In this document: positions 1-61,153 of the stretch, piece after piece
How the letters are laid out: every line of letters begins with the position of its first letter
Position numbering within the stretch: the first letter of the stretch is position 1
From: an uncultured Erysipelotrichaceae bacterium
GTDB lineage: Bacteria; Bacillota_I; Bacilli_A; Erysipelotrichales; Erysipelotrichaceae
DNA length: 61,153 bases
Direction of reading: 5' to 3'
Assembly: GCA_947036815.1 (NCBI GenBank)
Contig: CAMQRS010000004.1
Coordinates: forward strand, 1 to 61,153
Position numbers and translations under genes: made by a program
Notes under the pieces: generated by a model
What the model saw: only the letters and a program-made list of their open reading frames with translations
The model's database searches: none
Told to the model about the DNA's origin: nothing

Positions 1-301
1 TGGAATGCCACCTGTCCCTATTCTATTTTTTATGTTGATAGAACTTATGGCATAGGCTATTTTCATACATACCCTACATAAAAAATTACCACCTGTTATT
101 AGTATTGGTGTAGGATCATTTCTTTCAAGAACCATTTATGTAGTATCAATTATCATTGCTGTCAAATTATTGCATTTACCAATTCCTTTTGTTAGTGTAT
201 ATGCTTTAATCTCAAGTGTGATGGCTTCACTTCCCGGAATTATACTACAAATACTAGTGATTCCATCAATCTACTTTATATATAAAAAAAGAGTCGCTTA
301 A
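1..301 (+). pseudogene. ECF transporter S component, 3' part, interrupted by TAG
   Basis: The frame ending in TAA at 299-301 encodes a hydrophobic protein with the Pro-rich loop and closing 'LPGIILQ' segment typical of substrate-binding S subunits of energy-coupling-factor vitamin transporters. The 5' end lies outside the window. One in-frame TAG sits at 53-55, within the segment that normally reads 'E-L-x-x-Y-G'; the family often has Tyr at or near this place, so a TAT/TAC to TAG change is the simplest reading. About 81 codons continue after it without another stop. The TAA overlaps the ATG of the next gene by one base (TAATG), so the three genes at this edge probably formed one operon. The substrate cannot be told. 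Family assignment is moderately sure; the nonsense codon is seen directly. Confidence 0.6.
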
Positions 302-762
302 TGAATCAGTCAATAATAACTATGATTGAAAATGGAGATAGTTCATTGATTGCTACACATGGTAATCAAATTTATAAAAGTAGTGGATTGGGTGTTAAAC
401 CTATTATTCTTCCCATGAGAGAAGACCTATACTTTTGCAAAGATTATGAAGTTGCAGATACCATAATCGGAAGGGCAGCAACCCTACTTTTAATTCTGTC
501 AGGGGCAACGGCTGTTTATGGTAAAATAATGAGTCGTCCTGCAGTTGAAGTATTCACTCTACATGAAGTGGAGTACCAATATGGCACATTAGTAGATGTT
601 ATTAAAAATAGAGAAGGTAACGGTGTTTGTCCATTAGAGGATGCGGTTAAAACAATACATAACCCACAAATTGCCTTCTCTATTATAGAAGAAAGAATCA
701 AAGAATTAATGAATAATAAACATATGGAGGAACTACAATATGAAAATTTCATTACTGAATAG
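301..762 (+). CDS. DUF1893 domain protein
   Basis: A 153-residue soluble protein. Residues about 55-110 carry the DUF1893 features: a Gly/Ala-rich core ('SGATAVYGKIMS') followed by 'NREGNGVCP', close to the conserved 'NREGTGxCPME' box. The family is thought to be cytosolic with no established reaction; it is often found beside ECF transporter and flavin- or redox-related genes. Here it overlaps the S-component stop by one base and overlaps the downstream flavoprotein gene by 23 bases, so translational coupling is likely. Its own ATG is coupled to the upstream stop rather than to a strong Shine-Dalgarno site. It ends in TAG, which shows TAG is used as a stop here. Confidence 0.75.
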   Translation: MNQSIITMIENGDSSLIATHGNQIYKSSGLGVKPIILPMREDLYFCKDYEVADTIIGRAATLLLILSGATAVYGKIMSRPAVEVFTLHEVEYQYGTLVDVIKNREGNGVCPLEDAVKTIHNPQIAFSIIEERIKELMNNKHMEELQYENFITE

Positions 763-1285
763 TAGTCCTAGACACAATGGAAATACAGCATACGCAACTC
801 AACAATTAACGAAAAGCATCGAAGAATACACTACTCATTCAATCGAATCAATAAAGGTTTGTGACTTGAATGTGAGTGGTTGTACAGCTTGTGATGGTTG
901 TATTGCTAATAACGGGGTCTGTGTAATCAAAGATGATACACAATATATTTTAGATAAAATTTCAGAAGCTGATATGGTCGTATTTTTAGTACCTGTCTAT
1001 TGGTGGAGTATACCTGCTCAATTGAAAGCTGTTATTGATAAGTTTTATTCTGTTCAATCAACATTTAAATCTCAACAAAAGAAAATCGGAGTTATCACTA
1101 TCGGTGCGAACGACACAAGCGATAAACAATATTCTCTAATTAGTGATCAATTTACTTGTATCAGTGATTTTCTAGGTTGGGAGAAAATCTTTGACCTTTC
1201 TTTCTGTGCATACGAAAGAGATGATTTACAAAATTCTCAAAATTCAAATTGTCAATTTTCAAGCATTCATCAATATTTTATTTAA
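740..1285 (+). CDS. flavodoxin-fold NAD(P)H-dependent FMN reductase-like protein
   Basis: A 181-residue protein beginning with a short beta strand and the phosphate-binding loop 'NSSPRHNGNT' (residues 7-16), the FMN signature of the NADPH-dependent FMN reductase / flavodoxin-2 fold. It then has a Cys-rich stretch 'CTACDGC' (about 48-54) and 'VPVYWWSIPAQLKAVIDKF', which packs over the flavin. Such proteins reduce flavins, quinones or iron complexes in the cytoplasm; the substrate is not predictable. The Cys motif resembles the iron-sulfur flavoprotein subgroup, but it may be only a redox thiol patch. AGGAG at 725-731 precedes the ATG within the end of the DUF1893 gene. It is the last gene of this operon; hairpins follow. 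Confidence 0.8.
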   Translation: MKISLLNSSPRHNGNTAYATQQLTKSIEEYTTHSIESIKVCDLNVSGCTACDGCIANNGVCVIKDDTQYILDKISEADMVVFLVPVYWWSIPAQLKAVIDKFYSVQSTFKSQQKKIGVITIGANDTSDKQYSLISDQFTCISDFLGWEKIFDLSFCAYERDDLQNSQNSNCQFSSIHQYFI

Positions 1286-1300
1286 GAAGTCAGCATCATT

Positions 1301-1400
1301 AAGATTCACGTTATGTGTGTGAATCTTATCAACAACAAAAGACAAAGGATACGGAGTACTCATTTTGAGGACAATCGTTCCTTTGTCTTTTGTTATTCTT
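1301..1400 (+). terminator. paired hairpins after the flavoprotein operon
   Basis: Two inverted repeats follow the stop. AAGATTCAC (1301-1309) pairs with 1319-1327. A perfect 16-bp repeat pairs 1334-1349 with 1379-1394 around a 29-base loop, followed by a weak T-rich tract. They probably end the plus-strand operon. Confidence 0.5.
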
Positions 1401-1460
1401 CCTTGTATTCTATGACAGCGAATTCACAAGTTTAAAAGTTTGTGAAATGATTATAATGAT

Positions 1461-1491
1461 AAAAAAAGTTGAGGTTAATCAACTTTTTTAA
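1461..1491 (-). terminator. bidirectional intrinsic terminator
   Basis: Stem AAAAAAGTTGA / TCAACTTTTTT (1462-1472 with 1479-1489) around a 6-base loop, with a run of A/T on each side. It lies between two convergent operons and can serve the minus-strand exopolysaccharide operon (ending at 1566) as well as the plus-strand genes. Confidence 0.75.
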
Positions 1492-1565
1492 CGTATCAAT
1501 TCTATTTATTTCTAAGTATCTATAGAACATGAATTTTTTTATAACTAACCCTTAGCATTCGTTCC

Positions 1566-2612
1566 CTATCTTCGGAATACCCAGTTTTTTTGTAAGTTAA
1601 ATCCAAGAAGGAATAAAAAGAAATCTACCATCACTTTTAGTGGTATTAAATATGTATCTGATAAGAATGCAGTAAAGAATACAACCATCAAAAAGGAGAT
1701 AAACATTTGTAAGATACATAATGCATAATATTTTGTTGCTGATTTATATATCGAGTTGTTGTTTCCAAATACAAATTGCTTGTTTACTGTGTAGTTTACA
1801 GTTGAAGAAATAACACGAGAGAAGAATGTTGCTAAAAAGACTTTCGTTACTGCATCACAATGTTCAAATAACTTACATAGCAACATAAAGCAAATAATAT
1901 CAACAAAAAATGAACTGAGTGAACTGAAAGAAAATTTAGCTAGTTTCAAGTATATCTGAAATGAATCAATAACTGGACGAAATCTTGTAGCTCTATTATC
2001 CTCTATATATACGGTACTGATTGGGACTTCTATCATGGGTATTCCCTGCCTATTCGTTTCCAGAAGCATGTTTATTTCATATTCAAATCGATCTCCTGTT
2101 GTTTCAATCAATACTGGAATAATTGCATTGGGAATTCCTCTTAATCCTGTTTGAGTATCAGAAACACGAATCTTACAAATTCTTTCCATATACCATTTGG
2201 TTAATTGATTTCCAATTTGGCTTTTTAATGGTACATTTTCACTTTCAAAACTTCGAACACCTAATACAAGACTGTCTTCATGTGCTAATACAGAGTTTGC
2301 ACAATGCAGAATATCTTCAAGACAATGTTGTCCATCGTCATCACATGTAACAACCCCTTTGCTATCAAGATTATTTTCGATATAATATTGCATTGCAGTT
2401 TTTAACGCCTTACCTTTTCCTAAATTTTGTGGATGTACAAGTAGTGTACATTGTTCCAATAAGGCAATCGTATCAAAGAGTGGTTGCTTACTCGCATCAC
2501 TACCATCATTAACGACTATAATTTCACTAAATCCGATATCACATAACTCAGATATCACTTCTAAAATTTTATTGCTTGGATTAAGACTTGGGATAATCAT
2601 TGTAATTTTCAT
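1566..2612 (-). CDS. GT2 family glycosyltransferase with C-terminal GtrA-like membrane domain
   Basis: About 348 residues from the preferred ATG at 2612, which has GGAG nine bases upstream; an in-frame ATG at 2627 has no such site. The N-terminal 220 residues form a GT-A domain of the dolichol-phosphate-mannose-synthase type: 'IIPSLNP', 'IIVVNDGS', and the metal-binding 'CDDDGQH' with its DxD. The C-terminal 125 residues form four hydrophobic helices like GtrA/DPMS-associated flippase domains, ending in 'NLQKNWVFRR'. Such fusions make polyprenyl-phosphate sugars at the inner membrane face and may flip them. The gene overlaps the upstream polytopic protein by 32 bases, so both are probably translated together. 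Inference: it supplies a lipid-linked sugar for modifying the polysaccharide made by the synthase two genes upstream. Confidence 0.85.
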   Translation of the reverse strand: MKITMIIPSLNPSNKILEVISELCDIGFSEIIVVNDGSDASKQPLFDTIALLEQCTLLVHPQNLGKGKALKTAMQYYIENNLDSKGVVTCDDDGQHCLEDILHCANSVLAHEDSLVLGVRSFESENVPLKSQIGNQLTKWYMERICKIRVSDTQTGLRGIPNAIIPVLIETTGDRFEYEINMLLETNRQGIPMIEVPISTVYIEDNRATRFRPVIDSFQIYLKLAKFSFSSLSSFFVDIICFMLLCKLFEHCDAVTKVFLATFFSRVISSTVNYTVNKQFVFGNNNSIYKSATKYYALCILQMFISFLMVVFFTAFLSDTYLIPLKVMVDFFLFLLGFNLQKNWVFRR

Positions 2613-4476
2613 TAGTGTTTTCTCCATTCATTTGATTTATAAATTGTATATTTTTATCTTCTATTTTATAAATACCTTCTGTAACTACGATACCAAACTG
2701 TTGCTTCATCATAGATTTTATTTCATGATCACTTTCAAATATGATGAAATAATCATATTCATTTAATGTAACTAATAAGTCACTACCGATACTATCTATC
2801 GCATCTACATTGGGAGTGAATAACATATATCTACATATATATTGTAGGTAATAACTAGTTACTTGCTCATTTTCATTTGAAGCGTAGACAAGATATGTAT
2901 CATTATTAGGTGTATTTTTATTTTCTTCTATTACATTACTAACTCTTCCTGGAAGCGAGCTTTCGTACTGATTCTTAATGTAATTAAGTCCATTTATTTC
3001 TGAAGTTAAAATCATAGTAGCAAACAAGACACCTAGTACAGTTGACTTTTGGTATATGTTTTTAGTATAGATAGATTTAAACCCTCTTGGGTTATACACA
3101 TTTCCCATTGTTATATAAAACGAACGTTCTATATCTACGGTAATACAAAGCATTAGGCACCCTATCTGATAGATCGCAATACTACAAACGTATCGTTCAA
3201 AACCTGCAATACGTAGAGCTTCATCAAGTGGCATTAGGAATACATACATTCCTAATAAACCAATGTAATACACAACTACTAGAATATCAGTGAAGAGTAG
3301 AACTCTTAAAAAATATACTTTTGTATTAATTTTGTTTTTCACAATTATATACGCAATTATTCCTACCACATTAATTAGAATAAACATAAATGTTGCTTGA
3401 TTGCTTATATCTAAGCTTGTAGATAAGAATGTATCGAGTATATCTTGAATCTGTTCTGGTGTTTTAGATGATACTACCTGTTCCATATTACTTTGACTCA
3501 TATTGAATTTTGTATCTACTCCTGCAAACTTTAGGTGATGATAGCTGTTCCAAATCAACAAAGGTAATACACCAAGTACTATGGTACTTCCACAATACAA
3601 TAACTTCTTAATATTATTTCTTGTTTCTCCACGAACACAGTTCCTTATTACCACAAACCCCAAGTAACAAAACACAGTAAATATAAAGAATATACCAGTA
3701 TTTTTTACGACTAATAATAGCCCTACAATAGGTATGATTTGAATCCATAATTTATCTAAATGATTTCTATTACTATATATCAGTGACAATGCAGATACGG
3801 CTAGTATAGGTAGTAAAAAATCTACTAATAGATTATTCATACGAATTGATAGATTGAACACACTCGTAGTACATAAGCCTAATGCTAATACTACATAAAG
3901 AAGCATACGCTTCTTCTCCTTGATAATATCAAACATCGCATAAAAGGCAGCAAATATTAAAATAGCTTGACCAAATAACATAATACCTTGAGTATTACCA
4001 ACAATTTTACATACATAATAAATAAATGACGAAGCGCCTAACGGATAATCAGAAAACTCAATTAATGTAGTTGTTGCAGTGGGAAACTCATTCGTACTTA
4101 GCATATATTTCACTACTGTTCCCCAATGTGAGAAGTTATCATAATGAATAAAATTAGTATTCAATAATATAATACACATCACACTTCCTATAAGTACGAA
4201 TGCAATGTGGATTAGTGAAATACTTTCAATAGCTATTTTATTAAACGCTTTTTCTTTTATCCCAAAGTATAAAAATAGAATTAGTCCAAGTATAAATATA
4301 AGGTAAGTACTAAGCTCAAGAGATGAAATCATACCGCTGAAAAATACAACTAGAGCTATACAACAAAATACAACTATGTAACTTGAAAAGTTGCTGATCT
4401 TTAACCATTTTCTAGATGCAACAATATATCCAATCATAGAAATGCTAAACATCATAACTCTAAGTAAGGTTATCAT
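2581..4476 (-). CDS. polytopic membrane protein, possible lipid-sugar-dependent glycosyltransferase (GT-C-like)
   Basis: 631 residues with about a dozen hydrophobic helices over residues 1-490, then a soluble tail of about 140 residues ending in a Lys/Asp/Asn-rich region. A loop after the third or fourth helix reads 'IHYDNFSHWGTVVKYM'; an acidic residue there is the usual place for the catalytic Asp of GT-C enzymes, so a GT39/ArnT-like role using a polyprenyl-phosphate sugar is plausible but not proved. I recognise no named family. Its ATG overlaps the stop of the cellulose-synthase-like gene (ATGA, 4 bases) and its end overlaps the GT2-GtrA gene, placing it at the core of the operon. GGGAG upstream of the ATG fits a ribosome-binding site. 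Confidence 0.6.
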   Translation of the reverse strand: MITLLRVMMFSISMIGYIVASRKWLKISNFSSYIVVFCCIALVVFFSGMISSLELSTYLIFILGLILFLYFGIKEKAFNKIAIESISLIHIAFVLIGSVMCIILLNTNFIHYDNFSHWGTVVKYMLSTNEFPTATTTLIEFSDYPLGASSFIYYVCKIVGNTQGIMLFGQAILIFAAFYAMFDIIKEKKRMLLYVVLALGLCTTSVFNLSIRMNNLLVDFLLPILAVSALSLIYSNRNHLDKLWIQIIPIVGLLLVVKNTGIFFIFTVFCYLGFVVIRNCVRGETRNNIKKLLYCGSTIVLGVLPLLIWNSYHHLKFAGVDTKFNMSQSNMEQVVSSKTPEQIQDILDTFLSTSLDISNQATFMFILINVVGIIAYIIVKNKINTKVYFLRVLLFTDILVVVYYIGLLGMYVFLMPLDEALRIAGFERYVCSIAIYQIGCLMLCITVDIERSFYITMGNVYNPRGFKSIYTKNIYQKSTVLGVLFATMILTSEINGLNYIKNQYESSLPGRVSNVIEENKNTPNNDTYLVYASNENEQVTSYYLQYICRYMLFTPNVDAIDSIGSDLLVTLNEYDYFIIFESDHEIKSMMKQQFGIVVTEGIYKIEDKNIQFINQMNGENTNENYNDYPKS

Positions 4477-6800
4477 ACCGATCTTCTCCCACTAATCATA
4501 TCTTCATTTTCGCTAGTTCCTTCCATTCGTTTTGATTTTAGTTTCATCCATTCATTCATTAATTTTGAAAGATTTTCTCTTACCATAGGCATATTATAAT
4601 TTTTAACTTCAAATAATCTTGATCCAGCTTCTAAGTTATTTTTATCATCCAAACGTTCCAAGTTGAAATCTACATTAAGTGTTTTTGAGTGGTAGCATAA
4701 TGTTGAACAATCAATCCCTTCAATTCGAATATACTGGTAATTAAAGTCGCGTATGATACCTTCATATCCACCTTCGAAAATAACTTTCTCATTCATTTCA
4801 ATTCTTGGTAATGCACGTTTATCTCTTCTATTCTTTTTGAATCTTACTTTTAAATTACGCATAATATCATCTGCTGAAGTTTCCCATAGGTCCATTTCTT
4901 TCGGTAGTGTATGATCCCTGTCATGTACAATTTGTAGATAGGAACGTAAATTAGCATCATCAATGAAATTAATTTTAACCGAATATTGCCACTGGTCATT
5001 TTGTTGTTTAACATATAAAATATTCCCTTCAAATGTAGCGCTGTATTTATGTGTTTTGATATGACACCTAACCGATCTCTTCTCGGAAATATGTTCTGGA
5101 TTCTCTAATACAAATGCGAGCCCGCCCTCTGATACATTTACGGTTTTTGTATGTATTGATGTATTATCATATACAATTTCTACATCTTCCACTGCATCAA
5201 AACGCTCCGTTTTTCTATATAATTTTCTGCCACTAATGAAAAATACTGCATACATCAGTGTAATCAAATTATTAAGAAGCCAAAATATAATGACACAGCT
5301 GTAAAATAGAGCCCAACCATATTTTCCACTAGTGAATCGAATAATTGCTGCAATCGATAGTACAACTAATAGAATATGAGGTATTGCATATTTAATGTTT
5401 GATACAAATGACTGTGCTTCGTTAACCTTACTAGTTACTTTAAATTTCTTTTCTTTTATCCCTATTGTTTCTAATAGAACTGGTATACATAAATACGGTG
5501 CTAAGATGGTATCAATGATTTGACACCATCTTTGATTCCGAAGATTACTAGATAAAAAACGCATTGAAATACTATATAGCGAATAGGAAGGTAACCAAAA
5601 AAGAAGTAGTTCCCAAAATTCACAATCTACAATCATTATGTCAAACAATGCGAACAGAATTGGAGATAGGATAAATAATAGTCGATTAAAAAATGACCAC
5701 CAATATAAATAACAAACTGTATAACTTACTTTGGCGCTTCCCTTCAATCCTTTATTAAATAACATATTCGTATTCTTTACACTTTGAATTACGCCTCTAG
5801 CCCAACGAATACGTTGACTTAACATACTTTCTATCGTTGTTGCAGATAATCCAGCAGCCTGTGCCTCATCCGTTGAGTAGGTAGTATACCCCTCACTTTG
5901 AATCATGATTCCCACTTGAAAATCTTCTGTTATCGTATTGGTTGGAAATCCACCGATGTCTTCTAATGCTTTACGAGAGATTACCGTATTACTTCCCGTA
6001 TAAGCTACTGCATTGGAACTATTTCTCAATACATTAATTTCTTTTGAGAAAAAATCCTGCTCATTGGGAATCGTTCTTTCAGCATGTAAATTAAATTGAA
6101 ATAGATCTAAATTATAAAAGCTTTGAGGAGTTTGTATAAATCCGATTTTATAATCAACATCTATTTCATCACTTGTTCTTGTTACCCACATACCCTCTTC
6201 ATTTTTTTTCAACAGTGGTAAATAGAAATATGGAACACTTTTCATTAAAAAAGTACTTTTCGGTATCATATCCGCATCAAATGTCGCAATAAGTGGTGAC
6301 TTAGTTTTCGCTAATGCATTATTTAAGTTTCCTGATTTGGCATGTTTATTTTCATTCATCCCTATGTAACCAATCCCAAATTGATCTGCTAGTTTTTTAA
6401 CTTCACTTCTATTAGTGTCATCACTTAAATAGATATGTACCTTATTTTTATCAGGATACTCCATATAAGTACAAGCATTTACCGTTTTATACAAAAGGTC
6501 AATTGGCTCATTATGAGTGGCAATATACACATCAATATGAGGATACATATCAGCTTCTAGTACCGGCATTTCTAGATTTTGTTTTGAACTGTTTACTTTT
6601 CGATAAAACAGTTCAAATGTGGTGAACGCTGTTATTCCTTCACTGAATAATAATAAAGTACCTAATACAAATGATACTAATCCACTATGCATCGGTATGG
6701 TAAATAATGCTCTCCATGTTAAATAGATACACATCAAAAACACTGTCACATACAATATATATCTTTGTTTCTTTTTGCTTAGACCTTTCTTCTGTTCCAT
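4473..6800 (-). CDS. cellulose-synthase-like glycosyltransferase with PilZ domain (BcsA type)
   Basis: 775 residues. Membrane helices lie at about 13-33 and 39-63, then a GT2 processive domain at 85-345 with all core motifs: substrate-binding D127-D128, D175-A-D177, T291-E292-D293 (general base) and Q329-R-I-R-W333. Further membrane helices occupy about 362-520. A PilZ domain starts at about 525 with R529-K-T-E-R533 (RxxxR) and N555-V-S557-E-G-G560 (NxSxxG), the two motifs that bind cyclic di-GMP. Known BcsA enzymes polymerise UDP-sugars and secrete the chain when c-di-GMP displaces a gating loop. The last 200 residues extend past a normal PilZ domain and may hold a second degenerate one. No BcsB, BcsC or BcsZ genes are nearby. 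The polymer is unknown. The gene ends in TGA. Confidence 0.9.
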   Translation of the reverse strand: MEQKKGLSKKKQRYILYVTVFLMCIYLTWRALFTIPMHSGLVSFVLGTLLLFSEGITAFTTFELFYRKVNSSKQNLEMPVLEADMYPHIDVYIATHNEPIDLLYKTVNACTYMEYPDKNKVHIYLSDDTNRSEVKKLADQFGIGYIGMNENKHAKSGNLNNALAKTKSPLIATFDADMIPKSTFLMKSVPYFYLPLLKKNEEGMWVTRTSDEIDVDYKIGFIQTPQSFYNLDLFQFNLHAERTIPNEQDFFSKEINVLRNSSNAVAYTGSNTVISRKALEDIGGFPTNTITEDFQVGIMIQSEGYTTYSTDEAQAAGLSATTIESMLSQRIRWARGVIQSVKNTNMLFNKGLKGSAKVSYTVCYLYWWSFFNRLLFILSPILFALFDIMIVDCEFWELLLFWLPSYSLYSISMRFLSSNLRNQRWCQIIDTILAPYLCIPVLLETIGIKEKKFKVTSKVNEAQSFVSNIKYAIPHILLVVLSIAAIIRFTSGKYGWALFYSCVIIFWLLNNLITLMYAVFFISGRKLYRKTERFDAVEDVEIVYDNTSIHTKTVNVSEGGLAFVLENPEHISEKRSVRCHIKTHKYSATFEGNILYVKQQNDQWQYSVKINFIDDANLRSYLQIVHDRDHTLPKEMDLWETSADDIMRNLKVRFKKNRRDKRALPRIEMNEKVIFEGGYEGIIRDFNYQYIRIEGIDCSTLCYHSKTLNVDFNLERLDDKNNLEAGSRLFEVKNYNMPMVRENLSKLMNEWMKLKSKRMEGTSENEDMISGRRSV

Positions 6801-6863
6801 TGTTCTTTCTCCTTATTTACACTTTGAATAAGTATCAAGATGTAACTCCCCTATTTGATCACA

Positions 6864-8093
6864 CTATTTTTTAACACTATACTTTGTTTGTTTTTTCAGC
6901 TTTTTTTGGATATACATTTTCTTATCTGCCTGCGCCATTATTGTTTCTGATACTACTTTTTTATCTTCTTCTACATAAACAACACCATAGCTTATAGACA
7001 TGGGATAAAGCTGTTGTATCGTCTTTAATTTTTCATTCAAATAATCCATCTTATTCAATACAAGCGACGCAGTACACAAGGGAAATATGATTGCAAATTC
7101 ATCTCCACCAAACCTACAAATAATATCCTTTTCACGAATCACTTTCATCATTTCTTGTGCTACTTTTTTTAAATATTCATCTCCTGCCCCATGACCAAAA
7201 TTATCATTCGCAAACTTAAGTCCATCTACATCTATCATGCAAAATGAAAAGTTATTCTTATGGCTTAATAGGTAATCTAATTTTCCTACACAATATCTTC
7301 GATTATATAAATTGGTTAATTCATCTTTATATGCTAGTTCTTCCATTTGTTCAAGTTGTTCCTGCTCATGAGTAATATCTAATATATAATGCACATAAGC
7401 TAAACTTTCATTCCACTGTATTAAAAAGGTCCTTGCACGTAAGGTTTGATTACTTACTGGACAAGTATAATCAAATGTTGTATCTTCATTATTTCGTTCT
7501 TCTGCTAGCTTTAAACGTGCCATTAACCCACATGACTTACCACATATGTGTTCTCTTTTATCCGGATTATAAAACAATTGTCTGGCTGATTGATTCGTAT
7601 AAATAACTTCTCCACTATCTTTGGCCGTTACTATAATCCAATCTTTTAACCCATCCATAATTGATTTCATGAGACCATTTGTTTTACTCAACCTACTTGA
7701 CTGTTGCTTCAACTGCAATTCTCTTTCATCCAGCTGTGTAATCATTTTATTGAATGAAACTGAAAGTTCTCCTAAGAAACTAACCCTTTGGTTATAATCT
7801 CCGCTGGCTACTTGATTCGCTTGCCAAGTTAGATGTTTTAAGCCTGCATTTAGTTCTTTTAATCCGCCTGACAAGAAATTATGTCTACTTGGTATTGTAG
7901 CATCTAGATTACCTATTGATAGTTGCTTTACGAATTCATTGGATTCAGATAAACAACTTGAAAGATAGATTAAAGCTTCTTGTATGTTCTCCAAGTCTTC
8001 CGATTCACTTGTAAATTCATGTACAACAGGCTTATCATGGATCATGTTTTTAATCTGATTTAACAGTATATCTAACTCTTTTTTATGTGTCAC
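6864..8093 (-). CDS. diguanylate cyclase, HAMP-like + PAS-like + GGDEF
   Basis: 409 residues, no membrane helix. Residues about 50-125 resemble a cytosolic HAMP segment, 140-245 a PAS-like domain containing Cys184, Cys188 and Cys211, and 252-405 a GGDEF domain. D258-x-L-T opens the cyclase domain and G329-G-D-E-F333 is the intact active loop. R320-E-K-D323 lies five residues before it, the product-inhibition I-site, so activity should be limited by c-di-GMP. The gene follows the V4R gene by 10 bases and precedes the PilZ synthase by 63, so it almost certainly supplies c-di-GMP to that synthase. The input signal may come through the V4R partner or the PAS-like domain; this is inference. Confidence 0.9.
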   Translation of the reverse strand: MTHKKELDILLNQIKNMIHDKPVVHEFTSESEDLENIQEALIYLSSCLSESNEFVKQLSIGNLDATIPSRHNFLSGGLKELNAGLKHLTWQANQVASGDYNQRVSFLGELSVSFNKMITQLDERELQLKQQSSRLSKTNGLMKSIMDGLKDWIIVTAKDSGEVIYTNQSARQLFYNPDKREHICGKSCGLMARLKLAEERNNEDTTFDYTCPVSNQTLRARTFLIQWNESLAYVHYILDITHEQEQLEQMEELAYKDELTNLYNRRYCVGKLDYLLSHKNNFSFCMIDVDGLKFANDNFGHGAGDEYLKKVAQEMMKVIREKDIICRFGGDEFAIIFPLCTASLVLNKMDYLNEKLKTIQQLYPMSISYGVVYVEEDKKVVSETIMAQADKKMYIQKKLKKQTKYSVKK

Positions 8094-8103
8094 TCGTATG
8101 ATC

Positions 8104-8637
8104 CTATGCCTTTATCGTTGCATGAAATCGACAAACTCTCGATCCTGTAGCCCAACAATCAATTTCTGTCACAATGTATTCTTTTTTTGTATACACCTTT
8201 AAAATCCCAGCTAGAAATCCTTCATCATAATTGCATACCGTTTCTCCAGTAACTGGTAATCCAGAGCAATCTAAATCTTCACTTATGGTTAACACAGCTT
8301 CTCCTGTTATTGGATCAAACTTTTCAATCCTTAAAATCCCAATTTTACTTTCTTCTAATACGCGTTGCAAATGCGCAATAAACTCATTCAATTCCAAATC
8401 AATATTTAATAATTGATTGGCAAATTCTGCTCCTGCTAATTCTCCAGCATTTCTGAAAATTTCAACAGTTTTATCATTACCATAACACTTAGCTAACTCA
8501 TCCTTTAATGTAAATTGGAATAAACGATATACATAAACTGGCATATTCTCCCCTAGATGTTGTCTTCCATCAACAACATCTCCTATAGATTCCCATGTGA
8601 ATTTATTTTCATCTTCAGTATTAAATAGTTTAAACAT
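8104..8637 (-). CDS. V4R-domain small-molecule sensor
   Basis: 177 residues. The C-terminal 80 residues show the 4-vinyl-reductase (V4R) signature: 'RIEKFDPITGEAVLTISEDLDCSG' in pieces, then 'DEGFLAGIL' and a closing 'DCWATGSRVCRFH' with the conserved Cys-Trp and Cys-Arg-Phe. V4R domains bind hydrophobic or haem/bilin-like ligands and act as input modules; this one has no attached effector. It starts at a good site (AAAAGGAGAACAAAT-ATG) and is the first gene of the exopolysaccharide operon, 10 bases ahead of the diguanylate cyclase. The likely role is to sense a ligand and modulate the cyclase, a pairing seen in other Bacillota. The ligand cannot be read from sequence. Confidence 0.8.
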   Translation of the reverse strand: MFKLFNTEDENKFTWESIGDVVDGRQHLGENMPVYVYRLFQFTLKDELAKCYGNDKTVEIFRNAGELAGAEFANQLLNIDLELNEFIAHLQRVLEESKIGILRIEKFDPITGEAVLTISEDLDCSGLPVTGETVCNYDEGFLAGILKVYTKKEYIVTEIDCWATGSRVCRFHATIKA

Positions 8638-8849
8638 ATTTGTTCTCCTTTTACTTAAATTAATCCTTATTCATACGTGTAATATCTCATACTATATTTT
8701 GATTATTTAGAGTTGCACTAGTTCTTAGTTAGATACCCGTTTTTATCTCATTTCATTTATATTAAGTATTCTTTTCTATCTTATTGAATTCAATGAAGCA
8801 TTGTAATATGCAAATAGAAGTACCTATATTTACATTCATTAATCGTCTT

Positions 8850-10136
8850 CTAATTATCAATATCTCCTATTTTCAGTTTCAGCTTACTCAAAGGTTCTGG
8901 TTTTGAAAAATAATATCCTTGTAGAAAGTCAATTTCCAATTCTTTCATATGATTGAAAATATCATAACTTTCAACATGTTCAGCCACTGTTAACACACCT
9001 ATTTTTTTTGCCAAATAAACAATTAATTCTAAAATCGCTTTATTTTTGTATGACTCATTCATATTGCGAATAATTTCTCCATCAATTTTAATGTAGTCTG
9101 GAGATATTTGAGTAATTTCTAATAAGTTAGAATAGCCAGAACCAAAATCATCAATTGCTATCTTAACCCCAAACTCAGAAACTTCAGATACAAAGGTTTG
9201 AAGCACCTCCATATCTTTAAATAATTCATCTTCTAATATTTCAAATACTAATAATGAGTTTGATTTTCTTTGCTTTAGTAGTTCGTAAATTGTCGTTCTA
9301 AATTCAACACTATTAATATCAAACGCTGAAAAATTAATAAATACATTAATGTTGGTTTCTTCTATATCTTCAATTACTCTTCGTATCATCATCTCACTCA
9401 ATTGCGAATACATATGATACTTCTTAGCTACTTCCATAAACGAATTTGGTAAATGCACCGTACCGTCTTCAGCAACAATTCTCATCAACGATTCATATTT
9501 ATCAATACATTTTTTTTTAGTGTCATAAATTCCTTGGTAGTAGGGTATAACCCCATTATTTTCAATCGCCCAATACAGTAAAAGAATCATTTCTAGTTCA
9601 TGGCTTGTAGTTGAGGATTCTTCCGCGCTATTTTCACATATAATAAAATGTTTATGTGCGTTCCTTTTGGAATGCATCTCTGTAATCGCAATTTCTAACA
9701 TACTCCCCTGATTAAGTACGATTACAAATCGTGCAATAATTGGAATATTTGAATTATTAGGATTGAAGTATCTCATTTTTTTATTCAACTCTTGCACCAT
9801 ATCTAAAAACACAACTTCGTGTACATCAGGTTTACACACAATAATGAAAGTACTATAATCCATCATATAAGATTTAATAATTTCACTAAATTTTTTTGCA
9901 TCTAAGTAGTTATATATTTCACTCAATACTATCTTCAAATATGATATGTAGTGTTCGGATTTAATATGAGTTAATAGTAAATCTGCATTTTCAATTTTAA
10001 TCATACAAAGTTTATTATACAAATTGATCTCTGCATCTAATTTATAGTCCATCATATTACCTATATCTTTATGTTTAACAAAAGAATACGGGTCTTCATC
10101 ATATTTTTTTTGATTATCTAAAAATATGTCTCTCAT
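8850..10136 (-). CDS. EAL-domain c-di-GMP phosphodiesterase with degenerate N-terminal domain
   Basis: 428 residues, cytosolic. The N-terminal 170 residues look like a GGDEF fold without a GGDEF loop. The EAL domain (about 185-425) has the signature as 'YESLMR' (ESL for EAL), the metal-binding 'FINFS' Asn, 'FEILE', the Asp pair in 'IAIDDFGSGYS', the Lys of 'YIKID', 'VAEHVES' (His where Gly is usual) and 'LQGYYFSKP'. Because the metal and catalytic ligands are present, hydrolysis of c-di-GMP to pGpG is likely. The gene stands alone downstream of a probable c-di-GMP-I riboswitch, so its expression should follow the level of its own substrate. GGAG lies upstream of the ATG within the leader. Confidence 0.88.
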   Translation of the reverse strand: MRDIFLDNQKKYDEDPYSFVKHKDIGNMMDYKLDAEINLYNKLCMIKIENADLLLTHIKSEHYISYLKIVLSEIYNYLDAKKFSEIIKSYMMDYSTFIIVCKPDVHEVVFLDMVQELNKKMRYFNPNNSNIPIIARFVIVLNQGSMLEIAITEMHSKRNAHKHFIICENSAEESSTTSHELEMILLLYWAIENNGVIPYYQGIYDTKKKCIDKYESLMRIVAEDGTVHLPNSFMEVAKKYHMYSQLSEMMIRRVIEDIEETNINVFINFSAFDINSVEFRTTIYELLKQRKSNSLLVFEILEDELFKDMEVLQTFVSEVSEFGVKIAIDDFGSGYSNLLEITQISPDYIKIDGEIIRNMNESYKNKAILELIVYLAKKIGVLTVAEHVESYDIFNHMKELEIDFLQGYYFSKPEPLSKLKLKIGDIDN

Positions 10137-10179
10137 ACTGTAAAACCCTCTTTCTCCCTTATATTTTGCCTTTTAAACA

Positions 10180-10225
10180 AAAAAAGTTGCTAAATAAATC
10201 ACACACTTGTGATTGACTTGCAACT
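10180..10225 (-). terminator. riboswitch expression-platform terminator
   Basis: On the minus strand AGTTGC (10225-10220) pairs with GCAACT (10190-10185), enclosing a perfect 7-bp inner stem (10214-10208 with 10203-10197), then a run of T. The 5' arm overlaps the 3' strand of the aptamer's P1 helix, so aptamer folding and termination exclude each other. It lies about 45 bases upstream of the EAL gene. Confidence 0.75.
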
Positions 10226-10312
10226 GGCTAACTTTCTAACTAATATAAATTAATAGTTAAGTTCCTATAGTTTTGTGCCACCGCTTTTCAACGGTTTTAC
10301 CAAAAAATTGTA
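10218..10312 (-). ncRNA. cyclic di-GMP-I (GEMM) riboswitch
   Basis: Read on the minus strand the leader shows the GEMM order: GGTAAAACC, a CCGTT-GAAA-AGCGG hairpin with the GAAA tetraloop (P1b/P2), 'GGCACAAAACTATAGG', a 'CTTAA' tetraloop-receptor-like segment, a second hairpin, and the closing 'TTAGCCAGTTGC'. P1 can form between CAATT (10310-10306) and AGTTG (10225-10221). Because that 3' strand is also the 5' arm of the terminator, ligand binding should prevent termination and switch the EAL phosphodiesterase on. The match is by eye. Some core positions differ from the commonest consensus, so a covariance search is the proper test. Confidence 0.72.
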
Positions 10313-10384
10313 ATAGTAATATAATCTTAGATTTCAGATATAATAAATCACTGATTAATGATTTAAATAATACATTGTATAATA

Positions 10385-10428
10385 TTAAAAATCAACTTAT
10401 TTCTACCTTTTTCCATAAATAAGTTGAT
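10385..10428 (-). terminator. intrinsic terminator
   Basis: Perfect 12-bp inverted repeat ATCAACTTATTT (10391-10402 with 10417-10428), with a run of T on the minus strand. It lies 254 bases past the end of the GGDEF-EAL gene at 10682. The stretch between (10429-10681) holds no gene I can support: the only open frame lacks a ribosome-binding site. Confidence 0.65.
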
Positions 10429-10681
10429 ATCTATTAAATTTGAATGTGTTTTCATAAATAATATACGTGTTTTCGTGATTTATAGGTTCTCACGCAAGAT
10501 AGATATCAATTATTTAATTTCAGACTTTACCATACAATTAATCTATAATTTCATTAAAAAAACATCTACCTTGTTGGAATTCAACTTAGATAAATGCTTC
10601 TTTATACGATTAATAATCGTTGTATCATTTTAAATGTCTCGTATTTTATTAACGTAACGCATAACTTCCCACTAATGGATT

Positions 10682-13612
10682 TTAGTTGGATTCCTTCAGA
10701 ATGTTTTTAATTTCTTCTTGTATTCTTCTTGTATCATAATCCGGGCGAACTGTCGCTCTAGATATATAGTACCCTTGCAAAAAATCAACTTTTTTCTTAA
10801 CAAGATACTCCATATCCTCAAATGTTTCTACTCCTTCTGCTAATATAAAGATATTTTTTTCTTTCGCATATACAAGTATTTGTTGAAGCATTGATTGACG
10901 GTTTTTATCAGTACTAATATTTTTAATCATCATTTGATCCATTTTAATAATATCTGGTTTCACTGATAATAATGACAGATTACTACAATATCCTGAACCA
11001 TAATCATCAAGTGCAACTAACATTCCATGCTGTCTTGCAAATTCTATTTTTTTATCTGAAATAGACATATTTAATTTTTCACCTTCAGTAATTTCTAGAA
11101 TAATCTTATTCAGAATAGTAGTATACTTTTTAGTTATATCCATAAAATCATGTTCAGTCAAAATTTCATTTGGAATAGAATTAATAAATAAGTTACAGCC
11201 ATCAAAGAGGTCAGCATACTGAATATAAGCAGCACATGTCTTATCAAGAGTAATTTGTTCAATTTTGTAAAGTTGAGATTGTAGTGTTGCAATTTTAAGT
11301 AGCTTGATAGGTGTATCAATGACGACACTTTGTGGACGCATTAATGCTTCATATCCATAAATTTCTCCTGTTTGTGCAGATATAATTACCTGAAATACAT
11401 AGTCAATAAGCTTCTCATCTAGTATTCGATTTAATTCCTCACTACCGTTAAGCATAAATGACTCATGTAAATACACTGACTTATCAAATTCACGTAATTC
11501 TCCTTTTGTTGAATGTTTACCTTGATACATCGCAAAATCTGCATAATGCATTAATTCATCCAAGGAACGGGTATCCACTCCATACCAAGCAATACCACCT
11601 GACATTCTCATTTTAAATTGGCTTCCATCTGGAAGCAATAAATAATTTGTATCAAACATATGGTACATAGACTGAATCAAGCATTCGATTTCTTCTTTCG
11701 ATTGATTACTTTGTGCAAACACATAAAATTCATCACCGGACATGCGTCCTAAAATACATTTATCCCTAAATACTAGAGATAACACATCGGCAATCGATGA
11801 GATATAGAAATCTCCCATTTCATGACCATAAGTATCATTAATGTACTTTAGATTATCGATATCAAACATAATAAATGCGGCGTATTCTTCTATTTTGTTT
11901 TGAAATGAAAGTTCTACCTTGTGTTTAAATGCCGAACGATTAAGTAGCTTCGTAAGGCGATCGTAATCTCTCTCATATTCCCTAATATGTTTATCTAATA
12001 CTTCCTTAGATACATCTAAACAAATCCCTAACGTAGAATTTTCATCTTCTGCAGATACAATTTTTAGCCATTTACTAGTATTCCCTTGTACCATAAAAAT
12101 ATTTTCAGAACGATCTTCCACATTAGATTTTATTTCATCCATTTTATAGAAAAATGCCATCGCTGTTACTTTATTTCCATTCACTTCTTCACTTGGGATA
12201 CCAAGCATATGAATAAGAGATTTTGAACAAATCACATATTCATTATTATGCGTATATTCAAATGTTCCTAACGGAAGATTAACCATGTTAATAATTTTAT
12301 CTGTTTTTAAACTAGCTGATTCTTCGTTTTTACTATAACGCACAATTGCTTGTGTTAGTGCAGCAATCTCTTGATAGTCCATTGTTTTATCAACAAGGGA
12401 GTGAATTAAGTCTGTATCATTAGTACCTATTTTTTTTGCAAGTTCACTAATTGGATTGCTTATTTTTTTAGCAACCACATACGACATGATGAATCCTAAT
12501 ATTAATACAATTAACACAGCAATTTGTATGCTTTTCAGAAAATCTGTCGCAGAACTAAGCAGATCTTTTTGATTTGTATATCCTATGAACACCCATTCTT
12601 CGTGGGGAAATGGTGTATCTTTATATAAATTTAGAAAATGCATACTCGCTGTTACTGGAAATTCTGTACTTACATTTTGTACATTGTATAAATTTAATTG
12701 TTCGTCGAATGCTTCAAATGTGAGTGGTTTACCGATTGGTGAAATATCATTATCCACAATAGAGTTATAGTTTAAAACAGATGTTAATTCATTTTTAGTT
12801 CTGTCATATATCCCAAATGAATACCCAATTATATTAGAAGAAACTAATTCACTTTCTGGTATATTCTTGTATAAATAACTTTCTGTAATACCCATTCCTA
12901 TGACACCAAAAACATTTCCGTCTTGATCAACTAAAGGCATTGAATAGGTAATAATAGATTGATCTGGATTAGCAAAGTCGGGTGATACTTGCCAATAACC
13001 TATTTCTTTATTATTCGGATATGAAAGTTTTCTCTCAATAGGTACAGTTAATATATTTTCATGAATTCCAGCTAATGTAATGTTTGGTTCATATACGGGC
13101 ATTTTATCAAAGTCAAAACTTTCTGCAAGTTCAGCTGGCGCTACTTGTATTAAAAAATTCTTTTGTGAAGATACTATTACATCTGGTTCTGGATCTCTTA
13201 AATAAAAGGCTGTATATTCATCAGTGTCTCCTTCATTATCAAGAATAATAAAAGCTCCCGTTGTTTTAGAAGAACTTAACATGCTTTTAACAACAGGCAC
13301 TGATACTGATAAAAAATCAATTGAAGATTCTTCACTCAATTGATTTTTCTCATCCATCTTAGCATTATATATATTTTCAATATCTGTAGAATAGGCACTG
13401 ATATTACCTAATCCCAACATTAATTTATCCTTAATAATTGATTTATGTGTTTCAACTTCTTGGCTAAATGCCATACTAGGTTGTTGTTTCAATACATCAA
13501 CTACTCCATTTAACAATACAATACTAAGAATAAATCCTACTATTAGCAGAATACCTAATGATAGCAATACGGTTACTTTATATACCATGCTTTGTTTATA
13601 GCGATTAAACAT
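10682..13612 (-). CDS. dual GGDEF-EAL protein with extracytoplasmic Cache-like sensor and HAMP
   Basis: 976 residues from ATG 13612, chosen because AAAGGAG lies six bases upstream; an in-frame ATG 54 bases earlier lacks one. Membrane helices at about 14-36 and 365-385 flank a 330-residue extracytoplasmic domain with double-Cache character (a 'VFGVIGMGIT' segment near its end). A HAMP linker, a PAS-like region, a GGDEF domain with 'GRMSGDEF' (SGDEF, usually tolerated) and an EAL domain follow. The EAL motifs are complete: 'YGYEALMRP', 'LEITEGE', 'ALDDYGSGY', 'IIKMD', 'LAEGVET', 'LQGYYISR'. No RxxD I-site is present (RDKC instead). It may make or degrade c-di-GMP; with full EAL ligands, net phosphodiesterase activity is my guess. 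The signal is probably a small extracellular ligand. Confidence 0.88.
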   Translation of the reverse strand: MFNRYKQSMVYKVTVLLSLGILLIVGFILSIVLLNGVVDVLKQQPSMAFSQEVETHKSIIKDKLMLGLGNISAYSTDIENIYNAKMDEKNQLSEESSIDFLSVSVPVVKSMLSSSKTTGAFIILDNEGDTDEYTAFYLRDPEPDVIVSSQKNFLIQVAPAELAESFDFDKMPVYEPNITLAGIHENILTVPIERKLSYPNNKEIGYWQVSPDFANPDQSIITYSMPLVDQDGNVFGVIGMGITESYLYKNIPESELVSSNIIGYSFGIYDRTKNELTSVLNYNSIVDNDISPIGKPLTFEAFDEQLNLYNVQNVSTEFPVTASMHFLNLYKDTPFPHEEWVFIGYTNQKDLLSSATDFLKSIQIAVLIVLILGFIMSYVVAKKISNPISELAKKIGTNDTDLIHSLVDKTMDYQEIAALTQAIVRYSKNEESASLKTDKIINMVNLPLGTFEYTHNNEYVICSKSLIHMLGIPSEEVNGNKVTAMAFFYKMDEIKSNVEDRSENIFMVQGNTSKWLKIVSAEDENSTLGICLDVSKEVLDKHIREYERDYDRLTKLLNRSAFKHKVELSFQNKIEEYAAFIMFDIDNLKYINDTYGHEMGDFYISSIADVLSLVFRDKCILGRMSGDEFYVFAQSNQSKEEIECLIQSMYHMFDTNYLLLPDGSQFKMRMSGGIAWYGVDTRSLDELMHYADFAMYQGKHSTKGELREFDKSVYLHESFMLNGSEELNRILDEKLIDYVFQVIISAQTGEIYGYEALMRPQSVVIDTPIKLLKIATLQSQLYKIEQITLDKTCAAYIQYADLFDGCNLFINSIPNEILTEHDFMDITKKYTTILNKIILEITEGEKLNMSISDKKIEFARQHGMLVALDDYGSGYCSNLSLLSVKPDIIKMDQMMIKNISTDKNRQSMLQQILVYAKEKNIFILAEGVETFEDMEYLVKKKVDFLQGYYISRATVRPDYDTRRIQEEIKNILKESN

Positions 13613-13904
13613 AGAATCTCCTTTGCTTAAGTTAATGTATCTGTGAAGATGTATTATATAGTACAATCTTTTCTATTTCAAGAAAGTTTAATGCTTATTT
13701 TAAGACATAATAATGCGTTACAACTTGATTATTTATGATTTCGCATGCTATTAACATACCTAGATAAGAGATTAAATTTCTAAATAACGCTATCTATATT
13801 GTCTTATAGCATAGACCAACGTTACACCATCAAAACAAGAAAAATGCTTGCTGTGAAAAAATATAAAGAAGTATCATTTCACTAACTCTTTCGAGGTTTA
13901 TATT

Positions 13905-14717
13905 TTACTTACAAAAAATAGTAATCTCGCTAATATACTCAGATATATCAGAAATTGAAACTTCATTGATTCCTCTTTCAAATGCATACTCCCCTAATTC
14001 AATATTATTTTCACTAGCAAATAGCATCATTTTAGAATACAAGACAGGAATTTTATCCCAATCCCCAACAGAAAAACCTCTCAAATATTTTCCTTTAGGC
14101 CTTTTGTAGATCCCTTTTTTATAGGTGTCAACTTCAGTAAACAATCCGTCATAGTTTGAATAATCAACTTTTATTATTTTTTTTAACGAAATGAAACTAC
14201 CACAAGAAACTTTAAAAGAAGTAAAATCCCGTGAGGATTTCAAATGGTCTAACACAGTTGGAATACTGACATCATCCACTCCGTCAAACTCTGCTGGGAA
14301 TTCGCTCACAAATAGATAACTTTCTGCTAACTCAACAAGTTCGATTTGCCCATCAAAAACATACTGAGACAATCTAAGCAGTTCATTTTTATGTTGGAAC
14401 ACCTTCTTAAGTGCTGTAAGACTTTTAATTTTTTCATCTATTTCACTCATCTTTACATTTGCCAAATCTATAAAAACATCGGATGATGGATTTTCAAAAT
14501 ACTGCTGAATTTCTTTGATACTCATACCAATTTCTCTGAAAGATAAAATAGTTACAAGTTCCATACTTTGTTTATGCGTATAATATCGATATCCATTTTC
14601 CCCTTTATGGTCAGGAGAGAACAGTTTAATATTGTCATAATAATGTAACGTACGATTATTTATCCCGTGTATTTTTGCAAATTCCCCAAGTGTGAAAAAC
14701 AATTTATTTTTATCCAT
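13905..14717 (-). CDS. MerR-family regulator with GyrI-like effector domain
   Basis: 270 residues. The N-terminus is a winged helix of the MerR type ('FTLGEFAKIHGINNRTLHYYD', split here as residues 8-28, then 'GYRYYTHKQ'). A dimerisation helix spans about 80-118. A C-terminal domain of about 150 residues resembles the multidrug-binding domain of BmrR/GyrI. AAGGAGGT precedes the ATG by four bases. It is divergent from a GNAT-MATE operon, and the shared 84-bp gap contains a MerR-type promoter with a 19-bp spacer and a dyad operator. It should therefore be a drug-responsive activator of that efflux operon. The inducing compound is unknown. Confidence 0.85.
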   Translation of the reverse strand: MDKNKLFFTLGEFAKIHGINNRTLHYYDNIKLFSPDHKGENGYRYYTHKQSMELVTILSFREIGMSIKEIQQYFENPSSDVFIDLANVKMSEIDEKIKSLTALKKVFQHKNELLRLSQYVFDGQIELVELAESYLFVSEFPAEFDGVDDVSIPTVLDHLKSSRDFTSFKVSCGSFISLKKIIKVDYSNYDGLFTEVDTYKKGIYKRPKGKYLRGFSVGDWDKIPVLYSKMMLFASENNIELGEYAFERGINEVSISDISEYISEITIFCK

Positions 14718-14727
14718 AACTACCTCC

Positions 14728-14758
14728 TTGACATTACATACGCTGTAAGCCTTACAAT
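14728..14758 (+). promoter_or_regulatory. MerR-type promoter, 19-bp spacer with dyad operator
   Basis: TTGACA (14728-14733) and TACAAT (14753-14758) are separated by exactly 19 bases. The dyad TGTAAG-C-CTTACA (14744-14756) sits between and over them. An overlong spacer with a central dyad is the hallmark of promoters that MerR proteins untwist to activate. It faces the GNAT/MATE genes, whose first ATG lies 43 bases downstream. Confidence 0.85.
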
Positions 14759-14801
14759 TTTATTGTAGCACGTATAACAGTGACCAACAAGGAGATTACA
14801 A

Positions 14802-15437
14802 ATGAACAATTTAACATTCAGAGAATATCAAAAAGAAGATGCACTAGCTTTTGAGGAAATCATACGCAAGACATGGCAGTTTGATTCCTTTTGTGGTAAA
14901 CAAGTTTCGAAAAGTATGTCTAGCGTATATCTTTTAGAATGCATTAGCCAACAAACATTTACACAAGTTGCACTATTAAACAATACGCCTATCGGTATTA
15001 TCATGTGTGCAAATAAACACATTCATAAAACATCCCTATGGATTAAGGCAATTCAAGTGAAAGCGATCCTGTCGCTATTACTAACAAAAGAAGGTAGAAA
15101 AACAGCAAAAGTATTTGGCTCTATTGCGAATGTAGATACAAACCTATTGGCAACACAATCAAAAATTTATGATGGTGAACTTGTCTTTTTCGCAGTGAGC
15201 GAGGATCATCGAGGTACCGGAGTTGGAAAAGCATTATTTGAAAAAGCAATTAATTATATGAAATCACAACAGATAGAAGACTTCTATTTATACACTGATA
15301 GTAGCTGCAACTATCAGTTTTACGAACGACAAGGCATGCTAAGAATTGCAGAAAAATCATACTCATTACCTTTGAAAATAAAAAATGAAATGAATTTTTA
15401 TCTTTATGAATATAGAGGTATAGGTAATGGAAAATAA
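14802..15437 (+). CDS. GNAT-family N-acetyltransferase
   Basis: 211 residues. The acetyl-CoA-binding motif A is clear near residue 135: 'VSEDHRGTGVGKALFEKA', with R-G-T-G-V-G matching Q/RxxGxG/A, followed by 'FYERQGM' near 170, the family's C-terminal beta bulge. The acceptor is unknown; such enzymes modify small molecules, antibiotics or proteins. AAGGAG lies seven bases before the ATG. The gene overlaps the MATE pump gene by 11 bases, and the pair is driven by the MerR-type promoter. A joint detoxification job (acetylate, then export, or two parallel resistances) is a reasonable inference. Confidence 0.85.
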   Translation: MNNLTFREYQKEDALAFEEIIRKTWQFDSFCGKQVSKSMSSVYLLECISQQTFTQVALLNNTPIGIIMCANKHIHKTSLWIKAIQVKAILSLLLTKEGRKTAKVFGSIANVDTNLLATQSKIYDGELVFFAVSEDHRGTGVGKALFEKAINYMKSQQIEDFYLYTDSSCNYQFYERQGMLRIAEKSYSLPLKIKNEMNFYLYEYRGIGNGK

Positions 15438-16755
15438 TATATATACCCAACAAATAACATTCAAAGCATTACTTGTATTTACAATACCTACCATGTTAAT
15501 GGTGCTTATACAGTCCTCTTACTCTATGATTGACGGTATTTTTATATCAAACATTTTAGGAGATAGAGCACTATCCTCACTTACCCTTATTTCTCCTTAT
15601 TTTAATTTTTTCATGGCGATTGCAACTATGTTTTCAGCTGGAGGCAGTGCCATAGTAATGAAAAAAATGGGAGAAAAAAAACAATACGAAGCGAAGCAAA
15701 ACTTCACAATGCTCCTTATAATTACAATATTAATCGGAGTACTCTTGACTGTGTTTACTATGAGTTTTTCTACTGAACTAGTCTCTGTTTTCAACACTAC
15801 TTCCAAGGTTAGATCTTCATCACAAGAGTACCTTTATGCTTATAGTTTCTTTATTATTCCACAGCTTTTGTTTTCAAATTTACAAGTATATACAATCGCA
15901 CAAGGTAAAGCAAAACTAGCGATGGCTAGTTCTATTTTTGGTGGAATCTTTAATATCGTTTTTGATTATATATTAATTTATGGAATGAACTTAGGTATGT
16001 CTGGAGCTGCTATAGCAAGTGGATTTGGGATGTTAATACCTTGCATCATTCTTACTAAAAGCTTTCTCTCAAATAATAATATGCTACATTTTGTTAAACC
16101 TTCCTTTGATGTTAAAGTGCTTTTTAAAACTATGACGAATGGATTTTCTGAATTCTCTTCTTATCTTGTTAGTGGAGTTGTAATGATACTTTTTAATGCA
16201 CAAATGTTACGTATCGGTGGAGAAAACGGTGTTGCAGCAAGCACAATAACATTTTATGTTTTTGGATTAATGAGTGCCTTATACATGGGTTATATGTTTG
16301 GTATTTCACCCCTTCTTAGTTATTTCTATGGTTCAGGAGAAAAAGAAAAAATGCAAAAAATCAGAAAACTAAGTTTCTTATTTATCGGTATTGTCGGCAT
16401 AACGACTACATTCCTTTCCATGTTTGGTTCAGAAATATTAGTAAATATCTTCACCGACCCAAACAGTAGTGCATATCCACTTGCTGTTACTGGAAATAAA
16501 TTATTTTCAATAGCTTTACTATTTGTAGGCTTCAACACCTTTTCAAGTATGTTGTTTACCTCTTTGTCTAATGGGAAAATTTCCGCAATCATATCCTTTT
16601 CAAGGACCTTTGTTTTTCTAGTAGGTACCATCATTTTATTACCATTAGTATTTGATATAAATGGATTATGGCTTGCAGTTCCCTTTTCTGAAGGCTTAGC
16701 CCTAGTTCTATCTTTATACTTTTTCATTAAATATAAATCTAAGTATGACTACTAA
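15427..16755 (+). CDS. MATE-family multidrug efflux transporter
   Basis: 442 residues in twelve hydrophobic helices with the two-fold MATE arrangement. The N-lobe opens with 'IPTMLMVLIQSSYSMIDGIF', matching the family's typical start in which the Asp faces the cation site. Such proteins export cationic drugs with Na+ or H+. The ATG lies within the GNAT gene end, with AGAGGT just before it, so translation is coupled. Induction by the adjacent MerR regulator is expected. It is about 30% similar by eye to the second MATE gene at 17254, in the helix-1 motif and layout only, so the two are not a recent duplication. Confidence 0.9.
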   Translation: MENNIYTQQITFKALLVFTIPTMLMVLIQSSYSMIDGIFISNILGDRALSSLTLISPYFNFFMAIATMFSAGGSAIVMKKMGEKKQYEAKQNFTMLLIITILIGVLLTVFTMSFSTELVSVFNTTSKVRSSSQEYLYAYSFFIIPQLLFSNLQVYTIAQGKAKLAMASSIFGGIFNIVFDYILIYGMNLGMSGAAIASGFGMLIPCIILTKSFLSNNNMLHFVKPSFDVKVLFKTMTNGFSEFSSYLVSGVVMILFNAQMLRIGGENGVAASTITFYVFGLMSALYMGYMFGISPLLSYFYGSGEKEKMQKIRKLSFLFIGIVGITTTFLSMFGSEILVNIFTDPNSSAYPLAVTGNKLFSIALLFVGFNTFSSMLFTSLSNGKISAIISFSRTFVFLVGTIILLPLVFDINGLWLAVPFSEGLALVLSLYFFIKYKSKYDY

Positions 16756-16907
16756 TGAATACCTGTATATTAAATGTACTTTCACTTAATTTAACGTAAG
16801 TAACTCCAATCATTTATAATATATAAATATTTATTTTCAGTAGCTAATGCAATGTAATTATTACAATAAATATTGCTGGTTCAGTAATATCCATAAAGCA
16901 TCATAAG

Positions 16908-17114
16908 CTACTTAATAAATTCATTCACAATCATCGTAACTTTAGGTGGTAAAAAGTACGATAATGGAAATGCAACACATGTCCCAATCATCCATCCTTT
17001 TAACCATACACTTACTAATACTGGACTAAAACCAACATTCACAATCGCCATAATAAATGACATACACATAGCCATAATAGTGGCTGTTAAAAATGCTATT
17101 ATAATTTTTTTCAT
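16908..17114 (-). CDS. DUF2798 small membrane protein
   Basis: 68 residues from the ATG at 17114, chosen because GGGAGG lies about six bases upstream inside the slightly longer open frame. Two hydrophobic helices (about 3-25 and 33-52) are joined by a short 'VNVGFSPVLVSVWLKGWM' loop, ending in 'FPLSYFLPPKV', the DUF2798 pattern. No function is established for the family, which often sits near transporter or regulator genes. It stands alone between two MATE genes that converge on it. Confidence 0.75.
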   Translation of the reverse strand: MKKIIIAFLTATIMAMCMSFIMAIVNVGFSPVLVSVWLKGWMIGTCVAFPLSYFLPPKVTMIVNEFIK

Positions 17115-17253
17115 TCCTGTTCCTCCCATCATTTATCTTTTTATGAACTTCTCATTACTACTACATTCCAAAGCTACTTAACTATCCATTTAACTTTCCA
17201 TGCATGATCGACTTACTTAATAATGAATAAATGATGACTGCATTAATATTTTA

Positions 17254-18579
17254 TTATAGTTTCTGTTTAATTTTTATAAAACACAAGAAGCTTACGAAAA
17301 AGGTTGCTGTTTGTGTAACTATAGGAGTTAAAAATACTCCGTTTAATTCAAAGAAAAACGTTAATATAAAAACGGATACAAGAGGAAATACAACAGAAGA
17401 TAATGTCATTAAAACAAGTGATTCCTTCGGTCTATCAAGTGAGGTAAGAATTGATCCTGTCACTAGATTAAACCAAGATGTTAAGTATGTTGGTGAGAAT
17501 AAAAGTAGCGCTGTTACCGCTATTTTTATAATCGATTCATCCGTTGATTTTATAAATACTTGAACCAATAACTCTGGAATGGCAAGTAATATAAACATTG
17601 CAGCTATTGAAATACATCCTGTTGCAATTAGACTTGCCTTATAAATTCCAAAAACTCGTTTTGGTTGATCTGCTCCAAAATTATAAGTAATAGGTGGTTG
17701 TAAAGAATCAACAATTCCATATATTATAGACCTTACAACACCATCTACATACATAACAATACTATAAGCAGTTACAGCAACTGCTCCACCAAGTGATAAT
17801 AGAAAAGCATTAGTCAGTATCGCAATAAGTGATCCTGCTATTTTTCCAAAAAATTCAGAACTTCCATTATATATAATTTCTAAAATGTCTTTGAACGGTA
17901 TTTTAGGTTTCGTGAATTTAAGTGTTAATTTACTAGATGCGAACACGAGTAGTGATATGATTGTACCAAGTGATGTACTTATTCCGGTAGCTATCGCAGC
18001 AGATTCAATACCCCATCCAAATTTGGCTAGAAACAACCAGTCTAGAAAAATATTAACAAGTGATGAAACCACATTAATGTATAAACAAAGTTTCATTTTA
18101 CCACATATTCTCAAATAATTATCCATTGCATACAGGGGGATAAAACCAATCGCAAAATACCCTATGTGTGTTAAGTATCTTGATGTGTAATTTGATAATT
18201 CAAGATCATTCACAAGAAATACATCCGTAAACTGAGCAATTACAACTGCAAAACTACCAAAAAATGCCGATAGTATAAACACTAATAATACACTTGTTGA
18301 AAATATTTTACTTGCGTAGTCCGTATCTCCTTTACCAAGCGTAAGAGCTATTTTAACAGATGATCCAACCGCAATCATGTCTGCCATTGCAAAAGTGATC
18401 AATAGAAATGGCCATGAAATATTTACCGCTGCTAACCCTACCTCTCCCACATATCTTCCGATGAATATACCATCAACTATAAAATATATTGATGAAAATA
18501 TCATACTCAACATATTAGGTACTGTGCATCTTAGAAATATCTTTCGAATCGGTAGTGTTTTAAATTCGGTTTCAGTCAT
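17254..18579 (-). CDS. MATE-family efflux transporter
   Basis: 441 residues, twelve hydrophobic helices. 'RCTVPNMLSMIFSSIYFIVD' opens helix 1 with the family Asp, and 'GMDN'-like and 'PPITYNFGA' loops in the second half fit the MATE/DinF fold. Substrates cannot be predicted. AAGGAG precedes the ATG (18579) by seven bases. It is monocistronic, downstream of and in the same direction as the DUF2975-HTH-lipoprotein operon, with a 62-base gap that contains its own likely promoter. Confidence 0.9.
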   Translation of the reverse strand: MTETEFKTLPIRKIFLRCTVPNMLSMIFSSIYFIVDGIFIGRYVGEVGLAAVNISWPFLLITFAMADMIAVGSSVKIALTLGKGDTDYASKIFSTSVLLVFILSAFFGSFAVVIAQFTDVFLVNDLELSNYTSRYLTHIGYFAIGFIPLYAMDNYLRICGKMKLCLYINVVSSLVNIFLDWLFLAKFGWGIESAAIATGISTSLGTIISLLVFASSKLTLKFTKPKIPFKDILEIIYNGSSEFFGKIAGSLIAILTNAFLLSLGGAVAVTAYSIVMYVDGVVRSIIYGIVDSLQPPITYNFGADQPKRVFGIYKASLIATGCISIAAMFILLAIPELLVQVFIKSTDESIIKIAVTALLLFSPTYLTSWFNLVTGSILTSLDRPKESLVLMTLSSVVFPLVSVFILTFFFELNGVFLTPIVTQTATFFVSFLCFIKIKQKL

Positions 18580-18641
18580 TTTTGTTTCTCCTTGTACAAT
18601 TACTTATTTAGTTAGTCCAAAGTCTTACTATACTAAGGAGT

Positions 18642-19556
18642 CTACTCATGGATGATATTGTCATTATTTTCCCAATTGATTATAACATGATTAGATAATA
18701 CATAACCATCCATTAGTCCATCATAGATAAGCATTGAACTATCCAATCGATCATACAGTTGAATATCCTTTATATTTTCTCCGTTTGGTTTTTGCTTCAG
18801 CGTTTCAACAAAGTAGTATGCACACTCTTCACTTGGGAATAATTCTTCCATCGTATCTGGATCAAACGTTTGACTAGAAATCACATTGTAATGTTCGTCT
18901 AGTTCGCTAATGGTAGTCGAAATTGGTAAATACATAAGACTCAATGATGTCGTTATTCTCACTGTTGATGTTATCGTTTCTCCAATTTCAATCGATTCAA
19001 TAGTCTCTTCATTGATTTGTGATACACCCGAACCTTCCCCAACACTAGAGTCAGTACCAATACCAGTTTCTGCTGTAATATACACACTACCATCCGCTCT
19101 TTGATACATTGGATTCACCCATATAACATATGAAGTTTCTTCTTTTTGTATTGCTTGAATTAAAGTTGCCTCTACATAATAATTTCCACTATTTATTCCT
19201 AAAACCTCTACATAAAGCGAAAGCGAGGTAACATGTTCAGGATATGACCAAGTATATACTGCGTTATGCTTGCCAGATCCTTCGCTTTCTAGTAGTGCTG
19301 ATTCACTTGCATCAGGTATATTAACTGCACAACCAACTCCTTCAATGCCATCAAAATCATACCTTTCTTCTTCGGTTTCTTCATCAACGCTGATGGTTGC
19401 CTCCATTAAATCAAATGGTAATGCCTCTCTTGTAACAAATACACCAATGAGTTTTGTTGGTCCATCAACAAAATCACTTTCAGAACTTGCTAAGCTACAA
19501 CTAGTTAAACAAACTGTGAATCCTATAATTATTATTTTTTTAACAAACTTATTCAT
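18642..19556 (-). CDS. lipoprotein of unknown function
   Basis: About 304 residues from the ATG at 19556, which has AGGAGG upstream. The N-terminal signal ends in a lipobox 'CLTSC' (Cys near residue 20), so the protein is probably lipid-anchored outside the membrane. The rest is acidic and beta-rich with no recognisable domain. 'EETEEER' and a Gly/Ser-rich stretch occur mid-protein. Its start overlaps the stop of the HTH gene by eight bases, tying it to the DUF2975/HTH operon. No function is proposed. Confidence 0.75.
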   Translation of the reverse strand: MNKFVKKIIIIGFTVCLTSCSLASSESDFVDGPTKLIGVFVTREALPFDLMEATISVDEETEEERYDFDGIEGVGCAVNIPDASESALLESEGSGKHNAVYTWSYPEHVTSLSLYVEVLGINSGNYYVEATLIQAIQKEETSYVIWVNPMYQRADGSVYITAETGIGTDSSVGEGSGVSQINEETIESIEIGETITSTVRITTSLSLMYLPISTTISELDEHYNVISSQTFDPDTMEELFPSEECAYYFVETLKQKPNGENIKDIQLYDRLDSSMLIYDGLMDGYVLSNHVIINWENNDNIIHE

Positions 19557-19779
19557 CTGTATCTTCCTCCTGTAGTTCTCCATCAAACTTTAAAATATCG
19601 CCTACATCACACTGTAAGTAGTAGCATATTTTATTTATAGTACCAAATCGTACCCCTTTTGCCTTTCCACTTCTTAGAATAGATAAGTTGGCCTCTGTTA
19701 TACCAACCTTTACACAAAGTTCTTTGGCTTTCATTCCCTTTTTTTTTAGTGCTTCATCTAAATATACTTTAATTGCCAT
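19549..19779 (-). CDS. Cro/CI-type HTH regulator (YozG-like)
   Basis: 76 residues. A Cro/CI-type HTH covers about 5-67, with 'KAKELCVKVGITEANLSILR' as helices 2-3 and 'TINKICYYLQCDVGDIL' closing the fold. Small HTH proteins of this type are commonly encoded directly after a DUF2975 membrane protein, as here (4-base gap), and probably act as a membrane-tethered or membrane-controlled repressor pair. A perfect 11-bp inverted repeat upstream of the operon is its likely operator. It has no strong ribosome-binding site and relies on coupling. Confidence 0.85.
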   Translation of the reverse strand: MAIKVYLDEALKKKGMKAKELCVKVGITEANLSILRSGKAKGVRFGTINKICYYLQCDVGDILKFDGELQEEDTDE

Positions 19780-19783
19780 AGGC

Positions 19784-20689
19784 TTAGATGATACTTTCGC
19801 TTTCTAATTTTAACAGATAATTTTCTTCAATTATTCTTGATATTAATAGAACTATCATTAATCCACACAACTCAAAGAATGGGAAAATAACGTCAATGTT
19901 AACTTCTAGAGTTTGGGTTGTCAGTAATATTATTTGAACGATATTAAGAATGATTTGATTCAAGAATAAAACAATGATTGTTACTTTACAAAGCTTACTA
20001 AAGGTATGGATCAAACGTACTGCTGCTTCATAATTTTCATAGATGAAATACTGCTTAACGAATTGGTAAATACAATTGGTAATAGTTAAGAATAAACTAT
20101 ACTGAATGATTGCGATGATAAATTTAACAAAAGATGCCAGCACTCCCACATCGTTGGTGAAGGAAGATAGTAACAACGAATATTCAACGCCAAATAATCC
20201 AACGACCAGAACTGCAACATTAGCTAGCATTACTCCTTTAACATATTTAGATAACTTTTTAGTATTACTTTCATTTAGTATTCTTACAATAACTTGTATG
20301 ATATAAAACATTGTAATGGAATGTAAAATTGCGCTCATCGCTACTTTTACAAACTCTGCCTGTTCACCTAAATAATGTTGATTAATTAATAAGTAGAGCA
20401 TGATAAACAAGAAACTTGTGAATGCAATTAAGATGCTATCTTCTTTTTGTCGTTTCTTTCTTACATAGTACACCATAGGTGATATACATATACTTACATA
20501 TAGGATAATCGCTACTATATTAAAAGCATCACCCCTCAAAGACAGTTCCCTTAAAAAGATTGCGATTGGATTGAACGGAAATAAGATTAGTTGTTCAAAT
20601 ATGGATGCAACATCAACACGCATAGTGACAAGTGTGAAGCATATAATCGCTTCTATTAAAAAGACTACCTTCCATTTTTTTCTATTCAT
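19784..20689 (-). CDS. DUF2975 integral membrane protein
   Basis: 301 residues from ATG 20689, chosen because AAAGGAGATATTT precedes it; an in-frame ATG 72 bases upstream has none. Several hydrophobic segments are present and the C-terminal half has the four-helix DUF2975 layout ending in 'LMIVLLISRIIEENYLLK'. The family's role is unproved; genetic linkage with small HTH regulators suggests it controls or senses for them. First gene of a three-gene operon. Confidence 0.75.
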   Translation of the reverse strand: MNRKKWKVVFLIEAIICFTLVTMRVDVASIFEQLILFPFNPIAIFLRELSLRGDAFNIVAIILYVSICISPMVYYVRKKRQKEDSILIAFTSFLFIMLYLLINQHYLGEQAEFVKVAMSAILHSITMFYIIQVIVRILNESNTKKLSKYVKGVMLANVAVLVVGLFGVEYSLLLSSFTNDVGVLASFVKFIIAIIQYSLFLTITNCIYQFVKQYFIYENYEAAVRLIHTFSKLCKVTIIVLFLNQIILNIVQIILLTTQTLEVNIDVIFPFFELCGLMIVLLISRIIEENYLLKLESESII

Positions 20690-20731
20690 AAATATCTCCT
20701 TTATTATCGTTTTACTATAATTATCATAACA

Positions 20732-20758
20732 TATAATTATTGTTTTACAATAATTATA
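20732..20758 (-). promoter_or_regulatory. perfect 11-bp inverted repeat, probable HTH operator
   Basis: TATAATTATTG (20732-20742) and its exact complement (20748-20758) are separated by TTTTA. It lies 43-69 bases upstream of the DUF2975 start, where a repressor of the operon would bind. A partial copy of the half-site (TATAATTATCA) occurs at about 20716-20726. Confidence 0.6.
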
Positions 20759-20811
20759 CAAAAAAAATTATGTTCATGTAATAGCGAATTTTATATTATG
20801 TAAAGACAAAG

Positions 20812-20840
20812 AAAAACTAGCTAATAGATAGCTAGTTTTT
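20812..20840 (-). terminator. intrinsic terminator
   Basis: AAAAACTAGCT / AGCTAGTTTTT (20812-20822 with 20830-20840), flanked by A/T runs. It probably ends the CPBP protease transcript coming from 21010, and may work both ways. Confidence 0.65.
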
Positions 20841-20953
20841 ACAGATTATTTATTTGTGCATTACATACGTTTACAAGCCCTGTTAATTAGAAGAACTGAA
20901 TTCACCATTGATTTAGAATCTCCATATCTTCTACTACATGCAATATATAATTA

Positions 20954-21007
20954 CTAGAAAAAGACAATATGTATCGTTATCGTATAAATGCAAATTCCAG
21001 TACCTAA
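20954..21007 (-). pseudogene. remnant of a DUF3953 gene, last 17 codons
   Basis: Read on the minus strand these codons encode 'LGTGICIYTITIHIVFF' plus TAG, which lines up with the C-terminal 'LGAGIFIYTIMIYIVFI' of the two intact DUF3953 genes at 24333 and 29714. The nucleotide match continues without gaps. The fragment begins two bases after the stop codon of the CPBP gene, so an earlier DUF3953 copy seems to have been cut and joined there. Confidence 0.7.
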
Positions 21008-21009
21008 AG

Positions 21010-21807
21010 TTAGAACTGCTCGTTATTTAATTTTGTTTGTTTTCCCATCAATAATATAAACCATATCCAACCTATTATAAAGAAGAGGAAAGCTAAAATC
21101 AAAAGTAATGAACCTAACAATTCATTATTTATAAATGACAGAAAGAAAATAAACAAATTATGACATGCATGAAATATAATACAAGGGATTATTGAATTCG
21201 TTTTTTCATATAAAAAGATAAAGATTAGCGAAAGAATAAAGGTTGCTATCGAAGCACTAATACTCCCGTGTATTAATGCAAATATACTAGCACTTAAAAT
21301 TATTGCAATTACTATATGAAACTTCTCTTTTAATTTAGGATACAATAATCCTCTAAATAATATTTCTTCAGATATCGGAGCTAAGACAACTACTACTAAG
21401 AAACTAATAAAAAAAGATATTTGTTCACCAGTTTCAATTACTGTATTTGTAGAAGCAAAATTGATAAATAATGATCCGCTTATAACCGCAGCATAGGTTA
21501 ATATAAGGTTCGTAGATAACACTATAACCCCAGCAAAATTTAATACCGGGATAGTAGATAACCCTGTTAGTACGATTGAAGGAATCAATTTATAATTAAA
21601 TGAAGTTAGTTTCATTTTTATAAAGGGATTTATACCTTTTTTATAATATCGTATCGCAATTAAAATAACAAAAATCGTTAAGTAAAAATTATACTTGTTA
21701 GATAAAAATGGAAAAACTTTAAATATTAACCCATTAACAATCAAAGATAGGGCAAACAAACCAAAATATGATAAACACTTTATTAGGTTCTCAACAAATT
21801 TTTCCAT
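21010..21807 (-). CDS. CPBP family intramembrane glutamic endopeptidase (CAAX/Abi)
   Basis: 265 residues, about eight hydrophobic helices. The three family motifs are present: E-E-x-x-x-R in 'ISEEILFRGLLYP', His in 'ALIHGSIS', and His/Asn in 'FHACHNLFIF'. Such proteases act within the membrane; in Gram-positive bacteria they are linked to bacteriocin maturation or self-immunity, but no peptide or bacteriocin gene is visible next to this one. AAGAGGA precedes the ATG. A DUF3953 remnant abuts the stop. Confidence 0.88.
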   Translation of the reverse strand: MEKFVENLIKCLSYFGLFALSLIVNGLIFKVFPFLSNKYNFYLTIFVILIAIRYYKKGINPFIKMKLTSFNYKLIPSIVLTGLSTIPVLNFAGVIVLSTNLILTYAAVISGSLFINFASTNTVIETGEQISFFISFLVVVVLAPISEEILFRGLLYPKLKEKFHIVIAIILSASIFALIHGSISASIATFILSLIFIFLYEKTNSIIPCIIFHACHNLFIFFLSFINNELLGSLLLILAFLFFIIGWIWFILLMGKQTKLNNEQF

Positions 21808-22210
21808 TTTTTAATTCCTCTTATTTTCTATATGTATTACTTACTTCGACAAAACCATATTCGCAATAGCTTTTACAGCTGTATAAGCCCATTCTGGAAA
21901 TTTATAAATTTCCAATAATTACTCTATCATATTTTTGAAAAATTAACATTTGATTTTGCCTGCCCATTTGCAGTATTAATATACATATTATACTAAATTC
22001 AAAGTAGTAATTGCAATAGTGTCAGTGGTCTCTATAGAGATGTACCAGTCCATATCATAATTAATACTCTCATGTAAAACACCTGCTGTTAGATTACCAA
22101 ATACACTGCTTTTACTCTGTATATAATAAAACTATGAAAACATATATTTTTCATAGCTTTGGTTATGTTTATTAATACATAGGAGTACTTTCACTACAGT
22201 TTACAGTACT
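21808..22210. other. gene-free AT-rich stretch
   Basis: No supported gene. It holds a perfect 18-bp palindrome GGAAATTTATAAATTTCC (21896-21913) and a hairpin at about 22129-22158 (AACTATGAAAA / TTTTCATAG) with a T run on the minus strand. A 20-codon fragment ending at about 21843 on the minus strand looks protein-like but is too short to name. Confidence 0.5.
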
Positions 22211-22252
22211 AAAAAATAGGAAGCACACTGTATGTAGTGAACTTCCTATTTT
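22211..22252 (-). terminator. intrinsic terminator of the alcohol dehydrogenase gene
   Basis: Stem AAAATAGGAAG / CTTCCTATTTT (22213-22223 with 22242-22252) with an inner CACT/AGTG pairing and a T run on the minus strand, 75 bases past the dehydrogenase stop. Confidence 0.75.
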
Positions 22253-22327
22253 ACGTATCCCTTAGTGGGATCTTCCATTATCCAATCTTAATTGGTTGGT
22301 AAACGAAAGATTCCTTTGATTATATTA

Positions 22328-23494
22328 TTAAAAATTAACTTCTTCTCCATAGTAAGCTGCTCTATAAAGATTTTCCATTGTAGCATCATCAATAGTACGA
22401 GGGTTTGTACCTGTACAAGGATCAGCTACTGCTGTTTTAGCAAGACTTGGAAGTCTATCAAGGAATTCTGCTTCATTTACACCAAACTCTTTAAGAGATG
22501 CAGGAATATTAAATTCTTGTCTCATGTTTTTAATTAAATCAACAAGTGACTTAACAAGTTCTTGTTCTGTTGAACCACTTAAGCGTAATTGTGTTGCAAT
22601 TTCTGCATATTTTTTAGGTGCTGTTTTAGCATTATATTCAATTGCATATGAAAGGTAAATAGCATTTGCCATTCCATGAGGTATTGTAAATATATCACCT
22701 GTTTTATGTGCCATAGAATGAACGATTCCCAATATTGCATTTGAGAATGCCATACCAGCTAAGTTTTGAGCAATATGCATATTTTTTCTTGCAGTCATAT
22801 CTTCTTTAAAAGAACCTGCTAAATTTGCAACTGTCATTTCAATTGCTTTCATAGCTAATGCATCAGTAAGTGGAGTAGCCATTGTAGAAACATATGCTTC
22901 AATTGCATGAGTTAATACGTCTAGTCCTGTGTTAGCAACTACTTCTGGAGTTAATGTCAATACAAGGTTTGTATCAACAATAGCAATATCAGGTGTTAAA
23001 TTAAAGTCAGCGATTGGGTACTTAATACCTGTTTCTTTGTCTGTAATTACACTGAATGAAGTAACTTCTGTTGCAGTACCACTTGTTGTAGTTATACCAA
23101 TGAATCTAGCTTTTTTACGAAGTTCTGGTAAGTTAAATGGTTTAATTGCTTCTTCAAAAGTGAAGTCTGGGTATTCATAGAATAACCACATAGCTTTTGC
23201 AGCATCAATTGGAGAACCCCCACCAATACCAATAATCCAATCTGGTTGATAGTCTAACATTTCTGCTACACCTTTTTTAACTGTTTGAACACTTGGATCG
23301 TGCTCAACACCGATAAATACTTTACTTTCAATACCTGCTTCTTTCAGGTAACCTTCTACTTTACCTAATGTTCCATCTTTTTTTAATCGCTCAGAACCGA
23401 TAACGATATATGCCTTTTTCCCTTTAATTGATGTTAGGTTGCTGATAGCATCATCTCCCATAAACACGTCTCTTGGAATTGTAAATCTTGTCAT
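22328..23494 (-). CDS. iron-containing alcohol dehydrogenase
   Basis: 388 residues, the usual length for group III (Fe-ADH) enzymes. The NAD(P)-binding loop 'GIGGGSPIDAAKA' lies near residue 95, 'TTTSGTATEVTSFSVIT' near 140, and the metal-binding His run 'DVLTHAIEAYVS' near 200 and 'GIVHSMAHKTGDIFTIPHGMAN' (split here as 'GIVHSMAHK' and 'IPHGMAN') near 265-280. The enzyme interconverts aldehydes and primary alcohols with NAD(P)H in the cytoplasm, and most resembles stand-alone butanol/ethanol dehydrogenases related to the AdhE C-terminus. An HxlR regulator gene lies upstream in the same direction, with an inverted repeat between. AGAGGA precedes the ATG. Confidence 0.93.
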   Translation of the reverse strand: MTRFTIPRDVFMGDDAISNLTSIKGKKAYIVIGSERLKKDGTLGKVEGYLKEAGIESKVFIGVEHDPSVQTVKKGVAEMLDYQPDWIIGIGGGSPIDAAKAMWLFYEYPDFTFEEAIKPFNLPELRKKARFIGITTTSGTATEVTSFSVITDKETGIKYPIADFNLTPDIAIVDTNLVLTLTPEVVANTGLDVLTHAIEAYVSTMATPLTDALAMKAIEMTVANLAGSFKEDMTARKNMHIAQNLAGMAFSNAILGIVHSMAHKTGDIFTIPHGMANAIYLSYAIEYNAKTAPKKYAEIATQLRLSGSTEQELVKSLVDLIKNMRQEFNIPASLKEFGVNEAEFLDRLPSLAKTAVADPCTGTNPRTIDDATMENLYRAAYYGEEVNF

Positions 23495-23611
23495 TTGAAA
23501 TCCTCTTTTCTAACTGTATAGTTTGTTTGTACTATTTGTCTAAGTCAATCTAATTTCTTAGCACAAACATAGTATACCCAGAATCCGAGAATTATATAAG
23601 TGGGCACTTTT

Positions 23612-23628
23612 TAGTTAGTCAGTAACTA
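23612..23628 (-). promoter_or_regulatory. inverted repeat between hxlR-type gene and adh
   Basis: TAGTTA-GTCAG-TAACTA lies 118 bases before the dehydrogenase start and 78 bases after the end of the regulator gene. A candidate HxlR-type operator; a possible -10 (TATACT) for the dehydrogenase lies about 35-40 bases downstream. Confidence 0.4.
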
Positions 23629-23705
23629 TTTGGTTTGAATTGACAGTTTCCAAAAGGTTGGAATTTGTATAACACTAGGTTTACAAGCAATCAAATATTT
23701 ATGAA

Positions 23706-24062
23706 TTATTTATCGGTTTCGTAAGCTTTTACATAATTTTTTCCCCATTTGTCCATAGAATCTAAAATAGGGATTAATTGTTCTCCTAAATCGGTTAATC
23801 TATATTCAACCATAGGAGGTACTTGTGGGTATATTTTCTTTTGAATAATCTGATTACTCTCTAAGTCTTTAAGCTGTTGAGAAAGCATCTTTTGAGTTAT
23901 TTCAGGAATAAGTCTTCTAAATTCATTAAATCTAATCACTGAATTTAGATGTAGTTCCCATAAAATTAATGCTTTCCATTTTCCACCAATCACCTCTAAT
24001 GTTAATTCAATATCACATCTATAATGATTACAACTGACTTTATTATTTCTATCTTCTGGCAT
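23706..24062 (-). CDS. HxlR/MarR-like winged-helix regulator
   Basis: 118 residues. The HxlR signature is clear: 'CDIELTLEVIGGKWKALILW' (residues 16-35), 'RFNEFRRLIPEITQKMLSQQ' and 'VEYRLTDLGEQLIPIL'. Two Cys (11 and 16) sit at the N-terminus, where HxlR proteins such as YodB and HypR carry the redox-sensing Cys, so it may sense electrophiles or disulfide stress. The adjacent iron alcohol dehydrogenase is the obvious target. GGGGG lies eight bases before the ATG. Confidence 0.88.
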   Translation of the reverse strand: MPEDRNNKVSCNHYRCDIELTLEVIGGKWKALILWELHLNSVIRFNEFRRLIPEITQKMLSQQLKDLESNQIIQKKIYPQVPPMVEYRLTDLGEQLIPILDSMDKWGKNYVKAYETDK

Positions 24063-24106
24063 TTTTCAATCCCCCTTTAATTATTTTTCACTTACAAATT
24101 ATAACA

Positions 24107-24150
24107 AAATAGAGTCGTGAAATCTAGTTACAGATTTTACGACTCTATTT
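24107..24150. terminator. 19-bp hairpin, probable bidirectional terminator
   Basis: 24107-24125 pairs with 24132-24150 (one mismatch) around a 6-base loop. T tracts are weak on both sides. It separates the DUF3953 gene from the HxlR-type gene. Confidence 0.5.
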
Positions 24151-24332
24151 GACTAACTGATATATTACGTATAGAAACAAACTTTATATCTATTACCTTT
24201 CAGACCTCCCATAAATACTACAGAAGTATTATATCGCTGAGTGAAAACATTGTGTTTCTACATAGGTTGGTATTAAAAATTATGATATTGCCTAATGTCT
24301 TTAAACACTGCTACACATGATAACTGTATTCA

Positions 24333-24566
24333 TTAGAAGCATACAATGTATATCGTTATTATATAAATAAAAATCCCAGCACCTAATGTTAAGAATCCCA
24401 TCGTTTTTCGATTAGTCTCAAAACATTCCTTCGCTAATATAAATTCTGACATTCCTAAGAATACCATCATTAATGGCATAGATATATCATCATGTAGTAG
24501 ATCGCTAAGACTTAGAAAAGCAAATAACACTCCAAGCAACGTAACAATTATTTTAATGTATTTCAT
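24333..24566 (-). CDS. DUF3953 small membrane protein, copy A
   Basis: 77 residues, three hydrophobic segments (about 5-23, 31-46, 54-75), matching the DUF3953 pattern of small Bacillota membrane proteins. No function is known. GGAG lies before the ATG within the repeat. The gene lies within a 360-bp segment repeated at 29724-30083, and the two proteins differ at only a few residues near the C-terminus. Confidence 0.7.
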   Translation of the reverse strand: MKYIKIIVTLLGVLFAFLSLSDLLHDDISMPLMMVFLGMSEFILAKECFETNRKTMGFLTLGAGIFIYIITIYIVCF

Positions 24567-24702
24567 TATATTTCTCCTTTAATCATCTACTTATAGCCAT
24601 TGTGCCTTATTAGTAGACATTAATCTTTATTCATCTATTTTAATTAAATAAACAAAGAATTGCAAGTAGACTAGAGCTATTTAAAGATGATTTAATAGCA
24701 TA
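24343..24702. repeat. 360-bp direct repeat, copy A
   Basis: Runs from 'ACAATGTATATC' to 'TTAATAGCATA' and matches 29724-30083 end to end without gaps; I count about a dozen base differences, all toward the ends. It covers nearly all of the DUF3953 gene, its ribosome-binding site and about 130 bp upstream. Confidence 0.9.
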
Positions 24703-24710
24703 AGTATCGT

Positions 24711-27206
24711 TTATTCAAAATCTTTTAATCGCTCAACTAAAGATTTATGTGCTGATAACCTCTTATAGAAAACTGGTGGGATAATTACACAGATTACAAT
24801 AACTAAAAGGGAAGCAATAAAGACTGGCACTATAGGTATTGAAAACGATACCTGCATATAGTTCATTGATTCAAATACAATATAAGTAATCCCTGTCCCT
24901 ATAGTAAATGTGATAAAAATCGAACCAATCGCATACAGTAACCCTTCTTTAATTAATAGATTACTTACTTGAGTTCTAGACATTCCGATACTTTCCATAG
25001 TAGCAAAAACAAGTGTTCTATTATGTATCCCAGCAACTATAGTATTTATATAATTTAACATACTAATCAACAACATTAAACTTGAAATAAGGATACCTAT
25101 GATAACCATATTTCCTTGTGCATCATTAATCAATTTTAAATCTTCATACTTGGATTGATTAAATACATCTTGACTCAAAGGATTATCTTCACTTAATGAT
25201 TGTATTGATTTTTCTGTGGCTTCATTATAAATCTCTTTGTATTTTATATTTAAACTCATACAATAACTGTTTTGGGTTAATGAGTTTAAGTAGTCTTTAC
25301 TAACAATCAGCGATACTCCAACATTCGTAGTTGCGCCATAATATCCCTCGTAACTAACACCTCCTATAGGCAATTCATGACTTTGTCCATCCAAGATGAA
25401 ATCAACCTTGTCATAGCCATTAATTTCTTCAGTAAACTCAAATCCTGCATATTGTATTATGCTTGTATTTCCACTTATAAACTCTTGTTTATTTATCTCG
25501 TCTCCCATTAAGCTATTTAAATAATTGAACTCTTCTTCGTCAATTGCTTTCAGCATTCCATAGTATTTCCTAGGATTATTCTGATACTCTAACCTAGTCT
25601 CTTCATAATTCATATAAGGTCTTGTTTCTACTATTCTTTTTATCCAACTATCTGAGAATCCATTAGCCTGATAGGGAATAAGAATCGCTACCCCTTCTAC
25701 AGAATGAATTTGCTCTATTCCTTCCAGTTTTTTTAATTTAGAAATGAAATCATCGTTAATTACTTCTTGTAATGAGTCTATATCTTCTGTCGTTTGTGAT
25801 TGATTATGCATTGTAAAATCTGCATCCCAATAGTTTGCAAATACTGTTCGCTTACCTTGGCTCGTAACTATCGTTACTAACATATAAAAGGTAATCAAGC
25901 TAGTTGCTAAAGACAACAATATCATCAGTGTAGTTTTCTTATCTTTTCTTAATTGTTGTTTCGCCAATTTCCATAGCACTTTTCCTTTTACATATTCTTT
26001 ATTTCCATGATCATTCATATTACTTACCTGATATTTTATTGCTTCTATCGGTGTCACTCTTGATGCTATGCGAAGAGGGTTTTTCATTCCTAATATAATA
26101 GCAATGCTTGTTACTACTAGACTCAATAGCACGATTACTAAATGAAATTGAATAGATATATTTCCTATCTCACTCTCTAATATCCCCATACTATACGGTA
26201 CTACAAAATAGGAAATACAAAAGCCTAGAAGTACTCCAAGGAACATCCCTAATAGACTAATATATACTATTTGTTTTCGCAACAGTTGTATTAATTGCTT
26301 CTTTGTCATACCTAATGTTTGTAATAACCCATAGTATCGTATTTTTTTTATAGTAGACATATACAATATATTAAATATTAATAAATAAGCACTTACACAT
26401 ATAATAAAGCACAAGCCTAAAATTCCTACTAATAATGTTAATGAACGATCTATGTAGTCTGTAGTTTGAAATAGTTGTTGATTTGCTAATTGTAGACTTT
26501 CTTCTATCTTTGCAATAGTTGCATTTGAGATATAATTACTTTTAAACGTCATATGAAGGCTACCTGTTAATGATAAATCATAGCCTGTGCTTTCGTAAAA
26601 TTCCTTTGATACATAAAATACTGACTGATCTCCAAACCCTTCCCATATACCACTAATGATGAAGTCTTTATGATGAACACCTGTATTCGTTTCATAAGTT
26701 AATGAGAGTGTATCCCCTATATTCAAACTAGCTAAATTGCATGCTTCTAGAGCTTTCTTTGTTACCATTAATTCATTTTCTTTTTGTGGATATTTTCCGT
26801 ATTCATTCGTTCTCACATCTGCATGTTGATACTTCCAATAGCTCTGGTCGCTCCAAATTAGTGCAACATCCACAGTAGCATCACTCTTCGAACTTTTTAC
26901 AACACCTGCATAAGATAGTACCCCTACTGTGTCAACTTTCGACTCTTTACTTACTATATTTTTTTGTTTATCTGAAAATCCATTCACTATAACAGCATCA
27001 AAATTTGCTCCATGTAATCTGGCGTCTTGCAACCTGCTTAAATCTAAATAAGTAAAACCTACACTCAAGATGCTATATATCATGAAAACAGACAGTGCAA
27101 TGGTAATTAGAAGTACTGTATGCTTCTTCTTTTCTTTTTTCATGTTGTTTATTGCTAATTTTGAAATAATTTTCTTATTGTTATTCATTAACATATAAGT
27201 CATCAT
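24711..27206 (-). CDS. ABC transporter permease, FtsX/MacB type
   Basis: 831 residues with the layout of Gram-positive ten-helix FtsX-type permeases: helix 1 at about 30-50, a large extracytoplasmic domain, helices in 260-395 and 430-455, a second external domain, and three final helices at about 715-820. Such permeases with MacB-like ATPases export or sense peptides, lipids or antibiotics. The start is uncertain: ATGs at 27206, 27203, 27194 and 27188 all lie in the end of the ATPase gene, and the last gives an 8-base ATGAATAA overlap. With the ATPase, and the two-component genes upstream, this looks like a peptide-antibiotic sensing or detoxification module. Confidence 0.88.
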   Translation of the reverse strand: MMTYMLMNNNKKIISKLAINNMKKEKKKHTVLLITIALSVFMIYSILSVGFTYLDLSRLQDARLHGANFDAVIVNGFSDKQKNIVSKESKVDTVGVLSYAGVVKSSKSDATVDVALIWSDQSYWKYQHADVRTNEYGKYPQKENELMVTKKALEACNLASLNIGDTLSLTYETNTGVHHKDFIISGIWEGFGDQSVFYVSKEFYESTGYDLSLTGSLHMTFKSNYISNATIAKIEESLQLANQQLFQTTDYIDRSLTLLVGILGLCFIICVSAYLLIFNILYMSTIKKIRYYGLLQTLGMTKKQLIQLLRKQIVYISLLGMFLGVLLGFCISYFVVPYSMGILESEIGNISIQFHLVIVLLSLVVTSIAIILGMKNPLRIASRVTPIEAIKYQVSNMNDHGNKEYVKGKVLWKLAKQQLRKDKKTTLMILLSLATSLITFYMLVTIVTSQGKRTVFANYWDADFTMHNQSQTTEDIDSLQEVINDDFISKLKKLEGIEQIHSVEGVAILIPYQANGFSDSWIKRIVETRPYMNYEETRLEYQNNPRKYYGMLKAIDEEEFNYLNSLMGDEINKQEFISGNTSIIQYAGFEFTEEINGYDKVDFILDGQSHELPIGGVSYEGYYGATTNVGVSLIVSKDYLNSLTQNSYCMSLNIKYKEIYNEATEKSIQSLSEDNPLSQDVFNQSKYEDLKLINDAQGNMVIIGILISSLMLLISMLNYINTIVAGIHNRTLVFATMESIGMSRTQVSNLLIKEGLLYAIGSIFITFTIGTGITYIVFESMNYMQVSFSIPIVPVFIASLLVIVICVIIPPVFYKRLSAHKSLVERLKDFE

Positions 27207-27876
27207 CCTTCACAATCATACCATCTTCTATTTGTATGATTCTATCTGCCATTTGTGCAATATCTAAGTTATGTGTAATGATAATAAGAGTCTGATTGTA
27301 TTGCTTTGCAATCCCCTTTAGAAGACCGATTACTTCATGCCCTGTAGAAGTGTCTAAATTACCGGTTGGTTCATCTGCTAGAATAATTGCGGGCTTTATA
27401 GCTAATGCTCTTGCAATTGCCACTCGTTGACGTTCCCCTCCTGATAGCATAGATGGATATAACTCTTTTTTATCTTCCATGTGTAAGCTTATTAATAATT
27501 TCCGAATAAATTCGTGGTCTATATTTACTCCGTCCAGTTCCAATGGGAAAGTGATATTATCATATACATTCAAGTCTGGAATTAAATTGTATTGTTGAAA
27601 TACAAATCCTACCTTTCTACGTCTAAAGAGAGCTAATTGTTTATGATTCATTTGTGCAAGATTCATATTATCGACAAAGACAGTTCCACTTGTAGGAATA
27701 TCTAATCCTCCAATCATATGTAATAAGGTGCTTTTCCCACATCCTGATTTTCCAATGATAGATACAAATTCATGTTTTTTAATTTCTAGCGATATGCCAT
27801 CTAATGCTTTTATCATGTGATTTCCTACTTGATAGTGCTTTTTTATATTTACTACTTTGACTGTTAAATTATCCAT
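27181..27876 (-). CDS. ABC transporter ATP-binding protein, MacB/LolD family
   Basis: 231 residues. Walker A 'GKSGCGKST' near residue 42, Q-loop 'FVFQQYNLIPDLNVYDN', signature 'LSGGERQRVAIARAL' near 142, and Walker B 'IILADEPTGNLD' with the His switch at 'IIITHN'. This is the ATPase of the FtsX-type permease encoded next, with which it overlaps. Its promoter region holds two direct repeats typical of OmpR-family regulators, which links it to the two-component genes immediately upstream. Confidence 0.93.
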   Translation of the reverse strand: MDNLTVKVVNIKKHYQVGNHMIKALDGISLEIKKHEFVSIIGKSGCGKSTLLHMIGGLDIPTSGTVFVDNMNLAQMNHKQLALFRRRKVGFVFQQYNLIPDLNVYDNITFPLELDGVNIDHEFIRKLLISLHMEDKKELYPSMLSGGERQRVAIARALAIKPAIILADEPTGNLDTSTGHEVIGLLKGIAKQYNQTLIIITHNLDIAQMADRIIQIEDGMIVKDDDLYVNE

Positions 27877-27905
27877 TAATAGTTACCCCCAGTTTTCTCT
27901 AAGTT

Positions 27906-27940
27906 ATTATAAAACAAAATAATCACAAACCATTCACAAA
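27906..27940 (-). promoter_or_regulatory. promoter of the ABC operon with OmpR-type direct repeats
   Basis: On the minus strand TTTGTGA (27940-27934) is repeated as TTTGTGA (27929-27923) with an 11-base period, and TATAAT lies at 27911-27906. The repeats cover the -35 position, as expected for activation by an OmpR/PhoB-type response regulator. The ATPase ATG lies 30 bases downstream. Confidence 0.7.
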
Positions 27941-27942
27941 GG

Positions 27943-27967
27943 AAAAAAATCACAATTATGTGATTTT
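27943..27967 (-). terminator. intrinsic terminator of the two-component operon
   Basis: AAAATCACA / TGTGATTTT (27946-27954 with 27959-27967) followed by seven T on the minus strand. It abuts the TGA stop of the kinase gene, so the regulator-kinase mRNA ends before the ABC promoter. Confidence 0.8.
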
Positions 27968-28887
27968 CAGTTAGGTAAATAAATGATAAATGTGCTACCT
28001 TTTCCAACTTGTGATTGCACTTCTATATATCCATTCTGCAATTCTATGATGTTACGCGCCAAATATAGTCCAACACCGATACCATCACTATCATGTACTT
28101 CAGGCTCACGATAAAACCGTTTAAAAATAGAGGCTTGTCTTTGTATCGATATTCCTTTTCCTGTATCTTGAATACTTACTTTTGTAAATATAGCTTGTTG
28201 CGTGATCGTAATATTGATAGTCCCATTAATCCCTGTATATTTCACAGCATTATCTAGTATGTTTGCAATTGCTTCACTTGTCCACTTACTATCATGATTA
28301 ATAATAACACTCTCCTCATAGTCTACACTCACCCTTATATTTTTCTCATCTGCTTTTAAAATAATTACCTCAATGGCTGAAACAAGCGTTTGTTGAATCC
28401 TAGTTGGTGTCTTTAAAATTTTAATAGTACCTGTTTCCAATCTCGATATCTTCACAAGGCTATTAAAAAGAAATTCTAATTTATCCACTTGCTTCATTGT
28501 TTTTTCTAAATACATGCGATTTTCTTCTGAGGTTTGCTCCTCTGAAATAATTTCTAAATACAGTTTAATATTGGCGATTGGTGTTTTTATTTGATGTGAT
28601 ATATCTGATGTTAATTCTTTTAGTTTCATCTTTTCATCATATAAACTCGCTTTTTTTTCTGTATGTATTGTTGATACTTGAACTAATTTATTATTTACCT
28701 TACCCCATAAGTCATCTTCAATACTATGAATTGGATCTATAACATCTTCCTTAATTAACTTATCTAAATTGTAATTTAATTGATTCGCAAAGCTATATAT
28801 ATCTTTTTTTAACGTAGCGTTTTTCCATAAAAGATAAGTGATTAACATCATCAACAAAAGAATGATGAATAATAATATTATTTCCAT
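27967..28887 (-). CDS. sensor histidine kinase
   Basis: 306 residues. Only one membrane helix (residues 2-20) and no external domain. The H-box is 'SDISHQIKTPIANIKLYLE' near residue 95, and the ATPase domain has the N-box 'AIANILDNAVKY', G1 'DTGKGIS' and G2 'GIGVGLYLAR'. A kinase with so little sensory surface suggests that it reads the state of a partner membrane protein, as intramembrane-sensing kinases do with their ABC permeases; here the FtsX-type permease is the candidate. It ends in TGA and overlaps the regulator gene by 10 bases. Confidence 0.92.
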   Translation of the reverse strand: MEIILLFIILLLMMLITYLLWKNATLKKDIYSFANQLNYNLDKLIKEDVIDPIHSIEDDLWGKVNNKLVQVSTIHTEKKASLYDEKMKLKELTSDISHQIKTPIANIKLYLEIISEEQTSEENRMYLEKTMKQVDKLEFLFNSLVKISRLETGTIKILKTPTRIQQTLVSAIEVIILKADEKNIRVSVDYEESVIINHDSKWTSEAIANILDNAVKYTGINGTINITITQQAIFTKVSIQDTGKGISIQRQASIFKRFYREPEVHDSDGIGVGLYLARNIIELQNGYIEVQSQVGKGSTFIIYLPN

Positions 28888-29537
28888 ATATACCCCATTC
28901 CATAAACGTTTGAAATATAAGAGTGCCCTTCCCCTTCTATTTTTTTACGTATTCTATTGATGTTTACCGCAAGTGTATGTTTATCTGATAACTCTATACC
29001 CTGATCCCAAAGTGCATTTAAAAGTATTTCATAAGTAAGTAATTGTCCTTTATGTTCTATTAATTTCTTTAATATTTTATACTCTGTTGGTGTCATCGCA
29101 TTTACTATATTTCCAATTTTAATAGTTCCTAATTCAAAGTCTATGTTTAAAAATCCATCATCGTAAATATTTAGTTCCTTAGTACCCTTCAAAATCAATT
29201 CTATTTTTTTAAGCAATATTTTTAGTGAGAATGGCTTGGTAATATAATCTGTCGCTCCTAACTCATAACCATTCAAAATATCTTCTTCTAAATCTCTTGC
29301 TGAAAGAAATAAAACCGGAACATTGTTGTGCTCTTTTAACCACTTACAAAATTCAAAGCCTGTTCCATCTGATAGATTAATATCTAATAAGGCTATTTCA
29401 AATGCATTTGTATTGACTAACGCTCTTCCATCTTTACAATTGTGAGCGGACAACACCGCATATCCTTCTTTTTCTAAATAAGAAGTAAGCGTTTGATTCA
29501 ATTCTATATCATCTTCAAGTAAAAGAATTGTATTCAT
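28878..29537 (-). CDS. OmpR-family response regulator
   Basis: 219 residues. The receiver domain has the acidic pair near residue 8-9, the phosphoacceptor in 'ALLDINLSDG' near residue 51, 'LSARD' and the Lys of 'YITKPF'. A winged-helix effector domain follows, with 'MTPTEYKILKKL' and 'VNINRIRKKIE'. It pairs with the overlapping kinase gene and probably activates the ABC operon through the 11-base-period direct repeats upstream of it. AAGGAGG precedes the ATG. Confidence 0.93.
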   Translation of the reverse strand: MNTILLLEDDIELNQTLTSYLEKEGYAVLSAHNCKDGRALVNTNAFEIALLDINLSDGTGFEFCKWLKEHNNVPVLFLSARDLEEDILNGYELGATDYITKPFSLKILLKKIELILKGTKELNIYDDGFLNIDFELGTIKIGNIVNAMTPTEYKILKKLIEHKGQLLTYEILLNALWDQGIELSDKHTLAVNINRIRKKIEGEGHSYISNVYGMGYIWK

Positions 29538-29713
29538 AATAAATCCTCCTTATTTTATAAGACTATAAATACATTTTGGTTATATGTCTTCTTATCCTTG
29601 AATAACCATAGATCGCACCATTACAACTAGTATGTATATCCCTTAAGTCTGTCACTATCAGATGCATGGTATTTATATGTTGTAATATTTAATGATTAAA
29701 CAGTATGTAAATA

Positions 29714-29947
29714 TTAAATAAAGACAATGTATATCATTATCGTATAAATGAAAATCCCTGCACCTAATGTTAAGAATCCCGTCGCTTTTCGATTAGTCTC
29801 AAAACATTCCTTCGCTAATATAAATTCTGACATTCCTAAGAATACCATCATTAATGGCATAGATATATCATCATGTAGTAGATCGCTAAGACTTAGAAAA
29901 GCAAATAACACTCCAAGCAACGTAACAATTATTTTAATGTATTTCAT
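29714..29947 (-). CDS. DUF3953 small membrane protein, copy B
   Basis: 77 residues, same family and same gene structure as the copy at 24333. The first 54 residues are identical; differences cluster in the last third. It lies in the second 360-bp direct repeat, upstream of the two-component operon. Whether both copies are functional is unknown. Confidence 0.7.
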   Translation of the reverse strand: MKYIKIIVTLLGVLFAFLSLSDLLHDDISMPLMMVFLGMSEFILAKECFETNRKATGFLTLGAGIFIYTIMIYIVFI

Positions 29948-30083
29948 TATATTTCTCCTTTAATCATCTACTTATAGCCATTGTGCCATATTAGTAGACA
30001 TTAATCTTTATACATCTATTTTAATTAAATAAACAAAGAAATGCAAGCAAACTAGAGCTATTTAAAGATGATTTAATAGCATA
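29724..30083. repeat. 360-bp direct repeat, copy B
   Basis: Same orientation and length as 24343-24702, about 97% identical by eye, with a central stretch of more than 200 identical bases. The two copies bracket the ABC transporter and two-component genes, so recombination between them would delete the cassette and leave one DUF3953 gene. Confidence 0.9.
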
Positions 30084-30271
30084 TAATTTTATAGTATGAT
30101 TATTCTACTCTAGTTCTGTTTATAAGCCTACAGTACTACTAATTATCCCTGTAGAACCATATTAATAAAAAGCAGTATAATAAATATGAATATGCAATTG
30201 GCATTCTGTCTTAGGAATACTTTTAAATATATATTTATATTAATGATTATTTTAAAAATGTATTTTAGAAT

Positions 30272-30308
30272 AATAAAAAGGTATGAAATTTTTTTGTTTT
30301 CATACCTT
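30272..30308 (-). terminator. intrinsic terminator after the DUF262 gene
   Basis: Stem AAGGTATGAAA / TTTCATACCTT (30278-30288 with 30298-30308) with a T run on the minus strand. A similar GTATGAA hairpin lies at 34788-34820, at the other end of the two-gene block. The preceding 190 bases (30084-30271) hold no gene I can support. Confidence 0.75.
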
Positions 30309-30415
30309 AATTACATTCTAAGTAGTAATGGTTTTTATTCTACTACTTCTATATTTTTTTAATTAAGAATAATATAATCATGTGCCTCTTGTTACAATGC
30401 ATCACTATGTATTCT

Positions 30416-32209
30416 TTACTGCCAGTTCCATTCTAATATTTTTTTATATAATTCAGCACGTTCTATAATATCTGAACGATTAAATTCCGTGTAACTCTTA
30501 AAAGGAAGATTATTGTTTGTTATAAATCTTTTAAACCCCGGACTTTTACTATACTTAGTTTCATTTAAACTTTGTGCTAAAATATTTTGTCCGTAATAAT
30601 GACTAACTTTCAATGAAAAAGAATCATCTCCATAAGAGGCATTAAAACTCTTAGGTAACAATAGCAGATCCCCTATATTGTTTCTTGTCGCACTAAATTC
30701 AGATTCATTAGAAAACTCTCTCGTGTGTTCATTAAAATGGTCTGACCAGATATGTTCCACTTCAATATCTTTCTTATTAAGCATATAATTTGACTCGTTT
30801 GAGTTAACTGCAACAATTTCAGTTATTAATGATAATAATACTTTTATCTTATTTCTATTCTGTTGATTTAGAATAGGTGCGTTTTTAAGGATTAAAGGTT
30901 CTGTTGTATGGTTTATCAATATTGTTTCAATTTCATTAACTGATTTTCTACGTATCATTTTACATAGTTCATAAATAGAAGCTTCTAGTGCACTTTGTGA
31001 GATGACCCAGTGATTCCAAACTCTCCATGTAAGAATTTTTGTTAAGTATCTAGATACTAACTTGATTTTTTCTGTAACCGTATTCTCGTCATCTTTATAA
31101 TTAATTGCCGAGAGAATTAATGCTGGTTGTAATGTAAATCCATAATCGTAATTAACTACTAAATAGAAAAACTCGTCAGACTTTCTTTCGTGAGTGATAG
31201 CATTAATTCTTTCATACACTTTAGCATAATAAGTAATTTGATGTAAGAACTCTATATAATCATTTGAATTATTTAAACCAATTGACTCGCTATTATCCCT
31301 AAGCCACCTGTGAAATTCATTACCTATACGTGTAAAGTCTGAAGTGGTATTTTTACTTTGTGATAAATCTTCTGCATAATGTCCACGAAAGTAAATTTTG
31401 AAAAAATCAAATTCTGCTTTTGATTTTGAACTTAATTTTATATTCACTAAACGTTTCACAACACTGTCAAATTCAATAACAGCTTGTGCTCTCATTTTAG
31501 TATCAATATTAGCTAAGATGTAACTTCTTATCATTTCAATTTGTGTTAAAGAAAGTCCTCTATCATTCATTGTTTCAAATATAACATAAGCAAAATCATC
31601 ACTGTTTGTCCAAACTTTAGAAAATACAACTTTTTCTTTAAGGTAATACGCAAAGTGCGCAATATTATCTGCATTAATATTATCATTCCAGCAGTTAGCG
31701 ATTTCTGTATATCTTTCCACTAGATTATGTACGGATATAGATTCATCTGGTTGAACAGTATACCCTCCGTTTTCATATAGTGCAAGCATACACTCTTTTC
31801 GCTCTTCTATTTCTAAATTAAAACATTTAAAACCAAAATCATCACTATAAATAAGTTGATCAATATCGGCTTTTGGAAATCCTACAATATTCTTATAATG
31901 TTGTGTTAAGTGTATTAACAGTAAAGTAAACGTAGTGATTCTCTGTTGTCCATCTATTATTGCATTTCTGCCACTTGGTTTTATTGATAAAACAACTTCC
32001 CCCATATAGTATGGATCGTATGTTCTTACTTTTTCTGTTTTATCCCCATTCGTCCAGTTTCTTAAAAACTCCATTGATAAATCATTTACTAAATCTTCAA
32101 GTTGTTTTGTTTGCCATACATATTCACGCTGATAAAAATCAACATCAAATTTTTCAGCAAATAATGTTTTTATAGATACAACTTGACTTTGTACATCTTT
32201 ATTTCCCAT
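30416..32209 (-). CDS. DUF262 + DUF1524 (HNH) protein, GmrSD-like defence nuclease
   Basis: 597 residues. The N-terminal DUF262 (ParB-like/GmrS-type) domain shows 'FYQREYVW' (25-32) and the nucleotide-binding 'DGQQRITTF' (86-94). The C-terminal DUF1524 domain carries the HNH-type core 'EVEHIWSDH' (His486) and 'RNNIGDLLLLPKSFN'. Proteins with both domains include the type IV, modification-dependent enzyme GmrSD and single-chain anti-phage relatives such as BrxU. NTP-driven cleavage of modified phage DNA is therefore the likely role. AAAGG lies before the ATG. The gene follows the RloC-like gene by 53 bases in the same direction and probably shares its mRNA. Confidence 0.88.
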   Translation of the reverse strand: MGNKDVQSQVVSIKTLFAEKFDVDFYQREYVWQTKQLEDLVNDLSMEFLRNWTNGDKTEKVRTYDPYYMGEVVLSIKPSGRNAIIDGQQRITTFTLLLIHLTQHYKNIVGFPKADIDQLIYSDDFGFKCFNLEIEERKECMLALYENGGYTVQPDESISVHNLVERYTEIANCWNDNINADNIAHFAYYLKEKVVFSKVWTNSDDFAYVIFETMNDRGLSLTQIEMIRSYILANIDTKMRAQAVIEFDSVVKRLVNIKLSSKSKAEFDFFKIYFRGHYAEDLSQSKNTTSDFTRIGNEFHRWLRDNSESIGLNNSNDYIEFLHQITYYAKVYERINAITHERKSDEFFYLVVNYDYGFTLQPALILSAINYKDDENTVTEKIKLVSRYLTKILTWRVWNHWVISQSALEASIYELCKMIRRKSVNEIETILINHTTEPLILKNAPILNQQNRNKIKVLLSLITEIVAVNSNESNYMLNKKDIEVEHIWSDHFNEHTREFSNESEFSATRNNIGDLLLLPKSFNASYGDDSFSLKVSHYYGQNILAQSLNETKYSKSPGFKRFITNNNLPFKSYTEFNRSDIIERAELYKKILEWNWQ

Positions 32210-32262
32210 GATATAACCTTTCTTTACATTAAGTACTATACTATATATGTAATTAACTTTAA

Positions 32263-34605
32263 TTATCTACCCAATTTTTCTAATTTAGTTTTCCATTTTC
32301 TTATTTCTATTACTTCATCAATTTTGAAATATGCTTTTAAATGATTTTCATATAGTATAAGTATTATAACTAGCGCTATTTTAGCAGCTTCTTCTTTTTC
32401 ATTCTCACTAAAATTTTCAATACTGTCATTTTCATCAAAAGCTTTGACTAAATATTCGCTATGACTCTCGCAATTCACTAATATACCAAGCATGTAGTGA
32501 TCAATAAAACTAGAAACGACCGAATTAGCTCCTTCTATTTCCTCTACTTTCTTGCTAAGTACATCTGGACCTTCGTTGAAGATAAATGATGAAAACATTT
32601 CCATCACTCGTCTAATACTATTACCAATAGTTAGTGAGGTTAACTCACTTGTACCTTTATCTCCAAATAGATAAATATTATTTAAAAGTTTTTTATACTG
32701 ACTTATTCCACTTGTGAAATTGTCATCATATAATATAAATTCTTCTAACCTTTTTGAATTAACTATATTTTTATTACGTGCTTTCGATTTATATACATTT
32801 CTAATAATTTTTTCTAAATTATATGCAACATCATAATTATGAGTTAAAATAATAAACCGGCTCCCCTCATTCCCTTCTATAATTTCTGATATTTTTTTTC
32901 TCAAAAAACTATAAATTCCAATTTTGTTTTCATGATCAAAACTAGTTAACGGATCATCAATAACGACCAAATTTTCATTCTCGTACTTTTGATTAATATT
33001 TTGTTTTGATGCAATAGAAATAAGAAAATAACATAACGAAATAATATTTCATTCTCCAGTTGACAGTTTTGACAACTCAACCGTACTACCTTTACATTTA
33101 ACTATGTAGTTATCTCCATCTAATTCGATATTCAAACGATCGTTTGAACAAAAGACAGAGGCTAAAGATTCATTAATTTCATCAACAGCTAAGTTGAAAT
33201 TCCCCTTTTTACCTTCTAACTCTTTAATTTCATATTTAATTGATTTAATATCTAATATTATTTCATTAAATTCTTTAAGTGCAATATCTCTTTCCTCTAA
33301 TAATTTAAGATATTTTTTATAATCATCTTTAATAAATGATAATGATAGAGAATCATTTATTTCTTCCAAACTTTTCTTTATAGGCTTAATATTTTTCAGG
33401 TCTATATTATGCGTCGATATAAGTGCATTAATTTCACTAATAGCTATATTTAGTTGTTCACCACAAAATATGGCTTTTTCTTCTTGAAATAAAGGTTTAC
33501 TATATAAATTTTCTTTTTTTAATTCAACGTTACTATTAAATAAGTCAACTTGTTCATTGTATTGTTGTGTTTTTATTCGAATATCTTCTTTTTTTTCTAG
33601 CAAAATTATATCTGGTAATTCATCTAATATATATGTATTTAATTTTAATTTATTTAAATCGTCCAACAATTCTTTTTTATCTTTAGAGATAATTTTTTTA
33701 ATTTTATTTACTATAGTTTTTTTATAATCACTTTCTATATGTTTAAAACAAAAGGGACAAAATTGTTCATCTGAATTCATATATAAATTAATTTCATCTA
33801 TCCTAGAAATTCCTGAATTTTCTATCACGTCATATATTTTTAAGGACAAATCATCATCAATAGCCTTATTTAGCACTTTATCTAATAGTTCATCACAATT
33901 TGAACGAAGTTTTAATTCACAATAATTTAATTCTAATTTACATTCGCTGTTATTTTGTTTTAAGACATTATATTTTTTTAGAGCAAAATAAAATTCATCT
34001 GTTGTTCTTTTTATCTTTGAAGAATTTATTATTCTATCTAGAACATCACTTTTAACTGTAGCTTTACGACTTAAACCATCTATTTTTTGTTTCCTAGTAG
34101 CCCACTCTCCATCTTTTTTTAAAGATTCGATAATAGAATTATATATTGTTTGAGGATTATGATGGCTATTTGTGTCATTATATTTTTCTATCTTAATAAG
34201 TTCAATTTTTTCTTCTAACTTTACTAGTTCCTCCTTTTTTTCAATAAGCTTCTCGTCAACCAGTGCATCTTCACCCAATAAAACTATTGTGTCTAACCCA
34301 TTTTCTTTAAATTTTACATTTTCATCAATGAAACGTTCATTATAAATAAAAATTCTCTCAAATTTTTCTTTTGTTATAGGTTCATCATTTAAATCTTTCA
34401 CCTCTATATTTTCATCTTCAAAATTTTTAAATTTGTTATATAATAAATTTCCTATCGTTGTTTTTCCAGATCCATTTCTTCCATAAATAACAGTTGAATC
34501 ATTTTTTAAGTTTTGTTGGTGTTTTTCTAACAATGTGAATTTTGTATAACTATCCTCTCTAAAGGGATTCCCTTTTGCAGATAAAATAAGACCATTTTCA
34601 AACAT
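32263..34605 (-). pseudogene. RloC/PrrC-like ATPase with zinc hook, interrupted by TGA
   Basis: A continuous 780-codon frame with one internal stop. It has Walker A 'GRNGSGKTT' (42-50), a coiled-coil region around the zinc-hook 'FCPFC' (C283, C286), the signature 'LSTGE' (514-518), then TGA at 33049-33051 (codon 519) where the family has Arg. The frame goes straight on with 'NIISLCYFLI', Walker B 'LVVIDDP' (546-552) and 'ILTHN'. The C-terminal region has R665-R-V-M-E669 and 'NCESH' (H715), which resemble the Arg-Glu-His triad of the anticodon nucleases PrrC and RloC. One base change restores a full gene. Without readthrough, the N-terminal part lacks Walker B and should be inactive. The ACNase assignment is inference; the AAA_13-type ATPase is clear. 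GAGGT precedes the ATG. Confidence 0.8.
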
Positions 34606-34787
34606 AAGTATTACCTCGTACTTTCAGTTGTAATAATTATAGCATATTCGCAGTGGTTTATTTTTTATGTAAACAATATTTCTACTTAGTAAACGTTTTA
34701 CGAAACTATCATGCTTAAATTTACAAACATAATAATCGTGTTAATTCACTAATTCTTCGTATTTCCTAAGTTTTCTTACTAAAAGAT

Positions 34788-34820
34788 AAAAAAGTATGAA
34801 CACATTTCTGTATTCATACC
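34788..34820 (-). terminator. terminator-like hairpin upstream of the RloC-like gene
   Basis: GTATGAA-c-ACA / TGT-a-TTCATAC (34794-34819) with a T run on the minus strand. It would stop transcripts coming from about 34.8-35.1 kb, where a decayed small gene lies. Its arms resemble those of the terminator at 30278. Confidence 0.55.
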
Positions 34821-34869
34821 TATATCACAGCCTATTTAGTAATAGTATATACTTCACCAATACTAATTA

Positions 34870-34986
34870 TTAAAGAACCATAATTTCCATCCATAAGAAA
34901 AGAACGATTACAAGACAGATATAAAATCTGCTATGCAATCGCCCTCTTTTTTGTTTTATCATTGCTAGTATTGTCTACGTTGCCAT
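34870..34986 (-). pseudogene. possible decayed type I (holin-like) toxin gene
   Basis: A very strong AAGGAGGTGAAGGT site precedes ATG at 34986, but the reading is M-A-T-stop. Past the TAG (34975-34977) the frame continues 'TILAMI', close to the 'M-T-T-Y-x-x-L-x-x-M-I' start of TxpA/holin-like toxins, with TAG at the Tyr place. The hydrophobic core is missing; a charged 'KQKRGR' follows and a stem-loop region (34915-34950) comes next, as at the 3' ends of such genes. This is suggestive only. Confidence 0.3.
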
Positions 34987-35133
34987 ACCTTCACCTCCTT
35001 GCTAGTTCCCAAGGATACCATAAATTCGAGTGGATAGCTACAACACATTCATACTTAATCATATAAAAACAATTGTAATTCTATATGCATTTTGATATAA
35101 TTGAATTAATGAAAATTGATAGGAGGTTTAATT

Positions 35134-35346
35134 TTGAAAATAATAGATAACTCAAATGAGCCTTGGGTGGGAACAAGAGAAATCGCAGAACACTTAAGTG
35201 TAACAAAAGATACAATACATAAATGGATTAAAGCTGGTATGATACCTTGCTCAAGGGTCGGTAAGCTATGGAAATTTAAAAAATCAGTTGTTGATGCGTG
35301 GGTTGAATCGGGCAAGGCATCGGAGGTTAAAAAAGATGTTTTATAA
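35134..35346 (+). CDS. excisionase-family HTH DNA-binding protein
   Basis: 70 residues from TTG 35134, chosen because AGGAGG lies seven bases upstream; the longer frame from another TTG would place that site inside the gene. The helix-turn-helix 'VGTREIAEHLSVTKDTIHKW' followed by 'IPCSRVGKLWKFKKSVVDAW' is the winged MerR-like fold of the excisionase/HTH_17 family. It directly precedes and overlaps the type III restriction gene by 11 bases, so it is probably a controller of the restriction-modification operon rather than a phage excisionase, since no integrase is nearby. Confidence 0.85.
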   Translation: MKIIDNSNEPWVGTREIAEHLSVTKDTIHKWIKAGMIPCSRVGKLWKFKKSVVDAWVESGKASEVKKDVL

Positions 35347-38215
35347 AATGATAACTAAAAAGAGAGATGAATGGTTCAAATCTTCTTCGTGTACAGTAAT
35401 GAACTTAATTGACTATATGATTTTCAGTGGGCAAATGCGTGATGCACAGATTGAAGCTATAAAAACATATCTTTTTTTGAAAATAGCCTGTGAAAATAAA
35501 CCTTTACATATTTTATTTGCTGAAGGAATGTTTAACTCTATTAATTTTAATGATATTGAACTTAAAAGCCATGTTAAGGAGTATTTGAGTCAAACACCTT
35601 CTACTGCTGCTCTTTTTGAGTATGCAGGGTTATCAGATGATAAGGAGACTATGCTTGCTCCAAAAGTCATTACACAACTTAAAAACAATCCTGAAGAAAT
35701 AGATGCCGTATTTTTTTTAAAAAAAGCATTCTATAATGTTGATTATACAGACTATCTATTTAGCTTACCTATGGGTGCTGGCAAGACATTTTTAATGGCT
35801 TCATTTATTTACCTTGATCTATATTTTGCAAACAATGAGCCAACCAACCCTGCTTTTGCACATAATTTTATTATTTTTGCTCCTTCGGGATTAAAAACAT
35901 CTGTAGTTCCGAGTTTACGTACAATCCAAAACTTTGATCCATCTTGGATACTACCTGAACCAGCTGCATCAGAAATAAAACTCAAACTTATTTTTGAAGT
36001 GCTTGACCAGAATAAAACCGCAACAAAATCAAATAAAACTAAAAATCCTAATGTTCAGAAAATTTCAATACATCAACCATTAGAGGAACTATTCGGACTA
36101 GTTGCAGTAACCAACGCTGAAAAAGTAATCTATGATAGAATTGATAAAGAAGATAAGCAATTAACACTCTTTCCTAAAGAAGAGCAAATGAAAATTTTAC
36201 AAGCAGCTGAATTACGCAAAATTATTGGAAAATTGCCAAATCTATGTATTTACATTGACGAAGTACATCATGCATCAGCGGCAAGCGATACAAAATTAAG
36301 AAAAGTTATAACTGATTGGACGATTCAAAATAAGTTTAATAGCGTAATTGGATTTTCTGGCACGCCATATTTGCAGAAATCAGAAAAGATATCCATTGCA
36401 GAAAAACTTACTTTATCAAGCATTGAGATTTCAAACAACGTTTACTATTACCCTCTTGTCAATGGTATTGGTAACTTTTTAAAACGCCCATCAGTTAGAA
36501 TTTCAAATAGTAAAAATCGTTTAGACATTGTAGAATCTGGTATAAGAGAGTTTTTAGATAAATATAAGGATACAGTTTATTATGATGGTACTTGTGCTAA
36601 ACTTGGTATTTATTGTGGTGGTAACATTGAAACATTAGAGGAAGAGATTTACCCTCTTGTTGAAAGAATTGCTACTGAATACAGGTTGAACTCAAGCGAA
36701 TCAATATTACGCTTTCATGGTGGTAATAAAAAATATCCAATTCCTGTGGATAGTCAATTGCAATTTTCAAGCTTGGACAAGCCTTTTTCAAAGATTAGGA
36801 TTGTATTGTTAGTACAAATAGGCAAAGAAGGTTGGGATTGTAAAAGTTTAACAGGAATAGTTCTCTCTCAAGAAGGTGATTGTCCAACCAATATGGTTCT
36901 CCAAACTTCTTGCCGTTGTTTACGACAGGTTCAAAAAGGTGTAGTTGAAAGTGCCTTAATTTATCTAAACGAATCCAATGCAGAAACTCTCAATATGCAA
37001 CTTAAACAACAACATAATATATCCATTAAAGAATTTGAAAACGGAAACAAGCAATCTGTTACAAAAATAATGCGTTATGAAAGAATAAAACACCTTAAAC
37101 TTCCTAAAGTTGATTTTTACCAACTAAAAGTAAACTATACTACTTTAATAATAGATGAGAGTTTACATACTGGTGAGGAAATTGAAACTTCACCAAGTAA
37201 TGCAGAAGTTTACACCATTACAAAAGAGGGTGAATTTAATAAAACTTTAGAAGTCACGAATATTATTACCGTTCAGACTGAACATGGTAATGTTATTGCA
37301 AACTTTAATTCATGGGTATATGAAATCACTAAACAGAGTTTTGGATTTATAAATTCAAAACAATTATATGAGTATAAAAATGAGTTGAAAAAGGTATTTG
37401 ATAAAATAACTTACGACAACAATGGACTAAGATATTTTAGCTCGAAATTTGATATACAATTTATAAACTCAGTAATTCGTAAATCATTCTATGAAAAGCG
37501 TACATTTGAAACAGTAGAAGAGCTTATTCCATACGAGGCAAATTTATTAAACATTAAAAAATTTTCTACCGAAATTAATACTGTAACACCAGAATCTTAT
37601 TACCCTACACAAGAAATGGTTGATAAGATAATGTTAGACGATAAAGGTAAGTTACAACTTGATGCAAAAATGCAACAAACAATCGATTTTCTTATTGAAA
37701 CCGGTAATCAAAAAATTGCTGATTCATTGAAAGCTGAAGCTATATCGCATGAAATGAAAAATAAAACCTTTCATTATTTACCATATAAAACCGATAGTGC
37801 GTTTGAAATAACGTTTTTAGATGAAGTATTAAAACTTGATGTTGTAAAATCAAGAAATGTTGAAATTTACTACAATGGCGATAGAACTTTAACGGAATTC
37901 AAAATTAAATGTTACAAGAAAAGTAGCTCTAAGTGGACATATATAGGTATATACACACCAGACTTTTTGATAATAAGTAGAAAAAAAAATCAAATATACA
38001 AAGTAGTCGTTGTAGAAACAAAAGGTAAAATTTACGCAAATGACCCTACATTTAAAGATAAACGCAGTTTTATGGAAACAGCCTTTAAAACTAAGAATAA
38101 TGAACAATTTGGATATAATCGTTTTGAATATTTGTATTTAGAGGATAGCTTGCCAGAAACAGATAGAATTTTATCAACAGCAAAAGCAGTTGATGAGTTT
38201 TTTAAGGAGGATTAA
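35336..38215 (+). CDS. type III restriction endonuclease, Res subunit
   Basis: 960 residues from ATG 35336 (GGAGG ten bases upstream); a second in-frame ATG lies 12 bases later. Superfamily 2 helicase core: Walker A 'LPMGAGKT' (144-151), Walker B 'IDEVHH' (307-312), 'SGTP' (341-344), and a late 'QIGKEGWDC...QTSCRCLRQ' region for motifs V-VI. The C-terminal nuclease shows the PD-(D/E)xK pattern P876-D877, E895-x-K897. With the Mod subunit it recognises an asymmetric site, translocates using ATP and cleaves unmethylated DNA. Two extra genes separate it from mod, an unusual arrangement. Confidence 0.93.
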   Translation: MFYKMITKKRDEWFKSSSCTVMNLIDYMIFSGQMRDAQIEAIKTYLFLKIACENKPLHILFAEGMFNSINFNDIELKSHVKEYLSQTPSTAALFEYAGLSDDKETMLAPKVITQLKNNPEEIDAVFFLKKAFYNVDYTDYLFSLPMGAGKTFLMASFIYLDLYFANNEPTNPAFAHNFIIFAPSGLKTSVVPSLRTIQNFDPSWILPEPAASEIKLKLIFEVLDQNKTATKSNKTKNPNVQKISIHQPLEELFGLVAVTNAEKVIYDRIDKEDKQLTLFPKEEQMKILQAAELRKIIGKLPNLCIYIDEVHHASAASDTKLRKVITDWTIQNKFNSVIGFSGTPYLQKSEKISIAEKLTLSSIEISNNVYYYPLVNGIGNFLKRPSVRISNSKNRLDIVESGIREFLDKYKDTVYYDGTCAKLGIYCGGNIETLEEEIYPLVERIATEYRLNSSESILRFHGGNKKYPIPVDSQLQFSSLDKPFSKIRIVLLVQIGKEGWDCKSLTGIVLSQEGDCPTNMVLQTSCRCLRQVQKGVVESALIYLNESNAETLNMQLKQQHNISIKEFENGNKQSVTKIMRYERIKHLKLPKVDFYQLKVNYTTLIIDESLHTGEEIETSPSNAEVYTITKEGEFNKTLEVTNIITVQTEHGNVIANFNSWVYEITKQSFGFINSKQLYEYKNELKKVFDKITYDNNGLRYFSSKFDIQFINSVIRKSFYEKRTFETVEELIPYEANLLNIKKFSTEINTVTPESYYPTQEMVDKIMLDDKGKLQLDAKMQQTIDFLIETGNQKIADSLKAEAISHEMKNKTFHYLPYKTDSAFEITFLDEVLKLDVVKSRNVEIYYNGDRTLTEFKIKCYKKSSSKWTYIGIYTPDFLIISRKKNQIYKVVVVETKGKIYANDPTFKDKRSFMETAFKTKNNEQFGYNRFEYLYLEDSLPETDRILSTAKAVDEFFKED

Positions 38216-38218
38216 TTT

Positions 38219-38626
38219 ATGAAACGAGACATGGAACTAATAAGAACAATACTATTAAAAGTTGAACTTGAGTACGATCCTAAAGATAGAGCAATCAGTA
38301 ATTTGCAGATACCTGGATATGATAAATATACAGTTGATTCTCATTTAAAACTTTTGGAGCAATCCGGTTTTTTTGACAAAATTGTTTGGGTTAAATCTGT
38401 GAGAGCATCTGATAGTGCTATTACTATCAGTAATTTAACTAATATTGGATACGATTATCTTGATAAAATTCGTGATGATGGTACTTGGCAAAAAACAGTT
38501 AAAACGATTACAGATAAAGGTCTTGATATGTCAATTAAAACAATAAGCGCTGTTGCAACAGCTTTTATTACCTCTGCAACAGAGGGAGCTGTTAATGCTA
38601 TTATTAAAACAGGAGGCAATATCTAA
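38219..38626 (+). CDS. DUF2513 protein
   Basis: 135 residues. The N-terminal 90 residues form a winged-helix-like DUF2513 domain: 'MKRDMELIRTILLKVE', 'VDSHLKLLEQSGFFDK', then 'SNLTNIGYDYLDKIRDDGTW'. The family is common in phages, restriction loci and defence islands and has no proved function; the fold suggests a small regulator or sensor. The C-terminal tail is Ala/Thr-rich with a weak hydrophobic stretch (112-128). AAGGAGG lies eight bases before the ATG. It begins three bases after res and overlaps the next gene by one base, so it is part of the operon. Confidence 0.82.
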   Translation: MKRDMELIRTILLKVELEYDPKDRAISNLQIPGYDKYTVDSHLKLLEQSGFFDKIVWVKSVRASDSAITISNLTNIGYDYLDKIRDDGTWQKTVKTITDKGLDMSIKTISAVATAFITSATEGAVNAIIKTGGNI

Positions 38627-39405
38627 TGTGTGATACTGGAAAAGAAATAGCTAAAGAAATCGTTAAACAAGGCTATAGCGATATATCTCCAGCTGTAAAA
38701 GAAACAGCAGGTACTGTTGCAACAGTTGTTGGTTTTTTTAATGATGTTGCTTTATATCCATTGCAAAAGGCTAGAATAAATTTTCAATACAAATTAAAAG
38801 ACTTTGAAAGAGAGGTGGGAGAAAGATACAATAACATACCCGAAGGAAATAGAATAGATCCACCAATATCTATACTTGGACCTACGATAGAAGGATTAAA
38901 ATATACTATTGATGAAAAAGAACTAAGAGACATGTTTGTAAAACTATTAAGCTCATCAATGGATAGTAACACTGTTTCCAAAACACACCCAGCTTTTGTT
39001 GAAATAATAAAACAGTTAAATAAATTAGATGCTGAAATATTACGTTTTTTAAATATTCTTCCAATAGATAGATATCCAATAGCAAATGTTAACTTTAGAT
39101 ATAAAAGTGGAGGCGGTAACATTATTGGGGTTATGCCTAAACTTTATTCTGCCGATCTTTGTGATTTAGGAGAACCATTTGCTATTTCTTCTACACTTGA
39201 AAATTTAAACAGATTAGGAATAGTATCTGTTGACTTTACTAGCTGGTTTGAGAATAAGAAATATGAAAATTATAAAACTTCTCCATTTGTACTAAATAAA
39301 TATAAGCAATTACAATGTGAAGAAAATAATATAATTATAAATGTTACACCAGCCAGTTTAGCTATTACAGATTTTGGAAGACAATTTTTAAATATATGTG
39401 TCTAA
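38626..39405 (+). CDS. DUF4393 (Abi-alpha) protein
   Basis: 259 residues. The N-terminal 'EIVKQGYSDISPAVKETAGT' helix, 'YPLQKARINFQYKL' and 'KYTIDEKELRDMFVKLLSSS' match the DUF4393 family, which is also listed as an abortive-infection alpha protein. Such genes are often paired with DUF2513 genes, as here. The mechanism is unknown. The gene lies between res and mod in one apparent transcript, which suggests a back-up defence that acts with, or if failing, after the restriction system. CTAATG coupling joins it to the DUF2513 gene. Confidence 0.8.
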   Translation: MCDTGKEIAKEIVKQGYSDISPAVKETAGTVATVVGFFNDVALYPLQKARINFQYKLKDFEREVGERYNNIPEGNRIDPPISILGPTIEGLKYTIDEKELRDMFVKLLSSSMDSNTVSKTHPAFVEIIKQLNKLDAEILRFLNILPIDRYPIANVNFRYKSGGGNIIGVMPKLYSADLCDLGEPFAISSTLENLNRLGIVSVDFTSWFENKKYENYKTSPFVLNKYKQLQCEENNIIINVTPASLAITDFGRQFLNICV

Positions 39406-39420
39406 AAGGAGGGCTATTAA

Positions 39421-41322
39421 ATGCCAATTAAATATATACCGTTTTTTCCTGACCCAATAGAGGGCCAGGCTATATTAGACAATTTTAAACGTACACTTAA
39501 ATACAAAGGTTCTTATGATATAACTGGCAGACTTAAACGTGGTATGCCTCTTTATGAAATGGAAAAACAAGAAACAGTGGGAGAAAATAAAGATGGTAAC
39601 TTGGTTATCCGTGGAGAATGTGTTTCTGCCTGTGCATATTTAAAGGAGCAAGGCATCTTTGTTGATCTTGTCTACATAGACCCACCTTTTGCAAGTGGTG
39701 CTGACTATGCTAAAAAAGTTTATATTCGCAAGAATCCAAAAGTTGCCGAAGCCATAGTTAAAGCTGAGGAAGAGTTAGATGTTGGTGATGCTTTTAGAAC
39801 GTTTGAGGAAACTATGTATGGCGATGTTTGGGATAAAGAAAAATATCTTAACTGGATGTATGAAAACTTAATGGCTATTAAAAGCGTTATGAGTGAAACA
39901 GGAAGCATTTATGTTCATTTAGATTGGCATATAGGCCATTATGTTAAGATTTTACTTGATGAAATTTTTGGTGAGCACAATTTCAGAAATGAAATCATTT
40001 GGTGTTACAAAACATCGTTGAGATCTTCATCGAGATCATTCGGCAGAGACCACGACTCTATACTGTTTTATGCAGTTAATGATACCGTTACTATCCATCC
40101 TGACAAGTCAGATTTTCCTGCTAGTGAAAGTACATTAAAGCGTTGGGGTGATTATGCTGATGAAGATGGATTTGTAAGTAACAAACACTTTGCTGGAAGC
40201 GAAAGCACTATTATAGATACAACTGATGAGACAAAAGGATTTAATATAAATAATGGGATACCTCGTGATTGGTGGGAGTTATCAGCAAATGTAGCAAAAG
40301 GTAATACCGACGAAGTAATCGCTGGTAAATACGCTACGCAAAAGCCCTTAGAATTATTAAATCGCATTATAAAATCCTCATCAGATGACAATATGGTAAT
40401 TGCGGATTTTTTTGGTGGTAGTGGTGTTGCCTCCGTTGCTGCAAACAAGCTTGGAAGACGTTTTATCCATTGTGATATTGGAATTAATTCAATTCAAACA
40501 ACTCGCGATAGACTTGTAGCAGATAAAGCAGAATTCGATATTCTTGAAATAAAAGATGGTGTTTCTCTTTATCGCAATCCTCAACAAACAATGGACAAAA
40601 TTAAATCTCTAATTTCAGGACTGAAAAATGACGGTGGGTTAGATAATTTTTGGGATGGCTCTATTTCTGATAGTAAACTTGGCTCTATACCTGTTTATGT
40701 TCCTAATCTTATGGATAGTAGTACAAAATTACTTGACGAAGTTTTGATGAACCGTATTCTACACGAAGCAGTACCAGATCTTAATAGTAACGTAAAGAAA
40801 GTTATTGTTTACTACATTGATGTTACTGATAAAGCAGAAATTGAAAAGTTTATAAAAGAGGATGATAGCACAATTATCGACATTGAGCTTCGTGACTTAA
40901 AAGAAGTTTTAGATGATGTTGTAGTTGAGGATTATGCTGAATTCAGTTGTGAGCAAGTACAAGAAAATTTATTACCTGAATATAAGGTCGATATAAAAAG
41001 GTTTATGAGTGACCGAGTAAATCAAAAAATTGATGCTTTTAATCAGAAAGCTTTTGCTAACTCAAGTGAGAAAAAACCATATAACCCTATTATAATTAGT
41101 GAGTATGGATTAGAACTTATCGAGTTTATTTCGCTTGATTGTACCGACGATAGCTCTATGTGGCACTCTGATAGTGAAATTAAAATCGATAAGCTTGGAT
41201 ATATGATTGTAAATGGAATAAAAATAAAAGATTTTTGGGACGGAAGTATTAAGTCGGATAAAGAACCACTTAAGCTGAAAATTAGAAATATATGTGGGGA
41301 TGAAACAGTTCATTTAATCTAA
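39421..41322 (+). CDS. type III DNA methyltransferase, Mod subunit
   Basis: 633 residues. Beta-class order: catalytic 'IDPPF' (87-90 as DPPF) first, 'TQKPLELLNRII' (306-317) and then the AdoMet-binding 'ADFFGGSG' (motif I, 331-335). The middle region (about 180-290) is the variable target-recognition domain that sets the site, which cannot be read from sequence; DPPF/DPPY enzymes of this class usually make N6-methyladenine. AAAGGAGGG precedes the ATG. It completes the type III operon. No phase-variable simple repeat is visible in the gene. Confidence 0.92.
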   Translation: MPIKYIPFFPDPIEGQAILDNFKRTLKYKGSYDITGRLKRGMPLYEMEKQETVGENKDGNLVIRGECVSACAYLKEQGIFVDLVYIDPPFASGADYAKKVYIRKNPKVAEAIVKAEEELDVGDAFRTFEETMYGDVWDKEKYLNWMYENLMAIKSVMSETGSIYVHLDWHIGHYVKILLDEIFGEHNFRNEIIWCYKTSLRSSSRSFGRDHDSILFYAVNDTVTIHPDKSDFPASESTLKRWGDYADEDGFVSNKHFAGSESTIIDTTDETKGFNINNGIPRDWWELSANVAKGNTDEVIAGKYATQKPLELLNRIIKSSSDDNMVIADFFGGSGVASVAANKLGRRFIHCDIGINSIQTTRDRLVADKAEFDILEIKDGVSLYRNPQQTMDKIKSLISGLKNDGGLDNFWDGSISDSKLGSIPVYVPNLMDSSTKLLDEVLMNRILHEAVPDLNSNVKKVIVYYIDVTDKAEIEKFIKEDDSTIIDIELRDLKEVLDDVVVEDYAEFSCEQVQENLLPEYKVDIKRFMSDRVNQKIDAFNQKAFANSSEKKPYNPIIISEYGLELIEFISLDCTDDSSMWHSDSEIKIDKLGYMIVNGIKIKDFWDGSIKSDKEPLKLKIRNICGDETVHLI

Positions 41323-41647
41323 GAAATGTAACTTATAAATGAAAGAGAAACTTTTATAGAAGGCGCAATACAATTTGCTTTTACTATGAATTTCAAGGCT
41401 ATAACGGCGTACGTTCTTGCGCTATTATGCATGTTTTTATTTGGTATAACAAGGTTTATAGTTACACATAAAACGTGAGAATGTTTCATACGTCAAGGTA
41501 AAGGTGTTTATAAATTAGACTTAGAAAATGTCCTCACTGTAATTATAAGATGAAATACACTTGGAAATATGGTGTTGGATGCTTTAGCTGTTATGAAAAC
41601 CCTCGTGACCATTCATTTGATATTGATCATACAAACTTATAGAATTA
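41323..41647 (+). pseudogene. decayed coding fragments, including a zinc-ribbon remnant (41514-41642)
   Basis: No intact gene. In one frame 41514-41642 reads with 'CPHC' (41529-41540), 'CFSC' and a closing 'YENPRDHSFD' before TAG, the spacing of a zinc ribbon, but the frame upstream is closed by stops. Another open stretch at about 41354-41462 has no start site. This looks like the wreck of one or two small genes downstream of mod. Confidence 0.35.
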
Positions 41648-41693
41648 AAGAAGGAGCTATGACACGATGAAAAACGTGTCATAGCTCCTTCTT
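41648..41693 (+). terminator. strong intrinsic terminator, 19-bp perfect stem
   Basis: AAGAAGGAGCTATGACACG (41648-41666) is exactly complementary to 41675-41693, with an 8-base A-rich loop. It probably ends the restriction-modification transcript. From 41694 to 41807 I see nothing. Confidence 0.7.
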
Positions 41694-41807
41694 ATTCCTA
41701 GATATAATTTTTTACAATTATCGGTTTTTTAAGTCTGTGTTTTCCTGTGCAATTCTCTTATTTTCGGTTTTCAGTGTAGTTAATGGATAATATCTCTAGG
41801 TTACCCT

Positions 41808-41986
41808 CTAATCTGCCTTTATTAGTCCTACTATGTATTCCACGTCAATTGCGCTCTTTGTCAATTGTTTCATTAAAGTGGATACAATATAGCCTAGTTC
41901 TATAAATTCATCCACTGCTTGAATATGTTTAGATATATAATCAGACTTCATGTTTTTAATATTCCAAATAAGTGTTCATCATCCAT
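41808..41986 (-). pseudogene. small frameshifted gene
   Basis: A clear AGGAG site precedes ATG 41986, which opens 'MDDEHLFGILKT' and then stops. One base out of frame the sequence continues from ATG 41951 as a 47-residue amphipathic reading ('MKSDYISKHIQAVDEFIELG' at its start, 'VGLIKAD' at its end). A single base lost from the A run in TTAAAAACATG would join them into a protein of about 59 residues. Whether this is decay or programmed slippage cannot be told. No family is recognised. Confidence 0.45.
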
Positions 41987-42063
41987 ATTTTACACTCCTA
42001 TTCAAAACTAAATTTATTCTATGTCATCTATGGATTTATCTGAATATCTCCATGTCATCTATA

Positions 42064-42100
42064 AAACCCCCATTTTTCCGAGATGGAAAAATGGGGGTTT
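42064..42100 (-). terminator. strong intrinsic terminator
   Basis: AAACCCCCATTTTTCC (42064-42079) pairs perfectly with 42085-42100 around GAGAT. It is 33 bases beyond the methyltransferase stop and has A/T runs on both sides. Confidence 0.85.
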
Positions 42101-42132
42101 AAAAGTCTTGTATCCCTTACTACAACTGCCTT

Positions 42133-43485
42133 CTAATCCTTCGTCAACAACACAATACTTTCCACATGGAATGTTTGTGGGAACATATCAAACGGATATA
42201 GTTCTTTTGTTTGATATCCATTCTTTTGTAAATACTCAATATCTCTTATTTGAGTAAGAGGGTTACATGAAATATATACGACTTGTTTAGGTGATAATTT
42301 CACTACTGAAGATAAGAATGCTTCATCACTACCATCTCTTGCTGGATCCATAATTACAGCATCTACTCTTTTCTTCTGAGCTGCCATCTCTTCCATAAAC
42401 TTACCTGCATCTTCACATTTAAATGTGATATTTTTAATTTGGTTAATTCTTGCATTGTTCATTGCATCTTTAACTGCATCTTTATTTAATTCTACACTAT
42501 ATACATGTTTCACTTGTTTAGAAGCGATCATTCCAATAGTTCCTATTCCACTATACGCATCGATCAATACTTCATTTCCTTTTAACGACAATAAAGAGAT
42601 TGCTTTCGTATATAGTGATTCACATTGTGTATGATTGATTTGGTAGAATGATTTAGGACTTATCTTAAATCGATATCCACATAATTCATCTTCGATATAT
42701 CCTCTTCCATAAACAACAGTTTCATCATTACCTAATACAACACTTGTTTTTCTAGGATTGTAATTGAATACGATAGTATCTATTTCTGGATGTAGTTTTC
42801 TTATCTCTGTAACAAAGTTATTTTTAGCTTTGAATATTTTCTCTGCTCCTACAATAACTAACATCGTTTGATTTGTTGCTACTGCTCTACGTATTAGTAT
42901 ATGTCTTAAGAATCCACGCTTCTTATCTTCTTCATACACTTGTATACGTGTCTTACTAGCCACTTTCTTCACATTCTCTATCAATTCATTCACTTTGGTT
43001 TCATGTAGCGCACAATGGCTTATAGGGATGATATTATGCGAGTGTTCTCCATAAAATCCTGCTGCTACTTGATTGTTATCTCTCCCAAATGAAATAATGA
43101 TTTTATTACGGTATGCGTATGGATCTTGCATTCCCTCACACTTCATTACTTTCATATCTCTCAATCCTTGTTTACGAACCATATCTATTACTAATTGTTG
43201 TTTCATTTCTAATTGTTTTGCATAATTCACATGCATTAAATGACAACTTCCACACTTCTCATAATACTTACATTCAACGTTTACTCTATTTGCATCTAAA
43301 CGAATCATACGTATTACTTTACCTACATAAGCATCCTTTAATCTTTTCTCTATTTGTACTTCTACTTCTTCATTGATTAATACATTACGTACTAATACTT
43401 TATCTTTACCTACAAGTAATACACCACTTCCATCGCTCTCTACTTGTTTGATGATACCTTTAACTTTTTGATTGTTTTTTAACAT
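42133..43485 (-). CDS. rlmD: 23S rRNA (uracil-5-)-methyltransferase, RlmD/RlmCD (RumA) family
   Basis: 450 residues. An N-terminal TRAM-like RNA-binding domain (1-60) is followed by the iron-sulfur cysteines 'CKYYEKCGSCHLMH' (about 73-86), the AdoMet fold 'VLIDAYSGIGTIGM' near 315, 'MDPARDG' near 380 and the catalytic Cys in 'VYISCNPLTQIRDI' near 405. It methylates a uridine of 23S rRNA. Gram-positive bacteria often have one enzyme modifying both U747 and U1939, so the exact site is not predictable; a TrmA-like tRNA role is less likely because of the cluster. AGGAG precedes the ATG. Confidence 0.9.
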   Translation of the reverse strand: MLKNNQKVKGIIKQVESDGSGVLLVGKDKVLVRNVLINEEVEVQIEKRLKDAYVGKVIRMIRLDANRVNVECKYYEKCGSCHLMHVNYAKQLEMKQQLVIDMVRKQGLRDMKVMKCEGMQDPYAYRNKIIISFGRDNNQVAAGFYGEHSHNIIPISHCALHETKVNELIENVKKVASKTRIQVYEEDKKRGFLRHILIRRAVATNQTMLVIVGAEKIFKAKNNFVTEIRKLHPEIDTIVFNYNPRKTSVVLGNDETVVYGRGYIEDELCGYRFKISPKSFYQINHTQCESLYTKAISLLSLKGNEVLIDAYSGIGTIGMIASKQVKHVYSVELNKDAVKDAMNNARINQIKNITFKCEDAGKFMEEMAAQKKRVDAVIMDPARDGSDEAFLSSVVKLSPKQVVYISCNPLTQIRDIEYLQKNGYQTKELYPFDMFPQTFHVESIVLLTKD

Positions 43486-43539
43486 ATTGACTCCTATATT
43501 AGTATTTGAATACTAAAGCCACTCAATTATACCATATAA

Positions 43540-43570
43540 AAACCCTTAGTGTTTAGCGCACTAAGGGTTT
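43540..43570 (-). terminator. intrinsic terminator of htpG
   Basis: AAACCCTTAGTG / CACTAAGGGTTT (43540-43551 with 43559-43570), with a T run on the minus strand, immediately after the htpG stop. Confidence 0.85.
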
Positions 43571-43574
43571 CTTG

Positions 43575-45482
43575 TTATTTGTTTGCGTTTATCATTAATT
43601 GACAAATTTTATTAGAGAATGCGATTGGATCTTTGATCTCAAACCCTTCCATTAACAATGCTTGATCATATAGTAATGATGCATAGTCACCCATTGATTC
43701 TGGATCACTTTCATATGCTTTACTTAAGGCATTAAAGATAGCATGACTTGGATTAATTTCTAAGATACGTGTAGCTTTCATTCCCATTGGGTTTCCATCA
43801 GGCATAGCACTTAGTACTTTCTCCATTTCAAAACTCATTCCTTCAGATGCACTTAAACATACTGGATGAGATTTTAAACGAGACGAAATTTTAACTTCAC
43901 TTACTTCTTCTTTTAATACTTCTTGTATTGCGCTTAATAAGTCTTTGTTTTCTTCTGTTTTAGCTTCTACTTCTTTTTTCTCTTCTTCGCTCTCTAGGTT
44001 TAAATCTCCTTGAGCAACATTTTTAAATGTTTTTTCATTATATGCATTTAAGATTTGAATTGCGAATTCATCAATTTCATCAGTTAAATATAAGATTTCA
44101 TATCCTTTATCTTTTACTAATTCTACTTGAGGTAAACGATCAATCTTATCTACATTATCACCACTCATAAAGTAAATGTGTTCTTGTCCTTCACTCATAT
44201 GGTTTACATATTCTTCTAATGTGATTAGTTTCTTTTCTTTAGAACTATGGAACATTAATAAGTCTTGTAGTAATTCTTTGTTTTGTCCATATCCATGGTA
44301 TACACCATATTTAATTTGAACTCCAAAGCTAGTCCAGAATTTATCATATGTTTCTCTATCATTTCTAAGCATTAATGCTAGTTCTGATTTAATTTTCTTT
44401 TCAATCTTAGAAGCAATTACACGTAATTGTTTATCATGTTGCAACATTTCTCTTGAAATATTCAATGATAAATCTTGAGAATCTACTAGTCCTCTTACAA
44501 ATCTAAAGTGTTCTGGAATTAACTCACTAGCTTTATCCATAATGAATACACCACGACTATATAATTGTAGTCCTTTTTCATATTCATTTGAATAGTAGTT
44601 TGCTGGTGCTTTTTCAGGAATAAACAATAATGAATTGTATGAAATCGTTCCTTCAACATTTGCATGAATTGTTTTTAATGGTGCATTGAAGTCATTAAAT
44701 TTAGATGTATAGAAGTCTTTGTATTCTTCTTCTGTAATATCTTTTTTACTTTTTTTCCATAATGGAATCATTGAGTTTAATGTTTTATTTTCAACAATAG
44801 TTTCATATTCTTCACTGTCTTCTTTTTGTACACTTTCTTCAACATTCATCATAATTGGGTATCTTACATAATCCGAGTATTTTTTAATTAAACGCTCAAT
44901 CGTATATGTTTCTAAGTATTCAGAATAGTTTTCATCTTCACTATCGTCTCTTAAGTATAATGTAATCATTGTTCCACAAGTATCTTTTACTGAATCACTA
45001 ATATCATACCCATCAACATCTTCACTTACCCATGTACAAGCAGTATCACTTCCATATTTCTTAGATGTTACTTCTACTTTATTCGCAACCATAAAGGCAC
45101 TATAGAAACCAACTCCAAATTGACCAATAACATCAATGTCTTCATTACTTTCTGTTTCTTTTAATTCTTCTTTAAAAGCATAACTTCCACTTTTCGCAAT
45201 GGTTCCTAAGTTATCTTCTAATTCTTCTTTGCTCATTCCGATTCCATTATCATGAATCGTAATCGTACGTAATTCTTTATTCAATTCTATCGCAATAGAG
45301 AAATCGTCTTTCTTTACATTTTCTAGTGTTTCTGTAAGTGATTTATAGTGTAATTTATCTACAGCATCACTCGCATTAGAAATTAATTCTCTTAAAAATA
45401 TTTCTTTATGTGTATAAATTGAATTAATCATTAGATCCATTAATCTTTTTGATTCTGTCTTAAACGCTTTTTTATTTGTCAT
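43575..45482 (-). CDS. htpG: chaperone HtpG (Hsp90)
   Basis: 635 residues from ATG 45482, chosen because GGAGG lies six bases upstream; a longer frame would start inside the operator region. The Hsp90 N-terminal ATPase has 'ELISNASDAVDKLHY', 'IHDNGIGMS', 'IGQFGVGFYSAFMV', and the middle domain has the Arg loop 'FNISREMLQ'-type segment 'LSLNISREMLQHDK'. The length fits bacterial HtpG. It assists folding of client proteins after heat or other stress. The promoter carries one good and one degenerate CIRCE element, so control by HrcA is expected, unlike the Bacillus subtilis gene. Confidence 0.97.
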   Translation of the reverse strand: MTNKKAFKTESKRLMDLMINSIYTHKEIFLRELISNASDAVDKLHYKSLTETLENVKKDDFSIAIELNKELRTITIHDNGIGMSKEELEDNLGTIAKSGSYAFKEELKETESNEDIDVIGQFGVGFYSAFMVANKVEVTSKKYGSDTACTWVSEDVDGYDISDSVKDTCGTMITLYLRDDSEDENYSEYLETYTIERLIKKYSDYVRYPIMMNVEESVQKEDSEEYETIVENKTLNSMIPLWKKSKKDITEEEYKDFYTSKFNDFNAPLKTIHANVEGTISYNSLLFIPEKAPANYYSNEYEKGLQLYSRGVFIMDKASELIPEHFRFVRGLVDSQDLSLNISREMLQHDKQLRVIASKIEKKIKSELALMLRNDRETYDKFWTSFGVQIKYGVYHGYGQNKELLQDLLMFHSSKEKKLITLEEYVNHMSEGQEHIYFMSGDNVDKIDRLPQVELVKDKGYEILYLTDEIDEFAIQILNAYNEKTFKNVAQGDLNLESEEEKKEVEAKTEENKDLLSAIQEVLKEEVSEVKISSRLKSHPVCLSASEGMSFEMEKVLSAMPDGNPMGMKATRILEINPSHAIFNALSKAYESDPESMGDYASLLYDQALLMEGFEIKDPIAFSNKICQLMINANK

Positions 45483-45493
45483 ATGTTCCTCCA

Positions 45494-45520
45494 TTAGCAC
45501 TCTTTACAAGTATCTGCTAG
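45494..45520 (-). promoter_or_regulatory. degenerate CIRCE-like element in the htpG leader
   Basis: TTAGCACTC (45494-45502), nine bases, then ATCTGCTAG (45512-45520). The left arm is the exact CIRCE half-site; the right arm keeps only TGCTA. It begins near the predicted transcription start and ends 12 bases before the htpG ATG, next to the ribosome-binding site. Confidence 0.6.
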
Positions 45521-45521
45521 T

Positions 45522-45550
45522 ATTTTAACCAATCTATCTAGCACTGTCAA
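45522..45550 (-). promoter_or_regulatory. sigma-A-type promoter of htpG
   Basis: On the minus strand TTGACA (45550-45545), a 17-base spacer, and TAAAAT (45527-45522). The -35 box lies inside the upstream CIRCE element. Confidence 0.8.
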
Positions 45551-45564
45551 GTCCTAAGTGCTAA
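45538..45564 (-). promoter_or_regulatory. CIRCE element upstream of htpG
   Basis: CTAGCACTG-N9-AAGTGCTAA (45538-45546, 45556-45564). The 9-9-9 architecture is exact, and 15 of 18 arm positions match TTAGCACTC-N9-GAGTGCTAA. It overlaps the -35 box, where HrcA would block RNA polymerase. Confidence 0.8.
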
Positions 45565-45592
45565 AAAAAGATAATGATCGCTCATTACCTTC

Positions 45593-46078
45593 CTATTTAT
45601 ATTGTTCCATAGAGAATAAATAATTTACATTATTATGGTCTATCTTGTCTTCTATTGTCGTTATACTCTTCGTATATACTTCATTGTTTTCATAGTCTTC
45701 ACCAACTTTAGTCAATTGAAACATATTGGCATCTAAGTTTGTTTTCAACAACAATACTTTATCTAACCCATAGCTAATTGTGATTTGATTGTTCGTATGA
45801 TATTTCACTTCTTGTAGTACTTTTTTTAGTTGTATTTTAAGTATATGTAAATCAATATTCGATCTAAAGATCATCACTATTCTATCTTCCTTTTGAATTA
45901 GGGTTGGACTAGTCACAATAAATAAACCATCAATATATTCAATTATCTTATCTTTACAATAACTTACATATTCATCATATTGTTCATTCTTTTCAAAGTC
46001 GATATGAATAGCTTGATATACACTACTATGTTTAAACCCTGAGGGTATAAAATTACGTCTAATTACTGGATATTTCAT
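45593..46078 (-). CDS. conserved-looking hypothetical protein
   Basis: 161 residues, soluble, alternating alpha/beta character ('DRIVMIFRSNIDLHILKIQL', 'QITISYGLDKVLLLKTN'). No family is recognised. It starts one base after the HAD phosphatase stop and is probably cotranscribed with it. The downstream 28 bases lead into the htpG CIRCE region. Confidence 0.6.
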   Translation of the reverse strand: MKYPVIRRNFIPSGFKHSSVYQAIHIDFEKNEQYDEYVSYCKDKIIEYIDGLFIVTSPTLIQKEDRIVMIFRSNIDLHILKIQLKKVLQEVKYHTNNQITISYGLDKVLLLKTNLDANMFQLTKVGEDYENNEVYTKSITTIEDKIDHNNVNYLFSMEQYK

Positions 46079-46079
46079 C

Positions 46080-46910
46080 TTATTTATTTAACACATACTC
46101 ATATATCGCATGTGCTACTCCTCCTTCTTTATTTGTTTTCGTGACCACATCACAAAGTTCTTGAATTTCAGTCACAGCATTCCCCATCGCTACGGATAGT
46201 CCCGCTACTTTAAACATGGGAATATCATTATAGTTATCTCCGATACAAACCACATCTTTCATATCGATGTCTAATTCCTTACATACATTCACAACTGCAT
46301 TCCCTTTACTTGTATGTATACTAGACATTTCTAAAAAGTCAGGATATTGGAAGACACGTAAACCACTTGTATCTGCCATTATTTCTTTTGATACTTTTTG
46401 GAATACACTCTCTTCTTCATTTAACACCATTATTTTAAGTACTTCCATCTCTTTGGTTTGTAAGTATGCATCCACATCCACATGATATCTCATATCCATT
46501 TGATCTTTCAATGGTGTTTCTGCTTTATAGTTATCATAATCTAAAATGCCATTATCCGCCTTCGTATATAATGATAAGTTTTTATTCTTAAAGTATGCTC
46601 CCATTTGATTCTCTTTTACTATGTTTGCTAGTCGTTTCGTTGCTGTTGTATCAATGGGAAACGTCTGTGTTTTATTACCCACTCGATAATATGCTCCATT
46701 GAATGTGATATGTCCTAATTGATCACTGATTTGACTCCTTATACGAGTCGTAAAACAATTAGGTCTTCCACTCACAATAGCCACTTGGATCCCAGCATCT
46801 AACGCATCTAAGATGGCTTTTTTATTTACTTCACTAACCATATATTTATTTTCTAGTGTATGACTATCGAGTAGTGTTCCATCTAAATCTATACAAATTA
46901 ATTTATACAT
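46080..46910 (-). CDS. HAD-superfamily Cof-type phosphatase
   Basis: 276 residues from ATG 46910 (GGAGG seven bases upstream). Motif I 'ICIDLDGTLLDS', motif II 'AIVSGRP', motif III Lys in 'KGNAVVNVCKEL' and motif IV 'VVCIGDNYNDIPMF' are all present, with the C2B-type cap of the Cof/YidA group between. It dephosphorylates small phosphorylated metabolites; likely substrates are sugar phosphates or flavin/PLP compounds, but this is not predictable. Confidence 0.92.
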   Translation of the reverse strand: MYKLICIDLDGTLLDSHTLENKYMVSEVNKKAILDALDAGIQVAIVSGRPNCFTTRIRSQISDQLGHITFNGAYYRVGNKTQTFPIDTTATKRLANIVKENQMGAYFKNKNLSLYTKADNGILDYDNYKAETPLKDQMDMRYHVDVDAYLQTKEMEVLKIMVLNEEESVFQKVSKEIMADTSGLRVFQYPDFLEMSSIHTSKGNAVVNVCKELDIDMKDVVCIGDNYNDIPMFKVAGLSVAMGNAVTEIQELCDVVTKTNKEGGVAHAIYEYVLNK

Positions 46911-47003
46911 GTTCATTCCTCCACGCCTTTAAGTATACCATACAACCGTTGAAATAGTATCATGAGTATCCACTTCATCACCCTCTGAAATTACTTTTAC
47001 ACA

Positions 47004-47029
47004 TAAAAAAACTGTTATTTTACTAACAG
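47004..47029 (-). terminator. intrinsic terminator overlapping the ABM gene end
   Basis: CTGTTA / TAACAG (47012-47017 with 47024-47029) followed by seven T on the minus strand. The stem includes the stop codon at 47015-47017. Confidence 0.8.
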
Positions 47030-47305
47030 CATTTCTCGATACGTATACTTCAGTTCTGCTTCACGTATTTGCTTAATACAGTTCACCACATGCAGGTTAT
47101 GCACATGTGTTTCATAGTCTTCTACACACTTCCAAGTTTCATATAATACAAACTTATTTGGATATTCTAGGTCCATGTATAAATCATATTGCATACATCC
47201 CTGTTCTAAAATAGTAGGTATGACTAGCTTTTTCAATTCATTGAGAACATATTCACTATGCTCTCTCTTTGTTTCTACTTCATGTATAATTGTGATTTGT
47301 TTCAT
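47015..47305 (-). CDS. ABM-domain (YgiN-like) monooxygenase
   Basis: 96 residues forming one antibiotic-biosynthesis-monooxygenase ferredoxin-like barrel: 'ITIIHEVETKREHSEYVLNE', 'EQGCMQYDLYMDLEYPNKFV', and 'LYETWKCVEDYETHVH'. Stand-alone ABM proteins such as YgiN act on quinols or in unknown redox steps in the cytoplasm. It lies after the TCA genes, 41 bases beyond the isocitrate dehydrogenase start side, with its own possible promoter, so operon membership is unclear. Confidence 0.85.
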   Translation of the reverse strand: MKQITIIHEVETKREHSEYVLNELKKLVIPTILEQGCMQYDLYMDLEYPNKFVLYETWKCVEDYETHVHNLHVVNCIKQIREAELKYTYREMLLVK

Positions 47306-47346
47306 TCTTATTTCCTCATCACTTAGTATGAGATTAACCTTCTATC

Positions 47347-48351
47347 TTATACATGTAATCGTGCAATAATCGCATCACTAAATTGAGTTGTTGTGGCAGT
47401 TCCTTTCACATCTTGAGTTCGGATACTACCTTCCTTCAATACGTCATCAATGGCATCACGTATTTGATTTGCTTCCTTTGGATATGCTAAGTAATCCAGC
47501 ATCAAACAGGCAGCCAACAACAAGGCAGTAGGATTCGCTTTGTTTTGACCAGCAATATCAGGTGCACTTCCATGCACTGCTTCAAACAAGGCAAAGTCAT
47601 CTCCTAAATTACTAGATGGTAATAATCCAAGTCCACCAATCAATCCACTAGTTAAGTCAGATACAATATCTCCATATAAATTCGGCATAACCATTATATC
47701 AAAGCGTTGTGGATGCATAACTAATTGCATACATACGTTATCAACAATCATGCTATCTGCTTCAATGCTTGGATAATCTACTTTTATTTCATTGAATATT
47801 TGTAGGAATAACCCGTCACTAAGTTTCAATATATTTGCTTTATGAACACAAGTTATTTTCTTACGATCATTCGTAATCGCATACTCAAATGCTGCTTTAA
47901 TAATCTTCTCACTCGCACTTCTCGTGATTTTCTTAATTGCATGTACCTCTTCATTTTCCTTAATTATCGTTTCTTCTCCGATGTATAAGTCTTCTGTATT
48001 CTCTCTAAACGTTACAATATCTATATTCTCAAAGGGAGTAATCACATTGGGCATACTTTTAGCAGGTCGTATATTTGCATATAACTGATACTTATTTCTC
48101 AATTGTACATTTAAACTTTTAAATCCTTTTCCAATAGGAGTAGTAATAGGAGCCTTTAAGACCACCTTATTCTTTTCTATAGAATCATACACCGCACTTG
48201 GGATTAACTCTCCACAAGCCTCAAAACAAGCTTCTCCTACTTCAAATAAGTCAAACTTCAAGTCCAATTTCAATGTATCTAAGATACGAACTACTTCCAA
48301 GCAAATTTCAGGACCTATTCCATCCCCTTTTAATACCGTAATATGTTTCAT
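47347..48351 (-). CDS. icd: isocitrate dehydrogenase (isocitrate/isopropylmalate family)
   Basis: 334 residues, the short form typical of NAD-type IDH and 3-isopropylmalate dehydrogenase. 'LKGDGIGPEI' opens the protein; the substrate-binding 'SLNVQLRNKYQLYANIRPAK' has the Ser and three Arg of IDH; 'NLYGDIVSDL' holds the metal Asp; 'EAVHGSAPDIAG' binds the cofactor. The pairing with citrate synthase and aconitase favours isocitrate as the substrate. Conversion of isocitrate to 2-oxoglutarate would feed glutamate synthesis. Its ATG overlaps the citrate synthase stop by one base (TAATG). Confidence 0.9.
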   Translation of the reverse strand: MKHITVLKGDGIGPEICLEVVRILDTLKLDLKFDLFEVGEACFEACGELIPSAVYDSIEKNKVVLKAPITTPIGKGFKSLNVQLRNKYQLYANIRPAKSMPNVITPFENIDIVTFRENTEDLYIGEETIIKENEEVHAIKKITRSASEKIIKAAFEYAITNDRKKITCVHKANILKLSDGLFLQIFNEIKVDYPSIEADSMIVDNVCMQLVMHPQRFDIMVMPNLYGDIVSDLTSGLIGGLGLLPSSNLGDDFALFEAVHGSAPDIAGQNKANPTALLLAACLMLDYLAYPKEANQIRDAIDDVLKEGSIRTQDVKGTATTTQFSDAIIARLHV

Positions 48352-49712
48352 TATTGACGCTCCTTTATGTTGATATAATCTGTTAATTCTCCTACATACT
48401 TCGTTGCAGGACGTACTATCTTACCACTATACAATGTATGCTCAAGATTATGTGCAACCCAACCAATACTTCTCGCCATCACAAACAGCAAGGTATACAT
48501 TTCTTTTGGGATACCTAACATTTGATAGACAAGTCCACTATAAAAATCGACATTACTACTAATATTGATTTTCTTTCTGTCATATACTTCTTGCTTTGCC
48601 ATCTTTTCAAATAATGTATAGAACATGAATTGTTTCATCATTCCTTTTTCCATGGCAAGTTCTTTTGCCTTTTCTTTTAGAATAACACTTCTTGGATCAC
48701 TTATGGTATATACCGCATGACCCATTCCATATACCAATCCTTTTCTATCATAAAATTGCTTATCTAAGATACGCTTGATGACTTCTAATATTTTATCTTC
48801 CTCATGAGTATACCTAACTTCTTGTATGACAGCCTCCATCATTTCAGAAACTTTTAGATTTGCTCCTCCATGCTTTGGACCTTTTAAAGAACCGATAGAA
48901 CCAGCAAACGAAGAATATAAGTCTGTTCCAGTACTACTCATCACGACATTCACAAATGTAGAGTTGTTTCCTCCCCCATGATCTGCATGCAAGACTAATG
49001 ATATATCTAATAGTTCTGCTTCTTTCTTTGTATACTGACTATCTATTCTAGATAGTCTTAATATATTTTCAGCAATTGATTTATGCGCATCTATATGGTG
49101 AAGATACATACTTTGCTTATCAAAGAAATGAACCTTGCTTTGGTAGTTATAACATAATAAACTAGGTAACTTACTCACTAGGTGTAAGCCTTGATCCAAG
49201 ATATGTTCAAGCGATGTATCCTCCGGTGTTGGATCATATGAATACAGAGTTAACACATCTTTTTGTAATTTATTCATTAAGTTTTTTGTTGGAAAACGTA
49301 GTATTTCTCCTTCTAAAAAAGCATAAGGCAACTTATATTTTTGACTTAATATACTTCTAAATTGTTTGAATTCTTCTGCATTCGGTAAAAACCCAAACAA
49401 AATTAAAAAACATACCTCCTCAAATAAGCAAGGCTCCTCAAAGCCATGATTCTCCACAATATCTTTTACGTTGATTCCTCGATACACAAGGGTTCCTTCT
49501 TCATCTTGTTTATCTCCTGCTTCATTACGACTATAGCCAATAACATCACTTATTTTAGTGAGTCCTACCAGTACACCCGTTCCATCTTCATTACGTAATC
49601 CATTTTTTACAGAATATGTTTTATATAATTCATTTTGAATCGCTCCATGATTAAGAGATTTCTTAAATAAATTCATTTCCATTTGCTTTATTATATCTTT
49701 CACTACGTTCAC
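48351..49712 (-). CDS. gltA: citrate synthase
   Basis: 453 residues. The catalytic residues are visible: His in 'LHADHGGGNNSTF', His in 'LKGPKHGGANLK', the 'GMGHAVYTISDPR' loop and the Asp of 'SNVDFYSGLVY'. About 60 residues longer at the N-terminus than the short Gram-positive enzymes, resembling clostridial-type citrate synthases. It condenses oxaloacetate and acetyl-CoA and starts the oxidative TCA branch. GAGGTG precedes the start codon. A perfect 9-bp inverted repeat covers its -10 region. Confidence 0.93.
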   Translation of the reverse strand: MNVVKDIIKQMEMNLFKKSLNHGAIQNELYKTYSVKNGLRNEDGTGVLVGLTKISDVIGYSRNEAGDKQDEEGTLVYRGINVKDIVENHGFEEPCLFEEVCFLILFGFLPNAEEFKQFRSILSQKYKLPYAFLEGEILRFPTKNLMNKLQKDVLTLYSYDPTPEDTSLEHILDQGLHLVSKLPSLLCYNYQSKVHFFDKQSMYLHHIDAHKSIAENILRLSRIDSQYTKKEAELLDISLVLHADHGGGNNSTFVNVVMSSTGTDLYSSFAGSIGSLKGPKHGGANLKVSEMMEAVIQEVRYTHEEDKILEVIKRILDKQFYDRKGLVYGMGHAVYTISDPRSVILKEKAKELAMEKGMMKQFMFYTLFEKMAKQEVYDRKKINISSNVDFYSGLVYQMLGIPKEMYTLLFVMARSIGWVAHNLEHTLYSGKIVRPATKYVGELTDYINIKERQ

Positions 49713-49728
49713 CTCTCTTGTATTTGTG

Positions 49729-49753
49729 TTACATTATAGCACAAATAATGTAA
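49729..49753 (-). promoter_or_regulatory. inverted repeat over the citrate synthase promoter
   Basis: TTACATTAT-N7-ATAATGTAA, a perfect 9-bp repeat. The minus strand has TATAAT at 49738-49733, inside it. A regulator bound here would block the citrate synthase -10 box. The TTAT-N7-ATAA core has the spacing of CcpC-type sites but with the half-sites reversed. Confidence 0.6.
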
Positions 49754-49798
49754 TTTCTTACAAATATCGATGTAAATGTTTGCAAAGAACACACTGAA

Positions 49799-49817
49799 CT
49801 ATGGTATAATACCATAG
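49799..49817 (+). promoter_or_regulatory. 19-bp palindrome over the aconitase -10 box
   Basis: CTATGGTATAATACCATAG is a perfect palindrome about a central A and contains TATAAT (49805-49810). TTGCAA at 49780-49785 gives a weak -35 with a 19-base spacer. A repressor or activator site for aconitase is likely. Confidence 0.6.
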
Positions 49818-49840
49818 ATATCACAAGGAGGATTTATACT

Positions 49841-51754
49841 ATGCCAACATTATGCGAAAAAATTCTACAACAACATCTTGTAGAAAACGAATATATAAAA
49901 GGACAATCGATTGGAATTAAAATAGACCAAACATTAACACAGGATGCCACTGGTACAATGGCTTATTTACAACTGGAAGCAATGGGAATTGATAAAGTGA
50001 AAACAGAATTATCTATTTCCTATGTGGACCATAATACGTTGCAAAGTGGGTTTGAAAATGCTGATGACCACAAATATCTACAACATGTGGCAAATGCATA
50101 TGGGGTTTACTTCTCAAAACCGGGAAACGGTATTTGCCATCAAGTACACTTAGAACGTTTCGCTGCTCCTGGTAAAACATTATTAGGAAGCGATTCTCAC
50201 ACTCCTACTGCAGGAGGTATTGGTAGTTTAGCAATGGGAGCTGGTGGATTAGATGTCGCTTGCGCCATGGCTGGAAAACCTTTCTTTTTAATTGCACCCA
50301 AAACTGTAAACATTGAATTATGTGGTACATTACAAAAAGGAGTATCAAGTAAAGACATCATTTTAAAAGTTCTACAAATGTTAAGCGTTAAAGGTGGCGT
50401 TGGAAAAATCATAGAATATAGTGGAGACGGTGTATCTCACCTAAGTATTCCTGAGCGTGCTACCATTTGTAATATGGGGGCAGAATTAGGAGCTACTACT
50501 TCACTCTTCCCAAGTGATGAAAAAACACTTAGTTTTCTGAAGCAACAACAACGTGCTCATGACTACGTTGCTTTATTCGCTGATGAAGATGCTGTATATG
50601 ATGAATCATATACCATCGAATTGAATACCTTAACTCCTATGCTTGCCATGCCACACTCACCTGATAATGTAGTTGCTATTGACGAAGTTTTAGGAATGAA
50701 AGTAGACCAAGTTGCCATCGGTAGTTGTACAAACTCTAGCTATGATGACTTAATGAAAGTTGCTTCTATTTTAAAAGGAAATACCATTCATCCAGACGTA
50801 AGTTTAGCCATTTCTTGTGGAAGTAAACAAGTACTTCAAATGATTACCAAAAACGGTGCATTAAGCGACATTATTGCGAGTGGTGCGCGTATACTAGAAA
50901 GTACATGTGGACCATGTATCGGTATGGGACAATCACCAATCTCTAATGCCTTATCATTACGAACATTCAATCGTAACTTCTATGGAAGAAGTGGAACACT
51001 AAGTGCACAAGTATGTTTAGTATCTCCTGAAATCGCAGCCTATAGCGCCATCCATGGAGTTGTAAGTGATCCTCGCCTTGCCGATTTTGAACGAACAAAA
51101 GAAGTGGATTACTTCCACATCGATGATCGTATGATAATTTGTCCAGACTATGATAAAGACAAAGAAATTATACGAGGACCAAACATTAAAGCATTGCCAA
51201 TCAATGATGAACTCGACGATATAATCGATAAAAAAGTTATGATCAAGGTAGAAGATAATATTACTACCGACCACATCGCACCCGCTGGTGCTAAAGTATT
51301 ACCATATCGCTCTAATATCGAAAAAATCTCTGAATTTATCTTTCAAAATAATAAAGCTGACTTCCATGATGTATGTATAGCCAACAATGGTGGATATATA
51401 ATCGCAGGTCATAACTATGGGCAAGGAAGTAGCCGAGAACATGCCGCATTAGCTCCTATGTATTTAGGAATTAAAGCTGTCATTGCCAAAAGTTTCGCAA
51501 GAATTCACAAAGCAAACTTAATCAATTTTGGTATCTTACCACTAACATTTAACGATGAAGCTGACTATGATACGATTGAAGAAATGGATACTTTAATTAT
51601 CAAAGATTTATCGACACTAGCAATCGGACAATGCTTACAAGTGTACAATAAAACAAAAGATAAAACCTATATAGTAAATCAAGAGTTAAGTACTTTAGAT
51701 ATTACTTTATTACGTGCTGGTGGAACTTTGAATCACATCAAAAAGAACCAATAA
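49841..51754 (+). CDS. acnA: aconitate hydratase
   Basis: 637 residues, the compact aconitase form found in clostridia and thermophiles. The three 4Fe-4S cysteines are at 'IGSCTNSSYDD' (near 299) and 'STCGPCIGMGQSP' (near 358-361). 'GSDSHTPTAGGIGSLAMG' binds substrate near 125, and the swivelling C-terminal domain carries 'NYGQGSSREHAA' near 530. It isomerises citrate to isocitrate. AAGGAGG lies eight bases before the ATG. It is divergent from citrate synthase-IDH, with 128 bases and two palindromes between, so the three steps are probably co-regulated. Confidence 0.95.
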   Translation: MPTLCEKILQQHLVENEYIKGQSIGIKIDQTLTQDATGTMAYLQLEAMGIDKVKTELSISYVDHNTLQSGFENADDHKYLQHVANAYGVYFSKPGNGICHQVHLERFAAPGKTLLGSDSHTPTAGGIGSLAMGAGGLDVACAMAGKPFFLIAPKTVNIELCGTLQKGVSSKDIILKVLQMLSVKGGVGKIIEYSGDGVSHLSIPERATICNMGAELGATTSLFPSDEKTLSFLKQQQRAHDYVALFADEDAVYDESYTIELNTLTPMLAMPHSPDNVVAIDEVLGMKVDQVAIGSCTNSSYDDLMKVASILKGNTIHPDVSLAISCGSKQVLQMITKNGALSDIIASGARILESTCGPCIGMGQSPISNALSLRTFNRNFYGRSGTLSAQVCLVSPEIAAYSAIHGVVSDPRLADFERTKEVDYFHIDDRMIICPDYDKDKEIIRGPNIKALPINDELDDIIDKKVMIKVEDNITTDHIAPAGAKVLPYRSNIEKISEFIFQNNKADFHDVCIANNGGYIIAGHNYGQGSSREHAALAPMYLGIKAVIAKSFARIHKANLINFGILPLTFNDEADYDTIEEMDTLIIKDLSTLAIGQCLQVYNKTKDKTYIVNQELSTLDITLLRAGGTLNHIKKNQ

Positions 51755-51797
51755 CTAATATATATGGTATACTCTTTATAGTTAATAAGGAGAATAT

Positions 51798-52961
51798 ATG
51801 AAAAGAATAAAGAGAATTAGAAAAAAATACAACAAGAAGAACCTCGCAATCGTACTCAGCGCTACCATCTTAATAATCATTATTATCGGAGCTATTATGT
51901 ATACGATTTTCGGAAAATCTGCATCAAGCTATACTTCAACAATTGATGGAGTAGAGATGAAATCATTCACCCAAGAAGTAGAATTTACTACTGAAATCGA
52001 CTATTCACCAACAAAGATTCAATTAATCGTAATGCATGAAGATATCGATGTGAGTGATAAATTAACCTATAAAGAAATTGAAATAAAGGAATTAGATACC
52101 TACGTCATTGCATATACCTATAAAGAATATACCTTTGAGTATACAATGAAAGTGGTAGATATGATGAAGCCTGTAATAGATGCACAAGAAGAATACTATA
52201 TTGAATTGAATACAACTTTTGATTTTTCGATTTTAAATATTCATGCAACGGACAATTACGATGGAACTACATTAGATATTAGTTACAGTGGGGATGTTAA
52301 CACATCAACAAAGGGATCTTATCCGATTACTGTATCTACTAAAGACAGTAGTGGAAACAAAGCTTCTATAGACATACAAATTATTGTATCTAATACAACT
52401 CCTGAATTACCAGCAGCTGTGATTCATACAGTTTCCAATCCCGACGATATCAATGTATGTATTGATAAAACTCATTTATTACCCGATGGGTGGGCTCCTA
52501 ACGACCTAGTTAGTGTAGGCGGAAACCACTATCTAAGGGCACAAGCTGCTGATGCATACAATAATATGATGGCGCAGTCAGTTTTAGATGGATTACACAT
52601 CGTATTAGTTTCTAGTTACCGTACCCAAGCGTATCAAACTACGTTATACAATAACTATTTTGCGATTGACCCAGAGAATGCACCATTTTATAGCGCCATA
52701 CCTAGATCTAGTGAACATGAACTAGGATTGGCTATCGATGTCAGTTATGATAATTATTTATATGATGACCTAGATGATCATGCAGTAGGAAAATGGATGA
52801 TTGCCAACGCATATAAATATGGTTGGATTATGAGTTATCCAGAAGATAAAACCGAAGTTACTGGATATATGTATGAAGCATGGCACTTTCGTTATGTTGG
52901 TGTCGAGTTAGCAACTTATTTAACTCAAAATAAAATTACATTACAAGAGTACTATTATTAA
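51798..52961 (+). CDS. membrane-anchored D-Ala-D-Ala carboxypeptidase (VanY/M15B)
   Basis: 387 residues. A basic N-terminus and one membrane helix (about 19-37) anchor it; residues 45-200 look like bacterial Ig-like domains; the C-terminal 170 residues are an M15B peptidase. Zinc and catalytic residues are visible in 'SSEHELGLAIDV' (SxHxxGxAxD), the 'SSYRT' substrate Arg and 'YEAWHFRYVG' (ExWHxRY). It should trim D-Ala from peptidoglycan stem peptides outside the cell. AAGGAG precedes the ATG. It follows aconitase by 43 bases but is functionally unrelated. Confidence 0.9.
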   Translation: MKRIKRIRKKYNKKNLAIVLSATILIIIIIGAIMYTIFGKSASSYTSTIDGVEMKSFTQEVEFTTEIDYSPTKIQLIVMHEDIDVSDKLTYKEIEIKELDTYVIAYTYKEYTFEYTMKVVDMMKPVIDAQEEYYIELNTTFDFSILNIHATDNYDGTTLDISYSGDVNTSTKGSYPITVSTKDSSGNKASIDIQIIVSNTTPELPAAVIHTVSNPDDINVCIDKTHLLPDGWAPNDLVSVGGNHYLRAQAADAYNNMMAQSVLDGLHIVLVSSYRTQAYQTTLYNNYFAIDPENAPFYSAIPRSSEHELGLAIDVSYDNYLYDDLDDHAVGKWMIANAYKYGWIMSYPEDKTEVTGYMYEAWHFRYVGVELATYLTQNKITLQEYYY

Positions 52962-52983
52962 ATTATAGTCCAATAGATAACAA

Positions 52984-53014
52984 AAAAAAGTGAGCAATAA
53001 TTGCTCACTTTTTT
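52984..53014. terminator. bidirectional intrinsic terminator
   Basis: AAAAAAGTGAGCAAT / ATTGCTCACTTTTTT across 52984-53014 with one central base. It sits between the convergent VanY and engB genes and overlaps the last bases of engB. Confidence 0.9.
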
Positions 53015-53597
53015 ATTTGTATAATGCCATTATTTTTGACCAAGCCTGAGTTACTCCTTCACGAGTATGACTTGAGAATACGACTAATTCTGTTTCATCG
53101 ACAGCTAAAGTATCACGAATCACTTGTAAGTTTTTCTTACGTTGTGAATTCTTCACTTTATCGATTTTAGTGGCAACCACAATAACTGGGATATCAAAAT
53201 ATCTTGCATAACTCATCATCATCTCATCATCACCACTTGGTTTATGACGAGAATCTACGATCATGACTAATCCTTTTTTCTGCTCACGCATAGAAAAGTA
53301 TTCTTCCATCATATCTCCAAATTTATGAAGTTGTGCTTTTGAAATATTTGCATATCCATATCCAGGTACATCCACAAATACTAATTCATCATCTAATTTA
53401 AAGAAGTTTAATAGTCTTGTTTTCCCTGGTGTATTACCAATATATGCTAATTTTTTACGATTTGTCATCGTATTGATAAAGCTTGATTTACCAACATTAC
53501 TTCTACCCGCTAATACTACTTCAGGTAGATTTGAATCTGGCCAAGAATCTTTATCTGGTGCACTTAATATAAGTTCACAAGTTTGAAACGTTTTCAT
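53013..53597 (-). CDS. engB: ribosome-biogenesis GTPase EngB/YsxC
   Basis: 194 residues. G1 'GRSNVGKSS' (about 31-39), G2 'GKT' switch in 'GNTPGKTRLLNFF', G3 'DVPGYGYA', G4 'VATKIDKV' and G5 'VFSSHTREG' are all present. The protein helps assemble the 50S subunit and is usually essential. Its ATG overlaps the lon stop by one base (TAATG), so it is translated with lon. Confidence 0.96.
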   Translation of the reverse strand: MKTFQTCELILSAPDKDSWPDSNLPEVVLAGRSNVGKSSFINTMTNRKKLAYIGNTPGKTRLLNFFKLDDELVFVDVPGYGYANISKAQLHKFGDMMEEYFSMREQKKGLVMIVDSRHKPSGDDEMMMSYARYFDIPVIVVATKIDKVKNSQRKKNLQVIRDTLAVDETELVVFSSHTREGVTQAWSKIMALYK

Positions 53598-55909
53598 TAC
53601 TTATTAATAGCTACTTGAATTACTTCCGATACATGTTCTACTGGAATAAAAGTAATACTTTCTTTTATTACTGCAGGAATATCATCTAAATCTTTCACAT
53701 TTCCTTTCGGCATCACAATCGTTGTTATTCCACAACGGTGCGCACCCATTGACTTCTCTTTTAATCCACCAATTGGGAGTACATTACCACGTAATGTAAC
53801 TTCACCTGTCATGGCTACTTCATTTTTCACTGATTTCTTAGATAAACAAGATACTAGTGCTGTAATTAAAGTAATTCCTGCACTTGGACCATCTTTTGGA
53901 GTGGCCCCTTCAGGTACATGAATATGAACATCTTGATTTTCAAAGATAGTTTCTTCAATTCCATATTTCTTAGCATTCGCTTTCACGTAAGAATAAGCAA
54001 TAGAAGCACTCTCTTTCATTACATCACCTAATTGTCCTGTAATGATTAACTTACCTTTACCCGCGTAGTGATTCACTTCTATTTGAAGTACATCTCCACC
54101 AAATGAAGTATACGCTAATCCAGTAACAGCACCAATTTGGTCTTTGGTATCTTTTTTACCATATTCAAAAATTTCTTTTCCTAAGAATTCAATTGTTATT
54201 TTTTTGGTTACCGTAATCTTTTTCTTGTTTTCTTTTAAGATAGCAAGTACTGTTTTACGACAAATTTTAGCAATGATACGTTCTAATTGACGTACACCGC
54301 TTTCTCTCGTGTAATATTTAATAAAGTGTAATACTATTTCATCACTAAATTTCAATTGGCTTGCTTTAAGTCCATTTTCCTTTAATTGCTTAGGAATTAA
54401 ATGACGTTTGGCAATTTCCATTTTTTCTAGTTCTGTATAGCTATCAATATTAATTATTTCTAGACGATCTTTTAATGCTGCTGGTATGTTTTCAATATAG
54501 TTAGCTGTAGCAACAAACATAACTTTACTTAAATCATAAGATTCTTCTAAATAGTGATCTGAGAATAATGCATTTTGTTCAGGATCTAACACTTCTAGCA
54601 TTGCGCTAGCAGGGTCTCCTTTATAGTCACTAGCCATTTTATCAATTTCATCAATTAGGAATACAGGGTTTAATGTACCTGCTTTTTTCATTCCTTGAAT
54701 AAAACGTCCTGGCATACTTCCTAAATACGTTCTTCTATGACCTCTAATTTCACTTTCATCTTTCACTCCACCTAACGATACTTTTACAAACTCTCTATTT
54801 AAAGAGCGTGCAATCGATTTCGATAATGATGTTTTTCCAACACCTGGAGGACCTGCTAAACAAATAATTGGAGCTTTTAATGAATTAGTCATACTTTTAA
54901 CTGCTAAGTATTCCATAATTCTCTCTTTTACTTTATCTAATCCGAAGTGATCTTCATCAAGTATTTCTTGAGCTCTATTTAAGTCTTCGTTATCTACACT
55001 TTCTTGCCACCAAGGAAGTTTTAATAACCAATCTAAATACGATTTCACGACACCACTTTCACCACTTGCACTAGGCAACATTTCATAGCGAGCTAGTTCT
55101 TCTAATGCTTTTTCTTTTACATGTTTAGGATATGGATTTTCTTGAATCATTGTGCGATATTCATCAGTATCGCTTTCACGATCTTTTACATCACCCAATT
55201 CTTCTTTAATCGCTCTTAGTTTTTCTCGTAAATAGTATTCACGTTGATTTTCATCAACACGTTCTTTTACTTTTTCACTAATTAGATTATCAATCTCATT
55301 CAACGCTTTTTCTTTTTCTATCTCAGAAATAATGATTAATAAACGCTCATTTACATGTAACGTTTCCAACAATGTTTGTTTCGTATTAATCATAAACGGG
55401 AACATTTGAGCAATTTGATCAGCTAATACAGGAGCACTTACTCCTTGCGCTAATTTTTTCATTGCATCTTTAGGTAATGCTTGTGATATTTCATCACTAC
55501 TTTCCAACATTCCAGAAATATTTCTTACTAATGCTAATTCTTCAATGCTATCGTCTTGAATATCAATTTGAGGTAATATAGAGGCAAAATGCATCTTATC
55601 GCTAGATGTCATCTCATCAATCTTAGCTCTCTCTAATCCTTTAAATTTAACTCTTAAATAGCCTTCCATATATCTGATATGAGTGATGCTACATAGTGTT
55701 CCTATTTCATATAAATCATCGATACTTGGATCTTCCACCATCATATCTTTTTGAGCAATCAAAAACACATGAGAATCATAATGTTCTTTTGCTTCTTCTA
55801 ATGCAGCAATACTTTTCTTTCTTCCTACATCAACAACTAATTCTTGATTTGGAAATATAACGACACCTCTAGTACATACTACAGGTAAATTTAATTGTAA
55901 TTGGTCCAT
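53597..55909 (-). CDS. lon: ATP-dependent protease Lon
   Basis: 770 residues from ATG 55909, which has AAGGAGG seven bases upstream; a longer frame would start inside that site. LAN substrate-binding domain (1-200), coiled coil, AAA+ module with 'CLAGPPGVGKTS' (Walker A), 'FLIDEIDKM' (Walker B), and the protease domain with the Ser of 'PKDGPSAGITL' and Lys of 'GGLKEKSMG'. It degrades damaged and regulatory proteins in the cytoplasm. In many Bacillota clpX and a lonB lie between tig and lon; neither is present here. Confidence 0.97.
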   Translation of the reverse strand: MDQLQLNLPVVCTRGVVIFPNQELVVDVGRKKSIAALEEAKEHYDSHVFLIAQKDMMVEDPSIDDLYEIGTLCSITHIRYMEGYLRVKFKGLERAKIDEMTSSDKMHFASILPQIDIQDDSIEELALVRNISGMLESSDEISQALPKDAMKKLAQGVSAPVLADQIAQMFPFMINTKQTLLETLHVNERLLIIISEIEKEKALNEIDNLISEKVKERVDENQREYYLREKLRAIKEELGDVKDRESDTDEYRTMIQENPYPKHVKEKALEELARYEMLPSASGESGVVKSYLDWLLKLPWWQESVDNEDLNRAQEILDEDHFGLDKVKERIMEYLAVKSMTNSLKAPIICLAGPPGVGKTSLSKSIARSLNREFVKVSLGGVKDESEIRGHRRTYLGSMPGRFIQGMKKAGTLNPVFLIDEIDKMASDYKGDPASAMLEVLDPEQNALFSDHYLEESYDLSKVMFVATANYIENIPAALKDRLEIINIDSYTELEKMEIAKRHLIPKQLKENGLKASQLKFSDEIVLHFIKYYTRESGVRQLERIIAKICRKTVLAILKENKKKITVTKKITIEFLGKEIFEYGKKDTKDQIGAVTGLAYTSFGGDVLQIEVNHYAGKGKLIITGQLGDVMKESASIAYSYVKANAKKYGIEETIFENQDVHIHVPEGATPKDGPSAGITLITALVSCLSKKSVKNEVAMTGEVTLRGNVLPIGGLKEKSMGAHRCGITTIVMPKGNVKDLDDIPAVIKESITFIPVEHVSEVIQVAINK

Positions 55910-55928
55910 GTTATCCTCCTTCATTATA

Positions 55929-55950
55929 CAAAAAGACGCTACTGCGTCTT
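55929..55950 (-). terminator. short intrinsic terminator between tig and lon
   Basis: AAGACGC-TACT-GCGTCTT (55933-55950) with a T run on the minus strand. It can end or attenuate the tig transcript just before the lon ribosome-binding site. Confidence 0.7.
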
Positions 55951-55964
55951 CTTATAGTTAAATA

Positions 55965-57239
55965 TTACTTAATGTTTGATTTTACGATTTCAACAGCTTG
56001 TTGTAAACGTAAGTCATAAGAGATTGAATCTTTTTCAATAGCTTCTTTTACTTTGTCTAATTCCATTCCGTATTGTTCAGCTATTTTAGTGTATTCAGTT
56101 TCAATTGCTTCATCAGCAATTTCAAATCCTTCAACAGTTGCGATTTCATCTAATACTAAACGAACGTGAACTTTTGTTTGTGCTTCAGGAGTCATTTGAC
56201 CTCTTAACGTTTCTTCATTCAATCCAGTCATTTGGAAGTATTGATCAATTGGGAATCCTTGTTGACTTAAACGACCTTCAAATTCTCTAAGCATGTTGTT
56301 TACTTCGTCAATTACCATTACTTCTGGAATTGCTACTGGAGAATTTGCAGTTAATTGTGTTAACATTTCTGTTTCAAATTTGCGTTCTGCATCTGTTTCT
56401 TTTTGATCCATCATATTTTTTACTACATATTCTTTATAAGCATCTACAGTTTCAACACCTTCAACTTCAGCATCTTTAATTAATTCATCATTAATTTCAG
56501 GTAATGATTTAGCTTTAATTTCGTGTAGTGTTACTTTAAATACTACTGCTTGTCCTGCTAAATCTTCTGCTCCATAGTTTTCAGGGAAAGTTAATTCAAC
56601 ATCTTTTGTTTCTTCTGTTTTCATTCCAATTAATTGTTCTTCAAATCCAAGAATAAATGATCCTGAACCGATTTCTAATGGATGGTTTTCACCTTTTCCA
56701 CCATCAAATGCAACTCCATCTTTGAATCCTTCAAAGTCGATTACTGCTGTGTCTCCATTTTCAACACAACCATCTTCTTTTACTGTTAATTCAGCAAAAC
56801 GAGTTTGTAATTTAGTTAATTCTTCTGCTACTTCTTCATCATTAACGTTTACTTCGTCTTTAGTAATTTCTAATCCTTTGTATTCTCCTAAAGTAACTTC
56901 AGGTTTAACAGTGATTTTGAAAGTTAATACTACTTCAGTTTCATCAATTGCATCTACACCTAATTCCGGTCTAGCAATAATGTGTAATTCGTGTTCTTTG
57001 ATTCCTTCTTGGAACGCTAATCCTGAAACTTCGTCTACTGCTTCCATTAAAATCCCTTGTGGAGATACAGCTTTCTTAGCCATTGCTTCAGGTACTTGAC
57101 CTTTTCTGAAACCTTTAACTTCTACTTTTTTAGCTAATTTTTTGAACGCTTTTTCTTGTGCAGTTGCCCAAGAGTCTCCGTTTACAATTACTTTTAATTC
57201 TCCTTGAGAATTCTCGTTTAATGTCCATGTTGTATTCAT
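55965..57239 (-). CDS. tig: trigger factor
   Basis: 424 residues. The ribosome-binding tail has the signature 'KVEVKGFRKGQVPEAMAKK' (near 38-56, GFRxGxxP). A PPIase-type domain follows (about 160-245, 'GDTAVIDFEGFKDGVAFDGG') and then the C-terminal chaperone arms. It meets nascent chains at the exit tunnel. AGGAGG lies eight bases before the ATG. A 28-base gap separates it from the upstream hypothetical gene, so the two are probably cotranscribed. Confidence 0.97.
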   Translation of the reverse strand: MNTTWTLNENSQGELKVIVNGDSWATAQEKAFKKLAKKVEVKGFRKGQVPEAMAKKAVSPQGILMEAVDEVSGLAFQEGIKEHELHIIARPELGVDAIDETEVVLTFKITVKPEVTLGEYKGLEITKDEVNVNDEEVAEELTKLQTRFAELTVKEDGCVENGDTAVIDFEGFKDGVAFDGGKGENHPLEIGSGSFILGFEEQLIGMKTEETKDVELTFPENYGAEDLAGQAVVFKVTLHEIKAKSLPEINDELIKDAEVEGVETVDAYKEYVVKNMMDQKETDAERKFETEMLTQLTANSPVAIPEVMVIDEVNNMLREFEGRLSQQGFPIDQYFQMTGLNEETLRGQMTPEAQTKVHVRLVLDEIATVEGFEIADEAIETEYTKIAEQYGMELDKVKEAIEKDSISYDLRLQQAVEIVKSNIK

Positions 57240-57267
57240 CTAAATTTCCTCCTAATGATACATCTTT

Positions 57268-57996
57268 TTAAATATCATACTCATCTAATAATAAGGTATA
57301 ACCACTATAATTTGCAAGGTTTTTTTCTAAAACATGTGCGTTAAATCCATCAATATCACTATTTGCACGATACACATATTCTAGTATGGCATAAATAAAC
57401 GGATTCATTTCATCTTCTCCTAAAGAAAATGGCATTTTAAAATACATTTCTTTAATCATACACTCTATGCACATTTGCAAAAAGGTTGGATTTTCATTCT
57501 CATAATAGGATACAACTTGCTCTACCGCTTGATTAAAGGTATCTTGAAATTGTGGTAATTCACAATAGACTGGAATAAATGTAACATCCAATCCATCATA
57601 GTCCATATGTATCTCACTGCTTATATCCTGATCAATCAAACACTCAATCAATAATGATCGTATTAAGAAGTGTGGCTCTTTACTTAGATATTTTTCTACT
57701 ATTTGTAAATGCTTCCTAATATTTGATCCTTTTAGAATATCTATCGCTTGTGTCGCCTCTTCTACACTCGCAAACAACAATCGTTCTAAATCTTCTTCAT
57801 CATATTTTTTTTGTTTCGTTGTGGCACGCAGTTCGCCTTGGCATTGTTTATGTAATAAATGAAGCTGTGGCTCAAATTCACTCGGTATATAAGGCATCGC
57901 TAATTCCGCTTCTATTAATGTATTAGCACTCGTATACTTATCCTCACTTATATTATGTTTAATATCCGTAATCAAATTTTCATAGTAGTTTTCCAT
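57268..57996 (-). CDS. hypothetical protein, possible DUF3196
   Basis: About 242 residues from ATG 57996, which has GAGAGG six bases upstream within the slightly longer frame. The protein is acidic and helical, with a TPR-like N-terminal half ('NISEDKYTSANTLIEAELAM', 'LLHKQCQGELRATTKQKK'). Length and layout resemble DUF3196, a family reported in mollicutes and Erysipelotrichia and often placed next to tig, but I make this match from memory and without alignment. Role unknown; position suggests a link to protein synthesis or folding. Confidence 0.65.
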   Translation of the reverse strand: MENYYENLITDIKHNISEDKYTSANTLIEAELAMPYIPSEFEPQLHLLHKQCQGELRATTKQKKYDEEDLERLLFASVEEATQAIDILKGSNIRKHLQIVEKYLSKEPHFLIRSLLIECLIDQDISSEIHMDYDGLDVTFIPVYCELPQFQDTFNQAVEQVVSYYENENPTFLQMCIECMIKEMYFKMPFSLGEDEMNPFIYAILEYVYRANSDIDGFNAHVLEKNLANYSGYTLLLDEYDI

Positions 57997-58066
57997 ATGG
58001 TACCTCTCTATCATTTTACTAAATTATTATAAAATAGTAAATTGATTTGCGCAAAGTTCATACTAT

Positions 58067-58303
58067 TTAATTCAACAAACTTAATTTATCACTTAATTGA
58101 AGGTTGAGAAAGTATGTTAGGTACTTATATATTGTTTCGATTTTCATTTTGACTTCATCATCTTTGTTAAGTAGAAAAATTGCACCTCGTATCTCAACAT
58201 CCAAGAAAACAGGTGCAATTTTATCAGAGTTACCTTCTATCTTATATTCTGGCATGGACTATTGTAACTATAAAATAAATTCACTTCCTATATCTAATGC
58301 CAT
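58067..58303 (-). pseudogene. small gene with two in-frame TAG codons, or a short hypothetical ORF
   Basis: An ATG at 58303, 11 bases past the lysozyme stop, opens 'MALDIGSEFIL', then TAG, two codons, TAG, and then 'SMPEYKIEGNSDKIAP' and about 50 more protein-like residues to 58067. A 62-codon ORF could start at ATG 58255 but has no ribosome-binding site. The whole frame reads as one gene with two nonsense codons. No family is recognised. Confidence 0.3.
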
Positions 58304-58314
58304 TTCTATTTATT

Positions 58315-58941
58315 TCATCTTACTTTAGCGTACGAATCCCAAGCCTTACGATTTCCATAAAAAACATTCAAATCGAGATTATGGCTATATCCATCTAATC
58401 TCCCTGATGAAGTCCATTGCCACATTGCATAAAAGTCCCAGTATTTCACTTTAGGTGCTGGACCTGAATTACTCATGTCATAGTTGTAGTCAATTTCATA
58501 ATCTAAATATTTCGCCACCCATAAGCCATAGTTTCCGCCAACAACAGGTGTCCAATCAAATGAAACCAAAGTATTTTCAGTCATATAAATAATTGGCTTT
58601 ACCCCGGTTAATTGATACACCGTTTTTAACCAGGTGTTCGCCCAATTCACATTGTTAGAACTTGCTCCTTCCCAATCTAACGCAAGCAATGCGTTTCCTA
58701 TATATCCGCGAATATTATCGACAAAGTAATTCGCTTCTGCAACTGCATCATTCTCCACTCTAGCAAAATGGTAGACCCCTAGTTTTTTTCCCAATTGTAA
58801 TCCCTGTTGAAAATGTTTATCGCATGAGGGATTCACATATCCGATTCCTTCTGTTGCTTTTATTATTGCGAAATCAAGTGATATATCATTTAAATTTAGG
58901 TTTTCTTGATAACTTGCAATATCTATACCTTTTAAACTCAT
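58315..58941 (-). CDS. GH25 lysozyme (N-acetylmuramidase)
   Basis: 208 residues from ATG 58941 (GAAGGA upstream); an ATG 33 bases earlier has weaker signals. The GH25 barrel is complete: 'KGIDIASYQ' with the first catalytic Asp near residue 5, 'FAIIKATEG', 'YHFAR', and the catalytic pair 'ALDWEG' near 88-91, then 'WDFYAMWQWTSSGRLDG'. It lacks a signal peptide and binding repeats, as in phage endolysins that rely on a holin, but no phage genes surround it. It cleaves peptidoglycan. It ends in TGA. Confidence 0.92.
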   Translation of the reverse strand: MSLKGIDIASYQENLNLNDISLDFAIIKATEGIGYVNPSCDKHFQQGLQLGKKLGVYHFARVENDAVAEANYFVDNIRGYIGNALLALDWEGASSNNVNWANTWLKTVYQLTGVKPIIYMTENTLVSFDWTPVVGGNYGLWVAKYLDYEIDYNYDMSNSGPAPKVKYWDFYAMWQWTSSGRLDGYSHNLDLNVFYGNRKAWDSYAKVR

Positions 58942-59358
58942 ATTTTTCCTTCTCTCTTTATTTGTTTGTCTCATAGTAAGTTCTTGATATTAGTTGTAAT
59001 ATATTTACTAATTAATACACGAATTTTCATTTATTAAACAATTCACATTTGACGCCTCTACTTAGTTCGTCCACGCAAGAGTAAATGTTATTCATCATGA
59101 TGAATTGGAGAAACAATTAATTTAACTTCAATTTACAACACAAAATATAGACGACATTATATAATATGCATTTGATACAACCCAAGTGCTCATATATAGT
59201 AACTTTTAAATAATTCGTTTTACGTTACTATGTAAGTTTTATTGTAAGTATAGGAGTTAACTACATCCATATATATGCAATCATTAAAAAATATTAGTCT
59301 TACACCTAGATAGGTATCACCCTTGCATTCATATAATTGTTTAAAAATACACAATAAA
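58942..59358. other. gene-free stretch upstream of the lysozyme
   Basis: No gene is supported. A 14-bp palindrome TTCATCATGATGAA lies at 59091-59104, and a 6-bp inverted repeat AGTAAC/GTTACT spans 59198-59229. The lysozyme promoter must lie here but is not obvious. Confidence 0.5.
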
Positions 59359-59390
59359 AAGATATGATCATATTTCTATCATCATATCTT
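59359..59390 (-). terminator. intrinsic terminator of the ChbG/YdjC gene
   Basis: AAGATATGAT / ATCATATCTT (59359-59368 with 59381-59390) with a T run on the minus strand, 113 bases past the stop. Confidence 0.75.
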
Positions 59391-59502
59391 GTTTCTTCTT
59401 GATTTTGAAATGGCGCTCACTTTACTTGAATTATAATTTCAGTACTTTTTACGATCACATTTATTTATTGCATTTAAATACTCTTATTTAGAATTTATTC
59501 TA

Positions 59503-60243
59503 TCAATCTACAATCCCCTTATAACTTGATAATACTAACCCTTTATTTGCTACCAACTCAGTAACTTCTTTACTCGTCAATAAGGCATGCTCTAGCACCC
59601 GATACTTGTTATATGAGCTAGTACTATTTAATACTTCATCTTCAAATGATGGATGACACATCATATCTAAATATCCATCTTCTTCAATACTATCGATACA
59701 ATTAGCAAGGGTTTGTATGGTTGCACACTCTTGATAGAAATTTGGATAACATTTTATTAGAGTTGTGCTTTTCATCTCAAAATTATATACGCCCCTAATA
59801 GGTAATTTATACTTATCAACTATTTTGCTTATTACACTTTTTAATGAGTGTAACGTGTGTAAGTGATGATGGGAATCAATATGTGTAAGTTGCACTCCTC
59901 GATCTAATAAATACTCTACTTGCGCACAATATTCATTGTATACTTCTTCTAAATCAAAAGTGTTTTTTACTAATTCATCATCTACTCTTTTATAAAAAGC
60001 ACCATTTTCATCTATAATAGTCTTATGTGATTTAAGGAATGGACGACCACAACTTAATGTCAAATGGACTCCCGTCCCTAATGTAGGAACTTCCTTTAAT
60101 AACGAAATTCCATGATCTACATAAGGCATATTCGCCATGATTGTAGTAGATGTCACTATCCCATTTAAATGAGCACTCACAATTCCTTTATTAACCCCTT
60201 CACACAATCCAAAATCATCCGCATTCACAATTAATTTTTTCAT
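59503..60243 (-). CDS. ChbG/YdjC-family carbohydrate deacetylase
   Basis: 246 residues. The family motifs are present: 'NADDFGLCEGVNKGI' (metal Asp pair, residues 7-21), 'GTGVHLTLSCGRP' (His near 60), and 'THIDSHHHLHTL' (near 120). Such metalloenzymes deacetylate chito-oligosaccharides or related sugars, as ChbG does for chitobiose, in the cytoplasm. No chitobiose PTS is next to it, so the natural substrate is uncertain. The ATG follows a GAGGG site. Confidence 0.92.
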   Translation of the reverse strand: MKKLIVNADDFGLCEGVNKGIVSAHLNGIVTSTTIMANMPYVDHGISLLKEVPTLGTGVHLTLSCGRPFLKSHKTIIDENGAFYKRVDDELVKNTFDLEEVYNEYCAQVEYLLDRGVQLTHIDSHHHLHTLHSLKSVISKIVDKYKLPIRGVYNFEMKSTTLIKCYPNFYQECATIQTLANCIDSIEEDGYLDMMCHPSFEDEVLNSTSSYNKYRVLEHALLTSKEVTELVANKGLVLSSYKGIVD

Positions 60244-60444
60244 TATTTCCCCTCTATTGAAATGTTCTATATCTATAAAATATTAAAAAATGACTACTAT
60301 TACTTCTTGTACTATATTAATAGTATATCAATATATACTACAAAAACAAAGATAATTATTGTTACCACACACAATCAATGTTCCGTTACTGCATAAATAC
60401 ACTTACGCTATATTTTCAACGTTTTCTTATTCTAGTTATCATAA

Positions 60445-60473
60445 AGAAAAAACATCAGCATTACGCTAATGTT
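60445..60473 (-). terminator. intrinsic terminator overlapping the cupin isomerase end
   Basis: AACATTAGC / GCTGATGTT on the minus strand (60473-60465 with 60459-60451, one G-T pair), then six T. It includes the stop codon of the gene at 60466. Confidence 0.75.
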
Positions 60474-61020
60474 TCCTTGTTTCTATTTTTCCATCATTCT
60501 TAAATACTCTATAAGTGAATGGATTATTTTCGATTCTTTCATAATCATGACCAGCTGTAGTATTCCAACAACAACCTACTTTAAATTCACTATCTCCGGT
60601 ATTAATCAATCGATGTGCTAATTTACCATTAATATAATGGATACTTCCCACACTTACTTTTTCGGCATAACATTCATTATTTTCATCCATCAAGATTAAT
60701 AATCCTTCTCCAGCGAATCCAACATATATTTCTGAACAATTTAAATCTTCGTGAAAATGTCCTCTTGTAACATTACACTCATTGTTTACTAATACTGGTT
60801 GCATTACTGTTAATCCCCAGCTCATGTTTCCTATTATTTTAGGATCATTATTTGCGTAAATATACACTTCATACATCAGTGCATCATCACTTAAGTCACA
60901 TTCACCATTATCATAGAAATGCTTTGCATCTTTAAATACTTTTGTTAGTTTTTCTATTGTTTCGCCTTCAATTACCCCATTCAAAAAATCTTGGTATGCT
61001 TTTGGATCTCTTATTTTCAT
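60466..61020 (-). CDS. cupin-type glucose-6-phosphate isomerase
   Basis: 184 residues. The cupin carries the metal ligands of archaeal-type phosphoglucose isomerase: 'RGHFHEDLNCSEIYVGFAGEG' in pieces (His-x-His near 86-88, Glu near 95) and a second His in 'NGKLAHRLINTG' (near 137). This PF06560 family isomerises glucose-6-phosphate and fructose-6-phosphate and is also found in some gut Bacillota in sugar-use loci. A GGAGG lies before the ATG. With the ChbG/YdjC deacetylase next to it, a sugar-phosphate role is plausible. Confidence 0.9.
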   Translation of the reverse strand: MKIRDPKAYQDFLNGVIEGETIEKLTKVFKDAKHFYDNGECDLSDDALMYEVYIYANNDPKIIGNMSWGLTVMQPVLVNNECNVTRGHFHEDLNCSEIYVGFAGEGLLILMDENNECYAEKVSVGSIHYINGKLAHRLINTGDSEFKVGCCWNTTAGHDYERIENNPFTYRVFKNDGKIETRKH

Positions 61021-61114
61021 ATATAGTCCTCCATATGAAAATGGTACATTACTTTGAAATAAGTGTCAAACTAAAAATAGACCAATACAACAATAAAAGG
61101 GTTCTACAATTTCT

Positions 61115-61150
61115 GGTGTTGGTGAGAAATCACCAACATCTTTTTATTTT
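61115..61150 (+). terminator. terminator-like hairpin near the right edge
   Basis: GGTGTTGGTG / CACCAACATC (61115-61124 with 61131-61140), GAGAAAT loop, then TTTTTATTTT. The T run points to plus-strand transcription, but I see no plus-strand gene between 61021 and 61114; the structure may belong to a mobile-element end or to an element beyond the edge. Confidence 0.5.
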
Positions 61151-61153
61151 GAA

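Follow-up and report, generated by a model that had tools for sequence, protein, structure and literature searches.

The five genes at positions 35134 to 41322 of the window (the whole 61,153-nucleotide stretch of DNA analysed) are best interpreted as a type III-like restriction operon in which res precedes mod. The junction between these two genes probably serves (with a probability of about 0.6, on the basis of sequence comparisons) as an exchange slot for accessory, mostly independent backup anti-phage genes.

Organization of the operon

The genes lie on the + strand in the order HTH, res, DUF2513, DUF4393 (hereafter referred to as Abi-alpha) and mod, and all five open reading frames are intact. 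This order was correctly described in the original prediction, as were the overlaps or gaps of fewer than 20 bases between the genes: the successive boundaries measure -11, +3, -1 and +15 bases. The first gene (35134..35346, +; TTG start) encodes a 70 aa HTH_17/excisionase-type DNA-binding protein (Pfam, 48.7 bits), the presumed controller, and overlaps res by 11 bases. The res product (35336..38215, +; ATG start; 959 aa), which has a ResIII match, comprises an SF2 helicase and, at its C terminus, a PD-(D/E)XK nuclease. A gap of 3 bases separates res from the gene encoding the 135 aa DUF2513 protein (38219..38626, +; 75.6 bits against a cut-off of 29.6), which overlaps the 259 aa Abi-alpha gene (38626..39405, +; PADLOC PDC-S47; 165.7 bits against a cut-off of 29) through the sequence TAATG. 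Finally, 15 bases beyond Abi-alpha, mod (39421..41322, +) encodes a 633 aa beta-class adenine-N6/cytosine-N4 DNA methyltransferase (N6_N4_Mtase, 128 bits). Its target-recognition region, corresponding to the second variable stretch in the alignment columns, lies at approximately 40000..40330 (+), with limits in the window assigned by position. The region between the res stop and the mod start (38216..39420, +), delimited by locus comparison and containing two genes in the window, is hereafter referred to as the slot. The five-gene arrangement, judged from the sequence, exceeds chance, and the family matches are far above the curated cut-offs.

A sigma-A-type promoter (35073..35101, +; TTGTAA-17-TATAAT with a TG extension; 10 of 12 matches) sits just 5' of the HTH gene and is the presumed operon promoter. 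No terminators were found at the gene boundaries, and promoter-like matches in the operon region occurred at chance level. One promoter would drive the entire unit as a single transcript, which the HTH protein probably autoregulates, presumably by repression. The HTH_17 protein has 73% identity to its positional counterpart in a Fusibacter locus (L038). In seven loci (L039, L046, L049, L050, L061, L079 and L095), the controller position is occupied by a Cro/C1-type HTH_26 protein rather than HTH_17 (called with Pfam for L039 and L079, and by eye for the remaining five), so the regulator upstream of res also varies across the family.

The restriction operon has defence-related neighbours. An AAA_13 gene (32263-34605, - strand; PADLOC PDC-S06, weakly PrrC-like) is divergent from it and is interrupted in its ABC signature region by an in-frame TGA (33051-33049). 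A gene for a GmrSD-type restriction protein (30416-32209, - strand; PADLOC HEC-06) adjoins this broken gene. The GmrSD-type gene, the broken AAA_13 gene and the restriction operon form a small defence island.

A res-first family of type III-like systems

The product of mod has the characteristics of a type III Mod subunit, as a beta-class N6-adenine methyltransferase related to EcoP15I Mod (4zcf_A, 2e-16), with further PDB matches to 7dsu_A and 6k0w_B and a match to the PADLOC MTase_III model (9.9e-45). Likewise, Res has the SF2 ATPase followed by a PD-(D/E)XK nuclease that defines the type III Res subunit. Its GAGKT, DEVHH, GTPY and PD..E.K residues are intact in the window and invariant among relatives, and the top PDB fold match of its predicted structure, which is of moderate quality (pLDDT 72), is EcoP15I Res (4zcf_C, E 3.3e-8). 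EcoP15I and EcoP1I thus share with the window a beta-class Mod and a helicase-nuclease Res, whereas the window family is res-first, with genes between res and mod, and no sequence likeness between its Res and P1 Res was detected outside the ATPase region. As only the ATPase motif region was aligned with P1 Res by hhalign (probability 10.7), and no PADLOC model matched Res, the system is referred to here as "type III-like".

A scan of viral contigs yielded three full-length Res relatives (45-50% identity), and a scan of species genomes with these three identified 401 relatives, the best 80 of which (L038-L117, most from metagenome assemblies) were examined. Both res and mod were readable in 77 loci (the window, L016, L018 and 74 of the best 80 of the 401 relatives). 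In all 77, res precedes mod, and about 64% carry genes between the two. For this family, these results contradict the original prediction, in which mod normally comes first, directly beside res. They also recast the question it raised, of how self-methylation could precede cleavage with mod in last position: as the res-first order holds throughout these loci, mod-last is the ordinary arrangement, and the puzzle concerns the whole family rather than a rearrangement in this genome. Plasmid Res matches at 23-27% identity were set aside, as they belong mostly to another group, with a helicase-mod-res order in which mod and res are adjacent.

A search with a single Res sequence, of low sensitivity, detected no relative in the family, class and phylum of the window (273, 395 and 392 genomes, respectively); the Res family is rare near this lineage. 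In a quick Res tree, the window Res grouped with those of the Fusibacter locus L038 and of L039 (support 91). The slot is empty in L038, which has an HTH gene of the same type as the window, and contains DUF2513 alone in L039. The window and its nearest relatives would therefore appear as a natural series, from an empty slot to DUF2513 and then to DUF2513 with Abi-alpha. Two relatives carry further genes of note beyond mod: in L016 (8753-12332), mod is directly followed by a Hachiman-type pair consisting of HamA (1.7e-128) and a helicase, and in L018 (5167-7441), its downstream genes include one with a TIR domain and one of the Panacea/SocA type.

Contents of the slot

Nothing recognizable was present at the res-mod junction in 28 of the 77 loci, and about 49 contained one to three genes (the occupancy of L091 being uncertain). 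Clustering, in which sequences similar at E < 1e-4 were grouped, and family searches distinguished at least 18 kinds of cargo. The most frequent were DUF2513 (10 loci, including the window and L074) and PDC-S32-like genes (nine loci), followed by PD-T7-3 (four loci; 4.5e-124), Abi-alpha (three loci), AbiJ_NTD4 with DUF7014 (two loci) and DUF5677 (two loci). Further cargo included RhuM/PDC-S05 (6.8e-152), HEC-02A (7.4e-116) and HEC-02B (1.8e-47), several families without a name and a weak match to PIN. Families filed as anti-phage are present in at least 20 of the approximately 49 occupied loci, with PADLOC names used here as labels rather than as proof, and several kinds of cargo matched no defence model. 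PD-T7-3 was identified by functional selection and confers protection from T-even phages (PMC9519451). Abi-alpha and DUF2513 both have the features of embedded cargo, as they lie between the core genes, on the same strand and in register, and recur in relatives.

A protein of 66-68 aa belonging to no known family was found in the slot of six loci (L044, L045, L056, L059, L064 and L067), mostly alone; its gene is a candidate for a new small gene of defence or regulation. A membrane-effector role for all cargo was considered and dropped, as 21 of 64 cargo proteins exceeded a hydropathy of 1.6, versus 28% of background frames.

Turnover of the slot and position of the breakpoints

Parsimony on the Res tree requires a minimum of 39 changes in cargo state across the 77 tips, without separating gain from loss. 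For the occupied loci alone, 33 cargo changes were counted, versus 33-40 with shuffled labels; the kind of cargo is therefore nearly independent of descent. The same is not true of the empty or occupied state, which changes 11 times, versus 18-28 times with shuffled labels. Several families returned repeatedly, with nine changes for DUF2513, nine for PDC-S32 and three for Abi-alpha.

The exchange was visible at the nucleotide level in six pairs of closely related loci (L044/L051, L072/L113, L084/L101, L047/L055, L075/L082 and L078/L089; hereafter referred to as near pairs). DNA identity across res was 78-95%, and similarity ended no more than about 35 bases from the res stop; beyond this point, the cargo was unrelated or absent, and similarity resumed at the mod start codon. 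It was lost a second time from mod +570 to about +900 (+1082 in one pair), in the recognition region, after which the sequences of most pairs were similar again to the end of mod. One sharp exchange was found between L072 (Abi-alpha; Oscillibacter valericigenes An411) and L113 (PDC-S32-like; Pseudoflavonifractor sp. An184); both records are labelled as isolates, so slot exchange is not solely a metagenome effect. The conserved res and mod arms suggest homologous recombination as the swap route, by which the cargo, and likewise the recognition region of mod, would be replaced.

In most near pairs, similarity begins about 15 bases before res and finishes at mod, and the cassette itself thus shifts between contexts. 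Together with the 28 empty slots, this is what would be expected if the two window genes were neutral insertions hitch-hiking on a mobile restriction cassette, with no defence role here. We consider such passive transport highly improbable, given the proportion of occupied loci holding families filed as anti-phage, the independent returns of the same families, and the intact and tightly spaced reading frames of the window.

Abi-alpha and DUF2513

The window Abi-alpha protein matches profile PF14337 over its whole domain (positions 2-196 of 196) but is only 35-37% identical to its slot counterparts, which weighs against the proposed reading of the operon. The only fold match of note for its structure model (pLDDT 86) was PDB 3h35 (E 0.002); a sequence search of solved structures returned nothing. 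The Abi-alpha of Enterococcus faecalis (EF2833, prophage 6), when cloned, causes premature lysis of phage-infected cells, and the family is common in prophages (PMC6356687). The window protein shares with EF2833 its Pfam family and a link to PDB 3h35, which is also named in that paper; EF2833 differs in being located in a prophage rather than in a restriction operon. With three sequences, no DUF4393 match was obtained in viral contigs; a wider alignment gave 192. The slot Abi-alpha proteins share a clade with free-standing prophage genes (L135 and L136), around which no restriction genes were found in the 4-7 kb fetched, so the slot and prophages appear to draw on one Abi-alpha pool.

The DUF2513 protein has a conserved C-terminal hydrophobic stretch. 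It had no match in PADLOC, a sequence search of solved structures gave nothing credible, and no publication on this family was found in a literature search of partial coverage. On the strength of its recurrence in the slot, we predict that DUF2513 is a defence or defence-helper gene.

The adjacency of the two genes, with their TAATG overlap, raises the question of whether DUF2513, with its small size and hydrophobic tail, acts as a partner of Abi-alpha or as its antitoxin, the two having arrived together as a toxin-antitoxin-like pair. DUF2513 also lies beside another cargo gene in L068, L070, L111 and probably L074, and DUF4393 and DUF2513 are 433 bases apart on the same strand in the pneumococcal-type prophages L118 (2351-3952) and L163 (2851-4452), the only other close pairing seen. 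Joint occurrence is nevertheless the exception. Among the approximately 83 loci inspected, the window alone has both genes in the slot; Abi-alpha occurs without DUF2513 in L072 and L076, DUF2513 occurs without Abi-alpha in nine loci, and nearly all other prophage copies of either gene lack the other within about 3 kb. A pair of this type is therefore very doubtful. An order confined to this operon was one of two observations named in the original prediction as counting against it, and a conserved res-DUF2513-DUF4393-mod order must indeed be rejected for the loci inspected. The components fared better than the combination, with Abi-alpha alone in the same slot at two other places in the tree and DUF2513 in nine other loci.

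Probable independence of the cargo from restriction

The original prediction proposed a composite system in which an abortive response is tied to restriction. A composite defence operon is supported, and DUF4393 is a member of the experimentally defined Abi-alpha family, but the presence of at least 18 kinds of cargo, beside res and mod genes that are 78-95% identical in near pairs, argues for exchangeable, largely independent cargo rather than for such a tie. One form of the tie would be a guard like PrrC in EcoprrI: DUF2513, Abi-alpha or both would watch Res-Mod and fire solely if a phage blocked or evaded it. The location of the genes within the operon, with overlapping or nearly overlapping reading frames, is consistent with such a role, and PrrC (PMC12707154) and DarTG2 (PMC12255303) provide precedents for effectors within restriction operons. 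A guard should, however, be specifically paired with its enzyme, whereas the near pairs flank unrelated cargo with no visible matching co-evolution; moreover, Abi-alpha is found in the E. faecalis prophage outside any restriction operon, and its nearest relatives include free-standing prophage genes. We therefore regard the guard model as unlikely.

The cargo could possibly respond, instead of independently, to a general trigger usable by any effector. The operon would then be a chassis with two exchange points, the recognition region of mod and the backup effector, any effector being released by a common signal of failed or blocked restriction, which we consider decidedly unlikely. Some co-operation between cargo and restriction is possible, given that TgvAB, two genes of the type I operon of Vibrio cholerae VPI-2, protected 10 to 100-fold less alone than the whole cluster did (PMC11411939). 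Nevertheless, the turnover of the slot, the activity of Abi-alpha outside restriction operons and the protection conferred by TgvAB without HsdR (PMC11411939) together argue for cargo acting largely alone.

For an operon with largely independent cargo, Mod would methylate its own site, and Res would cut unmodified incoming DNA, for which it should need Mod to find targets. Abi-alpha would provide a second line of defence, with phages that escape restriction meeting early lysis or another abortive end before the maturation of their progeny. Infection is probably sensed by Abi-alpha directly, and not via Res or Mod. DUF2513 may assist in, or add to, this defence.

Relationship to known embedded systems and implications

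Defence genes embedded in restriction operons have already been published, for PrrC, DarTG2, TgvAB and the PDC/HEC sets. In the Escherichia coli RptR-HsdMS-DarTG2-HsdR island, RptR is an HTH repressor (PMC12255303); as in the window, a small HTH gene comes first, followed by a restriction operon whose core genes enclose a toxin-type defence pair, but the system is type I, the cargo is different, and the regulators are likened by position and type. TgvAB likewise consists of two genes embedded between core restriction genes, in a type I host and with type IV restriction rather than Abi-alpha as the cargo. PrrC, in the EcoprrI type IC locus, resembles Abi-alpha as an abortive effector gene within a restriction operon, but is a guard triggered by inhibition of the host enzyme (PMC12707154), a dependence not indicated for the window operon. 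The PDC and HEC families were found by guilt-by-embedding (Payne et al. 2024, preprint, as cited in PMC12988326 and PMC12255303), and the slot holds several of them (Abi-alpha as PDC-S47, together with PDC-S32, PDC-S05 and HEC-02). The slot differs from that work, as the citing papers describe it, in involving one junction of one type III-like family, with rapid swaps and sharp breakpoints, and in the recurrence of DUF2513, which has no PADLOC match. A literature search of partial coverage found no paper on a cargo slot within a res-first family of type III-like systems; the fast-turnover slot in this family and DUF2513 as recurrent cargo appear to be new.

A fixed slot bounded by conserved res and mod genes lends itself to the mining of anti-phage genes, with anything between them a candidate. 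The slot already houses a validated family, PD-T7-3, and its contents predict a defence function for DUF2513 and for several families without a name. The slot also renders testable the question of whether an embedded defence gene works with its restriction host or merely travels along with it, as closely similar res-mod pairs with different cargo constitute natural controls.
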